Assembly: GCA_964030785.1 (NCBI GenBank)
Contig: OZ034968.1
Coordinates: 51,484,730 to 51,548,729 of the forward strand
Length of the DNA stretch: 64,000 bases
From: Siderastrea siderea
Taxonomy: Eukaryota > Cnidaria > Anthozoa > Scleractinia > Rhizangiidae
Reading direction: 5' to 3'
Under the pieces are notes generated by a model. That model was not told the origin of the DNA. It was given only the letters and a program-made list of their open reading frames with translations, and did not search any database. Positions 1 through 64,000 of the stretch are shown here, in pieces; position 1 is the stretch's first letter, and every line of letters starts with the position of its first letter. A program made the translations under genes and the position numbers.

Positions 1-1140
1 GATGATCGCCTGAACTAGTGCTTAATGGCATTCCTCTTGAAATCGTGTCTGCGGCAGTCGATTTATCCGATGCCTGAGCTTGCTTTATTCTTTCAGTTGT
101 TTCGAAAGGCCGTGGCATAGGCCCAACATTGTCTTTCTGGCATTTTTCTGTCGACACATGTCTTGGGTTCTGACCATTCTGTGTTGCCTGTGAGTACTTC
201 GTGCTGGGATGACCGTCGTGCTTATAAAGGACATTTTTTGGAAAATGGATACAAACTCTCTGGTGCAGATCCAATTCATTGCTTTTAGTTTGGAACTCCG
301 TTTTCGTTGGTTTTATCAACGCCCCTTCATTGGCATTATCCTGTCTTAGTAGGCCAGTTGGCACACCACCCTCCTGATTCGTATACCAGTGATCTGGCAA
401 GGTTTGGTTCCAGAATTCAGCTGGAATTTCTGCGGCAATTTCTTGACTTATTTTCAAACGCGTGTACCCTCGCTGTCCGTAAATGGGTCTTACTTCATCA
501 GGGATCATGCATTCACCCACGTCTTCATCAAAATAAAATTTTGAAATTTGAGAACCTCTCGTTTCTTTTTTGATACACATTACGTCAAAAGAGGCCTTCT
601 GGGTTTGTTCATTTTTTGCCGTTGCACTTTTCATTTGTTCATATGGCTGCCACAAAACCGGAAACTGCGCATATGGGGATGGAATTTTACTCCCCTCACC
701 GGGTCCTAGTTTGAGCTTCGGTGATTCTGTACCATTCGAACTGTCTGAAATGTTTGAACGGAGTGAAAAGGCAGACGTGATCTTGATGTTTAATAAGGAA
801 CTCTCTTCATTTGAAGGTAAAATACTGTCGCGAAAACGTCCATTAAAAGGCATTGTTGCGTTTCGGTAATCACTGCCTAGAGTAGAGTTTTGCTCTTCGT
901 TATAACCACACGCTAGCGAGTAATGAAGTGCAGATTTTAAACTTGTAGCATCATCGGTTGGCTGTACCCGCCTTTCGGTTTCTTGTCTAAAATCTCCATA
1001 ACGATTGGTTGCAAAACTTTGTCTCAGTTTGCTTTCAATCTCACACCCATCTTGGCCAAAGTAAATTGTGTAATCTCCGTGCTTTGCCCACTTTGTGCTG
1101 GCGATACTGCTCGTGTCCTCTCTGGTCCTTGCGGAGTTCC
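1..1140 (-). CDS. internal exon of unrecognised protein, runs off left edge
   Basis: Reading the minus strand from 1140 to 1, one frame stays open for 379 codons plus one base, while the other two frames meet stops early. That length is very unlikely by chance in AT-rich DNA. A splice acceptor (ATCAAATAG on the minus strand) ends at 1141, so the exon starts at 1140 with two bases completing a split codon. The peptide is hydrophilic, rich in Ser, Thr, Asn, Gln and Glu, and mostly disordered in appearance. The densest segment reads MIPDEVRPIYGQRGY, then RLKISQEIAAEIPAEFWNQT. I see no signal peptide, membrane segment, zinc finger or enzyme motif. Start, other exons and stop lie outside this exon. 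Open frames on the plus strand at 307-573 and 570-869 are its shadows. Function unknown. Confidence 0.7.
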
Positions 1141-1276
1141 CTATTTGATATAACAATACAGCATTCGAGCAAAACATGCTAAAATTGTTTGTCGTACTTC
1201 AGTAAATTAATATCACCTTGTCTAATTAGCAGTCAAGCCACGGTATCAAGTCTTACATGCGCTCATAGAAAACAAG

Positions 1277-1371
1277 GCTCGAAACGGCAGCTTTGGAATT
1301 TTTTTGAATTTTTGTTTCACTTCCCCACCGAAGCAATACCACAGTGGTTTTCGTAAAACCTAACCCCTTCA
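1277..1371 (+). repeat. dispersed repeat copy A (relative of 60951-61084)
   Basis: Begins GCTCGAAACGGCAGCTTT and ends near CCTAACCCC. It matches 60951-61084 at both ends but lacks a middle block. Blocks of this kind (CGAAACGTCAGCTTT...CCCCACCGA.GCA) occur in the untranslated parts of Penelope-like elements in my recollection; that class is inference. Confidence 0.5.
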
Positions 1372-2438
1372 TGTATGTGCTGTCTATTCAACTACATGTA
1401 AGACATTCAATGGTTAATTAAAGACATATATGCATACTAAATGCGTTGAACCAGAAGTTCCAGTAGGTTTTGGTGAGGTTAATCTCCAAATATGAGAAGA
1501 ATATTGTTAAAAAAATTTAGCAGAAGTCGTCATCAGAATCATTAGACACTGCTATATGCAACTAGTTCACACCATGTACTATAAATAAGATACTATTGTC
1601 AAATGTACATTAATGTAACTTTTACGAGTATTTGCATTTGTATCCACGTCTTTTCAAAGCGTAATTTGTTGTGCTCATGTTTAAACTATTACTAAAGTGG
1701 ATATAATAGAATTCACGTAGCCATAACATCGTTATCGTGTTTTCAGTCTAAGTAAACAAAACGACCAATTTGTTTTTTCTTTCACCTTTTTGCAGTCTTA
1801 ATATTTACGGTATCAAGTACAGTGAAAGGGCGCACATCCACGAATCACTCATATTTTTATGCCAAATGTTGTTCAGTCTTGAGAAACGTAAAAAATTCGT
1901 TTCAAACCTGATCAATGATCTGCTTTATCTTGTTGAAATCTCAGCCTGTAAAAAATCTGAAGGTGGTCAACGCGTAAGGTTCTGAGCGGCAAAACGAGAG
2001 AAATAAACTGAAACTAGCGTTTTTTGAAGCTTTGTATGTAATATTGCTTAAGGCCGCAAGTTCTTAACGAAACATATCGTTTCCATGGAATGGTGGATTT
2101 GAATAATCAGTACTTCACAAGCTCGCACACCACCTAGTTCTCCCATGATATGTTCTTTTGCCTTCGAATCGCCTTGGCGGATTTTGGTAGAAACAGGCTG
2201 TGTAATTTTATTCTTCCTGCCAAGAGGTTGTATGGCAGCATTAAGAGCTTAAATTGGTTCTCTCTGTGTACCACCGGTAAATGAAAACACTAAATAATCG
2301 ACTACACTGAAAAAATATCTAAAAACAAAGAACGTGCAATGTCAAGTGTCTCATTGGAACACAAGGACAGAGCCTTAACGTGGTTCCTGTGCAATTACTG
2401 TCTAAATTAGTGATTTAAAAGCACCCCTTTTCTTTTAG
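1372..2438. other. no gene seen
   Basis: AT-rich sequence with only short, featureless open frames. It may contain an intron and upstream exons of the gene at 1-1140, but I could not identify any. Confidence 0.4.
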
Positions 2439-2620
2439 CGAAGCCCGCGAGCCCAGCGGGCCAGCGGAGCCCCATTGGTAAGCAAATTTGGTAACGTATC
2501 GATGCGAGAAATTTTGGTTGTGACGTTAGCGTACGTACGTACGCCCGTCCGCACAGATTCTGGGGGAGGGTGAGGGGAGTCCCAAGGCAATCCGACCGTG
2601 GGGAGGAGAATGCCATCTTT
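2439..2620 (+). repeat. dispersed repeat family R1, copy 1
   Basis: GC-rich block from AGCGAAGCCCGCGAGCC to AGAATGCCATCTTTT, including GCAAATTTGGTAACGTATCG and AGAAATTTTGGTTGTGACG. The same ordered blocks occur at 9071-9166 (plus, shorter) and 9531-9716 (minus). Probably a non-autonomous element; the ends were not resolved. Confidence 0.7.
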
Positions 2621-3111
2621 TAAAAGAGAGGTTTTTTTTTAAAAAGTTTACTATTTAGCAAAACGATTGTTCGGACAGTTTTAAACTTTAAGAAAATAGG
2701 GAATATCTATACTGTAAAAGTGGACAGCGAAAAGTTAAGTTACGAACCGAAATTTGTCTTTGGGGACTTTCTCTTTCTTGAGTTCTGCTGCGTACTCGGT
2801 CGGCACATCGCTTGAGTTCGCAGCATTTGGCACCGGTGCCTACGCCAAACATAGCAGAGCTAGTGCCTTCTGTTTTTTTCTGTTTTCCTTCTGTTTCTTT
2901 TCTTTTTTTTTTTTTTGCGACGGTCCCAACAACTTTTTCCACGGAAAAACACCCATGTTTATCGCAACTCAAAAACTCGCGTAACTTCGTATCAAGTCGA
3001 CCATGCATTTCTCGGCGGTCCGAACACATTTTCCCAGAAAAACACCTGCGTGTTATCTCAATCGAGCTGCGATCAATAAACAGCTCATATGAAGACTCCA
3101 TATGACCACAT

Positions 3112-3160
3112 AGCGTTCCAGCGGCTTGGGTTCGAACCCCAGTGGGAGGAAAGTTTTATT
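3112..3160 (+). repeat. tRNA-like B box, possible SINE remnant
   Basis: GGTTCGAACCC at 3129-3139 fits an RNA polymerase III B box and sits in a short T-loop-like hairpin (TTGGGTTCGAACCCCAG). T-rich sequence follows. No convincing A box was found, so this is at most a degraded tRNA-derived SINE. Confidence 0.3.
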
Positions 3161-3945
3161 TTTTGTTTTGTATTGTTGTTTTTCTTTTTTGTAATTACTT
3201 TGAAAATGAATAAGCTCCAGCAATAAAAAAAAGTGGAGCTCCTCTTTTTGCTCGGATAAATCTTTTTCATAGTTTTGTAGATAAAACCAATCTTGAAGAA
3301 CCCTCATTTATTTAACTTAAACCTACGATCAATTGCGAAATTTTGGAAACTTTCATTTTTGTTTTGTTTTGTTTTGTTTTATAATAATACTAATAATACT
3401 TTAGTAGTTCGTGGTTTCCGGTGACCTGTTATGGACAATTTGCACTTCCGGTATGTAAGGAATTAAATGTATGTAAACATATTACCGGAGAATGTCCGGT
3501 ATTTGACAGATTGGTTGACTGATAAAATCAATAGCGACTTGAGAACTTTCTCGGTTGTAATCAGTGTCCTCTGTACGAGTTCTAGCGAGACACTTAAACC
3601 CTGTGGCTTTACCTGGAGAAATCGTTTTAAACCGTGATATCGTGAAGTACGGCCCCTAGGCATTCACGACAAATGTTTCAGCCTTCAGGCAAGGGCTCCA
3701 TTTAGATCCTAACGACACGAATGCAGGCTACTTGCAATCTCGAATCTATTGTTTATATAACAGCGATGCAACTGTCGTTCAAAGATCATTATTTACGTCA
3801 TAATAACAGCAAGGCCATTGTTCAGAGGCCGCGCTACCCCAAGAAGACTAAGTGAACTGACGGACGACGACTAGCGACGAAAATGAAAAACAAAAAACGT
3901 CCATTTTACGAGTCGGCGCGACGTGTGCGTACGCACGACTTCAGC

Positions 3946-4290
3946 CTAAAAAGGCAGCGAACTCCAAAGCATTGGCGCGCAAACTGAAAAGGATCTATAT
4001 TCGTAAGATCTAAGATTAAATGAGGGCGACTTCATCATCAGTTTCGAAGCAGATCGCAAGCTGCGCAGTGGAGAGTAAGGCTCCAAGAGAACAGGTAAGT
4101 ACTGAGGAGCCTTGCGTCGCCTGATATAAAAAAGTAACACCTTAAATTCAATACACTGCTCAACAGGCAGCCAATGTAACAATGTACAATGTAAGAAGTA
4201 GTGGTGTAACATGATCTGATTTTCTTGGCATGGTGACAAGCTGCAGAATTCAAAACATATTGCAGCCGCTGTAATAAATTCTTGGGGATT
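3946..4290 (-). pseudogene. LINE C-terminal fragment (CR1/L2/Jockey-like)
   Basis: Minus-strand reading gives LHWLPVEQCIEFKVLLF followed by APQYLPVLLEPYSPLRSLRSASK and FSVCAPMLWSSLPF, the conserved tail after the reverse transcriptase in CR1/L2-type LINEs. The upstream piece (LLQRLQYVLNSAACHHAKK) lies in another frame, so there is at least one frameshift. No reverse transcriptase core is present. An (ATT)n tract abuts it on the upstream side, which makes a spurious Asn-rich start to the open frame. Confidence 0.75.
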
Positions 4291-4313
4291 ATTATTATTA
4301 TTATTATTATTAC

Positions 4314-4350
<37 letters not shown>
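4288..4350. repeat. (ATT)n microsatellite
   Basis: About twenty ATT units with one interruption (TACTG). Confidence 0.95.
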
Positions 4351-7300
4351 CAACAAAAGGCTGGTCCCAATAGATTTAAAAAAGTTAATACTTATCAGAA
4401 ATAACAGTGGATTAAAAACATAGGTAATCTAATTATAAATACGGGTGTAAACATAACGACTGCATTAATACACAACTTTATGCGGTATTCGTAAACAAAG
4501 AGTCGCTGCTTCTAAGCTGGACTGAAACTACTGAGACTGAAGGTTCCTGTCTCAGTTGGTTTTGTTGCAGATGTGGACATTCAGAAAAAGTGAAGAGAAC
4601 AGACCTGGAAAAGTCTTGCATACATTCAAGGATACAAATATAGCATGTAAAAAGGCAGGTATTTCTCTCTCCTCGTTTTCCTTGTTTTCGTCTCTCCGTT
4701 TTTCTGCTGACAAAGCCTCTGAAGACAGGAAAGAGATGCTATACGCAAAACGACTTGATAACGCCTGAAATGTCTCTGCAGAGTATGCGCACCAGCGAGC
4801 CGAGCCTGCGATATAGTTTGTAAAGGACATGCGCTTGTTAATTTCCGTCATGTTGAATACTGAAGCACGCTTACGTGCCATGGATTGAATTCTAATTCGT
4901 GACGTCTTCGAAAAGTTATGCTTTCAGATGTCCACACAAGAGCACGAAAACGGCGTTTTCAAAATTTCCACTTGGAAAGCGTTTTAAAAAAATGACTTTT
5001 TGGTGACTTTTTTTTATCGGATACGTGCGGTCAGGAGGCAAGAAAGGAAAAATACCTTTTGTGTTTTCAAACCGAAACGGAAAAGTGTGAACAGAGCCTC
5101 GAAAAAGAATTGAGTGCGAATTTTGTTATCCTCGGAGACGGTATTGAGGGCCGAAGTAAACCAGCCCGCGACAAATATCAGCGCGACAGAAGTTTTCAAC
5201 AACGATAAGATTCAGTTCTCAGGGGTATTTAGCTCGTCCTGTTTTCTCCTCCCGGTTTCTTCTCGGCTTACTTCGTCTCTTTCCGACTAACTGCCCATTG
5301 GTCTCCGAGGATGGAATTTTGCCGGAAATCATACAACGCTGAAAAATCCTACGACCGTTTGTGGTTGATGTTTCTTTTTTCTTGCTCATGTATTTGTGGG
5401 TCCTTTTCTCGCGACACAGTTTGCTTTTAGCAGCAAATTGTCAAATATGGGAGTTACCATCTAAACAAATATAATTGTATGTAAAAAATATGTTTTGGTC
5501 CTGTTTAAATACTTTCATTTAATTAACAGAGCAGAAAGAGGGCAGCTTGTTTATGTAAAAATGTCGATCAATTATATCAAACAACAACAACAACAGCGAC
5601 AAGAGTATGAAAACCAACACCTTAGAACGACAAATTGAGGAAAACCAGACTCGTCCACACAAATCTCACTTGTCCGGCATTCAAATTCAGCATTTAATAT
5701 ACGTCTTTTTATCTCTTTTCCTATTTCTCCTATTTCAAAAAGTTCAAACATTTGTAAAAATCGATACAACATTTTCCTTTTTGTGATCTGCAGGTTTTTC
5801 TTGATTTGACAAAAAAAAATAACCTCTATTTGGTTCAAAGCCAGCGTAACGAATCTAACTATTCCAACATCTCAGTGTGGCCATGAAAGACCATTCTTTA
5901 TCACACTTCGCCCTGTAAATCGTTAAAAATCGTCCATGAAGAGAACTATGGCATGATAACGAAGTACCCTTCAATTTATGTGAAATTCACAGCTAGGACA
6001 GTAATTAGCTTCAGTTCAACAGTTTCACGGCCGGATAGCAGATAAAAACTTCCTTTTGTTGTTTTTTACCACAATGTCATAAAACAATTTTAGCCGGAGC
6101 CTTGTTTTGGAATAGTTTAAGCCAAGGAGGCTTCCATTTTGAAGCTAAATGTTTAAGTTGTTAACAACAACAAAAACCAAAAACTTTTTGTCCTTGACAA
6201 CATTATCGATCAGTTAAATGTAACCGCCTGTTATGCGGCAGTTTATGTGGAAAGTTCCCGATATCTTACAGAATATAAAACAAAAAGACTTAGTTGCGCT
6301 AGTTCAATAGTTGGGTCTTTAGGAAGCTAATATCAACCTTGGAGACTTCTTACGTCTCTCCGTCACAAAGTGAAAGTTTGTAAATGAAAGATCGCGATAA
6401 GTTTCGTCCCTTTGTGCTGTCGATAAGTGTGTTTATAATAGTATGGCTTTGAGCTGAATTTTCGCGCAAACTGCAACGTTAAAACTGGTTCGTTGACCAT
6501 CTTTTGTGGATGAAGCTTGTTTCGCCAAATTTATAAAATAAAACATTAGCTATTCCGTTATTACTTTGTAAGCATCTTTTTTCTTTTTATGATATTTCTC
6601 TTTAGCTCTAAAAGCCAGAAAAGAGTAACTCTTACCTTTGCGAATGTGTACTCCTGCCATCTCGCACTTTGATGTTGCAACCCGGGACAAGAAACTTATT
6701 TGCTATGAAAGCCAGTAATTATTGCAAATATCAGCCCAGCACCGCTGGATATTCACAGAGTCTATTATGTATGAAGTTAGGCTTCCAAGAATAACTAATC
6801 TGCTGTTAATTAAACACATTCACGACAGTGATGAAAACGTTAGCAGATTAAGAATATACCCAAATATAAGAATCAAATAAGTTGTGACACTGTTTTGTCG
6901 GGATGCCAAACTTACAAACACCATTGATCACGTTTATGAGCCAACATTTAGTTAACAAGAGTATTCTTTTGTTATCACTGTTGTTATTCAAGATTTTTAT
7001 GTTTGTCATTTTTGAAAGCTTCATATGGTGTGAAAACAAATTGTATTCAATTAGATTCATTTAACGGGCAGATCACCGCAAAGAAGCTGTTTTATTTGTT
7101 TTATTTTTAACATTGGCTTGCAGCTAATTAAATGTTGTTAGCCAGCTTGTACAAACGCACAATTTTTATCATATGCAGAATGATGTTTTTAACTTCTGAA
7201 TACACTGTTGTAACAACTTAAAGTCGTCTCTAAACAGTTGCAAAACATCACCCTGCGAAACGCTTTTACAACCGAGAAACTAAATTGTTATCTTAAAGGT

Positions 7301-8610
7301 TGGCCGATAGTTTAATTAAGAGCGAAATTTTGACAAAAAGAAACTCAAGGCAATAACCTGTAAGAATGTAATCTTCAGAACAAAATAATTTGGAGCGACG
7401 GTTTTAGCTTTCTAATTTTAAATCTGAAACAGGTGCATCAGCCTCATAAGTTATTAACTAATCCAACACACGATAGTTGGGTGTTTTCAAGTTGTTTCCC
7501 TTTCATGTTTTAAGAAATATATATTGTACGTTTTGCTGCTGGCATACCATTAACCATCAGTGGATTTAACTAAATCACAGTGCAGTGCCGTGAGAAGTAA
7601 GAATTCTCCGCAATGAAAGCAAGAAAGCCAGCTGGAGTGATCTAAAGTACGTTACATACTGGCTTGGAAGTATATTTTAGATTAAGATCTAAAGTATTCA
7701 ACAAATGCTTCCAAACACGTGGGAAATTCACTTGTATAGCTGATCTGAATCATCACTGTTATTATCTGTTTAAGATTAAACCAGGAAGATAGGAAGGGGA
7801 CGTCGCCTGAAAAGTTTACACTGACGACAGCATGCCAGCTGTTTGTTTTAACCTGTCTTTCGTTTTCATGGAGATGAAGGTTTTACTTGCTATAAAAAAG
7901 ACTATTTTTTAACAAAAAGACTGTTTTTTGACGAGAACTAACTCTTCAACTCAGTTATTTGGGAAGATACATGGAAAGTTGAAAATGAAACGTAGTATCG
8001 TGCAAGTTACATTTTACAGTTTATCATTTTCCGACGATTGTTTTGCTTGTAAAGCGCTGGCGTAATAGAACCATTCTATAGCAAATGATAACCTGCTGGC
8101 TTGGAAAAAAATAACGTTGAACGTAAACGGTAAGCTTTCATCACTGAAAATAACTTTCAATCTCATTCATGATCTTGATTGTTTGCTTTTTTCGCTAACT
8201 ACTGAATGGGTAGGTTTTAATTTTTATATTTTATTTAAAAGTTTCATTCTACCTTTCACTGTGTCGAAAGCCGGAGAAGAAAATATATATAAGAGGAGAA
8301 ATTTGCTGTTATTTGTTTGGCAGCCGTATTTTACACTTGATATGTTGCTCCACAAGCCACCCTGAGTTTTTATTGTTTAAACGCTCTCTGAGACCTCCAA
8401 CTCAAAAGCCAGCGAAATTGTCGGCGTCGTTCCTAAACAAAGCCAACTTTGTATTTCTCATAAAGTAGACAGCAGGTTTGGATAAAACAAACAGGCTACT
8501 TTTGGGTAGCTTATATACCAGGAGCCTCCTGACATACAGTATTTCTTCAAGCAATTTTCGGGGTCGATTATTCTTTTTATCTGCTTCAAAAGGGTGGACC
8601 ATTGAACGGA
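4351..8610. other. no gene seen
   Basis: AT-rich non-coding sequence; the longest open frames are under 110 codons and featureless. One weak candidate exon (4571-4658, plus) is discussed in the findings. A run of 17 G lies just beyond, at 8617-8633. Confidence 0.4.
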
Positions 8611-9070
8611 GTGGGTGGGGGGGGGGGGGGGGGAGGGGGTATTCAAAGTTTAGAAGCAAATACCGGCAGTTTGAAAAGTTTACTCAAAAAAGGGTGAGTG
8701 GGGACGACGGCTAACGATTGGAAGAGGGGTGACTATTTCAGGAACTAAACCCGGAGTCCATTTTCAGATTATTTCTGTATCCCGTGCGTTGTGTAACCTG
8801 GAATTTGCTTTTAAACCGCAGACCTTCAAAAGGGCCTTCAAAAATCGTGGAATTACGTAGCTAAATCTCTCTCGTAATTTCACGCAAATGGATTGTGGCA
8901 AGGTAAGCTGTTGAAATAAGTAACTACGGACACATTTTGTCAAATTATTCACAGCTGTCAAATGTTTTGATGTTGTTTCGTAGCATGTCTGCCATCATCA
9001 GGGTGTCACGGAATTGAGAAACTACGAATACTTGATTAGTAGAATTTAAGGCGGAAGTAGAATGTTCATA

Positions 9071-9166
9071 GCGGAGCTCCATTGCTAAGCAAATTTGGTA
9101 ACCTATCAAGCCAAGAAATTTTGGTAGTGACGTAATAGTCATGTGACCGTCCGTCCGTCTGCACCA
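9071..9166 (+). repeat. repeat family R1, copy 2
   Basis: Starts GCGGAGCTCCATTGC and ends CCGTCCGTCTGCAC, carrying AAGCAAATTTGGTAACCTAT and AGAAATTTTGGTAGTGACG as in copies 1 and 3. Shorter than the other two. Confidence 0.65.
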
Positions 9167-9530
9167 CAGGGTCACCAATATGAGGTGGCACACACTTGAG
9201 ATAACCCTGTGCTGTATCCCTGTGCTGTATCCTTGTGTCCTGTATCAACCGACCGAGCTCGCAGCAGAGCCGCCAACAAAGATGAAGTCTTAGAAGGCAA
9301 ATTTAGTAACACCAAAAAGACAACTGAGTATTCTTTTGAAATTTTTCTTTCCATTTATAGATATTTGGTATTTTTTCTCAAGTTGTAAATTTCACTTCTG
9401 TTAAACTGGATCGTTTTGCTAAACAAGCTAAGCTTTTAAAAACCTCTTTTTCAAAAGCGACGGTGGTCATGCGATTTCCCGCCAAGAAAAACGCCGGTTG
9501 CCCAAAAGCACCGCGTGATTTACCGCCAAG

Positions 9531-9716
9531 AAAAGATGGCATTCTCCCCCCCCCCCCCACCGTCGGGTTGTCTTGGAACTCCCCTCCCCTCCCCCCAGAG
9601 TCTGTACAGGCGGGCACGTACGCTGATGTCACAACCAAAATTTCTCGGTTCGATAGGTTACCAAATTTGCTCAGCAATGGTGCTCCGCTGGCGTGCTACG
9701 CGCGCGGGCTCCGCTA
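9531..9716 (-). repeat. repeat family R1, copy 3 (inverted)
   Basis: Reverse complement of the 2439-2620 block: AAAAGATGGCATTCTCC at one end, GGTTACCAAATTTGCTCAGC in the middle and GCGCGCGGGCTCCGCT at the other. It contains a 13-base C run at 9546-9558. Confidence 0.7.
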
Positions 9717-9863
9717 TTACATTCTGATTCGGGTGTAGTTAAAATCTGCATCCTTTTTCGTTCCGAAAAAGTGAGATGAGATCGTTTACAGCTGTTTCGA
9801 AGAAGGATAAAACTTTCCAGTTTTTGAATTAGAGTTCATCGATCGAATGAGGAACACATATGC

Positions 9864-9953
9864 ACGGAAGGTCATGGGTTCGATTCCCGTCGGGGACTCA
9901 GATTTTTTCTTTGTCCCACTCTCGCGACATGTTGAATATTCCATCTTTTCTTA
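9864..9953 (+). repeat. tRNA-derived SINE, copy 1 (5'-truncated)
   Basis: Contains GGTTCGATTCC (B box) and then a tail, CTCGCGACATGTTGAATATT, shared with the copy at 10088-10216. The A-box half is missing or replaced. Confidence 0.7.
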
Positions 9954-10087
9954 TTTCTTCTCTGAGCTTAAAATTCAACATCTTTCTTTATTTATCACCT
10001 ATAGGGCACTTCGACATTGCTGATCCTAGCAGTATACAGGACGCGTGTCACCACGAACTCAGTAAATATGACCTATGCTCGCCATAA

Positions 10088-10216
10088 GTTTCCCAGTAGC
10101 TCAGTGGTTAGAGCTTCCAACCGGTGTACGGAAGGTCCTGGGTTCGATTCCCGTCGGGACTCAGATTTTTTCTTTGTCCCACGCTCGCGACATGTTGAAT
10201 ATTCCATCTTTTCTTA
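10088..10216 (+). repeat. tRNA-derived SINE, copy 2
   Basis: A box TAGCTCAGTGG at 10097-10107 and B box GGTTCGATTCC at 10141-10151, with tRNA-like spacing. The unrelated tail after about 10162 repeats that of copy 1 at 9864-9953. The two acceptor-stem halves do not pair well, so this is a SINE and not a working tRNA gene. Confidence 0.75.
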
Positions 10217-11065
10217 TAAAATTTCTTCCTCTACCTGTCAGATAACAAATTGACTGGTGCAATCTGTTTTGTAGCTACAATCTGTTCATTTATTTTCATT
10301 TCGCTTTGTGGAACAGGTGTTGTTTATATGCCTAGTATGAAGAGCGCTAATAATAAATAACCACAAGCTTAAACATGGCTGTATGCAGTTATGTTTTGTA
10401 CCTTTTCCTGAGCAGAATAATCGCTAGTATAGTTCCTGTTAGCAAATTAACGAGCTTTCCGCCTAGAGTTGTAGTATATAAACTTCCGGTCATCTTTTTC
10501 AGTCTTCTTCCTTCCCCTCCCCCCCTCCCCCCCCCCCCCCCCCCGCGATGGTGCTAGACCTGCAACGAAAGCCAACCAGGAGTTTCATCCTTTGTTATGT
10601 TATTATTCTCGGCATGCGGACGGAAGCTCCGACGAATCTCCGAACTTTAACTTTGTGGTTTCCCTGCAACAGTCCCCATACTATGTGTCCGCGTATAAAT
10701 AATTCAAAATGGACGCCGCTTGACAAAGACACCAAACAACAATTTGATGTGAGGGCTCCAAGTGTACAAATACTAGGAAAAAAAGAAAGAAACGTACAGC
10801 GTGGCTGTATTTATTCAGGGCGCCATTTTTCCAGTGTCAGTCGGGGAACACGAACTGGCTTACTGTATTTAATGGAGTGATTGTGTTGAAGGTCAGTTAT
10901 CTTTTTAACATTTGCGCGCTAACGAATAACAATTTGGTCTAACTGATGATAGCGATGATTGCGATATTTAGATTCAGAGTGTTAAGTAACTAGATTGATC
11001 TATTGTCGAAAACGTAGGGATTGGTCGCCTATTCTCCCGAGCCAGGGGCTCATGATGTAAATGTC

Positions 11066-11189
11066 GTGGTTCAATTTTATCCTTGGTTAAATTTTTATTT
11101 TCCTTTGTTTTTGTGTGTATGGTAATGTATGATAATGATTTAAAACCAAAAGGAAAATAAAAATTGAACCAAGGATAAAATTGAACCAC
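11066..11189. repeat. small hairpin MITE, copy 1
   Basis: Perfect 21-bp arms at 11066-11086 and 11169-11189, beginning GTGGTTCAATTTTATCC. Pairing continues inward with some mismatches around a short loop. A relative is at 19921-20022. Confidence 0.75.
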
Positions 11190-11418
11190 AACATATATAG
11201 TGGATATCTACAATCTTTTTGTTGTAGATTTCAGTGGTGGTATTTTCTGAAAATATATCTAAACACGAGATAAGTTAAAAAGAGGGATTTATATGCAATC
11301 CTTTTAATCATTTCTTGTGACAAAGTAGTGAAAGGCTGCCATCGTTAAATGAGTATGTATAATTCTTTCGATCTACTTCTTCATGTCACACCTTGCGTGT
11401 TGAGGTTACAAGTCTTCG

Positions 11419-12519
11419 TTATACAAACGTTGGCGGCGAGTCTTCAGACTTCGGTCCTTTTCTACTTCCCTTTCTGCTCAGTTTCCTTCTACATTCGCCG
11501 TTACTACTTTCCTTTGTAGACGCGTTGGAAAAAGTACCTCCTTGAGATGCAAAAATGGATCCTCTGGGTAGGGTAAGTCTCCTAGATAATGTGCCTATGG
11601 CTGTCACAGACTCCTCACGAGTGCGCTCCAACCTGCCGCGCCACCGCGTGAAAAGTCTCTTGAAGGCTCTGCGATAGGTTTTGTTTAAACAAGTGTACAG
11701 TATGGGATTCAGACAACTGTTTAGGTATTCTAACCATTTAACGCACTTGTAAATGATTATGGGATAAAATTCTTTATTGTGTATGTAGCCAAGCACCGAA
11801 ATGAAAAAAGGAGCCCAGCAAAAAAAAAAAGCACCGATTACGACGGCTATTGTTTTTGCGGCTTTGACGTCCGTGGTATAGTTCCTGCTTCGACCAATCC
11901 GACGCGCCTGTCGCCTAGCAATGATATATATTCTAGTATACATTGCAACCATAAACAATAACGGAAGGACAAAGCTTGCTATGAACACAAAGTACTGATA
12001 GCCCCCTGGCTTTGGCCATCTGTCTTCCAAGAGCCGCAAACTGGACACAACTACAGCATACACCCAAGCACAACATAGGACAAAAACAGCTTTAGATGAC
12101 GTCATTATATACGGGTATGAGTAAGGTGCTGTGATAGCCACGTGTCTATCTGCACTGACTGCTGCTAAGTTTGTTATGGATGCCGTGCCAAAGAAGATGT
12201 CCATGCACTGCCAGAAGAGTTGGAGCTTTCCTGTCACTACTTTGGGGTTTGATAAATCTGTAAGTTGTAGTATCAACCAAAACGGCATCCCCAGAATTGC
12301 CACAAGTATATCAGAAATAGCCAGACTAATAATGAAGTAGTTACAAATTGTTCGTAGATCTCGGAAAGTGTAGAAGCTCGCACACACGATAGAGTTGCCA
12401 ATTATGGTGAATACAATCAAGACGCCCACAGCAACTGCGCCCGCGATGTTTATAGGCTCCGTGTGAAACAAGGCTGGAGGCGCGGTTGCACTGTTGTTGT
12501 TGGATACGTTAGCTTCCAT
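11419..12519 (-). CDS. rhodopsin-class GPCR, biogenic-amine-receptor-like
   Basis: A 366-residue seven-transmembrane receptor in one coding exon. I start at the Met at 12519 because a strong acceptor (TTTTTCCTCAG) ends at 12528 on the minus strand; the extra in-frame Met at 12546 would then be intronic. Two N-glycosylation sequons (Asn4, Asn8) precede TM1. Landmarks: Asn42 (1.50), Asp70 (2.50), Asp107 (3.32, the amine-binding Asp of aminergic receptors), DRH at 124-126 for DRY, Trp152 (4.50), Pro186 (5.50), CWAPFF at 234-239, and WLEYLNS followed by NPILY at 271-275. The tail is basic and Ser-rich. Position 3.25 is Gln100 and ECL2 has no Cys, so the usual TM3-ECL2 disulfide is absent. It likely signals through G proteins at the plasma membrane; ligand unknown. 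The coding frame is intact. Confidence 0.92.
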   Translation of the reverse strand: MEANVSNNNSATAPPALFHTEPINIAGAVAVGVLIVFTIIGNSIVCASFYTFRDLRTICNYFIISLAISDILVAILGMPFWLILQLTDLSNPKVVTGKLQLFWQCMDIFFGTASITNLAAVSADRHVAITAPYSYPYIMTSSKAVFVLCCAWVYAVVVSSLRLLEDRWPKPGGYQYFVFIASFVLPLLFMVAMYTRIYIIARRQARRIGRSRNYTTDVKAAKTIAVVIGAFFFCWAPFFISVLGYIHNKEFYPIIIYKCVKWLEYLNSCLNPILYTCLNKTYRRAFKRLFTRWRGRLERTREESVTAIGTLSRRLTLPRGSIFASQGGTFSNASTKESSNGECRRKLSRKGSRKGPKSEDSPPTFV

Positions 12520-12526
12520 CGTGTGT

Positions 12527-12531
12527 CCTGA
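12527..12531 (-). other. splice acceptor upstream of GPCR start
   Basis: The minus strand reads TTTATTTTTCCTCAG and then GACACACG directly before the ATG at 12519. A pyrimidine tract plus CAG eight bases before the start indicates an upstream 5'UTR exon, which I could not locate. Confidence 0.6.
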
Positions 12532-12546
12532 GGAAAAATAAAACAA

Positions 12547-15500
12547 AGTTAACCCGTTGTTTATTGTAATTGTTAAAATATTCCTAATCTCGTTTATTGA
12601 ATTTCTAGTATTTTCATTGGTTCACTGCACATAGGTTATCAACGAATAATCCTCCTTATTACCTTTTTAGAAAATGTCAAGTGCGGCGGTGTTCCAGAGT
12701 GTTTGCCGAAAGTATGGCCAAAACATTCGGCAACGATTAATAAAGGAATTATTCCACTCGCACCTGTTGGATTTTTGGTGATCAAAGGCGCCTCAGTTGG
12801 TGTTTCACCAGTCAAATCAAATCCTTTCATTCATCGTCATTCATTTCGAAAATGCTTTGAGAAACTACTACTAAAATAACCGGTTCGACTGCAACTACCA
12901 TGACTGGAAAGTGCGGTTTGCATGTGTTCCTTGTGTGTATTGCTTACTGGAGGAATTTTAAATGAATATTAAGGTGATACTGAAAAATTTAAACACATTC
13001 ACATTAATGAAGTTAGCTACGCTGTGGTGTATAGAAAGCTGACGTACAGACTTCACTGGATATGGAGAGCACTGATTACGACAATACTTTGAGGTAAATG
13101 ACGTAATCAAAGATGGCGGGTATCAGTAAGGCATAACAGAATGGTATAAATTAATTTTAGTAGTTTTCATTTCAATTTTTCTCTTATATTATTCTATAGC
13201 TATTAATTCATTGAATAACAGCGAAAAGGAAATAAATCAGTAGTAGAGCTTGATTGGCCAGATCTTTGAGCTAGAAATATCGGTTAAACTTCCTGAACAA
13301 ATACGTTTCCGTTTCCTGCCTTTGTGTTTAGTGGCGAACATAGTACAACCGATTTATAATAAAACCAAAGACGAAAAGACGTAAGCGACTTTACATGTAC
13401 CATTCATTGTTAACTGAACAGAAGCTGGACAATTCGCACCTAAGTCGACTTAGGAGCTGAACAAAATCATAATAGTAAACGTTTCCCCTCATATACTGAG
13501 CATGCGATATGACAGAAAATATGCATGCCCACAGCTGATGAGGTTCTCGAAAGTAAACTAGTTTCTATTTCTCACAATTACTGGGAAGACCACGACAAAC
13601 TATGCTACTACACACGTACTAACGCTGGTATGCAGATAGGAACTTACACCTTCAAATACTACATAAATACACACAACCTACCCTACCAATTGAACTGCCA
13701 CTTCGTTGTTAAAGATCTACAAGTAAAAATCGACGTATTCGTCTGATTCTTTTCGTAAAATCTATGCTGCAAATCATGGTTTAGAGAGGTATCCTTCAAA
13801 CCAAGCAGTTCTGATAACAATCCTTGGTCGCATTTCTTGCGCTTAAAGTATTTATTTTGTTTGTGTGGCCTTTGGGCAACACGGTAATGTCAAACAAAGG
13901 AGAGTACTAATGCCATTGTGCGCATCTAAAACAAAATCATGCAGACCCTGCTGCTAGCACACAGGAAAATATATTTGTGGGGTGAAAGTTAATCATGTCA
14001 ATGTTGGCACGCAGTTCAAAATGAATGCTATAACTTAATGGATAGAAAATGACACGTTCTCAAATACAATACTTCTTTAGCAATAAATTAAAGCGTGAAT
14101 GTAAACTGATAAAAATGCAAAGCACGCACTGTTATTTTAAGCATTTAGCTTTCAAACATGATCCGGTTAAGTTTATCAAACCGAAAATATTCTTAACTGG
14201 ATCTAAAACAGAACAATTTGTCGGCTAGAATTTAACAATTAACCTTAATATGACCCGGTAATTTCCTTTGATATTATATAAATTTTTGCTGAATACTCAT
14301 ACAAATATGAAATAAAGGGAACCTTTTCTTAAGAAAAAAAGGTCACAGCCAATTAAAACGGAGACAGCGTCAGTAATCACATTGAAAACGCCTGCGTTGA
14401 CACATGTCCATAGAAAAGAGGAAACGTGGGCGAGAACTTGACATGAAATGCCGCAAACCTTTTCAGCCGTACTGATTGTACTGTCATTTGAAATTTAGAT
14501 TGGCAGATAAAAAGATGGGCTGGGCATGCGCGCGGGGTACACCAGATGGTGTAAAATAGACAATTTCATGCGCAAAATAAGGCTTTGTCCGTCCGCATTT
14601 GAAGTAATCCAGAAACTTATCTTTGTTATTTCATAGAACTGTTTAGAATGGTTGGAGCGAATCCCAAACGATTTCCATGAATCCGGGATTAGAACAAATC
14701 CAGAAATTGAAGTGGGAACTTTGAATCCGGGACTCACGAGCTTTGAAATAAGTCGGTGTAAGATATGCTGTGCAAGCGCTCAAGTGCTTGTGGATCCGCA
14801 ATGATTATCTGTTTCTACAAAACCGGAACTGGAAACTGTCAGCCCTAATGTAAACAAGGCCTAACAGAATTTTTCATAAAACCTCTAAAAGATCCGAAAA
14901 GATCACTTCAAGGTCTCGCTCGTTCCCATTTGTCAAGTGCCAACGCGATTTCGTCGTAGACGTCTTAAGCTGAAAATTAGAACAAGAGATCAGTTGCTTC
15001 CATAAATTGTCTATAAATAAAACACCTCTTATATCGCACTTTGGGGATTGTTGAAAGTCATCGAAAGTCGAAATAACTTTTTTTTTTCAGAAGTAACGCG
15101 CCGAAGAAAACTCATGATGTAAATTGGGTCATCCAAGATAATTTGTTTGTAGGGTATGGCACTCATTATTCTGTCATTAGAAATGAATCTTGCAAAACGA
15201 GCTAGTTTCATCTGGGATGATATGGCGACTATAGCAATGTTAAGTTATCTCCACCCCTCCACCCTGAAATAAAAACTAATTGGGGAAAACCGTGGTCGGG
15301 ATCAATTACTAATTTGAGTTGTAAAATTCAAGCGCTACTCATACATTTTTAATGATCTCTCAGAAAGCAGCGATACACAATCATGATCCTGATACCTTCT
15401 ATAATCCAATCAATACCGGTAACTTGTTCCAATTATTACTACTTTTCGATGTGTACGCAATATTCGCAGCTTTCCAGAGTCGTCGGACGCGAATTCCGCA

Positions 15501-17335
15501 ACCTGGTTAATACAGGATAAGGTCATACTAACAAGTGATTTGTTTAGTATCGCCGCGCCTTTTAGGACGTGTTGCTTTCGCAGCCTGGTTGGTTATTCCA
15601 GATCTGGTCACAGTCTCAACTCACCTGTATTTCTTGCCTGTCCGTTTTGTAAGTCGTCCCAAATTTTTTCCCGTATTTCTTGTCTCAGATAACTCGCCTA
15701 CTTGTACTTTCTAGATATTCAAAACAGTTCTGTTTTGGTTAATATTAAAACGGCAATATTTGTGGCGCGGGAAATATGTGAGCCCCCGCTGTTTGCTACT
15801 TTCTAATTTGTAATGTTGTCAAACCAATTCAAATGACCGCAATTCAGGGTCTCAGCAAAATTCACTGATCATCAACAAAGGCCAGACATAATAATGGCCA
15901 ACGTTTTTTACAATAAGAAATAGCCTTATGGTTCTAAGCTATTTTTGTCCGGCTAAGTCATTGAACATTCTTTTGACTGGAACTTCAAATACCGGCATTA
16001 CAGTTGGTTTCAGTATTCTGTGATGTTCAGTTTCCCCGCGGTAGTGTGGCAAGATATAGATATCCCATACTTAAACTGATCAATGCATTGCTTTGATGGA
16101 AAACCGAGAAAAGACTTACCATTTCACTGATTGCTGATGACAAGAGAAAATAAAAAGATTTTAGCTCAGCACAACTATTGTCTTTTTGTGTACGTTGAGT
16201 ACAAAAGATTTAATCTTATTTCCTGTTTTACATATTGAAAATCGGAATTAACCCATTCTTTGTTATTCCACCTACAGAGCAACACATTAGACGAACCATT
16301 GATTCGCAGAAATAATTAAGAAGCAATTTCATGTGCTGTGGGTAAAAGAATCAAATGGTATTAATTATTTCAAGAAAGGCGAAATGAAGAAAGCAATCAC
16401 AGCTTAAAGATAATCAAGTCAGTTTCGCACAGTAGGGTGCCATGTAAATCAAGGTTATCTTATTTCTCAGTGTTTTGGGGAATTTTTAATGCTTACATGT
16501 TGTCTTTTTATCGAGTCAAAAACAGTTTGCTTTTCACTGGCGACAAACCATAAACGAAAGCACAAGTGCCCATACATACACTGAAAAACACGAACAAAAC
16601 ACTAGGCCATGTTTAGGATTATCGGTCGTAGTATATTTTGCTTCTGCTGTACGACAGTATTGCAGAAAAGGAAGAAACAGAAAGGCTAGAGGAATTAACT
16701 GAATATGCCGCTTTTCTTCACTGCTATGCTGTTGAGAATACTTATATCAAAGTATGGCAGTGGAGTGATTTGCTGTGCTCACTGTAAGACTTTTCATCCA
16801 GGAAAAAGGGAAATCGAACGCAAAGTGAGTGACTTGTATTTTGTATTCAAACGAAAATATCATTCTCGTAACATTTTAAACATATAAAAAAAGCAAACAA
16901 AAATGTGCGACTCATAGTAATGAAATAAATCCTTGGAACATAAACAAGCTCTTTCAAATTGTTGATCTCTCCGCGTTTTACCATGACCTTCCTTGTATGT
17001 ATTTCGGTTTTAGCTGCTCCAGTGCACAGTTATTTGAATATTAATGTCGATTAGTGCTAATCCGTGATTACTGGTTGCTTGTTTAGCCCAAACGTTTACT
17101 CTGATACATTTCAATCGAAGCGAAGCATTAGAAAACAGAAATATTTTTAGATAGTGGTTGCATGTTTGAAAAGTAACTTTATAAATTTAAAGTTGTCGCC
17201 GAAGAAATGTTGTGCAAAAATAAGAGCCAGGCTAGCGAAAACACTGCAACTCCTCCTCTTTTGTTGTTCATATATTTGCAGGTGGCAATAGCTTGCCATG
17301 CGTATTGCACAAGTGACAAATGTCTTTTCAGTATT
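12547..17335. other. no gene seen
   Basis: AT-rich sequence. Short open frames (such as 13525-13746 and 16705-16887, plus) show no recognisable motif. The frame at 16705 runs into GTGAGTGAC, a possible splice donor, but I could not support an exon. Confidence 0.4.
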
Positions 17336-17470
17336 CAAATCAAATCAAATCAAATCAAATAACTTTATTATAGTCTCAATCGTATAGCCGTGCACAGACG
17401 ACATCATCAGAAGTTACTAGGGATATCTTCAATTCAACAAGCACAATACCTAAATAAAAAAAAAGAAAAG
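17336..17470 (-). repeat. retroposon 3' end with (TTTGA)n tail
   Basis: Read on the minus strand, AATAAAGTTATTTGATTTGA ends in tandem TTTGA units (17338-17365). A short simple tail after AATAAA is typical of LINE or SINE 3' ends. No coding part is attached. Confidence 0.6.
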
Positions 17471-19920
17471 AGATTGTATTTTTCTGTAAGGGAATGTATT
17501 TTTCTACTTGCCCTTTAAAACAATTTTTCTCTACTGAGCCAAAAGTCAACAAGACGCAACTGTGTTGGTTATCGCTCGAAGATATTAGCTTTCTGAGACC
17601 TTCTTAAGCTACTCTGTCTAAATTCGAGATCAATGTGTCGCTCATGTCAGTGAAAACAAGGACGAGTAAAATAATTGAGTAAGATAACTATCGCTCGCGT
17701 AAAAACGAGAATAAGTAAAACAATTGTTTTAGTGACAACAATTTCATTGTTAAAGGGAAACAGCAGTATATTAGGACGTGGTAACAAAGAGACCAAAAGA
17801 GCTTATAATTTGCGAATACAAGGAGGGGACGCGAACATTTATCTTTAATATCATTTTGAAAAGCCAAAAAACACATTTGCATCAATGGAAGCCCAGACAT
17901 AATGGTTAAGTAACGGAAACTATTAATAAGTAGTACTATCTTTGGGATCGAGATGAGGCCCAACTTGAAAAAGTTTTCCTGACGTTTTCAAGTTCTAACT
18001 TTTGTCTCCCAAAAAACTGATCGTGTCTTGTTCTTTTTATAAACATTCCACTTGATTTTCTCGCCGTAATTGTCTGAGATCATTTTTTTCTTGCTAGCTA
18101 AATAAATGAACTGTAAGGCTCTTAGCTGTGCACTAAAACAGCTAAACCTCTTACTTAAAGGTAAAATCAGTGTTATTATGACCGGCTGCTTTTGTCAATA
18201 AGCATGTAAAATGCAATCTGTAATGTGGTAGAACATCTTTCTCGCAAAGTAGATGATGGCTTTTTGCAATTTAGCCGGCAACCGACCTTAGGAGCCATCA
18301 AAAATTAGAAATGCCGCTAGGACGTGATGGAAACTGCAAAATGTTGAGAAAGATTACATGGTACATAATGACCGGACCAGAGTAAAGTTGAGAGGACAGA
18401 AATTACGTAAATGTCAAATTCCATGGAAACCTAGCCTGGCCTATGCTGTCCTCCAAAATTCTCTTTTCCTGTTAAAAGAGCTTCGATATGTTTCAGTTTG
18501 AGTTTAGAGCTTGTAACTATTCTAAAAATGTCACACTTAATCACAAGGCTAGCGTGCAGTAAAACCTCATGTTTGAACTCTAATCGATGTTTAAACTGCC
18601 ATGAAAATGATAGCAGAAGAATCTTTTGAGCTGTAACATATGGTTTGAAGCCAACTATCTTGCCTTGGCACAACGCAGGGAGGCGAGAGATAGCAGTTAG
18701 AGATAGCATTGAAAATTCCGTAGCATTCTGTCGCGTTGGCGTTATGCAAAATACAAAGCAAAAAACTACACAGTGAAGCCTTACACTTAAAACGAGTTCT
18801 ACTTCTGTTACAAATTTCCTTGAGGGCAAATTCAATTGCTTCAGCTGTGGATTGTTCTTTATACGAATGCTACTTACCGAACGAGTCATACGTAATGGGT
18901 GTTTTTCTTATTGTAAAAATCAACAACGTACCTCAGATCAACAAAGTACTGTACCTAGCCTGAACCCAATCAGTTTCAATCAAACTTCTTTTTAAACATT
19001 GATTCCTTAGTCATCCATTAGAGAGTGTAGTACTCAAAACAGGCGCTCGATAGGAGAATGCGCCGCTCTTTAGAGAATAGATACCGTAACGACGTGGCGG
19101 GCCGGATTGAGCTCTTCCCAAAATAAATTCATTTTGCTTAATAAATGAAACATAATATGTGGTAATTCTTTACGTGTGTCTGGCGGCATGGCCACAAACT
19201 GTTTCTTGTTATCAACAGTTTCAAAACACTTGGGGAGAATTCTGCACATAGCTTAAAAGTTTTGTTCAATTCAATCACAATAAACTGTTCCACTACAGTA
19301 AAAAACAAGCAGATGAAACGAATATTGTACGCTCACTATGGATATAACATTAGTGTTTGATGTTTTTTATCATCACATTACTGAGATGCTCTTCTTTATG
19401 TAACTCGAATATAACAGTCTCCGCTGTAAACTTAGTAATGAGCTTCTGGCCATTAAACGAAGTCCTTGAAGTTTAGAAACGTCCGTTTCTCATAACTCAG
19501 TGAGAAGATCTATCCTTAGGGCGTTTGCTGACTAGTGAAAAATCGAGTACTGAACAATCTATTCTTTTCATGTATTATTATTTAAAAAAAACCTTATTGG
19601 CTGGCTTGTCTCCGTTTCTTTCAAGCAAGCTGAAGTCGCACTGTTAACTGAAGCTTCGCTGTGTTTTATCAATGTAGAAATACTTTCCTCCATAACAAAT
19701 ATTCATTTACATTACGTAACCAAACGTTGCTGGATACGATAACAAGGTGCTTCGAAGACATCAACTGGGTATTTCGATCGCGCGACTAAATTCAATCATT
19801 TGCCTGTCACAGTTTCTCAGAGATGAGATATTGCTTCAAGTTGTGTAAGGGGATATTCAACAATTTTGGTTTTTCTCTTCTTGTGTCATACTCTGCGAAA
19901 CAGAGAAGAGTGGTATATAT
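17471..19920. other. no gene seen
   Basis: The longest open frame, 18431-18889 (minus, 152 codons), has no motif I know and biased composition; I do not call it a gene. Confidence 0.4.
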
Positions 19921-20022
19921 GGTTCAATTTTTATTTTCCTTTGCTTTTATGTGCAGTGTATGATTATCTATGATAATGAGTATGAAACAAAACAATTAAA
20001 CCAGGGATAAAAATTGAACCAC
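19921..20022. repeat. small hairpin MITE, copy 2
   Basis: GGTTCAATTTTTAT at 19921-19934 pairs with ATAAAAATTGAACC at about 20008-20021. The middle (TGTATGATTATCTATGATAA) resembles the loop of the 11066-11189 copy, and both are followed by ACAACATATA. Confidence 0.65.
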
Positions 20023-23000
20023 AACATATACATGTGTTGAAGGTATCACTCATTCTGTATCAAACACTTATCTTAGAGTTATATTTAATGTGTCACATCC
20101 TCCGACTGTACTAGCCTTCTCATAAATACGCCAGATGAGAACCGGATCAATCAAACCGGTCCCTCAGCTGAGACTGTTCAGGAATGGGTCAGCTGGAGGG
20201 TGCTTACAGCCGACTGTCTGACCAAAGCTGTGCAATGATGATGAAGACATTACTGATACAACAGTGTACTTTATAACGGAGCCTGCATCAGTTAATATAT
20301 GAAAAAAACTTGACAAATCTTCGCCGATTATATTCAAGAACTGCAGTGATTGTAAAAATATCCGTGTCCTGTGGTTTAGAGTCCTGCGCGCATGTTACAG
20401 AGAGTGATTTACAAGGTGTCCCTATTACTCAAAGGAACCGAGCAGCAGGGGAGGTATTTCGTGAATTTTACAAACTTGCTAGCGAACAGGAAGAGATGAC
20501 CACCCCCACCCCCTTCCCCACCTACCCAGTCCAGGGCTCTTCCTTTATTTTAGAAAGAAGGACTAAGGGCTATTCCATCATGTTAGCCACTTAGCTTCGT
20601 CAGTAACCACATATTCTATTTTTAACACATTTCTACAAGATTGGAAGGTTTAAATGCAGAAAGAAAAAATCAGTCAAACAATGCAACCAATAAACGCATT
20701 GACTGTTATTCTTCCATCAGTTCCATAAAATACGTAATCCGCATCTGTATGACTGTTTCGAAGAAACAGGAGATAATCTAATGAGCACAACCATTGACGA
20801 CATAAGGTCATTTTGAAACTCCTTGAATATGACAGCTTTTGCTTTTTCTATTGTCCTGTGGTGTGTTGTAAAGTGAAATAAAGTTTTTGGGCAGACAAAA
20901 AAAAGTTGTTTGAAAGAGGAAGGTGTGCCAAACTGACCTATCGAGATGATTATTATTTAATTATCAAAACCAGTGGATAGCGTTTTCTGCGCGCTCTGAT
21001 TGACTACTCAAACTCTGGATAGTATCTTGCTTTTATCTTCCGGCATAGCGCTTGATTTCACGCGCGAGTTTTGCCCTCATTTCTCAGAAAAAAGAAACTA
21101 TGTGGTGCCCTGTATCTACTGGTTTGATACTAAAACAATTATTCACCTCAGTGGAGGTGAATAGTTGTGGATATTTGCCGAGCGGCATGCTCTCTTGCAC
21201 ATTAAAGGAAAACATATCATTCAAAGATTTACATTAAAATGAAAATGTATACCTTTAACTGTTTGGTTTAGCTTTTGTTAGTTGGTAGTTTTACATACAT
21301 ACATATCACGTATTTGCGTCTCTTTGACACAAATAAATGTCACTTCTTTATTAACATAAAATCTAACTCGTCGATGCATTACTCTTAAATTTGTCCATGT
21401 CAAACAACGTACACCTTTTGAAGAGTTCAAAATCGGAGCATTTTGTTACTAAACCATCTGACCTCTGAGATCTGTTCTAGGATAAGCACTTACCTTCCTC
21501 GATCTTTTGTTGCTGGAAATTCTGAGAAACAATGTTTCAACTGATTTTCGGAAGGAAAGCTGCTTCTGGAAGTTTCATTCCTTAATCTGATATTTTATAC
21601 TATTACCATTGTATACTATTAACATTATTTACTTTCAAAAACAGCTCTCAGTTGCAAAGTGCTACCTCAAAGCCGGAACATCAATAAAGTGCATTAATAG
21701 CTTTTTTGTCATCAAAGATGGAAACGTGGAGTCCGGAAGGCAAAGGACACGTAAAAACAAAAGCAATAAGCGAGCAAAAATACGGGTGTTCAAATCGCGG
21801 TACTTTTAGGCAGTTCGCATTTAATGTATCGAAGAACTTCAATTTCCGCTTTAATAATAAAAGGAACTGTTTTTGGCTTAGGCTGCGCACTACACACGAA
21901 CAGCATACTAGAGGGAGTAAGGTGAAAAACATAGATTCTTAATAATCTGATAACTTTTGAAGTTTTTTAATTCACTTACACATTTGGGTCCTCGAAGTGT
22001 AGACTGTTTTAACCAAATTTTGTTTATTTATATTTTTGTTGTCCATGTGAATGAAAGCCAACAACGCTGGAAAACACACTTTATCATTACGTTGGTGGAT
22101 GAACGAGTCCATTCAGAGAGCTGCAATTCTAATTTTTTTCCTCATCGTTGCCTCAAGAGTTCAGCGTATTCATTGATCTAAATAATTGCACCTTTAGCCG
22201 GAGGATAAGAATACTCTTCTATGTGGTATGATTATATTACTGTGCGTTAATGGTTCTTTTATGGTTTTGTATTTTTACATATTTTATTTCTTTTCGAATC
22301 GATTGACTTCTAAACCAGCCACGGAAAAGGCAACATACACTTTGACATTTCTTTCGTAGAAAAAATTTAAGCAAGCCATTGGCCCGTGCAAAATATTACT
22401 GTTTTCAAAGAACAACACTCCTACAAAAAGACAAACTGTCACTTAGACCTTTTCAACATCAAACTCATTTGCAATAAAGTATTTAATGAAAACTTAATTA
22501 CATATTTTATGCAATATGAAGTGCGGCTCCTTAGTACCTTTCTCAGTTAGTTAAAAAGTCGATGTTAAAAATAGAAAAAAAAACCATTTTACTGCATGAT
22601 GCAAAGGAAGAACAATTCTAGGACTTTCACTTTCAAAATGTTAAATGTTAAAGTTTGAAGTTTAAAAATGTTAGATGTTGAAAACCAACCCACTTTAAAC
22701 GTCTACCATTTTGTGAAACTCTACACTGTGATTGCTGAAGAAATGTTTGTTATTAAATGACGCCCCGAGTTGCGACATAAACACCAAACTAATTTCATAC
22801 CGCCATTAATCAAAACAGAGAAAGTTTTAAACTTAAACCGTTGATGAAATTAACTTTACTCTGTCCAAAAAAACGTCTTGAGTTTGTTAACAGTAATGGG
22901 ATTTGAAAGCCATGAACAATGGAGTACAGCTGGTAAGACAGCAGGAGAGAACTTTTTTTAAGTTTCTCCAATTCAATAAATTTTGTTTGAGATAAATACT

Positions 23001-23671
23001 CTTAACGTTCAAGGAATGGTTCCAAAAACAATTCATCCCTGATTCATTATCCTAAATCTATGGTCAATTCAAGTTTATCACACCAAATTTATATATGTTG
23101 AAGGGAAATTTAGCTCAAATGGCTTGTGACATTTGAGTCATGTTTTGACGCTAAAAAGGCGCAGGCTGGAACTCTAACATCAGTAAAGTGTTTCTTTACA
23201 ATATCACCAGACGTACCCATTTCGGGTCTGTTTGATTGTATTCACTGGGCATCTTTTGCGAGCATTTTTATAAATGTAAACAGTTGTTACTATGGCTGTT
23301 CGTGTAGAAAAATATATCCTTCCTTGGAATTCTTAAAATTTACTCATTTCACAGTGAAAATCGAGTGTAATACGCTGGTGCTGAAAGATTACATCACAGT
23401 TTTGTTGGAAGACCACCTTTAAGCAGTATTTCAGATTATTTCGCTCATAGTTTAGGATAGAATAAAGCGGGCTAATTTAGAAACAGTTTGCTTTTACTTT
23501 TTACTACGCTGTTTTTTATAAAACTTAAAGCCATTTGGTTTCTGGAGTGTTTAGATGATTGCAGTTTTTCAACTTTTGTTTCCGTCTCATATAACGTTAC
23601 TTACCTCCACATGCAAGGAGCTTGGGCTAATCGACAAGGGTGGAAACTTACATCTAAACTGTACCGCAATC
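20023..23671. other. no gene seen
   Basis: AT-rich sequence without a supported exon. Open frames at 20310-20594 and 23126-23422 show no recognisable domain. Confidence 0.4.
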
Positions 23672-23686
23672 AACTTGTTTAGCTAC
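23672..23686. repeat. LINE target-site duplication, left
   Basis: AACTTGTTTAGCTAC, repeated exactly at 26175-26189 after the A-rich end of the LINE. Confidence 0.9.
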
Positions 23687-25937
23687 TTGTTTGATTGCGT
23701 CAATTACTCTTATGAGTTCGGAAAACTTTCAAATTCACAAAAACAGGCTATAATCACTTTAATTGAGAAAAAAGGAGAGGACAAAAGACTAATTAAAAAT
23801 TGGCGGCCTATATCGCTAATCAATGTCGATGCGAAAATTATTTCCAAAGTTTTAGCAAAGCGTTTGGAAAAGGTCTTGCCAAATTTAATACATCCTAATC
23901 AGAACGCATTCGTTAAAGGTAGGTCCATATTTGATGCAATTAGAACGATTGACGATATCGTAGATTACACCAAACGAAATAGCTGGTCGGGGATTGTAAT
24001 CGCCATCGATTTTGAAAAAGCCTTTGATACATTAGATTTCCAATTTCTAATCAGAACTTTACACAAATTTAACTTCGGCCCATCTTTTATTCAGTGGATG
24101 TGCGTTCTATACAAAAATGCATCCAGCTGTGTGATGAACAATGGCTTTACGACTGGTCCTTTTCCGTTAGGCAAGGGAGTCAGACAGGGGGATTCACTCT
24201 CTCCTTACCTCTTCATATTAGCGCTAGAGACTTTAGCTATAAAAATAAGACAGGACAGTAGTGTAAAGGGACTTAAAATTGGAGAAGAAATGATAAAACT
24301 ATCTCTATTTGCAGATGATATGACCTATATCATAAAAGACAAAATATCTTATACAAATTTGTTTCGTATTCTCGAATCTTTTGACTGAGTGTTCTGGCTT
24401 AAAGTTTAATGATGAAAAAACAGAAATCGTACCTCTAGGAGATAATATTCTGCAAGAAAAAGACTTCCCAAAACACAGTATTTGTGAAGTCATAAAAATT
24501 TGGGGGATATATTTTGGTTATGATGAACGACAAAGAAATAACCTTAACTTCAGTCAAACTTTAAAGAGTATAAAGAAATCAATCAACGTATGGAAATGGA
24601 GAGGCCTCTCGCTGTTAGGAAGAATACAGATAGTCAAAACCTTTGCTATCCCAAAGCTTATGTTCAGAGCATCTGCTATACCTATTTCAAAAGAACTAAT
24701 TAAAGAGGCAAACTCAATTTTTTACAATTTTATTTGGAATGGGAAAGATAAAGTGAAGCGTCTTGCACTTATATCTGATATAGAAATGGGAGGACTCAAA
24801 ATGTTAGACATTCAATCTATGAATAGCGCAAAACGAGTAACATGTATAAAGAAATTATTGGACGATTACTCAAGCCCTTGGAAAACAATCCTAGACAAAC
24901 TTCTGTTACCGGTTGGAGGACGTTTTGTATTACACTGCAATTTTCAAACTTGTAAATTGAAAATCAATCTACCAGCATATTACAAAGAATGTTTCGACGC
25001 GTCGTCAGAGATAAATGAGTTAACTCCAGGTTGTTATAAAGAAATCATTAACGAAATTATCTGGAATAACAAATTTCTTTGTTATGATAAAAAATCGATG
25101 TGCAGAAGGGACATAGTAAATTTAGGCCTCGTGAAGATAGGAGATTTAATTTCTGCAAACAACCCCTTCTCTCACGATATTTCTTCACTTATCAACCCCG
25201 AACAAAGATTTTTCCTTATGAGTATTATCAACTCGATTCCTACAGAATGGCGTTCACTTATTAAAGCTTCTACTGACGTAACAGTGGTCGACCCCATTCC
25301 AAGTATTCCAACTATTAAAATGGCAAGCGGTGATGTGGTACCAATCCTTGACATCTCTCCTAAACAGATCTATCAAATCCTTCTGCAGCCAAAACAAATT
25401 GCACCCACTGCTAAACAGAAATTAACAAACAAGTACTCAAATAAAGAGATTGATTGGGAAAAGGCTCATACATTGGCCTTTCAGTGCACTTTTGACACTA
25501 AGATCAGGGAATTTCAATATAAGATTCTAAATTGTATAATCTTTACAAACGAGAAACTTAATTTAATTGGTCTAGTTGAATCACCAAACTGCACTTTCTG
25601 TCAAGAGGCAACGGAATCCGTCGAGCCTTTACTTTTCTCCTGTAGGATAACCTCTAATTTTTAGAAACACGCCTTGTCCTGGCTAAGAGATAATGATGTT
25701 CATGTTGGGATAATTAACGAGCCGGATATCATTTTTGGAAAATTTGATATTGTAAAAGACTACATTTTAATTAATCATATCCTGTTATTAGGTAAATATT
25801 ATATCTACCATAGGAAATGTCAAAATAGCTTACCTACACTTAGAGGCTTTATTGCAAGACGTGTCTTCAATATCGAGCTCCATATTGCCAGGGAAAAAAT
25901 AAACTTCTTTTTCATTTACAAAAGTGGGAGAAGCTAA
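23687..25937 (+). pseudogene. LINE reverse transcriptase, frameshifted
   Basis: The reverse transcriptase opens in the truncated 5' part and shows, in order, NWRPISLINVDAKIISK, NAFVKGRSIFDAI, IAIDFEKAFDTLDF (first catalytic Asp), GVRQGDSLSPYLF, and FADD at about 24307-24318 (catalytic pair). This pattern is that of L1/Tx1-clade LINEs. A frameshift at about 24375-24390 moves the reading to the next frame, which continues with LKFNDEKTEIVPLG, the thumb and C-terminal region. An in-frame TAG at 25662-25664 falls where a Trp codon is likely (after SNF, before KHALSWL). A Cys-rich tail (CTFCQEATESVEPLLFSC) is the usual knuckle. Two lesions make this copy non-functional. Confidence 0.9.
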
Positions 25938-26174
25938 TTAATGCAACACCTGTCTGTGAAAATGCCATCTTTGTACTGAGCTGTAATTTTTCTCTGCTTT
26001 GTTTTGTTGTTGTTATTATCCTTTCCTTTTGTTTTCTTTTTAATGTCAAAATTTAATTTAGCTAAATTGCAAATTAAATTAACTACTAGTAATTAGTAAT
26101 TGTTTGTAATTATCATTAATGTTAATAACATTCCTAATACATGTTTGCAAATCAATAAAAATTATTTTAAAAAA
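23687..26174 (+). mobile_element. 5'-truncated Tx1/L1-like LINE
   Basis: A 2.49-kb insertion bounded by an exact 15-bp duplication and ending in AATAAAAATTATTTT plus a short A run. It lacks the 5'UTR, any ORF1 and the endonuclease, as expected from incomplete reverse transcription. The 3'UTR runs from about 25938. It does not interrupt any gene I can see. Confidence 0.92.
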
Positions 26175-26189
26175 AACTTGTTTAGCTAC
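26175..26189. repeat. LINE target-site duplication, right
   Basis: AACTTGTTTAGCTAC, an exact copy of 23672-23686. Confidence 0.9.
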
Positions 26190-26324
26190 ACATTGTTATA
26201 CATGATCCACTTTTTAGAGCATCGAGATCGGCTATGGTGGAGTTAAAGTAACTAAGAAGAAAATAAGTGTAACTTATGTGAGCGGAGCTCGAAGTGACGC
26301 GTCGGACCCAGTTTATGCCAGCCC

Positions 26325-26503
26325 TTTGCAAGATTCCATTTGGTCGTGGATCTGTCCCCTGATAATGAACAAAAGACGCCAAAACGTGGTGAGAACGTCA
26401 GTCACGCCACTGAACTCCATCTCTTGTGTTCCTTGTCCTAGATATAGTACTCGACTTGCACTTCTATGTTCGAACCAAGTTTTGATGTCATCTGTGCATC
26501 ATT
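26325..26503 (-). repeat. MITE split by the 26.5-30.5 kb transposon, left part
   Basis: Blocks CCATTTGGTCGTGGATCTGT, CTGATAATGAACAAAAGACG, CAAAACGTGGTGAGAACGTC and TGATGTCATCTGTGCATCAT match, in order, the MITE at 50789-50965. The remainder continues at 30467-30506 after the inserted transposon. Confidence 0.7.
26498..26503. repeat. 6-bp target-site duplication (left), ATCATT
   Basis: ATCATT here and at 30461-30466. The uninterrupted MITE relative has one similar hexamer (ATTATC) at this spot, which supports duplication on insertion. Confidence 0.65.
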
Positions 26504-26956
26504 CCCAAATCGAATCTTCGGTTTTCGAACTCAATCGAACTTAATCGAACGAAAATCGAACGATTAAATTCGATGTTGTTCGGTCATCGAACGAAATCGA
26601 ACTCACAAAAAATAAATGCGAATCGAACCAAATCGAACGTTCGATTAAGTTCGAAAAGGTTCGATTTAGTTCTGTCGCCGAACGATACCTAAGCGAGCTT
26701 ACGTCTTATCACAATATAATCTGAATCGAGCAAAATCGATCACCATATCTGCTCGATTTGATTTAGTAATTGGGGAATGAAATGCGTCATTAGTGTTTTT
26801 TTAATTTGCAATGCAGAAAGATTTTGCATAGATAACGTCACAGAAGTGAGTGTTATGTTGTTCAACGGTTGAATTTGAGTATATACAGCTATTTCGAGAA
26901 ACGTTGTCGGAAAAAAGCAAAAAACTGCACAAGCCAATCCCGAAAGGTATTTTGGG
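26504..26956. repeat. left terminal inverted region with TTCGAT-type subrepeats
   Basis: Many copies of ATCGAAC and TTCGAT in both orientations at 26511-26660, then a unique block at 26881-26956 (ends ...AGGTATTTTGGG) that is inverted at 30010-30087. Clustered short sites are typical of transposase-binding arrays; that role is inference. Confidence 0.8.
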
Positions 26957-27003
26957 ATACGGTCAATGAATTTTAATAAGTCAATTGATACATTAAACCC
27001 GCG

Positions 27004-28607
27004 ATGCCTCGTCCGTACAGTGACGATCTTAGATGGCGAGCCATATGGATGAAGGAGTTTTTAGGTTATAGTGTAGATGATGTAGCGGCTACTTTATTCA
27101 TGTCCCCAAGAACGGTGGAGCGCTATATTTCAAAATGCCTAAATACTGGCGAAGTAAAATGGGAGAAATTAGGGCGACCTTTGAATAGTTTTTTTTTTTT
27201 TTTTTGCTATAAAACAAGACAACAACAAGCTTTATTACGGAATAGAAAAAGGAAAAAAAAGTTAAACTTTACAATATAATATATTAATACAAAAATAGGT
27301 AATGTTTACTCAGGATAACTAAAAAGCTAATCGAGCTGAGTAAAACTAAGTGGTGTTTAAGTACAGAGGTAGGTTGGCACTAAAGCTTGGTGAAAGCAAT
27401 TAATTAGTCAATTAAAAAAAGACGAAAAGAAGAAAATAAAGAAAATAAATAAGTAAAAATAAATAGTTTTGCCATGCATCCACACGTGGAGTTCGTAATT
27501 ATGGAAGCTGTTCTTGAACACCCGGACAAAACTCTTGCAGAGATTGCCTACGATGTCTACGAACAGACAGGGTCAGAAAATGTTGTTTCCAGCATATTGC
27601 GGTATTTGAAACGGAATAGTTTCACCCGCAAAAAGGTTTGTGAAATACTCGCTTTACTATAATAGGCCTTTTTATTTCGCAAATTTGCATCATTTTCCTG
27701 GTGTGTCAATTTAAGCGTGTTTTATCATTTTAAGCTGGCAAGAATTGCCCTTCAAAGATCTGAGGAAGCAAGAGTACTTTTCAGGTCCAATGTTTGTCTC
27801 CTGGATCCTGAAATGTTGGTGTTTTTGGACGAAAGCGGATTTGTAAGTATTCAATTGCTGTTTTACAACTTTTTGTACTCTTCAATTATTTTTCACAAAT
27901 CACAATTTTTTCGTCAACCTTTTACTTTTTTAGGACAAAAGACTTTCTCGCACCTATGGCTATAGTCTAGTCGGTAACAGAGCCACGGTCAAACGTCAGG
28001 CGCAGAACTGGGGACCGCGCATAACGGCCATACCCGTTATTTGTACGGAAGGAATGATAGAAGTGGGTATCTATCAGGGCAAGGTCGACGGGGCAAAATT
28101 TGAAGAGTTTGTGGATCAAAAGCTCTGCCCTAACTTGCTTCCATTTAATGGCATCAATCCACGATCAGTGGTCATAATGGGTAAGCATAAAATTTCTTGC
28201 AACACTACGATGTGGCGGTGGTTATGAAATTAAATATTTTTGTAACTCCTCAGATACTTCATTCCCTTCCATTTGAAATTTAAACCCTCTCTGATTCACG
28301 CGATTAGCATCACATTAATTTATTTCTTCCTTATTTTTCATTTGCCACAGATAATGCGGCTATCCACCACACCGACGCCGTAGTTAACAGGATTCATGCC
28401 GCGGGAGCAATGGTTGTGTTCCTTCCGCCATACAGCCCGGATTTTATGCCATGCGAAGAACTGTTTGCCCAAACAAAAAACTGGATCAGGGAAAATGACG
28501 CGGCCTGGCAATTTTGCCAGGATCCCAAATTTATGGTGGAAGAAGCATTTCTTCAGGTTACTGATGAACAGATCAGAAACTACATTCAACATGCCGAATA
28601 CCTGTGA
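27004..28607 (+). pseudogene. IS630/Tc1-like DD34E transposase, four exons, first exon interrupted
   Basis: Cut-and-paste transposase. Exons by GT-AG rules: 27004-27192 joined to 27471-27635 (one exon split by a retroposon), 27735-27842, 27934-28180 and 28351-28607. Lengths add to 321 codons with every phase consistent. Residues 1-60 form a helix-turn-helix (VDDVAATLFMSPRTVERYI), and a second HTH follows. Catalytic residues: Asp150 (VFLDESGF), Asp237, whose codon is split across intron 3, and Glu272 (PPYSPDFMPCE), giving DD34E. A basic segment between them (NRATVKRQAQNWGPRI) fits the family. The insertion at 27193-27461 ends the frame early (shortly after LGRPLNS), so this copy is probably dead although the rest is intact. 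The gene runs convergent to the second gene, 67 bp away. Confidence 0.85.
27193..27461 (-). mobile_element. retroposon inserted in transposase exon 1
   Basis: AATAGTTTT at 27184-27192 is repeated at 27462-27470. Reading minus, the insert ends AATAAAGCTTGTTGTTGTC and then 17 A (T run 27189-27205 on plus), like a polyadenylated retrotransposed 3' end. Removing the insert and one repeat restores an in-frame junction. Source family unknown; not the LINE at 23.7 kb. Confidence 0.85.
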
Positions 28608-28674
28608 TAAATAAACAAATGAATTATATTCAGTGTTAATGACGAATGTTTGATTATTATCGCATATTAAAAAA

Positions 28675-29975
28675 CTACAAAGAATTCATTTCTTTTAACA
28701 GTTTATCCTTTTGCAAAGAAAATTCGTTTTCTGTAAGGACGTCATCGTCTTTCAATGCTTTGAGATCCTTGAGCTGGTGAAGAATGCTTGAACGCATACG
28801 CACCTACAAGTAGAAAAGCGTTTGGTTAAGAAAATAATACACATTTAAAGGCCGCTAGCATCTGCTAAGAAATGCCTCTCTTGCCTTTCTTTCAGCGCCA
28901 TCCGTGGATTGTCCACTGACTTCACCTGATGTTTGACTTTTGAATGATTTTGAAGCCGCTTTCGAATTGCCAGTAAAAAATGGAACATTCGGAGGGTTAT
29001 CTTCACTCTTGTGGGTTCCGTTAACCTGTAATGGAATAAAATGATACAAATTGAACTATTCCTGTTTTCAATAGTTATTTTTACGGACACCCGCCGATCT
29101 CAATTCGAGCTCATCAGAGGAGGTAAAAACAACATAAAACCTTGACCAATAATTATATTGGAGAAGTGTAATTCGTTGTTGCAAAATTAGCTCAAAACTT
29201 GTCCAAGGCATTTCAGTCTCAAGAACGTGCAACACGTGCGTTTTATGCTAATTTTTGTAGACATTTGGAAACAACTTCTGGCTGAAAACTCGCCTTAGAA
29301 AATACGAAGCAAACAATCTTATAAAAATATAGTCTGAAGGTGGATATGAAATTTAACTAAAGAAGGTGAAAATTACTCTCGGCAACTCAAATTTTCCTTA
29401 CCACCATCCGCGCCCAGCAGCGCAATTTGAACTCGGGAAGAGTATGCTTCTCTCTAAGCCGTGAAAGACAAGAGTCGTAGCTGTTTTCTTCCTCTCCGTC
29501 CCCGCTATCATCTCGAGCACTACTGGGATTACCTAAGTCAGAATAGTGATAATCATAATCATTATCACTGAGAACAAGGGAAAAAATCTCACTTAACTTT
29601 TGGTGCAACAAAACGTGCAAAACATGGCTTATTGTGTTTCTTACCTTTTCTCTTTTTGCCCGAAGAACCCCTTGGAACGTCTTTATGTGGATCCACCCAC
29701 AATGTTATCATCCCGTTTTTTACCAAAGAAAACGCTTCGGCGAGCTGGATTTCGGACGATATAGAGAATTTCTTGTTTCCGTCCGCGTAGTAGCCGATTT
29801 GGAAGGTCGTGTCGGTTGCTGGAAATATTTCCTCTTTACAATTCTGCAGAAAGTATTGCTTCAATTGCATGACTGTTGCAAAGCAAGGTACTTTCCTGAC
29901 ACTGTAGGTGTCGTACCTGTTTTTGTGGGCTTCTTTCAGCACACGCAGACAGACGTCCATGGCGTCTCCTGCCAT
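28675..29975 (-). CDS. second transposon gene: PB1-like plus SHOCT-like protein, spliced
   Basis: Predicted exons on minus: 29975-29645, 29532-29402, 29025-28843 and 28803-28675. Splice sites are GT-AG and phases agree; total 258 codons including the stop. I start at the ATG at 29975 (context AACATGG), because the upstream Met at 30014 lies in the inverted end. The N-terminus (about residues 10-90) resembles PB1/ubiquitin-like folds, with GYYADGNKKFSISSEIQLAEA recalling the acidic OPCA loop and ITLWVDP a closing strand. A basic patch (GKKRKG) and an acidic stretch (DDSGDGEEE) follow. The last exon, LKDLKALKDDDVLTENEF then QKDKLLKEM, resembles a SHOCT domain. A TAG at 28857-28855 interrupts exon 3 unless exon 3 is terminal. 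Probably a transposition partner; function unknown. Confidence 0.6.
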
Positions 29976-30009
29976 GTTTTTTAAAGATTTCACGGAAATG
30001 ATGAAACTA

Positions 30010-30460
30010 CCCAAAATACCTTTCGGGTTGGCTTGTGCAGTTTTCTGGGGTTTTTTTCCGACAACGTTTCTCGAAATAGCTGTATATATTTCGATCCCGC
30101 ATACAATTTTTATGAATGGCTTACTGCGTATTAGATTGCTCGAATATTATGTATTGTTACTTTAGGATCAAATAAAAGACAAAGATTATACGATACCGTA
30201 TCCAGTCACTTATTCCAAAACCATTTAAGGAATAAACAAGAAATTTTTACTCGCTCATTAGGTTTGAAGTTCTTTATTTTGAATTTTAGCTACAAGTTCG
30301 ATTTCCAAACTTAATCGAACTAAATCGAACGCTAAATTTAGTTGTTCGATTTCGTTCGATGACCGAACAACATCGAATCTAATCGTTCGATTTTCGTCCG
30401 ATTTCGTTCGATTGAGTTCGATGACAAATTCGTTCGGTTTTGTTCGATTTGATACCCGGG
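30010..30460. repeat. right terminal inverted region
   Basis: 30010-30087 is the inverse of 26881-26956, and 30344-30421 the inverse of 26525-26602. The outer part again holds many TTCGAT/ATCGAA units (30296-30450). The element ends at ...GATACCCGGG, followed by ATCATT. Confidence 0.8.
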
Positions 30461-30466
30461 ATCATT
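30461..30466. repeat. 6-bp target-site duplication (right), ATCATT
   Basis: Same hexamer as 26498-26503; flanking bases differ, so the repeat is exactly six. Confidence 0.65.
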
Positions 30467-30506
30467 AGACTACATACGCACAACCAAAACGAATCTATTC
30501 ATCAAG
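30467..30506 (-). repeat. MITE remainder, right of transposon
   Basis: AGACTACATACGCACAACC followed by GAATCTATT aligns with the end of the MITE at 50937-50965, continuing from the left part that stops at 26503. Confidence 0.6.
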
Positions 30507-31284
30507 CTTGCGTCATTTTGGTAAGAAAAATATCTAGAGACGGATTCTTCCTCGTGTGCAAAACGGAAATCGATTCTCAGCAACATGCACTTCGAACTGT
30601 AAAGGAATTATAGATTTTTTTTAACAGAATTTTGTCTTCCATGTGAAATTAATGTGGAGTTATTCATTCGTGGAAGATCTACTAGAGTTCACCAAGAAGC
30701 CAGATATTCACCGCAAACTCAGTTTCAATATGTAAACCCTCTTTTAGATCTGAGTCTCATCTCTACGGGACACTTTACAGAAAACTTTATTTTCCACAGG
30801 ATGAATAAACTCACCTTAACCATTAATCGCTCACAAAATATGGGGTATTTGTTGATGTCATTGCTTTCCTCTTAGACAAAATTCAGCTGATAGGCATTGA
30901 GCAATTGGGCTGGATTTATAATAAACTCTCCTCTCTTTATAAAACTGTGTCTCAAAAATACTTATTGTTTTCTGCTTATAGTAAGTTAACTTAGTTTTCG
31001 CTTTGGCTGAAACGAAATAAATCAAGTGAGCTGAGATCAGCCCAGGCCACTGAATATCAAGTTTCTCCCTACACTCCTGGATTTGCAGAAGTCTAGAATA
31101 CGGTGACAAGTCTAGAATACGGTCACCTATTTCCTGATCTGACGAAAGCATCAAAAGGAGTGAAATTAGCTAGATGTGTATTTAGAAGATAGGGATACGA
31201 CTGGCCATTGGAGCTCTATTTAATTTTAAATTTCTTACCAGTAAAACCTCCCCAAAATAAAAACTGTTCTCATTTATGCCTGGA

Positions 31285-32090
31285 ATGGCTTCGAGAAAAT
31301 GGGATCTCCAGTAACCCCACAATTGCTAACCTTTATATGGAGCATTTTGAGCGTGATGCCTTGTCAACTTTCCCTAGGTCACCAGAGATCTGATACGGTT
31401 ATGTGGACGACACTTTTACCAAGCTGCACATTTACGATGTAGATCATTTTACGGATCACCTAAACTCAAGGGATCCACACATCCACCATCGAACCAGGGA
31501 GCGACAGAAAGTTACCTTCTTCGGACACCTGTGTACACATCAAGAAAGGCGGAAGGACGACTGTCACCATTTACAGGAAACCCACCCACACTGATTTATA
31601 CCTCAATTTTGATTCTAACCATCGGTAGTGAGAACTCTCTTCTACCGGGCTAGGACAGTTATCACGGAGGACCAGGATAAAGGAACCGAAATGGAACACT
31701 TGAAATCTGTCCTCCGAAACAATAACTACAAGCCCTGGATGTTCAAGACCCTCAAAGAGCGACCCAAAAACCTAAAGGCGCGGCACAGAAAGGTGGTTCC
31801 AGCTACAGTGTCCCACTTCCCTATGTGCAAGGTGTTTCTGAACAACTCACACGGGTCTTCAGAAAACAAGGAGTCGGCACTTACCATAAGCCTTTTAACA
31901 CCATAACACAACAACTGGTACACCCGAAAGACCCCACAGCCATCGATATACACTGCCAGGCTCCAACAATGAATCGCGACAACGGATACGAGCTCCCGGT
32001 GATCTACCGGGATGTTTTGTCACATGGTTTTCCTCATCCTAAATCACGTGACAAAACGTCAATCTCCATCACTTGATAGAGATTCCGCGA
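31285..32090 (+). pseudogene. Penelope-like retroelement, decayed
   Basis: Remnant of a Penelope-like reverse transcriptase. Pieces in different frames: MGSPVTP and then PTIANLYMEHFE, GYVDDTFTKLHIYDVDHFTDHLNS at 31396-31470 (YVDD catalytic box), HLKSVLRNNNYKPWMF at about 31700, and GVSEQLTRVFRKQGVGTYH at about 31830. At least four frame breaks and a stop before YVDD. Near 31960 the text passes from VHPKDPTAIDIHC straight to APTMNRDNGYELP, so the GIY-YIG endonuclease region expected between them is deleted. The end, about 32065-32100 (GATTCCGCGACGGAGTCGAA), looks like the element's 3' region. Cannot be active. Confidence 0.75.
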
Positions 32091-32191
32091 CGGAGTCGAA
32101 AGCTTGCAGCTTACATAAATTTTGGATCATTTGAAAGAAACCTGATTTGTATTGATTCATATCCATAATGTTACTAATATGAACCTATTGG

Positions 32192-32225
<34 letters not shown>

Positions 32226-32551
32226 TCGAGGTCATGGCGTACGGGCCGAGCGCTTTTCTTTCAATCTTTTGTCTTTCATTTTTTTTTCCTTGGGAAGGGC
32301 AGCGTTTGTTTAGTTTCGCGCGCATTTTCAAATAGCCAATAATATCACGCCATTCATTCAGGATGTCAGTAAAGTGTATTTCAACAGTTTAAGCTGCAAA
32401 GTACAGAATATTTCAATATTTTCGACAAACTTTTCAAGCAAAAGCTCAATTTTGCTAAATGTAATAACGTCATTCAAATCTTTATACAATATATGAAAGG
32501 AAATTTTACAACAATGTAATGATGTACCGAGAACGTCGATTATAAAGAAAC

Positions 32552-33960
32552 TCAGCAGTCCTCTTCGTCTGAAGATTCGATAACATGACGGCGACGCTTC
32601 TTCGGAGCTGAAATTTGTGCAGCGTGTTCCGAGCCAGAGGCTTCAGGAAGGACAAGATTCTGGATGTTAATCACACCGATGCTTGCTCCTGAAAATATGC
32701 CATTTGTTTGGATGGACTCTTGAACGGTACTACTTGACTGATTTTGCGTTTTTTCCTCCGCTGTTTCTGCCTTTGGTTTGGGCCTGGAGTTTTCTTTCCC
32801 GCTGAGTATTTTAGACATCTGGCGCTGCTGTTGATGGGATGCTACGGCATAACTATTGAGACTTTTAAGGCTCTTGTGGCCACTCAGTTGCGCCACATTG
32901 TTGTGCGAAACACCGGAATCAAGAAGCGTTTTAATGCAAGTTTTTCTCACCGAGTGGTTGGTGAATTTCCCGCTCGTAGACAATGGCAGGTTTTTCGTGG
33001 CGCTTGAAAGGAATTGGCCGATTTTGTTTTTTCCCATCGGTCTTTTTGAAAACCAATCCTACCTTCTGGTTTTTGTTGGTGATGAACAGCCAGGAAAAAA
33101 GGACTTTCCGGTGATTTGGCCTCTTCTGGTCGCCTGTAAACAAACTCTTTATAGCAAGCTACTGGACATTTTCGGTCGCCTGTTTCGTACGCTTTACGAC
33201 GGAAAGATCGTCAATGCTCATTTTCATCTCCGTGGCGGGTCTTACTCTCCCTTTCGGTTGACCATTCCAAGTACTCTTCGCCACTCGCTTCATCTTTTCT
33301 CAAGACGATATCGCCAAATTTCATCTGCCTTGCTTCGTGTCTGGCTCGGTGGCCGAAGTGGAGAGTGAGCAAGAACCATATCGTACGTGAAAGGACATCA
33401 GGATCATGGATGCCGAACTGATTCTCATCAAAGATGCGCTCAATATCTTCGTTTGCCAGGGCTACTGTGGCATTTGGTTTGTTCCCTTTGCCCTGCTTCC
33501 TGAGTTCTCGACGCTTGGCTTTAAGGAGTTCTCTTGAGACTTTGAATTCTTCGACTTTGAGGATGTTTATCTCTGCACTGTTATCATCCAAGTAGCGCTG
33601 GATACTGCGCGAGAAAGCGGACATTGTATCAGGTTCGTATTCTGTGTTGTCCTTCTTCTTCGCTGTAATGTAGAAATTGCATAACAGACTGTCCAGCTCA
33701 GCCGGAGGAGTTTCCGTTATCTTTCGTTTCTCGCAACATTCATTTAGAAATCTCTGAAATACATTCATGTCATACATTGTTTTTTTCACAGTGTTTGCTT
33801 GTTGTTGGCTTCTAATAAAATTGTGAACTTCTACATCTGTGAGGAGTTTTGACTTTTTCTCTTCGCTTTCGCAGTAAGTTGGCTTTTGAAGAAGTTCCAT
33901 ATCGGACAGATCATCAGGGTAGTAAAATTCGTTGTCGTAATGTTCACTTACATCGCTCAT
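32552..33960 (-). pseudogene. Crypton-type tyrosine recombinase (DUF3504-like)
   Basis: Tyrosine recombinase of the family from which ZMYM, QRICH1 and KIAA1958 C-termini derive. I take the Met at 33960 (MSDVSEHYDNEF) as start. An N-terminal SAM-like DNA-binding part (LLTDVEVHNFIRSQQQANT, FQRFLNECCEKRKI) is followed by the catalytic half: the first Arg in GHRARHEARQMKFGDI, HSVRKT (HxxR), and GHKSLKSLNSY (His and the nucleophile Tyr). The C-terminus is Ser/Glu-rich and ends PKKRRRHVIESSDEED, with a basic nuclear-import-like run. Two lesions: an in-frame TGA at 33213-33211 and a frameshift at about 33057-33067. The open frame from there to the end is intact. No terminal repeats were identified, as expected for Cryptons. 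Recent inactivation or sequence error. Confidence 0.82.
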
Positions 33961-34016
33961 TTTGAAAGAAAAGTTAGGAATTATACTACAACAAAATTGT
34001 TTCAGCTCAACTATCG

Positions 34017-34089
34017 GAGGGCCGTACGCAATGCTCGCAGGGCCGGACGGCTTTTTCCGGCCCCGCTTACACCATTGCGTACGGCCCTC
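34017..34089. repeat. hairpin upstream of the Crypton ORF
   Basis: 17-bp perfect arms at 34017-34033 and 34073-34089 (GAGGGCCGTACGCAATG), with further inner pairing GGGCCGGA / TCCGGCCC. It lies 57 bp upstream of the recombinase Met. Related GTACGG/GGGCCGG words occur at 32200-32265. Confidence 0.7.
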
Positions 34090-34373
34090 ATACGGGACTT
34101 TCATCAATGGTTTTGCAAAGAAAAAGCTAGCGAAGCCGTACGGGTCATATGATAATTCTCTTTATTAAGGTGAAATTTCGTAAGGCGTTAAGTAATATGC
34201 TTTCACGGCTGAAATGCATGATTTTCTTGTCAACAATATATCTGTCAACACTGATGAAATGAAACTGCATATAATGAAACATTTACCAGCTGCAACTTGC
34301 CAAGCAAATATGTTTTGGAGAGGAAGGTAACGGCTATCTACAGTCTAAAATATTCTACTTCTTGGAATGACTA

Positions 34374-35182
34374 TACCGTATTTCCTCGAATAAGCGCCCA
34401 CGCTCTAATAAGCGCCCTCCCCTGAATAAGCGCCCATCCCCTAAGCCATAATATCAAACAAGCGCCCCCTCTCGAATAAGCGCCCCCCTCCCCTCCCCCT
34501 CACTTTCTTAAATAGTAGGGATACGAGGAAAACCTGTTTCTATTGCCACTTTATTTGTGTGTAAAGTGTATAATGGTACTACAGTGTGCTTGATTACCAA
34601 CCACTGTTTTAACAAACGAAAGACATTAATATTGACTTTAAATTTACTGGATAATGTTATAGTTTTTGTTTTTCTACTAAAGATTTAGCCAAAATAAAGT
34701 ACAGTTCGTTGAAAGCAAAACTTAATAAGCGCCCCCCTCAATTAATTGGATAAAGAAATTAGAAATTCTAATTCGTTTAATAGTTTTAAGAACACTATTA
34801 GAAAAAAGAATCTCGAAGCGTTACTGGAGGAAGGACGTCACAACTGTCCTCTATGTAGTAATTAGTGACTTTTGATTTTCTGAACATTTGGGGGTTTTAT
34901 CACTATAGGTTGATGTGATATTATATTTTATATTTTATATTGTATATATTGTGATATTTTATATATTTTTACTACTTTAGATAGGTATAGATAGGTGTCC
35001 CCAATTAGCTTACTTTAGTGTAAGCTAGATATTTTAAGACACGTTAATAAAGTTTTTATTATTATTATTATTTATTATTTATTATTATTATTTATTATTA
35101 AGCGCCCTCCTTCAATAAGCGCCCCTCCTTTTAGCCGAAATTTTAAATAAGCGCCCGGGCGCTTATTCGAGGAAATACGGTA
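34374..35182. mobile_element. MITE with CGAATAAGCGCCC ends, TA target site
   Basis: 26-bp perfect terminal inverted repeats at 34374-34399 and 35157-35182, starting TACCGTATTTCCTCGAATAA. TA flanks each side (34372-34373 and 35183-35184), as for Tc1/mariner-type elements. AATAAGCGCCC recurs inside several times near both ends and at 34722. No transposase is present. A retroposon end lies inside (34900-35100). Confidence 0.88.
34900..35100 (+). repeat. retroposon 3' end with (ATT)n tail, nested in MITE
   Basis: GGTGTCCCCAATTAGCTTAC, then GTGTAAGCTAGAT, GACACGTTAATAAAG and an ATT-rich tail (35052-35099). The same blocks occur inverted at 43720-43870, so this is a dispersed LINE/SINE 3' end. The left boundary is approximate. 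Confidence 0.75.
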
Positions 35183-35189
35183 TACCAGT

Positions 35190-36830
35190 TTCTTGAAAAC
35201 CATCAAAGGTCTTGCAAAATTCCATGATTGGTAAGTGATAAGTCTAATCTGCTTGAGACAGTGTTGAGATTGTGGTTCAGACGAAAAAAGTAAATAGTTA
35301 ATCATTAGAGTATTGAGCAAAAGCGACAAGAAAGGGGTGGAGCGATATAACCGCAAAACAGAAAGGAGAACCATTCCTATTACCAGGATAATGCTTAATC
35401 ATGTAAATACACTGCATACAAACCGAATAACGCAAACAAGTGAAGACAACACATCTCACAATCAAGAAGCAGCATAATAAAAGTTAGCCAAATCCCATTT
35501 TTTGTAAGTCATGCTCACTCGGCTGTTGTGTTTCGACCATGACAGTGAAATGTTACTGAGCTGGGACGTGAAAAGAGCAAGACGTTTCGTCAAAACTGGA
35601 GTATAAACTATTATATGTACTAGTTCTGCTCGTCCTGTTTGTTTGGGCTTGCTCTCAATGAAATCAAACAGTTTCATCATTGTCAGGAACTTGCATTTCG
35701 TTTCACATATGTTGTAAACCCAACCAGGAAACATTAATCATATCAACTCCACACAATTTAAAATGCTACAAGAAGTTTGTATTGAGTTATTGAGTTCAAG
35801 TCGCGTTTTTACCTTAATGTTTAAGGCCCAGGTAAAACAACTAAGTAATACTACTGAGATTTTGTTCATCATGAATTGATTAGTGTTGTACACGTTTCAG
35901 CGATGAAATAAAATAAAGCATCGTTTTGACCATTGCTACTTATGAATTGATTTTAATATTGCTTGTTCTAGCGTGGCTTGGGGAAAGGGTAAATAAATTC
36001 AATATCACCTACCTTAGTTTGCTCCCAGTGCAATGGCCTTTCGCCTTCAGTCTTCTCACAAGAGTTTAAACCATCTGTTAGATGAACACAGACTCTTTTA
36101 ACCTTTCATCAGGATGTCGTCTTGAAACAAATTTGCTCTTGATATTCATGAAAGAAAATAAGTTATCGCGGTAAAATCACGATAGTCAAAGCTGGGATTA
36201 CCAAAGACTGTTAGTGGGAACAAGGCACACTTGAACTGTGATTGATCCAATTTATGCGAATATTTCAGTGAGGGATAGATGAAAAAGATATCTTTTATCT
36301 TTCTTACGACACATCTGCGTTCTTTGATACAAGAATTACTCAAGAATTTTGAATATTATCAACGTTATTAATCGGAATAGTGCCTTAACACTGAGTAATT
36401 TACGTATTCTGGGTATAAAAACTGTTCATGAGTGGCAGGCTACTTCGTGTTACCAAACGTACGTGGTTGCAGACCTCCTGTGTTTTATGAAACCTACTAC
36501 AAATGGTTCATTTCTATTCAATACTCGGTCTTGAAGACCAAAATTATTGATAATCGCAGTGGTTAACCATATTCACGACGACTGGCACGCAGTTCTAGAA
36601 ACTTTCAGTACTCATGCGTAACAGCAATGTTTCCCATTTATTTCTCTTGCGGAATATTTACAAGCCTGAATTTTCATCTTGAAGGCCATTAGTTAGTAAG
36701 CAAGAGACTGTGTGCACTCAAAGCATTCTTGAGCTCTCACTAAGTCAAAATGGTAACGCATTTCTCAAGAAAAATAAGTACAATCAATTATCAAATCAGG
36801 TGTGGAATTTTGTGGAAACCTCTCAGAAAA
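35190..36830. other. no gene seen
   Basis: AT-rich, short open frames only, no motif recognised. Confidence 0.4.
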
Positions 36831-37030
36831 GATAAGCCTGTCAAGACAATTCTTTACAAAATACAAATTCATTTCACATGTCTAATGCACATGCCGTGGT
36901 CACGAACCAATTTACAGGAAAACTGTATTAACGAGTAATGAAGATAAGCTTGCCAAGACAAGTCTTTACAAAATACAAATTCATTTCACAAGTCTCAGTA
37001 ATACACGCCGTGGTCACGAACCAAATTTTA
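36831..37030. repeat. tandem duplication, about 112-bp period
   Basis: GATAAGCCTGTCAAGACA at 36831 and GATAAGCTTGCCAAGACA at 36943 begin two copies that share CTTTACAAAATACAAATTCA and GCCGTGGTCACGAACCAA. Confidence 0.8.
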
Positions 37031-38557
37031 CTTGTAAAAGAATTAAATTATCGACTCCTGAGCTGTAATGAAAAAGTTTCTAAGTACTCAACATTCAGGA
37101 TAGTTCTTATTTTATTATCCACTTTTAATTTTAGACTCTTTTCAAGTCAGTTTGTTTGCGTGAAATATGTAAAGCACTTTATCCCTGAAGATGTTTTCTC
37201 TTCATATTTTGACATTCAGATTGATTATCACTTTTCAATCACGAGTAATTAGTTTTCACATAATTTCGCCCACAGAAATTTCAAATTCAATTTTTCATAG
37301 TCTTGAATTAAACGTTTATTGCTTAGAATGTTTGGTTGAAAATCGAGGTCGAACAATTTTGATTTAAAAGGTGATTTTAGTTCAAAGGGATAGTACTATT
37401 CCTTTACTCGTCGTTTTTCTGGGCTTTCGGCAACCTTGCTAGATATGTTCTGTGTTTGATGATATTTAGACTGATTCAACTTGGTGTACTGTTATAAAGG
37501 TCATTGAACTAGCGGGAGGTCCTCATGCAGGCGCGGCCTATTTACAGATACAAACACAGACTCAGATCGAACGAGCTAGTTCAATTAAGGTTTATTTTAA
37601 TCATGGGCCATCACAGCCTCACAATTATTTTCCTTAATAGCAGACTGACTGCGTGGACTCCATAAAGTAAAGTCCACAAACAGACCACAGTCAGGCCAAA
37701 AACATCCAGTTTTTGCAAAATGCCATCAGTTTTTTATTGAAAGCACGATTCGAAAAGACGCTTTTCCTTTCCGTGTGTATAGTTTGCTGCCAGTTGCGGC
37801 AAGTGAAAGAACCAAAACCAACACTAGCGTCATCGAGATTTATAAATAAGAGTTCAATATACTGAGCCACGTTTCTGATCTTTAGAGACAGGCAGCAGTG
37901 AAACTGATTAAAGTTAACATATTAATAAGTCAATTCCACATTTTCGGTATCAATATTAGTGGATCCGTATTACTGAAAGATTGTTTGTTTCTCTGCAAAA
38001 TTGTGTGGATGTATGCGTCGGTACTTTTAGAAACAACACTGCGTATTTTTTACTAGCACTGAACACATAGTCAGTATGTCATTTACTACCAATGTTCAGG
38101 ACGCCAGAGAGTCGACATACTTTTAATTTCCTTCACGAAAACTTATTAATATAAGGCCCCGTGGTGAGAGATATATGAATGAAGTAGAACTGCAGTAAAG
38201 CAAGGTAAATTAGGTGCCGACAACCCCGAGGCATGCCTACATGGTTGATATATATGTAATACCCTGGTTAGCTTGTTTTTTAATACTGAGAGAGGGCTTT
38301 CAGCTTTTATGTTATTCATCTCGCCCGGCAATATTATGTTATGTTCATTTTGGAAAATTAACGGCGTGCTGCCTTTGCCGGTAATCAAAGTTTGTGAACC
38401 GACACGCAGCTGCTGGCATTTTGACAGAAGCAAAAGCGCCAAAAAATCGGAAAATAATAAAACTCGTGATCAATTGCGAATACGCGAATATGATTGGCTG
38501 ATTCATAAGTGACTGTATAGACAACGGACGTGCGCTATGTCCTCCATGAAAAGTTTT
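37031..38557. other. no gene seen
   Basis: AT-rich sequence without a supported exon or element. Confidence 0.4.
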
Positions 38558-38764
38558 CTTTCCCTCTTTCTTTCTTTCTTTCTTTCTTTAATTAATTAAT
38601 TAATTATTTATTTATTTATTTATTCATCCATTCATTCATTTAGTTATGTACTAATTTACTTACTTACTTTCTGTTTCATTTAGTTACTTACTTACACAAT
38701 TAGTTACTTCTATATTTATATATTTATTTTTATTATTTGTTTATATATTTACTTGCTAACTTTC

Positions 38765-38822
<58 letters not shown>
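38558..38822. repeat. TTTC / ATTT / TTAC low-complexity tract
   Basis: (CTTT)n at 38562-38588, degenerate ATTA/ATTT/TTAC tetramers, then pure (ATTT)n at about 38766-38822. Confidence 0.9.
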
Positions 38823-38823
<1 letters not shown>

Positions 38824-38829
38824 CAATAC

Positions 38830-40356
38830 GTTTGCTATGAGCAATAGTGAACATTGCCCAGCTTGAAAACTAAGCCTCTAAGTTCTATGGTGGCTTTTCA
38901 CTCTTGCGTAAATTTTAGGTGTCTAACTATAATTGTTAAAAAACGACGCTAGTGTTTTCTTTGATCATCTAAATATAAAGTATTAAAAAATAAAAATTAT
39001 TGGAACAAAATACAGTCTCTTAAAAGGAGAACGAGATAAGCCAAAGGAAACAAACTCGTGAAACACGATAGAGAACTGAATAACAATGAACAATTTGCCT
39101 CATTTCCTGAGGCAATTAAATGTTTAATCACACTCAACGCTCCATTTCTTTCATTTTAAGATTAACTACACGACAGGACCTCTCTGCTTCAGACGAACCA
39201 TTTGGAATGCAAATGAGCGACAATGGCTTCATTACCCTGTCTGCTGATAAAACAAACCTCCACAAGCTGGCACGGCTGCACAGAGCATTCACCGACTGAT
39301 GAAAACTATTACTCAATATCTTGCTTCTATATTTCTTCAGATACTGGTAAGGAAGAATCGCGTCTTGCTATAGTCCATGTGAGTTTAATTTTAGTCTACA
39401 TGATATTTCTTCTCGAAAGGATGAGGTATTTCAATATTTCTCCGCCACGATTTATTGCCGCTACTGAGACGGGGTTTATATGATCCACAGACAACATCAT
39501 CGTCTGTCTCACTAATGCTCTGTATACGTCGAAGACCTTAGATGTTTGCTTTTGTGTTACCTTTAAACTAATACTTAAAAGTGTGAATAGGTTTTCTTTC
39601 ATTTACCACATATAAAACTAAAAGAAACGGTACTTTCATGAGTTCTCTTTTTTCCCTTTTTTCAGTTTTATTCTAAACAGGGTAACAAAATAATAAATAT
39701 CGACGTCATTTCGCTGTCGGTGATTCAAAACTGGTTCTAACACTGACAAGCAAACCCATCCAAACATTTTGGCAGTCAACATATTTGGCGAACGACACAA
39801 AACTCGAATCGTGATCGAGTTCTTTCACTAAATTCCGTAAATTGCTATTTATCTTTGTAGCGTGCAGTTCTATTTCACATAAATATAGTACTATTCGGGA
39901 GAATTTGATTCAGTACTGATTATCAAGACATTTTCTCCTGGTGGTAGGATCTTAATTCTCTTCATCTGCAAGCATAACTTTGTATCGGTAGTTAAAAAGA
40001 ACTTAATTTATGATCAGTTTTAAGCATGATAGGGTTATTCAAGTTCTGGGTTTTTGTTTCCTCGCGTTCAAGAAATGCATTGTTTATCTTGTTTTTTGAT
40101 TCACGCAAAAAAGCCTTTCATCTGGCCGCCGTTTTCTTCTGACATCGACCAGAAAGCTACATTACGAATAAATTTTACATTGATTGTTTTTCGTTAAAGG
40201 CAAACAAATTCTACCATTAAAATGCGACATTTAGTCGTTCAGAACTTCACAGCAAGCTGCGATTTACGAATAGTTTAGCTTTATAACGAAACATCTGCCA
40301 TGCGCAAAACGCTGTTTGAATCAAACCTTTTCACCGCTGTTATCTGAGCAAGAACG
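38830..40356. other. no gene seen
   Basis: Several sub-100-codon open frames, none with a recognisable domain. Confidence 0.4.
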
Positions 40357-40365
40357 GGATAAATG

Positions 40366-41467
40366 GATCGTGTCTAAAAGTACACACGAGTGACCACGAG
40401 TGACCACGAATGACCACGAGTGACCACGAATGACCACGAGTGACTACGAGTGACCACGAGTGAGAATGCATCAAATTATTTAGCTGATATCATGATGACG
40501 TCATCATTACATCATTTTACCACATAATCACTATTTCACGGCAAACTGACCGTTTCTTGAGACCTTAATACCTGGATTCGACATTTCCGCCATTTCTGAC
40601 TGAATGGGGGAGGGGCTAGGGGACGGACAGGGAGGGGAATGGGGTGTTCAAACTTCCCGATACCTGCACCCTTTAATCTCGGTTCCCGTCACTTTTCTTA
40701 ACTTTTTCTTCCCGCGCTTTTTTCCGCCTCCCGTACACCTCCCTCCCTCTTTTCTACCCGGAGTCCCAAATTCTAACTATTAAACGAATTATGTCATATT
40801 ACAGGGGACATTGGGCTCTCACATATCAAACAGAATCATAAAGCATTAAAGATTGTTGAAATTGTCATTCACTACCTGTCAATTCTGTGCTTTTCTCCAG
40901 GCTTGGTTTTTTCGTTAAAATATTTCCTTAAATCACCTACCTTCACAAAAACCTTTTTGTTAATTTTTATATTTGTCATTTTCACTTTCGTTCCTTTTTT
41001 CGCCCTTGGCCACTGGTAGCCTTCTAAGAGGGGGGGAGGGTAGGGAGGGAGGTGGACAGAATTTGGGACTCCGGGTAGAAAAGAGGGAGGGAGGTGTACT
41101 GGAGGCGGAAAAAAGCGCGGGAAGAAAAAGTTAAGAAAAGTGGCGGGAACCGAGATTAAAGGGTGCAGGTATCGGGAAGTTTGTACCCCCATTCCCCTCC
41201 CTGTCCGTCCCCTAGCCCCTCCCCCATTCAGACAGAAATGGCGGAAATGTCGAATCCAGGTATTAAGGTCTCAAGAAACGGTCAGTTTGCCGTGAAATAG
41301 TGATTATTTGATAAAATGATGTAATGGTGACGTCATCATGACATCAGCTAAATATTTTGATGCATTCTCAACTCGTGGTCACTCGTGGTCACTCGTGGTC
41401 TACTCGTGGTCACTCGTGGTCACTCGTGGTCATTCTTGGTCACTCGTGTGTACTTTTAGACACGATC
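40366..41467. mobile_element. fold-back element, 9-bp TSD (Mutator-like?)
   Basis: Arms 40366-40774 and 41058-41467 are near-perfect inverted copies (about 410 bp each) around a 283-bp loop. GGATAAATG lies directly outside both ends (40357-40365 and 41468-41476). Each arm starts GATCGTGTCTAAAAGTACAC, then carries eight 10-bp units CACGAGTGAC (40384-40463; inverted at 41371-41450), then a unique GC-rich part. No transposase. A 9-bp duplication and long subrepeat-bearing ends fit a non-autonomous Mutator-like element; the class is inference. Confidence 0.9.
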
Positions 41468-41476
41468 GGATAAATG

Positions 41477-43699
41477 CCCTCGAAAATGATACGCGCTAAT
41501 CTTCCTTCGTACATTCTGATTTTACGACGTAGGTTTGTTACGATCTGTCAAAATAATAATAATAGCTAGTTACATATGATCTTTCACTCACGTTGTAAGT
41601 TGTATGCGACCCATTTATTCAGAAACCTTTCGATTTTCACTACGTACACAGAAAAACATGGCAAGCCTTTCTGGATATGTTACCAATACCTTTCATTCGT
41701 TGGATGTGAGTTCTTTAAGTCCACACGATGAAGCCTTCGCTAACCGAAACAAACCTTGAGTGGAGGGGCAATTGGAGCGCTATTTTTCCAACCCTTGTAG
41801 CGTGTTGTTTATGGATTCAGCTGCTATTTAGCTTTACGAAGAAGTGTCATGTATAGCCAAGTATTATCCAAACAAAGTAATTTCATCCTTTTCACACGGA
41901 AATATTGTACCCTTTTCCTTTTGTAAACTGTAGCTCGACTTGATAAACAAGCCATCGTGTACAAGTTTTGGCGGAATTATTGTTAGCAATAACCATTAGA
42001 TTCTCCAAACACAAATGCTAACTTTATAATTAAGAAACTTATCCACTTTGTACAACTGTCAATTCTCTTTTCATACAGATGAGGTGCTATAAAAACCGCC
42101 TGGAACATCCATTGTTTCTCATAATTTACTTCTGGATCAAAATGAATTGTGTGGTCAATCGGGAAACCTTTACTTAACCCAAAACCTATCTACTGTGCGA
42201 TTTAATTTCGCTTAAAATTGTTTCACGAATGGAACGGATAGAACAGTCGACAGCACAATGACAGCAAGAGCGCTATAAATTTTCTCTGTGTAATAAGAAA
42301 ACGAAATATGAATATGTCTACAGAATTCTTTCCACAGAGCTATTAAGCGCGGTGCCTAACGCCAGCGTGATATTATTTTCTCAGAAGCACTAAAACGGAA
42401 ATAGAGGAGTGTTATTAAAAGAAATAAGGCTCATGCATAATCTAAGAAGCGTATGTTTTATCGGTGAAAATTCAAGGGTTCTAAGATAGCATAGTAAAAT
42501 AGTTTTTTAAGCAGTAAACATCAGTTTCATTTCAGTAGTGCCATACGCCTTTCGCCTGCGAAGTCAAATACTTGACAGTAATATGTCAGAAATGTACCAG
42601 CTCTAATCTTGAAACATGAGATCAACCAAATTTAATATGGTCCGAAGAAATTCAATTTGTCAACAAAGTGTTGCAAATTCTAAGCCCGGGAACTTTTTCT
42701 CCTTTTCTTTACACTTATCGTTAATAGGAAAACTAAAAATACCACTGATATGAAGTAGTCGAGATTTACCTCGAGTTAACGTTTCAAACAAAATAAAATT
42801 GCCATTTTTCTAGGACCATCTCATGCCTAAAACGCAAGCATTATAAGTGTAAACTTTTTACTTACAGATTTAAACTAAACTGTTTCTCATTGAACTCTCG
42901 GACGAAGTATGGGGACGAAAGTGCCTAGATTTCAGCGGTAACCACTTTCCAACGCAAGTTTAAATCTTTGGTGGACCATTTTAGTTTCTTGCATCCTTGT
43001 TGGAGGCGGATGTGGTTTTCTTAAGATCAGGTGTTTCTGTACTATTGTTCGCGTATTCATTAAGAAATGTTAACAAAGGTGCGATTGATTAAAATCTACT
43101 ATTCTTGTCATATCACTGAACAAAAAGAGTTCTTTTCTAATACATCGAACGTTTGTACTTCATTAAATTACACTAAGGCGGACGGCGAAAAATTAACGCG
43201 AAAAAATTTAAACGTAAACCAGGCCCTTTCATTTGCTTTGTTTTCCTCGAAAATCCATGTACGCACCGACGGATGTTTCACATTTGATTAGCATCTTGTA
43301 TTATGACGTAAGCAAAATTTTATTTTTTGCCACAAAACAAAGAACTTGATTAATTTCATTACCTCGATGACTTTTCTAGAACACTGTAACCCACCGCATT
43401 GCTCTGAGAGCCACATTTAGTCAAAATAATACCTTTCTCTAGAAAACTTGTATTTTAACTTTTGTATTTTAAATTTTAGAACTCAAGCATATTTAACAAC
43501 ACTGACGAAGGAGTTATATTTTAATTATAAACACTTTATTTTACCTTTATACATAAATTATAAATTCTACGGTCGCTATCGCCGGGTTAAACAAAAAAAA
43601 ACAAAAGTGCGTTGCATTGTTTAAATTACAATCACGCTGTATCGCTTTGAAAACACAAATTTTTTACTGTGCATGATTCAATTCAGCATGATTCAATTC
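41477..43699. other. no gene seen
   Basis: AT-rich; no supported exon. Confidence 0.4.
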
Positions 43700-43722
43700 G
43701 CAAGCAGAGTTCTACTCAAAAC

Positions 43723-43755
<33 letters not shown>

Positions 43756-43870
43756 GTTAATAACTTTGTTAACGTGTCTTGTTATCTAGCTTACACAGTT
43801 GTAAACTAATTGGGGACACCTAACTACCTATAAATTAAAATATATTAAAATTGTCCAAGACGTAAATAAA
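43700..43870 (-). repeat. retroposon 3' end with (ATT)n tail
   Basis: Inverse of the 34900-35100 block: on minus, GGTGTCCCCAATTAGTTTAC, GTGTAAGCTAGAT and GACACGTTAACAAAG, then an (ATT)n tail (plus-strand AATAAT at about 43720-43754). Confidence 0.75.
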
Positions 43871-44090
43871 TATGCCCTCCTCTTAAGAATAATAGTACTC
43901 TAAACAATATCTGTATCGCGAAAATATATCTTAATTTACGATCTCAGTAATTTTGCTAATTTGTTGATGTCATTTTTCTTATTAGTGACTGGTGTTTCCT
44001 TAAACTTGTTGCTGGTTTTTGTTTGTTTGTTTAATTAAACGAACAAAAAATAATTTTACGTTCTCTTGAAATAATAATAATACATTTAAT

Positions 44091-44093
44091 AAC

Positions 44094-44169
<76 letters not shown>
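44091..44169. repeat. (AAT)n microsatellite
   Basis: About 26 uninterrupted AAT units, directly abutting the repeat that starts at 44171; probably its 3' tail on the minus strand. Confidence 0.95.
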
Positions 44170-44170
<1 letters not shown>

Positions 44171-44300
44171 ATGAACTCAGGAGCCATAATCGGGGACGGA
44201 GACCGTAAGCGTGGGGTCCACGCGGCCCCATTGAAAAAGACAAATGTGCTATTTTCAGAGAAAATTGCGCCACCCTCAACGTCATAAACGCGCGTGGGTA
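44171..44300 (-). repeat. inverted repeat copy, left of hAT-like gene
   Basis: GAGCCATAATCGGGGACGGA, then GACCGTAA, GGCCCCATTGAAAAAGACAA and TGTGCTATTTT. The same order occurs inverted at 47625-47746. With the AAT tail it resembles a SINE, but the pair also brackets the 46-47 kb gene. Confidence 0.75.
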
Positions 44301-46196
44301 CACGCAAATTTGCGTACAACGAGGGCGTGCTGGATATGACCAAGATCGATGGTTATAATTATTTGATATCCAGTGTGCCCGAGTACATAATTGTTTTTAT
44401 TATTAACCCATTAACGTCCTCGCGTTTTTTGATCGCTTCGCAAAGTAAGCAGTTGGTAATAAACAACCCCATGTGTAGTACGAAAGGACAATTTATAGGC
44501 TCGAAAAGACGACACTCACTTGACCTAAAATAGTTAACATCACTAACTTTTGAATAAAAAACACCAGTTGTCAATTGAGAATTAGCCAAAAATACATTCT
44601 CAAAATCAAATTAACTCCTAGATAAAAGGGAACAAGAATCGATCGTGATCACATGACTGACCGAAAAAGGCGCCAAAACCTTGCGAAGTGTTGCAGCATT
44701 TCCTTGCGGAGCTGAATGAATCAATGAAACTGCTCCGAAGTGAACGTACAAGCACAAGATTTGGGAAAAATCTTCCAAATATTGTCTCTGAAATGTGGTA
44801 CGTGTTTGATTTTTCCTAAAAAATTGTTGTAATCGTCTATCAAAGCGGATTGAATATCTACGATCTCACCGTTGTGGCTGCGGGAGTTCAAATGAACGAG
44901 TTTGTAATCCCTCCTTTCGCACAACGCTGACAACGGAGCCATCATGTGTTTGTTTGATCGAACTAAAGACAGAATTAATAATCAAACTTAAACGATAATT
45001 TCTATGCAGCTCACTGAAACAAGACTACGGAGGTGAGGAACATTAGAATTCACCATCTTACTTTTTAAAACGCAAACCACAAAACGCAGTTGTTCTCAGT
45101 TTAGAGCCCGCGGGCGGAATCTGATGGTAAAAACAACACTCAAACAACTGTGAAAGCGATTCAACGTATTTTACATGGCATCCGACTTGTGCCTAAATGT
45201 CTGGAGCTGCTCAAGGGAACACAGATAGAGCCACAACGAGTACAGGTAAACCAGTGTCAATCTTGCGTGGTATAGCCAAAAAATGTCGCCTTTTCTGGTA
45301 CTGAATTTGTTCACTGCTTGTTGTTCAGACTGCTGCATGATTTTTGTACTGACTCGCCATAAGAAGTGTGACAATTTTTATCAAATGCTTCTTTCCCATT
45401 TTACTGTGCTTTATTTTGTCTTGTCTCGATATTTCGGAGTCAAAGCCTTACGTGTAAAACCTACTGTTTGTGAAATTTTAAGAACAAGTGATTGACTTGA
45501 CAATGAAAGAAATTGCAAACACAGCGCTACTAAAATGCTGAAATTTCTATTTCTACAGTTTCTTTTGTCCTAAGAAATCAAGCATTGTGAAACAACTTAG
45601 ATTTGTGTCTCAGTGACGTTCAGTTGTAATTTCTCCTTAATTTAGCTTCGATACAGAGTGATTTTTCTCACCGGGTTGCTGGCGTAGAAAAAAAATGAAG
45701 CTCACTCTGTCGTTGAAACCCTTGCCACGTCCAGTGCGCTATGTATCCCTTCTAGGTTCGTAAATTGCCCAGAAAGTAACATTAAGTACTGGGACAGCAT
45801 GAAGTTTCACTTCATCTTTCTCCTTCTCATCGATGGAAGTAATTTTTTTTCTTGGTGTTTCTCCAGTTCTCTATTTTGTCGACGATTGATAACGCACCAC
45901 GAGAGCACTTGATTGAAAACAAAGCGCGCTTTTCCCTATTCTTCGTCTTCGTTATAAACATTTCGGCCATTTCAGTAAAGGCGGGCATTTATTTCAGAAA
46001 ACATACACTGAGAAATCTCGGCAAACGTTTTCTTTACTGATTCGGTATTTGAATCTATGTTACTGTTTTTCTTGCAGTGGAAAAAGTGACAACGATTTAT
46101 CAGTGCGTTACTTTTCTTCACAAAGTGCTTGGACATTCATTTTACAGTCTTTGCGGCTGCCCTTCAAACTTTTTATGTCCTCGGAGGAAATATATT

Positions 46197-47216
46197 TTAG
46201 GGATGTATTTTCCCTTTTCCTGCCTGATTCGCCTTCAACTGTTTTTTTCGTAGTTCGACGCCTTTTTTGCCTGTAGAACGTTTCTTCCGTCTAACGGGGA
46301 AATCCTCGTCCGACATGTCCGACGCATCTTCGCCACAGGATTTGTCTAAATTATTCTCACTGCCATCATCGGAATCACTTGTACAATCCTCATATTCAAA
46401 GTAACTATCCAGAAAGTTCTCCCCAAGGCCCTTGGGGAGAACTTTCTGGACAAAACGAGCCAGAACAGCTAGGGCTTCACCATCTCGAGTTGTTCCATCA
46501 AATATGATAGAAAGTTCCTTACCCAGTATTTCCTTGGATATTGATTTATATTCCTCTTCCAACACAAAAGGGATCAATTGGCTCATGTGGGTAGAAGATG
46601 TCAAAGGGAAGCCTGCTTCTTCAAACAGACCTCTGAAATATTTCATCCTATTTAATGGTGTTCCACTCTTAAGAAATGCTTGCACAACTTTTACTCTAAA
46701 ACCTCTTGTGCTAGTGGGAAGTGTCTCACCTTTAGGGTGCTGTGCCTCATCATACTTAGCTATGGCATCAGCAATATGCCTTTCCTTCTTTGTAGTTTTT
46801 TCCATCTTCTCCTTGTTGGCCTTGTGCTTCTTGCTTGACACGTGCACGGCTATATTCTGTTTCTTCAGGGATAACTCTTCCCGGCAAGATTGGCAGAACA
46901 ATGCACCATTATGGCTAACAATAAAAGACTCTTCTTCAAACTCTTGCACTCTTTGACTTGCAGAAACTTTCATAGGCTCATTTGCCTTTCTTGACACACT
47001 GGTCTGCGATCGACGATTTCCAGGCGTGTTGACGGAGTTGACCGAAGGCTTTCTTTTTCTTGACAACTCACTTGCAGCTGGCGATCTCAGCCGGTCCAGC
47101 AGGGAAACTACTTCTCTTTCTCTACGTATTTCAGGTATTGAAGGATTTGCAATAGTAGAAGGAGTAGACTCAGAGCCTGAAGAAGGTTCAGGCTCATTGT
47201 TTCCAGCATCCGCCAT
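46197..47216 (-). CDS. hAT-transposase-derived BED/U1-type zinc-finger protein
   Basis: An intact 339-codon frame from ATG at 47216. Residues 1-100 are Ser/Pro/Arg-rich and disordered. Residues 106-135 form a zinc finger (Cys108, Cys111, His125, His131) of the kind in hAT transposases and CGGBP1-like proteins; a Lys-rich stretch (130-146) follows. Residues 165-260 match the hAT region before the catalytic core (GTPLNRMKYFRGLFEEAGF, LTSSTHMSQLIPFVLEEEY) and include FDGTTRDGEALAV at 239-251, where the family's first catalytic Asp lies. Then the protein leaves the transposase pattern for an acidic (TSDSDDGSENN) and basic (VRRKKRSTGKKG) tail. The dimerisation domain is missing, so it cannot transpose alone. 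It may be a domesticated nuclear DNA-binding protein or a truncated element. Confidence 0.75.
   Translation of the reverse strand: MADAGNNEPEPSSGSESTPSTIANPSIPEIRREREVVSLLDRLRSPAASELSRKRKPSVNSVNTPGNRRSQTSVSRKANEPMKVSASQRVQEFEEESFIVSHNGALFCQSCREELSLKKQNIAVHVSSKKHKANKEKMEKTTKKERHIADAIAKYDEAQHPKGETLPTSTRGFRVKVVQAFLKSGTPLNRMKYFRGLFEEAGFPLTSSTHMSQLIPFVLEEEYKSISKEILGKELSIIFDGTTRDGEALAVLARFVQKVLPKGLGENFLDSYFEYEDCTSDSDDGSENNLDKSCGEDASDMSDEDFPVRRKKRSTGKKGVELRKKQLKANQAGKGKIHP
46408..46450. repeat. perfect palindrome inside the coding region
   Basis: 21-bp arms 46408-46428 and 46430-46450 around a single C (46429), core CTCCCCAAGG C CCTTGGGGAG. It lies within the codons for about residues 256-270 of the hAT-like protein, exactly where it departs from the transposase pattern. 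Confidence 0.95.
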
Positions 47217-47369
47217 TTTGACAAATGGCTGCTAGTGATATGGAACACATTATTCAAGTGAGAAACCGCTGAACTGGATTATTTCTAGCATACAATGATA
47301 GAACCGAGTATTCTGTCAAGAAAATAGCGAGGAAAGGCTGGAAAACAGCCCAAAAAAAGCTATAAATTT

Positions 47370-47465
47370 TTCTAAATATCCCCAAATTTTCTAAATATCT
47401 TAAAATTTTCTAAAATTTTCTAAATATCTCGGAAACTTCTAAATATCTCAAAAAATATCCGGATA
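47370..47465. repeat. degenerate tandem repeat TTCTAAATATCTC
   Basis: Five or six imperfect units of TTTTCTAAATATCTY between 47356 and 47465, about 150 bp upstream of the hAT-like start codon. Confidence 0.8.
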
Positions 47466-47624
47466 TTTGTGTAAAGGCCTACAGCCAAGGGGTTACCTCA
47501 AATTAGGAAGTGACACTGATGACTGAAATTGAATTCCTTCATCTCCAACGAAGGTCATTTCGGACGCCATTTTGTTTGTTTTTCCTTGCGCGGAGTCCTC
47601 GCAAACACACATGCCCGTGTGTCA

Positions 47625-47746
47625 CGCGCGATGGCGCATTTTTTCTAAAAATAGCACATTTGTCTTTTTCGATGGGGCCAACGCCACTACAGAAAATAGT
47701 ACTTAGTTACGGTCTCCGTCCCCGATTATGGCTCCTGATGAACTTC
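47625..47746 (+). repeat. inverted repeat copy, right of hAT-like gene
   Basis: TAGCACATTTGTCTTTTTCG, GGGGCCAACG, TTACGGTCTCCGTCCCCGAT and TATGGCTCCTGATGAACTTC: the inverse of 44171-44300 with one 20-bp difference in the middle. Confidence 0.75.
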
Positions 47747-48029
47747 GTAAACAAAGGTAGGTTAAGGTAAGGTAAGCAAAAGTAAGCCTCAACAATTCTG
47801 TAATTTTCATTTGGTGGCAAATAAAAAAAGGTAGTCTACCAGAAATGTAAGTTTAAAAAGTCTGTAAGTTATCGCGGGAAAGGCGGGAAAGCACAAATGA
47901 GCTCTAGAGTAACCAATCGGCTTTATTCAGTTCAGTTGTTATTCCAATGATGGAAAAAAATACTGAGAGCTGAAAAACCAGAGGTTACAAACGTGGTGGA
48001 CAGCACCAATGAAATGAATAAAAACACGT

Positions 48030-48264
48030 TCTCATTTATTTATTTATTTATTTATTTATTTATTCATACAGGAACATCTGGTTTAGCATTAAAATAAGCT
48101 AGTTTAAAACAGAGTCCTGTAAAAAAAAGAAAAAAAAACCAAATAAACAGATACAAGGAAAATCAATACAGAAAATAGCACACTAATAAAACACATAGAG
48201 ACAACCGACAATTAAAGAGACTGGACACACTGGCGCTTGAAGTGCCGTTTCGCCAGGGACTTAA
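48030..48264 (-). pseudogene. LINE C-terminus and 3' end, part 2
   Basis: On minus, the codons after TTAA (48264-48261) read KSLAKRHFKRQCVQSL and then stop. A 3'UTR and an (AAAT)n tail (plus-strand ATTT units, about 48036-48064) follow. This continues the fragment at 49609-50112 once the fold-back element between them is removed. Confidence 0.85.
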
Positions 48265-49604
48265 GGAGGCTCGCAACAGTTTTTTTGACCTTGGAGTGTA
48301 TCTTTTGAAATCAAAATTTAGCACAGAAGATAAACTTCGATTTCCTTGATACTGCACCACCTTTTCAAAATATGACCAAAGTTTATTTGTTCATTGGTTT
48401 CCTAGCAACAGCTTTCACCATAGCAACGGTAATGAACAACCGCTCATTTTAAATAATGTCGAATATCTCGAAAACTAGCCAGACACTTAATGACGAAACT
48501 TGAACTATTTGAACTACTCAACCTACACAACTTGTATGCGTTATTAGAGAAAAATCTGTAAGAGGGTTTTCAAGTAAATCGTGATTCATTTTTTGCGGGC
48601 TGATTTTGGTCATTCCAGAAATTTTCTCCAATATCTCAAGAAAGATAAAACTTGACACTTTCTCTGTTTAGTTGAAAGATCTTTTATGATATCAAAACAT
48701 TCTTAATTTACATTGAGCTTCTTAGGTGGCTGCGATTTTAAGATATTTATAATTAAAAACTGCTAAAATGCAGCACAAATCAGCCAAAAAGTTCGTAATT
48801 TGCATAAATAGAAATATTTCTAAAGTGCCCTTACAGATTTTGCTCTTAAATTGATTGCCGTTAGAATAATAATTCTTTTTGATGTTCCAGTGATTTTTAG
48901 GCTGAATAAACATTTCTGTCATTAGATAAGAAGACTGAATCTCGGTCAGGTTTCAGTCGTTATTAACTTTCTATGAGCAACAGTTTTATTTTATGTTTCC
49001 TGGTCTATTTCACGGTTATTCACGTGCAATGAATATTTATACACGCTGCGCTTGTGTCCTCTCGTCCATTTATAATTCCTTCTCATAATTATAAAAAAAT
49101 TTGGCTTCTGTGCTTCTTCCTGGAGACTCTTTTCCATTATTCTTTAAATACTGACTGACGTTTTAGCATTCTTAATTAAGGATTGCATACATGTTAACGC
49201 CCACGATGGCATTACAATGGGGCCGAAAAATAACCAGAAACAAGCTCAAAAGACGAATATTTTTTTTTATTAGGAGAAAGAATTTTAAACGCACGAGAGG
49301 ACACAAGCGCAGCGTGTATAAATATTCACTGCACGTAAATAACCGTGAAATAGACCAGGAAAGACAAAATAAAACTGTTGCTCGTTGAAAGTTAATAACG
49401 ACTGAAACTTGACCGAGATTCAGCCAGAGTTGTCCATTACCGTTGCTATGGTGACAGATGTTGCTGGGAAACCAGTGGGAAAATAAACTTTGATCATATG
49501 TTGAAAAGGTGGTGTAGTATCAAGGAAATCGAAGTTTATCTTCTATGCGAAATTTTGACTTCAAAAGATACACTCCAAGGCCAAAAAAACTGTTGCGAGC
49601 CTCC
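48265..49604. mobile_element. fold-back element with TTAA target duplication (Kolobok/piggyBac-like?)
   Basis: A 1,340-bp insert flanked by TTAA (48261-48264 and 49605-49608). Ends are inverted: GGAGGCTCGCAACAGT on the left and its complement on the right. Arms pair over 48265-48436 with 49432-49604, and over about 48935-49110 with 49250-49420. The left arm holds about 490 bp (48440-48930) without a partner, from an insertion there or a deletion on the right. No transposase. TTAA is used by piggyBac and Kolobok; GG-starting ends suit Kolobok better. Confidence 0.88.
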
Positions 49605-49608
49605 TTAA

Positions 49609-50112
49609 ACGCATTAAAGTCGGCTGCAGATCTAATATTAGAGGGCAGGGAAATATAGGCACGTGCACCATTGATCCTAAAACTGCCCTGGTATTTGGTG
49701 GTTTTAGCCAAAGGTAGTCGCAACTGATCACGTTGTCTGGTGAAGTGAGAGTGGATTTGGTGAGCGTGCCTAAATTCACTCAGCAGATAAGTCGCGCTGG
49801 CTAACGTTCAATGAACCACGGTTGTAAGGGTAACAACATGGTGGGGCACTCATAAATTCATAATATTCAAAGCTACAAAGACACTTAACCATTCTTTCAT
49901 TCTTAAACATGCTATTTTTCATGCTCTTATGTATGGGAGAAGGAATTACACTTTCAAGAATTTCCTTAAATGCGTATGTTAGTCAGTCTTGAAAGGGTCC
50001 AGAGACTGATTTCCAAAAATGTAAGTGCAGAAACAGTTTCTTTAGCATAAATTACCTTTAAATTAGGCGCAAATCTTAGAATGTCTCGCATGCTTTGTAA
50101 CTAACCCACATC
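49609..50112 (-). pseudogene. LINE C-terminal region, part 1
   Basis: Minus reading gives NSMFKNERMVKCLCSFEYYEF, HSHFTRQRDQLRLPLAKTTK and YQGSFRINGARAYISLPSNI with RSAADFNAF, the tail of CR1/L2-like LINEs, in more than one frame. The last codons continue at 48264 beyond the fold-back element. No reverse transcriptase core was seen upstream. Confidence 0.75.
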
Positions 50113-50788
50113 GCACCAAACTTAACGGGAAAGGAAATATGAGGCACGTTTCAGGCCCTTTTCAAACTTCGTGCTACTGCTGTGCCGCACTCAATTCATA
50201 AATTATAAATACATTATAATACATTTATTACGATATTTTCCTACAACCACTGGTCACTGATTTTGTTTTCGACAACAGCCAATTTATTTGACTTAATTAA
50301 ATTCGACGTCTGGAACCAAGTCGTGCTACAGCTGAGTCGTGCTACAGACGAGTCAGTTTAGCACGGCAGTAGCACGACATTTGAAACGAGCCTCAGAAAC
50401 CTACATGAAATTAAGAAGTAAATATTGAAACGTCATAGGTTATTAGCGACACTCAATGAGAAATCGATTCATAATTATTCACCACCAATTACAAGTCCCC
50501 GTTTTAATGTAGTCCTAATTGCATGTGATCTACAACACTCGGCAATTCCTGTTAACTTCTAGCAATAAAATTGTAATGTCATTCGCTTAGAAGTCAGAGA
50601 AACCAACGCCAAGTTTCCCACATGGAGCCATTGAAGCTCTAAGGTGTTGCATCTCATTGGATAACACGAGAATAACAAAACAGCACATTTGTCACATGCC
50701 TCGTTCTTTTAAATTCTGAATTAATTTTCCATGATGCTGCACCTCCATTGAAGGCGGTCACGTAGGGCTCGTTCAAGTAAACGTATTC
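50113..50788. other. no gene seen
   Basis: AT-rich spacer with no supported feature. Confidence 0.4.
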
Positions 50789-50965
50789 AACAAATAGCTT
50801 CCATTTGCCCGTGCGTGTGTCCTCTGATAACACAACAAAACGTGGTAAGAACAAAGACGTACGCTACGAGCCACACGCGAGTGGCGTGACTGATGTTCTT
50901 ACCACGTTTTGACGTCCTCTGTGCATTATCAGAGCACACACACGGCCAATAGAATCTATTTGTTT
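50789..50965. mobile_element. 177-bp MITE, intact relative of the 26.3/30.5 kb site
   Basis: Inverted ends: CAACAAATAGCTTCCATTTG on the left pairs with CCAATAGAATCTATTTG on the right. Inner arms CAAAACGTGGTAAGAAC and GTTCTTACCACGTTTTG are perfect. It matches both halves of the MITE split by the 26.5-30.5 kb transposon. Confidence 0.85.
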
Positions 50966-52060
50966 TATACATTGATTTGATACTACCATTTTCGTTCAAC
51001 CCTGAAGCCTGACGATTTTTTCGCGTATGTTTACTTTTTAACTGTTAACACTGCAGGCTATCTTTTTCAGGTTCAGTACAAATTTCACGTAACCTAATTT
51101 AAATTTGTCTCCGTCATTTTGTGTTAAATGTTTTTTAATGGTCATTTCAAACTAGTTTTCCTTAGGAATAAACAAAGAAATCAAGCAAACAGTTAGTTTA
51201 TACAGGTAACAATACATCTCGCACTGTGGCGCTATAGAAATGGGAGACCTAGTGATGAAATAAACCGATATTGAGGGAGTTCTTAGTTCGGTGGAATTTG
51301 AACCACAGATTCGACCCCGAGATGACGACACCGTAAACGCTACTATGATCAAAAATGTGAATTTTTTTTGTTCTTTCCATATTTCGAAAATATAAGTACA
51401 TATTACTCACCGTGCAAAGTTTTAAGTCGAAATTCATACGGGAAGTCCAATTATTTTAACTGTAGTTTTCGAATTCGGCTTGCCGCCATTACTCAATTCA
51501 AAAGTGACCGAGACGAGTTAGGCCGAGTTGGCCCAGAGATGAAGTGACGTAGAAGTCTCAACGCAGCAAAACAAACGTGGCTACTTTCTTATGCATTCGG
51601 AGAGGTGTGAGCGTTCGCAAGATACATTTCTTCGATTTTGAGCTGCAGTTTGCGTGGTCGGCGCTCTGTTGTTGAAGATTACGGCAAAGAAAGCATCGAT
51701 GAATCGGAAATTTCACTTCACAGTTCACCGACGAGTGGGTACGTTTATTTTAAGCGGAAAAGCTTCGTTTGCGTGCACCGGAAGGACTTCAATCCCGTTG
51801 GACACTGTTTGCGCTGTGCATTTTTACGGCTGAATGTTTTACTCAAGCATTTTATAAGAAAGGTACAAGGAAATATTTAAAACCAGGATCAGTTCCAGCC
51901 ATCAGGAAGAAAAACATCAGCAATCATATCTGAGCGGGATCGTCGAATGGTGAGCGAATATTTATTTGCCGTTTGTGCTAACATCATATGTACGGTAAGA
52001 TACACATTTCCTCACACACCTAAGAGATACTTCGCTCGGTTGTCTTGTGCATATACATAA
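50966..52060. other. no gene seen; left flank of BEL element
   Basis: Short open frames only; no recognisable exon. Confidence 0.4.
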
Positions 52061-52065
52061 ATAAG
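52061..52065. repeat. 5-bp target-site duplication, ATAAG
   Basis: ATAAG here and at 58393-58397, immediately outside the two LTRs. Confidence 0.9.
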
Positions 52066-52260
52066 TGTTCGAGCCAAAACTGAACACGTGATCACATGTC
52101 ACGCAACGAGTTTAATCGACCTTTGTAATCGCCATCGACTCGTGTTACGTTGACGTTTTGTAATTCAGGAGCAGCTGAATACATCTAGTTCTAGTTCAAG
52201 ATAACCGTTTCGTCGTCCGTTTAATCACGTTTGAATTCATCCCGAACATCCGTCTGAACA
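52066..52260 (+). repeat. 5' LTR (195 bp)
   Basis: Starts TGTTCGAGCC and ends GTCTGAACA, with TGTTC/GAACA inverted ends. Seven mismatches to the 3' LTR over 195 bp by eye (about 3.6 percent). Confidence 0.92.
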
Positions 52261-52262
52261 TC

Positions 52263-52278
52263 TGGTAGCAGAGCGAGG
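52263..52278 (+). other. primer-binding site
   Basis: TGGTAGCAGAGCGAGG begins two bases after the LTR. The TGG start complements a tRNA CCA end; the tRNA was not identified. Confidence 0.7.
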
Positions 52279-52324
52279 TTTTTGTGGTACGTAAACATTG
52301 AGTGTTTTGCTGAAATGAAGTGTT

Positions 52325-53680
52325 TTGAGTTTGAAAATCTCGAAAGAAAGTGAGGCCGACCACGTGCAGTTGCAGTATGTAAACGAAGACGAAATGGGGG
52401 TCGCCGTTGGGCCTAGCCGTTATGAAAACTTCAGCTCCCGAAAGGAGAAGGTCAAGAGCAAGTTATCTCGCCGAAAGGCGACGCTTACGAGGCATATTAA
52501 CGTCGCCGAGAGTCTTTTGAAGTCACATGGAAGTCGAAGAAAATTACGCGAGCTGGCTGGCAAAATTGAGGAAGCGTTGAGAGAACTTGAGCGTGTCAGC
52601 GAAGAATACGAATCGTTTTTGGAACTTGAAGGATTGCAGGAACACCTGGAGCTAACGGAAAAGGCCACTGAACGATCTGAAAAATCTATGCCTGGAAAAC
52701 ATTGAAATTTCGCTAAACGAAAGGGAAAACGAACCGCCTTCAGAAGCTGGTAGCGAATACGCCCGGTGAATACGCGCCTTTGCTCCAATTTGAGGCGGCC
52801 AGCGGTCAAAGCCCACCCTCACGCGCGAGTGAAAGCGAGAGGCGTGCACGCGTGATGGATCTGCAAATCGAACAAGCAAAGAAAGAGGCTCAACGCCGAC
52901 TAGAGGAGGAACGTAAGCGAACCGAAAACTTCGAACAGGAAAAACAATTACAAGATCATCGCCGTATAAGAGAACTTGAATATGAGGTCGAAAGATTGCG
53001 ACTAGAAGCTCAGCTTGGCATTCCTGACAAGAATAAAAGAGATCCAGAAGATATTGAGAACCGTTTACGGGACTTTGAAGATGCTGAAGTTGAAACTGTT
53101 TACCGTGACATTAAACCCAAAATAAAGGAACGTGTTGACAGTGATAAGGATCACAATGACTCTTTACCTCTGCAAAATGTAAAGTTGCCACCCCCGATTA
53201 AATCATCTACGTTAAACAAGCAGTCTCCTAAGTCTGATCAAGCTTATTGCGACACGGAGGAGCGCCTTGATGTTTCTTGGATTAAGGAGATCTCAGCTAA
53301 GCAGAGTCCGACAAAGGGGGAAACAAGAGTAGAGGTAACACCAGCGTTCGTAAAATCGATACCACGTCTAGAATGACTTACCTCCAAAGGGCTTTGACCG
53401 GAAATGCAAAGAGAGCTATTGGAAGGATGCTCAACCATAGTCATCTCTATAAAGCAGCCCTGACAGAACTTGAAGAACAATTTGGAAATGAGGAACTCGT
53501 TGCTGGAGCCTTTATGAATACTGTACTTGATCACCCGATTGTTGTTGAGGGAGACAGCTCAACTTCGTTCATTCTACAACACCCTGCACAATGCGGTCGC
53601 CACAATGAAGAGCTTGGGATACTCACACGATTTGATGTCTTCAACCAACACTCGTGCTGTACTACAGAAATTACCTGACC
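52325..53680 (+). pseudogene. BEL gag region, broken
   Basis: Structural polyprotein region. 52325-52705 encodes a charged, helical N-terminus. 52780-53376, in another frame, encodes a long Glu/Arg/Lys coiled coil (EQAKKEAQRRLEEERKR). The capsid-like part (RALTGNAKRAIGRMLNH, ALTELEEQFGNEELVAGAF) starts at 53373 in a third frame and shifts again near 53560. At least three frame changes and a stop (53374-53376) lie within it. Confidence 0.8.
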
Positions 53681-54930
53681 CATTAAAGGAAAAGTGGGGT
53701 GAAAGAAAGATTAAGATGCAACCAGCCATTCCCACTCTTGTTGATCTTGATGAATGGCTCCGTGCCAGGCTTGGTGCTGAGACCATGGTCTGTGAACCCT
53801 TACCCAGCTTCGGTAAGCCGTCGAGAGGAGGAAGATCTCGCTTTAGAAGACCACCGCGAAAAGGAGAGCAACATGGCGATAGCAGTCATGAGCCTCACAG
53901 ATTCTCCACCTTGGCCACGGGTGCCACGACAGGAAAACAGTCCCAACCCACAAGTAAGAACTGTCTGGTGTGCGACAGCAAGCATGCAATTGAGAAGTGT
54001 GAGAAATTCCTGGCGATGGATGTCAACCAAAGAGCGCAACTAGGTAAAGAAAAGAGGTTGTACTTTTCTGGTTTTGAGTCAACGGACCACCAGTCTTGTG
54101 ACTGTACACGCAAGAAACGATGCGACATGGAAGGCTGTGACAAATACCACCACCCACTGATCCATGGTGCAGCACCTGTTTTCGTCGGAATGCCATCTGT
54201 GAACAATCTGCCTCCCTTCCCGCCTGTGAATGCAGCAGCACTCGTCTTTGTGGGAGCTTCATCCGTTAACTGCGTTCCCACTGCTGTTCTACTGCAGATC
54301 GTACCGATAGTAGTTGCGACCCCCAAAGGGGTTAAAGTAAGGACATTTGCGCTGCTAGACTCCGGCAGCCAAACTTCGCTTATCCTGGAAAGCTTCGCTG
54401 ATGCTATTGGCCTTGATGGTGAGAATGGCCGTTTACAACTTGGTATCATAAACTCGTCTGGCAGACCCGTACGTTCGTGAAAGGTGTCGTTTCATGTTGG
54501 TGCACCGGGGGGGGGGGGGGGGGGGTCAGAAGCCAGTGCCCAGATAGCCGTAGAAGAAGCTTGGACCGTACCACAGTTAAACCTGCCCGCACAAAAGGTT
54601 ACTCGTGCCATTATACAGGATTTTCCAAACCTGAACAATCTGAGTATTCCTGAAGTTAATTCCGAAGACGTGACAGTTTTGCTGGGAGCAAACGTTTTGG
54701 ATGCGATATTACAGCGTGATGTGCGAAGAGGTCGTCCAGGGCAGCCTGTTGCAATTCTCACAGCCTTTGGCTGGACCCTCGCTGGTTCAGTTAAGTCGGT
54801 TCTCAAACCTGAGTGTCTACATGTTATGCATGGGCACCGTGTCCTGAACGCTGAAGAATCGTCAAACAAGCAAGTAGAAGACTGGTGGCGAACGGAATCC
54901 TTTGGCACGAAGTATGGTATGAAGACGTGA
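53681..54930 (+). pseudogene. BEL nucleocapsid-like and protease region, broken
   Basis: Cys/His-rich segments at about 53960-54170 (CLVCDSKHAIEKCEKF, then CTRKKRCDMEGCDKYHH) are followed by an aspartic protease with the DSGSQTS active site at about 54358-54378 (LLDSGSQTSLI). A stop at 54478-54480 and a 19-base G run at 54507-54525 interrupt it. The linker resumes with VTVLLGANVLDAI and LTAFGWTLAGSV. A frameshift near 54915 passes into the reverse transcriptase frame. Confidence 0.8.
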
Positions 54931-56205
54931 CACCCCGTTCTTTTGAAGATAAAAGGGCTATTGAGACATTAGAAAGAACTGTTAAGCATGTGTCGGGCAG
55001 ATATGAAGTCGGAATGCTATGGAGAGAGCAAGAAGTAGAGTTTCCCGACAACCGTCCCATGGCTGTAAAGCGACTGGAGTCAACCGAAAGGAAACTTAAG
55101 CGTGACGAAGACCTTGCGAAGAAGTACTGTGCCATTATTGAAGACTACATTGACAAGGGTTACGCTAGAAAGCTTAGCCCCGAAGAGGCAGCCATCCCGA
55201 CCCCAAAACAGTGGTTTCTGCCGCATCATCCAGTCCGTAACCCCAATAAGCCCGACAAAGTCCGCATGGTCATGGATGCTGCTGCCAAACAGGATGGAGT
55301 GTCTTTAAGTGACCAACTTCACATCGGGTCGGACCTCCTGAATAGCCTAGTGGGTTTGCTGTTGCGATTCAGAGAACAGCGCGTTGGCCTAGCCACCGAC
55401 ATCGAGGCCATGTTTCACCAAGTTCAAATCATAGAAGAAGATCAGCCTGCTCTCAGGTTCTTGTGGCGGAACTTGGAACTGCAACGCCCACCTGATGTGT
55501 ATCAGATGCTCGTCATGATTTTCGGAGCTGCGTCCTCCCCGTGCATGGCAAACTATGTATTGAGAAAGACAGCACTTGACAACCGTGAAGACGTCTTGTT
55601 TTCTGAAGATACGATTTAATCAGTAGAGAAGAATTTCTACATGTATGACTTTCTAAAATCCGTATGTGACGAAGCCACCGCAGTGCGAATGTTCCGTGAA
55701 ATGACTTCTCTCTTGTCCCGGGGAGGTTTCAGGTTGACCAAGTGGATCAGCTCCTCGCGTGAAGTCCTGTCACAGATCCCTCCCGAAGAGAAAGCTAACC
55801 CCTCGGTTGATGTAAACTTTGACGAACTTCCAATTGAACGCACACTGGGTTTGAAATGGAACACTGAAAGAGATTGTTTCCGTTTCGCTGTTTGCTCAAG
55901 TCAGACGTATGAGTCAACCAAGCGAGGCGTCCTAAGCCGTCTTTCAACCGTGTTCGATCCACTAGGAGTGTTAGCTCCATACATGCTGCCCGCGAAATGT
56001 CTGATCCAAATGTTGTGGCTTAGGAACAAAGGCTGGGACGAGCCTTTGCGACGAGAATTTGGGAAGATTGGCTTGGTGATCTGGTGAAACTGAGTGAATT
56101 TGAACTGCCCCGCTGTTTCTTTGTTGATACATGTCCTGATGATTGGACACAACTTCATGTATTTGCTGACACCTCCGAAATGGGCTTTGGTGCCGTGTTA
56201 TACTA
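54885..56205 (+). pseudogene. BEL reverse transcriptase, broken
   Basis: Shows WFLPHHPVRNPNKPDKVRMV, GLATDIEAMFHQVQI (first catalytic Asp), RFLWRN and QMLVMIFGAASSPCMANYVL. After a stop at 55617-55619, the box that reads YVDD in this family is YMYD at about 55640-55651, so one catalytic Asp is replaced. The thumb follows (TLGLKWNTERDCFRF, LSRLSTVFDPLGVLAPY). A frameshift near 56050 precedes the start of the RNase H domain (LHVFADTSEMGFGAV), which ends in a TAG near 56203. Confidence 0.85.
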
Positions 56206-57546
56206 GATACTCACTTCCTGATGAGACGATTGAGGTTTCGTTTGTTAAAGCAGTTAAGCATTCCTCGTCTAGAGCTTCAAGCTGCCGTCCTAGCCGTACG
56301 ATTATACAACCTGGTCAAGCAAGAGTTGACTGTTACTGTCAAGGACACCATCTTTTGGAGTGACTCGAAAACTGTGTTGCAGTACATATCTAATGAAAGC
56401 CGACGCTTTCACACATTTGTAGCTAACCGGGTGTCAGAGAGTCATGATGCAGCCGACCCGACGCAGTGGAGACACGTCCCTGGCCATTTGAACCCTGCTG
56501 GCGATTGCACCCGAGGCCTTCGGGCGGCAGATTTGGATAAACATTGCCGATGGCTTAACGGCCCCGCCTTCTTGTCCAAACGCGAAGAACAGTGGCCCCA
56601 AGACACGTTTGGTCCCCTCTGTGAAAATGATGACGAAGTGAAGAACACAAAGTGGTCAGGCCATGCATCTGTTACTGATCCAAGAGCATACTTTCCAGAC
56701 TCAGAGAAGTTCTCCTCTCGGACAAGATTCCGTCGTGTCCTTGCATGGATATGTCGTTTTGTCCAAAACTGTAAAAGAAAGGCTGAGGGCCGCATCCTGT
56801 CGTCTCTAACCACTGCAGAAATCAGCAATGCAGAGTTGATTGCCGTACGGAAAAGTCAAAGAGACTCGTTTGGTCTAGACTTTGAAGCCTTAAAGGCAAA
56901 CAAGCGTTTACCAGTTAAGAGCCGACTCAGTGCGCTTAGACCATACAATGACGAAGCAGAATGCTTGAGGGTAGGTGGTCGTCTACGCAAGGCCCCCATT
57001 CCTGAAGAGACACGACATCCTTTGATTCTGGACCCGAAGCACGAAATAACGCGCCTTATTATGATGCACCACCATCTTCGTTTGTACTGTACAAGTAACA
57101 AGCATGTCTTGAGCGAGCTGAGACAGAAGTACTGGATCCTGAAAGGGCTAGCCACAGTTCAGAAGATTTCGTCCAGCTGCCCATCGTGTCGAAGACAACG
57201 GGAGAAACCGGAACCGCCCGTCATGGCTGACCTGCCCAGTTCGAGACTGGGCTATCAGCAACCGCCGTTCACGAACACCGGTGTTGATTACTTTGGCCCC
57301 ATGCTTGTACGCCATGGAAGAAAGACAGAAAAGCGCTACGGAGTGCTTTTTACGTGCTTAACCACCCGTGCGGTACATCTTGAAATCGCTCATTCACTAG
57401 ACACTAACTCTTGCCTGATGGCTATAAGAAGGATAATAGCCAAACGTGGAAAGCCAGCCAATATTTGGTCGGATAACGGTACCAACTGGGGCCGAGAAAG
57501 AGCTTCGAGAAGCTGTCAAGCGCCTGGATGGCGAGCGAATTGGTGA
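56206..57546 (+). pseudogene. BEL RNase H and N-terminal integrase
   Basis: Open from 56221: SIPRLELQAAVLAVRL, FWSDSKTVLQYI (RNase H Asp) and WRHVPGHLNPAGDCTRG belong to RNase H. The integrase starts with the zinc-binding pattern (HHLRLYC...CPSCRRQ, about 57070-57195), then the core with GVDYFGPM (first Asp) and IWSDNGTNW (second Asp). A frameshift at about 57490 separates these from the catalytic Glu. Confidence 0.85.
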
Positions 57547-58223
57547 CCAACTGTCTGCCGATGGGGTGCAGTGGCACTTCAATCCCCCGTCCTCGCCCCA
57601 CTTTCGAGGCGTTTGGGAACGCCTCGTTCAGTCTGCCAAAAGAGCGCTAAAGGCGGTGGCAGGAAAGCAGTGTGTCAATGATGAAACGTTACTCACGTTT
57701 ATGGCTGAAGTTGGAGTCGTTACTGAATGGTCGCCCCCTTACTCATGTTAGTACTGCTTATCGCGACGAAGAAGCTTTGACGCCGAAACACTTTCTGTTC
57801 GATCGAGGAAACCCTAACGTCCCGTCAGATGTCGTCAATGATAAGGACTTGTGTAGTCGTAAGAGGTGGAAGCACGCGCAAGTAATGACCCAGCACTTCT
57901 GGAAACGCTGGCTCCGAGAATATCTTCCAGCGCTGACGGAACGCCGAAAGTGGACAAATGACGCCCGCAATGTTCGTGAAGGAGACCTCGTCCTCGTCGT
58001 CGATGAGAATTCCCCTCGCGGGTGTTGGCCATTTGGTCGTGTACTAAGAGTGCTTCCAGGAGACGACGGAAGAGTCAGAGCAGCCGAAGTCCGCACCAAG
58101 AGTGGGACCTACATCCAACCTGTTGTTAAACTGTGTTTACTAGAAGGTGCGAAGCAGTGTTCGTCGCCTCGCCCCGCCGTCGAACACGGGGGGAGGATGT
58201 TCGCGCCAAAACTGAACACGTGA
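57446..58223 (+). pseudogene. BEL integrase C-terminal part, two frames
   Basis: 57490-57670 carries PPSSPHFRGVWERLVQSAKR with the catalytic Glu. A frameshift at about 57675-57720 leads to SLLNGRPLTHVS and LTPKHFLFDRG, then the post-integrase domain typical of BEL elements (WKRWLREYLPALTERRKW, REGDLVLVVDENSPRGCWP). The reading ends inside the 3' LTR. Confidence 0.85.
58184..58197 (+). other. polypurine tract
   Basis: GGGGGGAGGA directly precedes the 3' LTR; expected plus-strand primer. Confidence 0.75.
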
Positions 58224-58392
58224 TCACATGTCACGCAACGAGTTTAATCGACCTTTGTAATCGCCTTCGACTCGTGTTACGTTGATGTTTTGTAATTCAG
58301 GAGCAGCTGATTAAATCTAGTTCTAGTTGAAGATAACTGTTTCGTCGTCCGTTTAATCACGTTTGAATTCATCCCGAACATCCGTCTGAACA
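58198..58392 (+). repeat. 3' LTR (195 bp)
   Basis: TGTTCGCGCC...GTCTGAACA, same length as the 5' LTR, followed by ATAAG. Confidence 0.92.
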
Positions 58393-58774
58393 ATAAGTCC
58401 CAACAGATTCCGGCTTAACTGCATAATATATGCCCCTTCACATGAACTATTTTCTGTGTGGCCGCCAAGCCGGCTCCGCGATGCGCAGAAATTATTTTTA
58501 TTCGCGGTAAGCGGAAAATAGGAAAACATTACCGTGTATTCCGCGTGCTGTAAACGTTCCCCACTTAAGCTTCCGCGAAAAGAATATTATTCGAAGTTCC
58601 TATATTAAAACTAGTGGATAACAGAACATTACCGTGTATTCCTCGTTCTATAAAGGAGAATACTACTCGAAATTTATTTGAATTACTCGGCCACCTATAA
58701 CGTGAAAATATAAACAACCGAGCTTAATCGACCATAACAAACCTTAATACTGTGTATTGCTTGTTCTTTTTACT

Positions 58775-58910
58775 GTGTAGCCAGCTCCTAACATCCCTCG
58801 TACATTTCAATTTATCTCTCTCCACGTACCGCGTAGCCAGCTCCTAATAATATATCTCTTTTATACTTCAATTAAGTTCTCTTGGCGTAGGGCGTAGCGA
58901 GCTCCCAAAG
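58775..58910. repeat. degenerate GTAGCCAGCTCCTAA repeats
   Basis: GTAGCCAGCTCCTAA at 58779 and about 58833, and GTAGCGAGCTCCCAAA at about 58897, about 60 bp apart with related spacers (ACTTCAATT...CTCT). ACATTACCGTGTATTCC occurs twice just upstream (about 58527 and 58629). Confidence 0.6.
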
Positions 58911-59105
58911 TCTTACATAATTGGCTATTAAGAGGCAATGTCCACTAAGACCGAGCGAAATCGAAAATATGTGGCACATGATGAAAAATCAAAATTCTCT
59001 ATTTTTCGCCCAGAGATACCTTATGGTAGCTCTAGAAACGTGGTGGCATTTTTTGTTGAGAAACTATTTTTAAACCTCAAAAAAATTAAAAAAACCGTTA
59101 CCGCA

Positions 59106-59585
59106 CTACGTGTCTCTACAAACACCCCGAATAAACGCGAATAATACCTTCTCGTAAACTTCGCTCTGTTTAATTCGCGTCATGGAACAATCCTGTTTTG
59201 AGCTTAGAAATTTGCTGTTGAAGAGTTTACAAGTAATTTGAGTCAAATTATTCTTTTGTGGATTAATTTTCAAGGTCATGGCAGGCTGCTGAAAACCAAT
59301 AAAATTCGCTTGCTTTGAATTCTCAATTTGGCACAGTTTTTCAAGAGAAAGTTTCCCTCCCCGGTAAAACACCGAATCACTTGAAATTCAGAATTCTTGA
59401 AAGAGGAAATGCCGTTCTTAAACCAGGTTTAAATATTAGTTTCGGGCTTTTTATTAGCGCCGAGTACAAACGCTCTCAAAATCCCGATAATTACAACATT
59501 AACACGTCAACAATTGGCACATACCTCCGACCAAATAACCGAAAACGTGGACATTTCTTCTATTTTGGTTGGTATTCGGTTGTAA
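59106..59585 (+). repeat. ORF-bearing repeat, left copy of an inverted pair
   Basis: Contains a frame (59315-59635) starting MNSQFGTVFQEKVSLPGKTP and SAEYKRSQNPDNYNIN. The same frame appears on minus at 63782-63549. Nucleotide homology extends from about 59106 to 59585. The peptide is not recognised. The pair may be long terminal repeats of a DNA element of at least 4.9 kb. Confidence 0.75.
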
Positions 59586-60067
59586 TCCACAGCAGAAAGG
59601 TAATGTCTAGCTCATCTGAATATGGTATTGTCTAAATATCAGGTTCTGTGCGTACTCTTTCATAATAACCATCTTGGCGTCTGGGGTCAACAACATCACT
59701 GAAGCATCGCGAATTGGCGATCAACCCAAATGACTTATCTCCATCCCGCCTCCTTCAGGAATAAAATGATTTTGCCTTATTTGAACTTCAAAAGAGTTTT
59801 CTCCTATAAGACGTCTTTTCTTGATCTGTATTCGTTGTAAAATTTCGAAACGATAATTTCTTGCCGAAAGCTTACAAGCCTGTTCAGTTTGAGTCACGCA
59901 AGAAAATGTCACGCACTTGATTTTAACTGACGTCGGGTTTGACTTGGAGGGGGAAATGCACAGGAAACAAAAAAAAACAACAACAACAACAACAACAAGC
60001 AAGCAAAAACAAACAAACAAAAACAAAGCAATGAGAACTTTGAAAATCTGTGGACCCAAGGACCGAT

Positions 60068-60524
60068 TACCGTCAACTGCCTCTTATAAGTCCTGGGCTT
60101 ATACAACTTTGTAAGGGGTTTTGGGTGGGCTTGTAAACGGAAGGGCTTATATCCGGGGGGGCTTATGAGTTTCGAAATGAGCCACAGCAGTGTTGATCGA
60201 AATACATTTTTAATTTACCAGTTTTTAATTAACCTTTGAAACGTCACAATAAATAGAATTCGTTTCAATTTTAATTTAACAACAAAATCAAAAACAACGC
60301 GAACGTAACCGGAACGTAACAAAACAGAAGCTCAGAGTTCATCTTCGCAGTGTTCTGTGAGAGTGCTTAATATTAAGGAAACAGGGCAAACTAGAGGGCG
60401 ACTTATATCCGGTGGAGCTTATACCGGATGTATTTTTTTGTTCACAGGTAGATGGGCCTATAACCGGGGGGGGGGGGGGGGGGGGCTTGTAAGCGGTTGG
60501 GTTTGTAAGTGGCAGTTAGCGGTA
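60068..60524. mobile_element. MITE with TACCG..AACTGCC ends and inner G run
   Basis: Left end TACCGTCAACTGCCTCTTAT pairs imperfectly with the right end (GTGGCAGTTAGCGGTA, ending 60524). TTATAAGYCC/GGGCTTRTAA words recur near both ends, and TA may be the target site. It holds a 20-base G run at 60466-60485. Confidence 0.6.
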
Positions 60525-60950
60525 TTTATGTATTTATCAGTATCATTAGAGGCAGTGAAGCCTTGCCAAAACCTTGCCTGTTACTAGGGCTTTGAAAAAG
60601 AAATTATTATTAGGTCTCTATGTATTGGTCTTCAAAAGTTGGTCAAGACAGGAGTGAGAATGTAAGAATGTATGTTGAGTTTACTCAAGCCCAAACCAGG
60701 GATGTGGCCAGGGGTGCCGGAACCGTCTTTTTCGTTCTTTATAAGCTTGTGAAACCATTTTATGGCAAACCTAGCGGATTACAATTTTATACATGAAACT
60801 CGAAATTAAGTTGAGTTTGAAACTCAACTCATGTTGAAACTCATCATGACAAGGAGTCCTAATGTTTAGGGCTCTTTGTCGCTTTCCGCCTGATCTTCTA
60901 AGCAGTGCAGGCGACGAAGGTGGAGAACCATCCTTGTGACGAATGGCTAA

Positions 60951-61084
60951 CGCTCGAAACGTCAGCTTTCAATCTCTTCACGGTGGCTCAATTTACCTTA
61001 TCAACTCAGCTGATAAATACAAAGTTTTGTGTTTCGCTTCCCCACCGATGCAGCACCACAGTTTCTCTAGAAACTAACCCCCTT
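60951..61084 (+). repeat. dispersed repeat copy B (relative of 1277-1371)
   Basis: GCTCGAAACGTCAGCTTTC, TTACCTTATCAACTCAGCTG, TTCCCCACCGATGCAGCACC, AAACTAACCCC: fuller than copy A. Possibly Penelope-related. Confidence 0.6.
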
Positions 61085-61099
61085 GTTTGTCAAGAGAAA

Positions 61100-63494
61100 G
61101 TTGGCTGTGCGATTTTTCTCCGTCTTCTCACGGTTGAGGAGAACGAGCTCGGTTTCGCTTAGAGCACTGCTATGGACGGTAGACCATCAGATGACAGGAC
61201 CTTAGTTTTCAGCGCAGATATTGGTCTTATAGGTCCCACGCCATATGCTCTTCATACACGGACGGATTCCTTCTTTAGAAAACTGTATATTCACACCATC
61301 GATCTTCCAAGTGGCAACTAAACGGCTTGCAATGGACGTGCACCGGATAACACTTAAGGATGGTTCTCCACCGGGATCTTGATATCGTGTCCGGAGTTTA
61401 GGAGGACAAATGTATCCGACTTAGTCTCCGCCGGCCTTGCGGTTGCAGGCTCCCTTCCCTCCATGGGAAGGGAAGGGAGCCAAGAGTTTGAACACCACGC
61501 CCAGCTCTGCTCCTAGTACTAATGCGCAAACTATGGTGGCCCTGCAGGCCCTGCAGTGGTAGCAGCCAGCACTGTCTTGCCGGAAGCTGACTGTCTTCAG
61601 GGATGGTATGGTAGTGAATCTGCTTAATGACGTCTGCCATCACAGCGAGGAATGCACGAAAGTGGGTATGAGAAAAAAGTGTACTTACCAGAGCCCACTG
61701 GACGGAATACACCGATGTGTTGCAAAATAGCTTTGGACTCCGACTTGTCATTTCCACGGTCTGCTTTTCTCACTTTCCCGTTCGAGGCATACTTAGACAG
61801 CCCTGGTAGAACTCAACATGACCAACGTCGATTAGTTCCCTCTGCGCTATTCCCAGACAAGAGCGATGGGCTGGGCAAATGGTCCATGTTAAGAATACTA
61901 ATTAAAAATACTTTTGCGCGTGCTAAAAGAAAATCAACGAAGCTCAACTTCTGAGAGGGTATCGCTGATTCTAATACTGCAAGTGTGACCCGAAAAGTCT
62001 TTTTTTGCAACTGGAATAGCAACTGCTTGTTCATATCGCTTGTAAGAGGCGCAAACGCCTGCAACTAGTTTCTGAAAAGAATAAGTGACCTCTATTCGTA
62101 GCCAAGGGAGATAATGGTTTGATTGGCTATTGTACTCGGTGACAGGGGTCCTGACTGCGAGAACTCCAAAGAACCTATCCTTTTACAATGGCGCGATATA
62201 GAGGAAGCGCTCTACAACTGCTGCGTGTTAAATCTGGCGTTTTCCTTTTTTTTTCTTTTTTTTTCACGAAAATTATCAGTTTTTGAACATTTACTCAAAG
62301 CCGATCCGTAGTTAAGAAATTTTGTCTACTTTCCAATAATGCCGCACCTGAAATTCTCACACGCCTGATTTCCAACAAGAAAATCATTTCCGCAAATGGC
62401 AGCTTCTCGAGGCGCCTTCCTCGACGCAACACTGGTGGCTTGCAAGTAATATTGAAATCCTTCACCGGGAAATTAATTAGACTTGAAAAGTCGAACTCTT
62501 GAAAAGTCGAACTCTGCATAAGATATAAAAAAATATATCGATGTTTGCTATTTTAGACTATCGGAAGCTCATACTTTCTGCTTCTAGTGAACACGTGACA
62601 ATTCGCCAGAGCGTCACAAAATGTACATCTATGTAATCTGCAACTTGTTTTGCACAGGTCAGAATTGTGTGGTGAATAGTCCCGTCATATGCAGTATCAC
62701 TCTATTTTACTAGTCGAAAGATATTTCAGGCATAACTTCGGCGGTGTAAAATGACACCAAACAGGAGGACGGAATGTGAGTAAAACAAACACAGTTGTAG
62801 CCAAGTGCTACGCATTGAAAACTTACGATTATAGAGAAAAGTGAACTTAAAATTTTCAGGAAACTTGTAAAAAACAAATGGATGCCTTCTTTGTTGGCCT
62901 TCAATATGCTTTAGTTTAAATCATGGGAAAAAATCAGCTATCTCTGCGGTTTGTTTTTACATTGAGGTAGTCCGGCATCTGGGATGAAAACGGGAAACGG
63001 TCATTCCGGTCGAGTTGCTGAAACAAACGCCATCACTATTTACATCGCCTTCTATCTTGTACAATTTTTTTCATAGCTTAAGTTATTTCAGACGTCCTAA
63101 TCTTTCCATTTTTTTCCCCATTTTTGCAATGCCATCACCAAAACCTATCCTGTGACTTGACCACAACCCGTTGCGTGACAGACAAATTTAGTTAAATCAG
63201 ACCATAATAACAGTGCGGTTTCTGAGATGAATGTGGAGATCACGCTGCAAAGTTATTTAGTTTCTTCAGGGAATTAACACTGGGAGATTTTAAAAATTCA
63301 TTTGCCATTCGTTAAGGGATGTGAATGTGTTGGTGGAGTCGTTACTCATTACTTGAAAGTCAATCTGGAGATACCAGGAGATAACGGTCGATTCCACGCG
63401 TCAAGATGGCCCTTGAACAGTACACCTAAAACTTGACAAAAACTGGCATTTAGACAAAATCGTATTCAAGGTAAGCTAGATATGACCTTTATCC
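61100..63494. other. mostly empty interior of the inverted pair
   Basis: No complete gene seen. A possible broken exon lies at about 61695-61790 (minus) and is described in the findings. The rest is AT-rich with short open frames. Confidence 0.4.
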
Positions 63495-64000
63495 TGTACT
63501 TTTCATCCAAATACCAAAGGAAACAAGGAAAAAATTCCAAGTTTTCGGCTATTCGGTCGGAGGCACGAGCCTATTGTTTGTACTGGTTGACAGGTTAATG
63601 CTATAATTATCGGGATTTTGAGAGCGTTTGTACTCGGCGCTGATTAAAAGCCCGAAACTAATTTTTAAACCTGATGTTAGAATGGTATTTCGTCTTTCAA
63701 GAATTCTGAATTTCAAGTGATTTGGTGTTTTACCGGGGAGGAAAACTTTCTCTTGAAAAACTCTGCCAAATTGAGAATTCAAAGCAAGCGAATTTTAGTG
63801 ATTTTCAGCAGCTCGCCATGACCTTGAAAATTAATTCACAGATCTAAAACAGGACTCAATTACTTCCTACACACTTTAAAAGCAAACTTCCACGCTTAAA
63901 ATGGGGGTTTTCTGTGGTGCAAATCAAACAGAGCGAAGTTTACGAGAAGGTATGATACACGTTTATTTCGCGTGTTTACAGGACACGTGTGGCGTAAACA
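63495..64000 (-). repeat. ORF-bearing repeat, right copy of the inverted pair
   Basis: Inverse of 59106-59585, with minus-strand frame 63782-63549 (MNSQFGRVFQEKVFLPGKTP, SAEYKRSQNPDNYSIN). Homology continues to the window edge (CGCGTGTTTACAGGACACGT), so the outer end lies outside. Confidence 0.75.

What the first reader, a model, noticed from the sequence alone, without database searches (positions are those of the whole stretch)
26504..30460. Two-gene transposon with an IS630/Tc1-type transposase but a 6-bp target duplication
Seen: DD34E transposase signature, long inverted ends with dense TTCGAT-type sites, ATCATT on both sides. Known: Tc1/mariner and IS630 elements duplicate TA. Inference: either a distinct superfamily (IS3EU is one I recall with 6-bp duplications) or an undescribed lineage that couples this transposase to a second gene.
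Basis: partly seen in the sequence, partly recalled or inferred. Interest (0 to 1): 0.88.

Follow-up and report, generated by a model that had tools for sequence, protein, structure and literature searches.

The report
Coral TA-transposon nested inside another
What looked like one jumping gene with odd 6-letter footprints is two unrelated elements, one sitting inside the other; the inner one is a TA-targeting Tc1/mariner-type transposon that usually travels with an unusual second gene, which is the interesting part.

Summary
ATCATT and the TTCGAT-rich inverted ends belong to an outer, non-coding MITE-like repeat (about 740 bp, ends CCCGG..CCGGG); 11 of 16 non-duplicate copies with both ends have an exact 6-bp TSD. 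The two-gene transposon (26886-30082) is a separate element inserted into it. Of 37 other loci fetched, 32 have both ends, and all 32 finish at CAGC..GCTG (one AAGC) with TA outside. All 8 outer copies that span the insertion site have 10 bp where the window has 6+6, so the inner insertion duplicated 2 bp. The transposase is IS630/Tc1/mariner-type DDE_3, DD34E. The second gene is real: convergent, encoding a protein with a predicted PB1 fold and a SHOCT-like tail. It lies beside the transposase, always convergent, at 19 of 28 divergent transposase loci, shows purifying selection, and has homologues in corals and an anemone. So this is an anthozoan two-gene Tc1/mariner-type lineage; the second gene's role is unknown. 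My paper searches found no description of it. New variant of a known kind; moderate interest.

The parts
26498..26503 (.). ATCATT, left copy of the 6-bp TSD of the OUTER element
   Evidence: sequence; 6-bp TSDs in other outer copies
26504..26885 (+). left part of the OUTER MITE-like element (CCC..; TTCGAT-rich inverted repeat)
   Evidence: repeat family in the same genome: 85 matches, 493 first-look candidates of which 40 scored; alignment of 10 copies
26884..26885 (.). TA, left copy of the 2-bp TSD of the INNER transposon
26886..30082 (+). INNER two-gene IS630/Tc1/mariner-type transposon, CAGCTATTTCGAG...CTCGAAATAGCTG (about 2.92 kb in most complete copies; 3.2 kb here because of the insert)
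   Evidence: 37 other loci fetched; ends, lengths and TA flanks
26886..26956 (+). inner left terminal inverted repeat
   Evidence: (I2, I3, I15)
27004..27192 (+). transposase exon 1, first part (HTH_23 E 1.6e-5), up to the insert
27193..27470 (-). poly-T-led insert that interrupts transposase exon 1 in this copy; direct repeat AATAGTTTT at 27184-27192 and 27462-27470 (retroposon-like)
   Evidence: not covered by any other listed row; coordinates
27471..27635 (+). transposase exon 1, second part
27735..27842 (+). transposase exon 2 (first catalytic D, by eye)
   Evidence: splice sites inferred
27934..28180 (+). transposase exon 3
28351..28607 (+). transposase exon 4 (second D, then E after 34 residues; stop TGA)
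28675..28803 (-). gene 2 exon 4 (SHOCT-like C-terminus)
   Evidence: translation; same C-terminus in homologues
28885..29024 (-). gene 2 exon 3 (GC-AG donor inferred by eye)
   Evidence: sequence; protein homologues continue in frame
29402..29531 (-). gene 2 exon 2
29645..29975 (-). gene 2 exon 1 (PB1-fold domain)
   Evidence: fold of the homologue P0002
30010..30082 (-). inner right terminal inverted repeat
30083..30084 (.). TA, right copy of the inner TSD
30083..30460 (+). right part of the OUTER MITE-like element (..CCCGGG)
   Evidence: alignment with other copies
30461..30466 (.). ATCATT, right copy of the outer TSD

Best explanation
Two nested elements. First, a roughly 740-bp non-coding MITE-like element with CCCGG..CCGGG ends inserted here and duplicated 6 bp (ATCATT). 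Later a two-gene IS630/Tc1/mariner-type transposon jumped into a TA inside that MITE and duplicated TA. Later still, a poly-T-led retroposon-like piece landed in the transposase's first exon. The inner element moves by DDE cut-and-paste into TA: the HTH part binds the terminal repeats and the DD34E domain cuts and joins (inferred from the known family, not shown here). The two genes point towards each other from the two terminal repeats, so each repeat probably carries the promoter of one gene (inferred). The second gene makes a protein with a predicted PB1 fold and a SHOCT-like tail. It has been kept with the transposase through several old families of this genome. The likeliest role is an oligomerising partner of the transposase complex or of the element's chromatin (inferred, about 0.35; no function was tested). 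The confidence given is for the nesting and the family, not for that role.
For: Whole-genome search: among the 40 scored candidates only the window copy spans 1-3957 of the finding; the other 37 loci stop at the inner ends or inside them. TA on both sides in 32 of 32 copies with both ends; a 4-bp flank match in 14 and a 6-bp match in only 2 of 32. Paralogous empty site: 10 bp in 8 of 8 outer copies that span it, against 6+6 in the window. The outer family has its own copies and exact 6-bp TSDs in 11 of 16 non-duplicate copies with both ends, window included, plus two loci with exact 6-bp repeats at ends 23.6 kb apart. Transposase: DDE_3; the 88%-identical relative P0065 passes the NCBIfam IS630 cut-off, 115.4 against 100 bits. 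Gene 2: the 75%-identical Montipora homologue P0002 is predicted with a beta-grasp N-terminus (AlphaFold2, 38 sequences), and Foldseek lists PB1 structures first (4mjs_H, a PB1 complex, E 7.5e-5; p62-PB1 filament 6tgy E 1.5e-4; probability 1.00). Gene 2 adjacent and convergent at 19 of 28 divergent transposase loci; two of these read in full (L065, L066) have both genes between 63-64-bp terminal repeats. Gene 2 exon 1 pN 0.27 against pS 0.79; transposase exon 3 pN 0.20 against pS 0.71.
Against: Five of 16 outer copies lack an exact 6-bp repeat (L046, L049, L050, L051, L055), and let the borders slide by a few bases. Six of 28 divergent transposase loci show no gene 2 within 50 kb among the rows compared, and 10 of the 32 gene-2 rows compared have no listed transposase within 20 kb, so the coupling is not universal or is lost in decayed copies. 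The PB1 call rests on the predicted fold: the sequence match is weak (PF00564 E 0.17 for the window's piece; 2 of 38 members at E 0.01), a profile search of PDB sequences did not find PB1, and Foldseek also lists other ubiquitin-like folds such as the RING1B C-terminus. The tail matches GvpG in more members (6 of 38, below the cut-off for P0002) than SHOCT (3 of 38). No expression or protein data.
Confidence: 0.95

Rival explanations
1. One transposon, 26504-30460, with an IS630/Tc1-type transposase and a 6-bp TSD: a new superfamily or lineage.
For: ATCATT at both outer borders and long inverted ends.
Against: Only the window copy has those borders among the 40 candidates scored; 32 of 32 copies with both ends finish at CAGC..GCTG with TA; the outer part recurs without the genes; the empty site shows a 2-bp duplication.
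Confidence: 0.01
2. The second gene is an accidental passenger caught by this family and carried along without a role.
For: Within this family the copies are one recent burst (mean pairwise difference 0.8% over 28 copies), so their sharing of the gene alone proves nothing. Six of 28 divergent transposase loci lack a detected gene 2.
Against: The same convergent pair at 19 of 28 divergent loci with gene-2 identities of 28-62%; similar exon junctions at about residues 111, 155 and 203 in L065; purifying selection; homologues in corals and an anemone, some of whose frames read upstream through what looks by eye like a related terminal repeat (against the reading of the repeat).
Confidence: 0.08
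3. Gene 2 encodes a regulator (repressor or titrator of the transposase, or an anti-silencing factor) rather than a helper of transposition.
For: About 506-bp derivatives keep the terminal repeats and a PB1-like fragment but no transposase (L067), as a self-limiting regulator or a simple deletion derivative would.
Against: Nothing decides between helper and regulator; the fragment ends early and may be plain debris.
Confidence: 0.3

Closest known systems
IS630/Tc1/mariner (ITm) DNA transposons
   Same: DDE_3 DD34E transposase with N-terminal HTH, terminal inverted repeats, TA duplication
   Different: ITm elements are usually one-gene (recalled); this one has a second, convergent, intron-bearing gene
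TBE and Tec elements of ciliates (PMC7325037, passages read)
   Same: DD34E transposases of the Tc1/mariner kind in elements with more than one ORF
   Different: Tec carries a site-specific recombinase there, not a PB1/SHOCT protein; ciliate hosts, not animals
IS3EU/GingerRoot (PMC10045372, passages read)
   Same: 6-bp TSD, but that matches only the OUTER element here
   Different: IS3EU/GingerRoot are related to IS3/IS481 and have TA..TA (some TG..CA) ends; the inner element has DDE_3, CAGC ends and TA; the outer has CCCGG ends and no gene found
MUGB (MUSTANG) genes of flowering plants (PMC3435246 and PMC8616336, passages read)
   Same: a PB1 domain together with transposase sequence
   Different: domesticated Mutator-type genes with the PB1 exon joined to the transposase, in plants; PMC8616336 calls PB1 'usually not associated with TEs'. 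Here it is a separate gene inside a mobile Tc1/mariner-type element
PB1 domain of p62/SQSTM1 and kin
   Same: predicted fold of the first about 95 residues of gene 2
   Different: very weak sequence similarity; joined to a SHOCT-like tail and carried by a transposon
CMITEs of Acropora (PMC2872659, abstract and passages read)
   Same: coral MITEs
   Different: about 100 bp with TTAA duplications; the outer element here is about 740 bp with 6 bp

Membership tests
IS630/Tc1/mariner (inner element) | DDE_3-type catalytic domain with DD34D/E spacing | tested here: met
   PF13358 E 3.8e-27; spacing counted by eye; P0065 above the NCBIfam IS630 cut-off (P0070, a more distant relative, scored 86.6, below it)
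IS630/Tc1/mariner (inner element) | TA target and 2-bp duplication | tested here: met
   32 of 32 copies with both ends; empty-site arithmetic 8 of 8
IS630/Tc1/mariner (inner element) | N-terminal helix-turn-helix DNA-binding part | tested here: met
   HTH_23 E 1.6e-5, 25 bits against a cut-off of 24.6
IS630/Tc1/mariner (inner element) | place in a tree with Tc1, mariner, pogo and IS630 references | tested here: inconclusive
   tree of 59 rows holds only database relatives; the query sits in an anthozoan set of 8 rows, SH-aLRT 98; no Tc1, mariner or pogo reference rows were included
IS3EU/GingerRoot (inner element) | IS3/IS481-like transposase, TA..TA ends, about 6-bp TSD | tested here: not met
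   DDE_3, CAGC ends, TA duplication
IS3EU/GingerRoot (outer element) | TA..TA (or TG..CA) ends with 6-bp TSD | tested here: not met
   6-bp TSD yes, ends CCCGG..CCGGG
Dada (outer element) | insertion into small RNA genes, no terminal inverted repeats | tested here: not met
   definition from passages of PMC3706591; the outer element has inverted ends and differing 6-bp flanks from copy to copy
Polinton/Maverick (outer element, as a derivative) | 6-bp TSD and a type-B DNA polymerase in the long copies (recalled) | tested here: inconclusive
   6-bp TSD met; no listed PF03175 hit inside the two 23.6-kb intervals, but only 74 of 2638 candidates were scored and the listing was cut
TBE/Tec-type multi-gene ITm elements | extra genes of the ciliate kind, such as the site-specific recombinase of Tec | tested here: not met
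   gene 2 has a predicted PB1 fold and a SHOCT-like tail
Zator, ISL2EU | their own transposase types and TSD lengths | not tested
   no reference sequences at hand; made unlikely by DDE_3 plus TA

The most novel reading that the evidence does not exclude
An anthozoan lineage of Tc1/mariner-type transposons runs on two proteins: the transposase and a dedicated PB1/SHOCT partner that assembles or protects the transposition complex. It would be a two-component ITm system in animals, kept across several old families and still shedding small PB1-bearing derivatives.
Probability: 0.35. Interest if true: 0.7.

Novelty: new variant of a known kind. Interest (0 to 1): 0.48.

Why it matters
It removes a supposed new superfamily: the 6-bp duplication is not made by an IS630-type transposase. 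It also shows a trap for sequence readers, because nested elements can lend one another's borders. What remains is an animal Tc1/mariner-type lineage with a long-kept second gene, in a group usually taken to need only its transposase (recalled). If the PB1 protein takes part in transposition or its control, these young elements (28 near-full copies about 99% alike, 14 of them with an open transposase frame) would give a workable test case.

Tried and rejected
Rejected: IS3EU membership; CMITE and Dada for the outer element. The sequence route to PB1 was weak, so the predicted fold of a homologue was used; GvpG matched the tail of more members (6 of 38) than SHOCT (3 of 38), below the curated cut-off for P0002, and was not taken up. 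PDB matches to the designed 'Pizza' proteins cover only about 32-38 residues, had no stretch passing on its own and were ignored. An rve-SHOCT database protein (P0051) looked like a link to another transposon type, but it reads as a chimera of neighbouring elements and was not followed. Two outer-family end pairs 23.6 kb apart with exact 6-bp repeats suggested a giant parent element. However, of the C14 interval the sampled pieces had only short frames (L073 none of 90 aa or more; L074 two of 116 and 103 aa without a Pfam match above cut-off; L069 up to 159 aa of repeated letters), and L074 is itself a repeat found at many other places, none of the listed ones in the C4 interval (39 of 540 candidates scored, listing cut). 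They may simply be MITEs with large insertions, so the parent of the outer family remains unknown. Paper searches for a second, PB1 or SHOCT gene in a Tc1/mariner element listed none that describes it; the nearest are the MUGB genes (passages). For papers not named in this report only listings and abstract starts were seen. Repbase was not available.
Full report
What is there. The stretch 26504-30460 is bordered by ATCATT on both sides and has TTCGAT-rich inverted ends. It encodes a DDE_3 transposase in four exons on the plus strand and a second gene in four exons on the minus strand. Splice sites are inferred from the open frames and from homologues.

It is not one element. In the window's own genome (G000, 831 Mb, 402 contigs) only the window copy spans the whole stretch among the candidates scored (40 of 945; listing cut). 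37 other loci hold only parts of query 365-3588, and no listed row besides the window's covers 690-958. I fetched all 37 with flanks. 32 have both ends; all 32 end CAGCTATTTCGAG..CTCGAAATAGCTG with a few substitutions (one has AAGC at the left), and all 32 have TA directly outside on both sides. A 4-bp flank match occurs in 14 of 32 and a 6-bp match in 2 of 32. The inner element is thus 26886-30082 with TA at 26884-26885 and 30083-30084. Some of the 37 are segmental duplicates (L014/L015, L029/L039), so they are not all independent insertions.

The outer element is an independent repeat. A search with its left arm gave 85 matches (493 first-look candidates, 40 scored). I fetched 19 outer loci. 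Ten aligned copies show that the window's arms are one continuous, roughly 740-bp non-coding element in the others, though some copies carry other insertions or deletions. At the inner insertion point 8 of 10 copies keep the anchors, and all 8 have 10 bp between them; the window has 6 on each side of the inner element, that is 12. So the insertion duplicated exactly 2 bp. Two copies (L048, L049) lack the anchors and could not be counted.

The 6-bp duplication belongs to the outer element. Of 20 rows (19 loci and the window), L048, L053 and L063 lack a usable end and L062 repeats L049. Of the 16 left, 11 have an exact 6-bp repeat at or within a base or two of the consensus border: L047, L052, L054, L056-L061, L064 and the window. 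Five do not (L046, L049, L050, L051, L055). The script let the borders slide by up to 3-4 bases. Two further loci, whose ends lie 23.6 kb apart, have exact 6-bp repeats too. The family's superfamily is unknown.

A third event: a 278-bp poly-T-led piece with 9-bp direct repeats lies in transposase exon 1 of the window copy (27193-27470). It interrupts the window's own frame. Of 28 near-full copies, 14 have an open spliced transposase frame, one of them with a 39-bp deletion (the script's last exon border ran two bases long, which gave a constant remainder of 2). Mean pairwise difference among these 28 is 0.8%: a young burst.

What the transposase is. The piece after the insert matches DDE_3 (E 3.8e-27) and the piece before it HTH_23 (E 1.6e-5). 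P0065, 88% identical, passes the NCBIfam IS630 cut-off (115.4 against 100), while the more distant P0070 does not (86.6). In a tree of 59 rows the transposase of copy L009 groups with P0065 and Acropora (SH-aLRT 99), within a set of 8 rows (98) whose named members are Acropora, Pocillopora, Paramuricea and Actinostola. No Tc1, mariner or pogo references were in that tree. With TA duplication and inverted repeats, membership in IS630/Tc1/mariner is well supported.

What the second gene is. 63 database proteins match at E 0.01 or better, named ones from Montipora, Porites, Acropora, Oculina, Desmophyllum, Stylophora and the anemone Exaiptasia. Several frames read upstream into letters that resemble, by eye, the reading of the window family's terminal repeat, so gene 2 seems to stand beside such a repeat in other corals too. 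At E 0.01, of 38 aligned members SHOCT matches 3, PB1 2 and GvpG 6. AlphaFold2 on the Montipora homologue P0002 gives a beta-grasp N-terminus (10-residue means 78-90 over residues 1-90; whole model 74.6, pTM 0.41). Foldseek lists PB1 structures first (4mjs_H E 7.5e-5; p62-PB1 filament 6tgy E 1.5e-4; TM-score by target 0.57-0.70 in the top 15); other ubiquitin-like folds follow. A profile search of PDB sequences found no PB1.

The coupling is old. In this genome a second family at 56-57% gene-2 identity (eight rows with a 143-aa frame) was read in two loci. L065 and L066 each hold both genes, convergent, between 63-64-bp terminal repeats that share TACAGCTATTTC..AACGTTGTCGG with the window family. 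Over the genome I clustered 45 listed transposase exon rows outside the near-identical family into 28 loci (148 of 522 candidates scored, listing cut) and compared them with 32 of the 145 gene-2 rows, picked by hand. I left out the near-identical family and most of the short 33-42% rows; left-out rows could only add neighbours. At 19 of 28 loci gene 2 lies within 5 kb, all 19 convergent; at 3 more it lies 11-19 kb away; at 6 none was found within 50 kb. Gene-2 identities at the 19 run from 28 to 62%. Between the window family and L065, gene 2 exon 1 has pN 0.27 and pS 0.79 (saturated), transposase exon 3 pN 0.20 and pS 0.71: both show purifying selection.

Derivatives. The short 33-42% group is represented by L067: about 506 bp, terminal repeats with the shared AACGTTGTCGG core, and a PB1-like fragment. 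It is 89% alike in DNA to the gene-2 end of L068, where a transposase fragment lies in the convergent position. They look like deletion derivatives of a third two-gene family.

How it works. Shown: two genes, TA duplication, nested history, long co-retention. Inferred: cut-and-paste by the DD34E transposase; one promoter in each terminal repeat; the PB1 protein as an oligomerising helper, or alternatively a regulator. No experiment decides the last point.

Known or new. Multi-ORF elements of the Tc1/mariner kind are described for ciliates (TBE, Tec; passages of PMC7325037), and a PB1 exon joined to a domesticated Mutator-type transposase in plants (MUGB; passages). I found no paper describing a PB1/SHOCT gene in a Tc1/mariner element in the searches. 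Repbase, subscription papers and preprints were not searched, so it may be listed there. I rate it a new variant of a known kind.

Noticed in passing
G000 C4:17182270-17205903 and C14:39293844-39317505 (L069-L074): Two pairs of outer-family ends 23,634 and 23,662 bp apart, each with an exact 6-bp repeat (GATACA, CACAAT). Either long members of the outer family or MITEs with large nested insertions; one sampled interior piece is a repeat of its own.
   Followed up: partly
window 27193-27470: Poly-T-led, retroposon-like insert with 9-bp direct repeats (AATAGTTTT) in transposase exon 1, in this copy only among those listed; its own copy number was not found.
   Followed up: partly
L067:2240-2747; L011:498-1004; L028:3927-4435: Roughly 506-bp non-autonomous elements that keep a PB1-like frame and related terminal repeats. 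In L011 and L028 the two-gene element sits directly at the end of such a derivative.
   Followed up: partly
L014/L015 and L029/L039: Pairs of inner copies with the same flanking letters on a side, so probably segmental duplicates rather than independent insertions.
   Followed up: no
window 24336-25664: Reading frame like the end of a non-LTR reverse transcriptase (zf-RVT E 1.2e-5, 26.3 bits against a cut-off of 27.5).
   Followed up: partly
G000, genome-wide: Many open frames matching DNA_pol_B_2 (PF03175: 204 matches, 74 of 2638 candidates scored, 0 of 14 control genomes), as Polinton-like elements would give (inference).
   Followed up: no
whole window: The host looks like a stony coral: the closest named protein relatives of both genes are from Scleractinia.
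   Followed up: no
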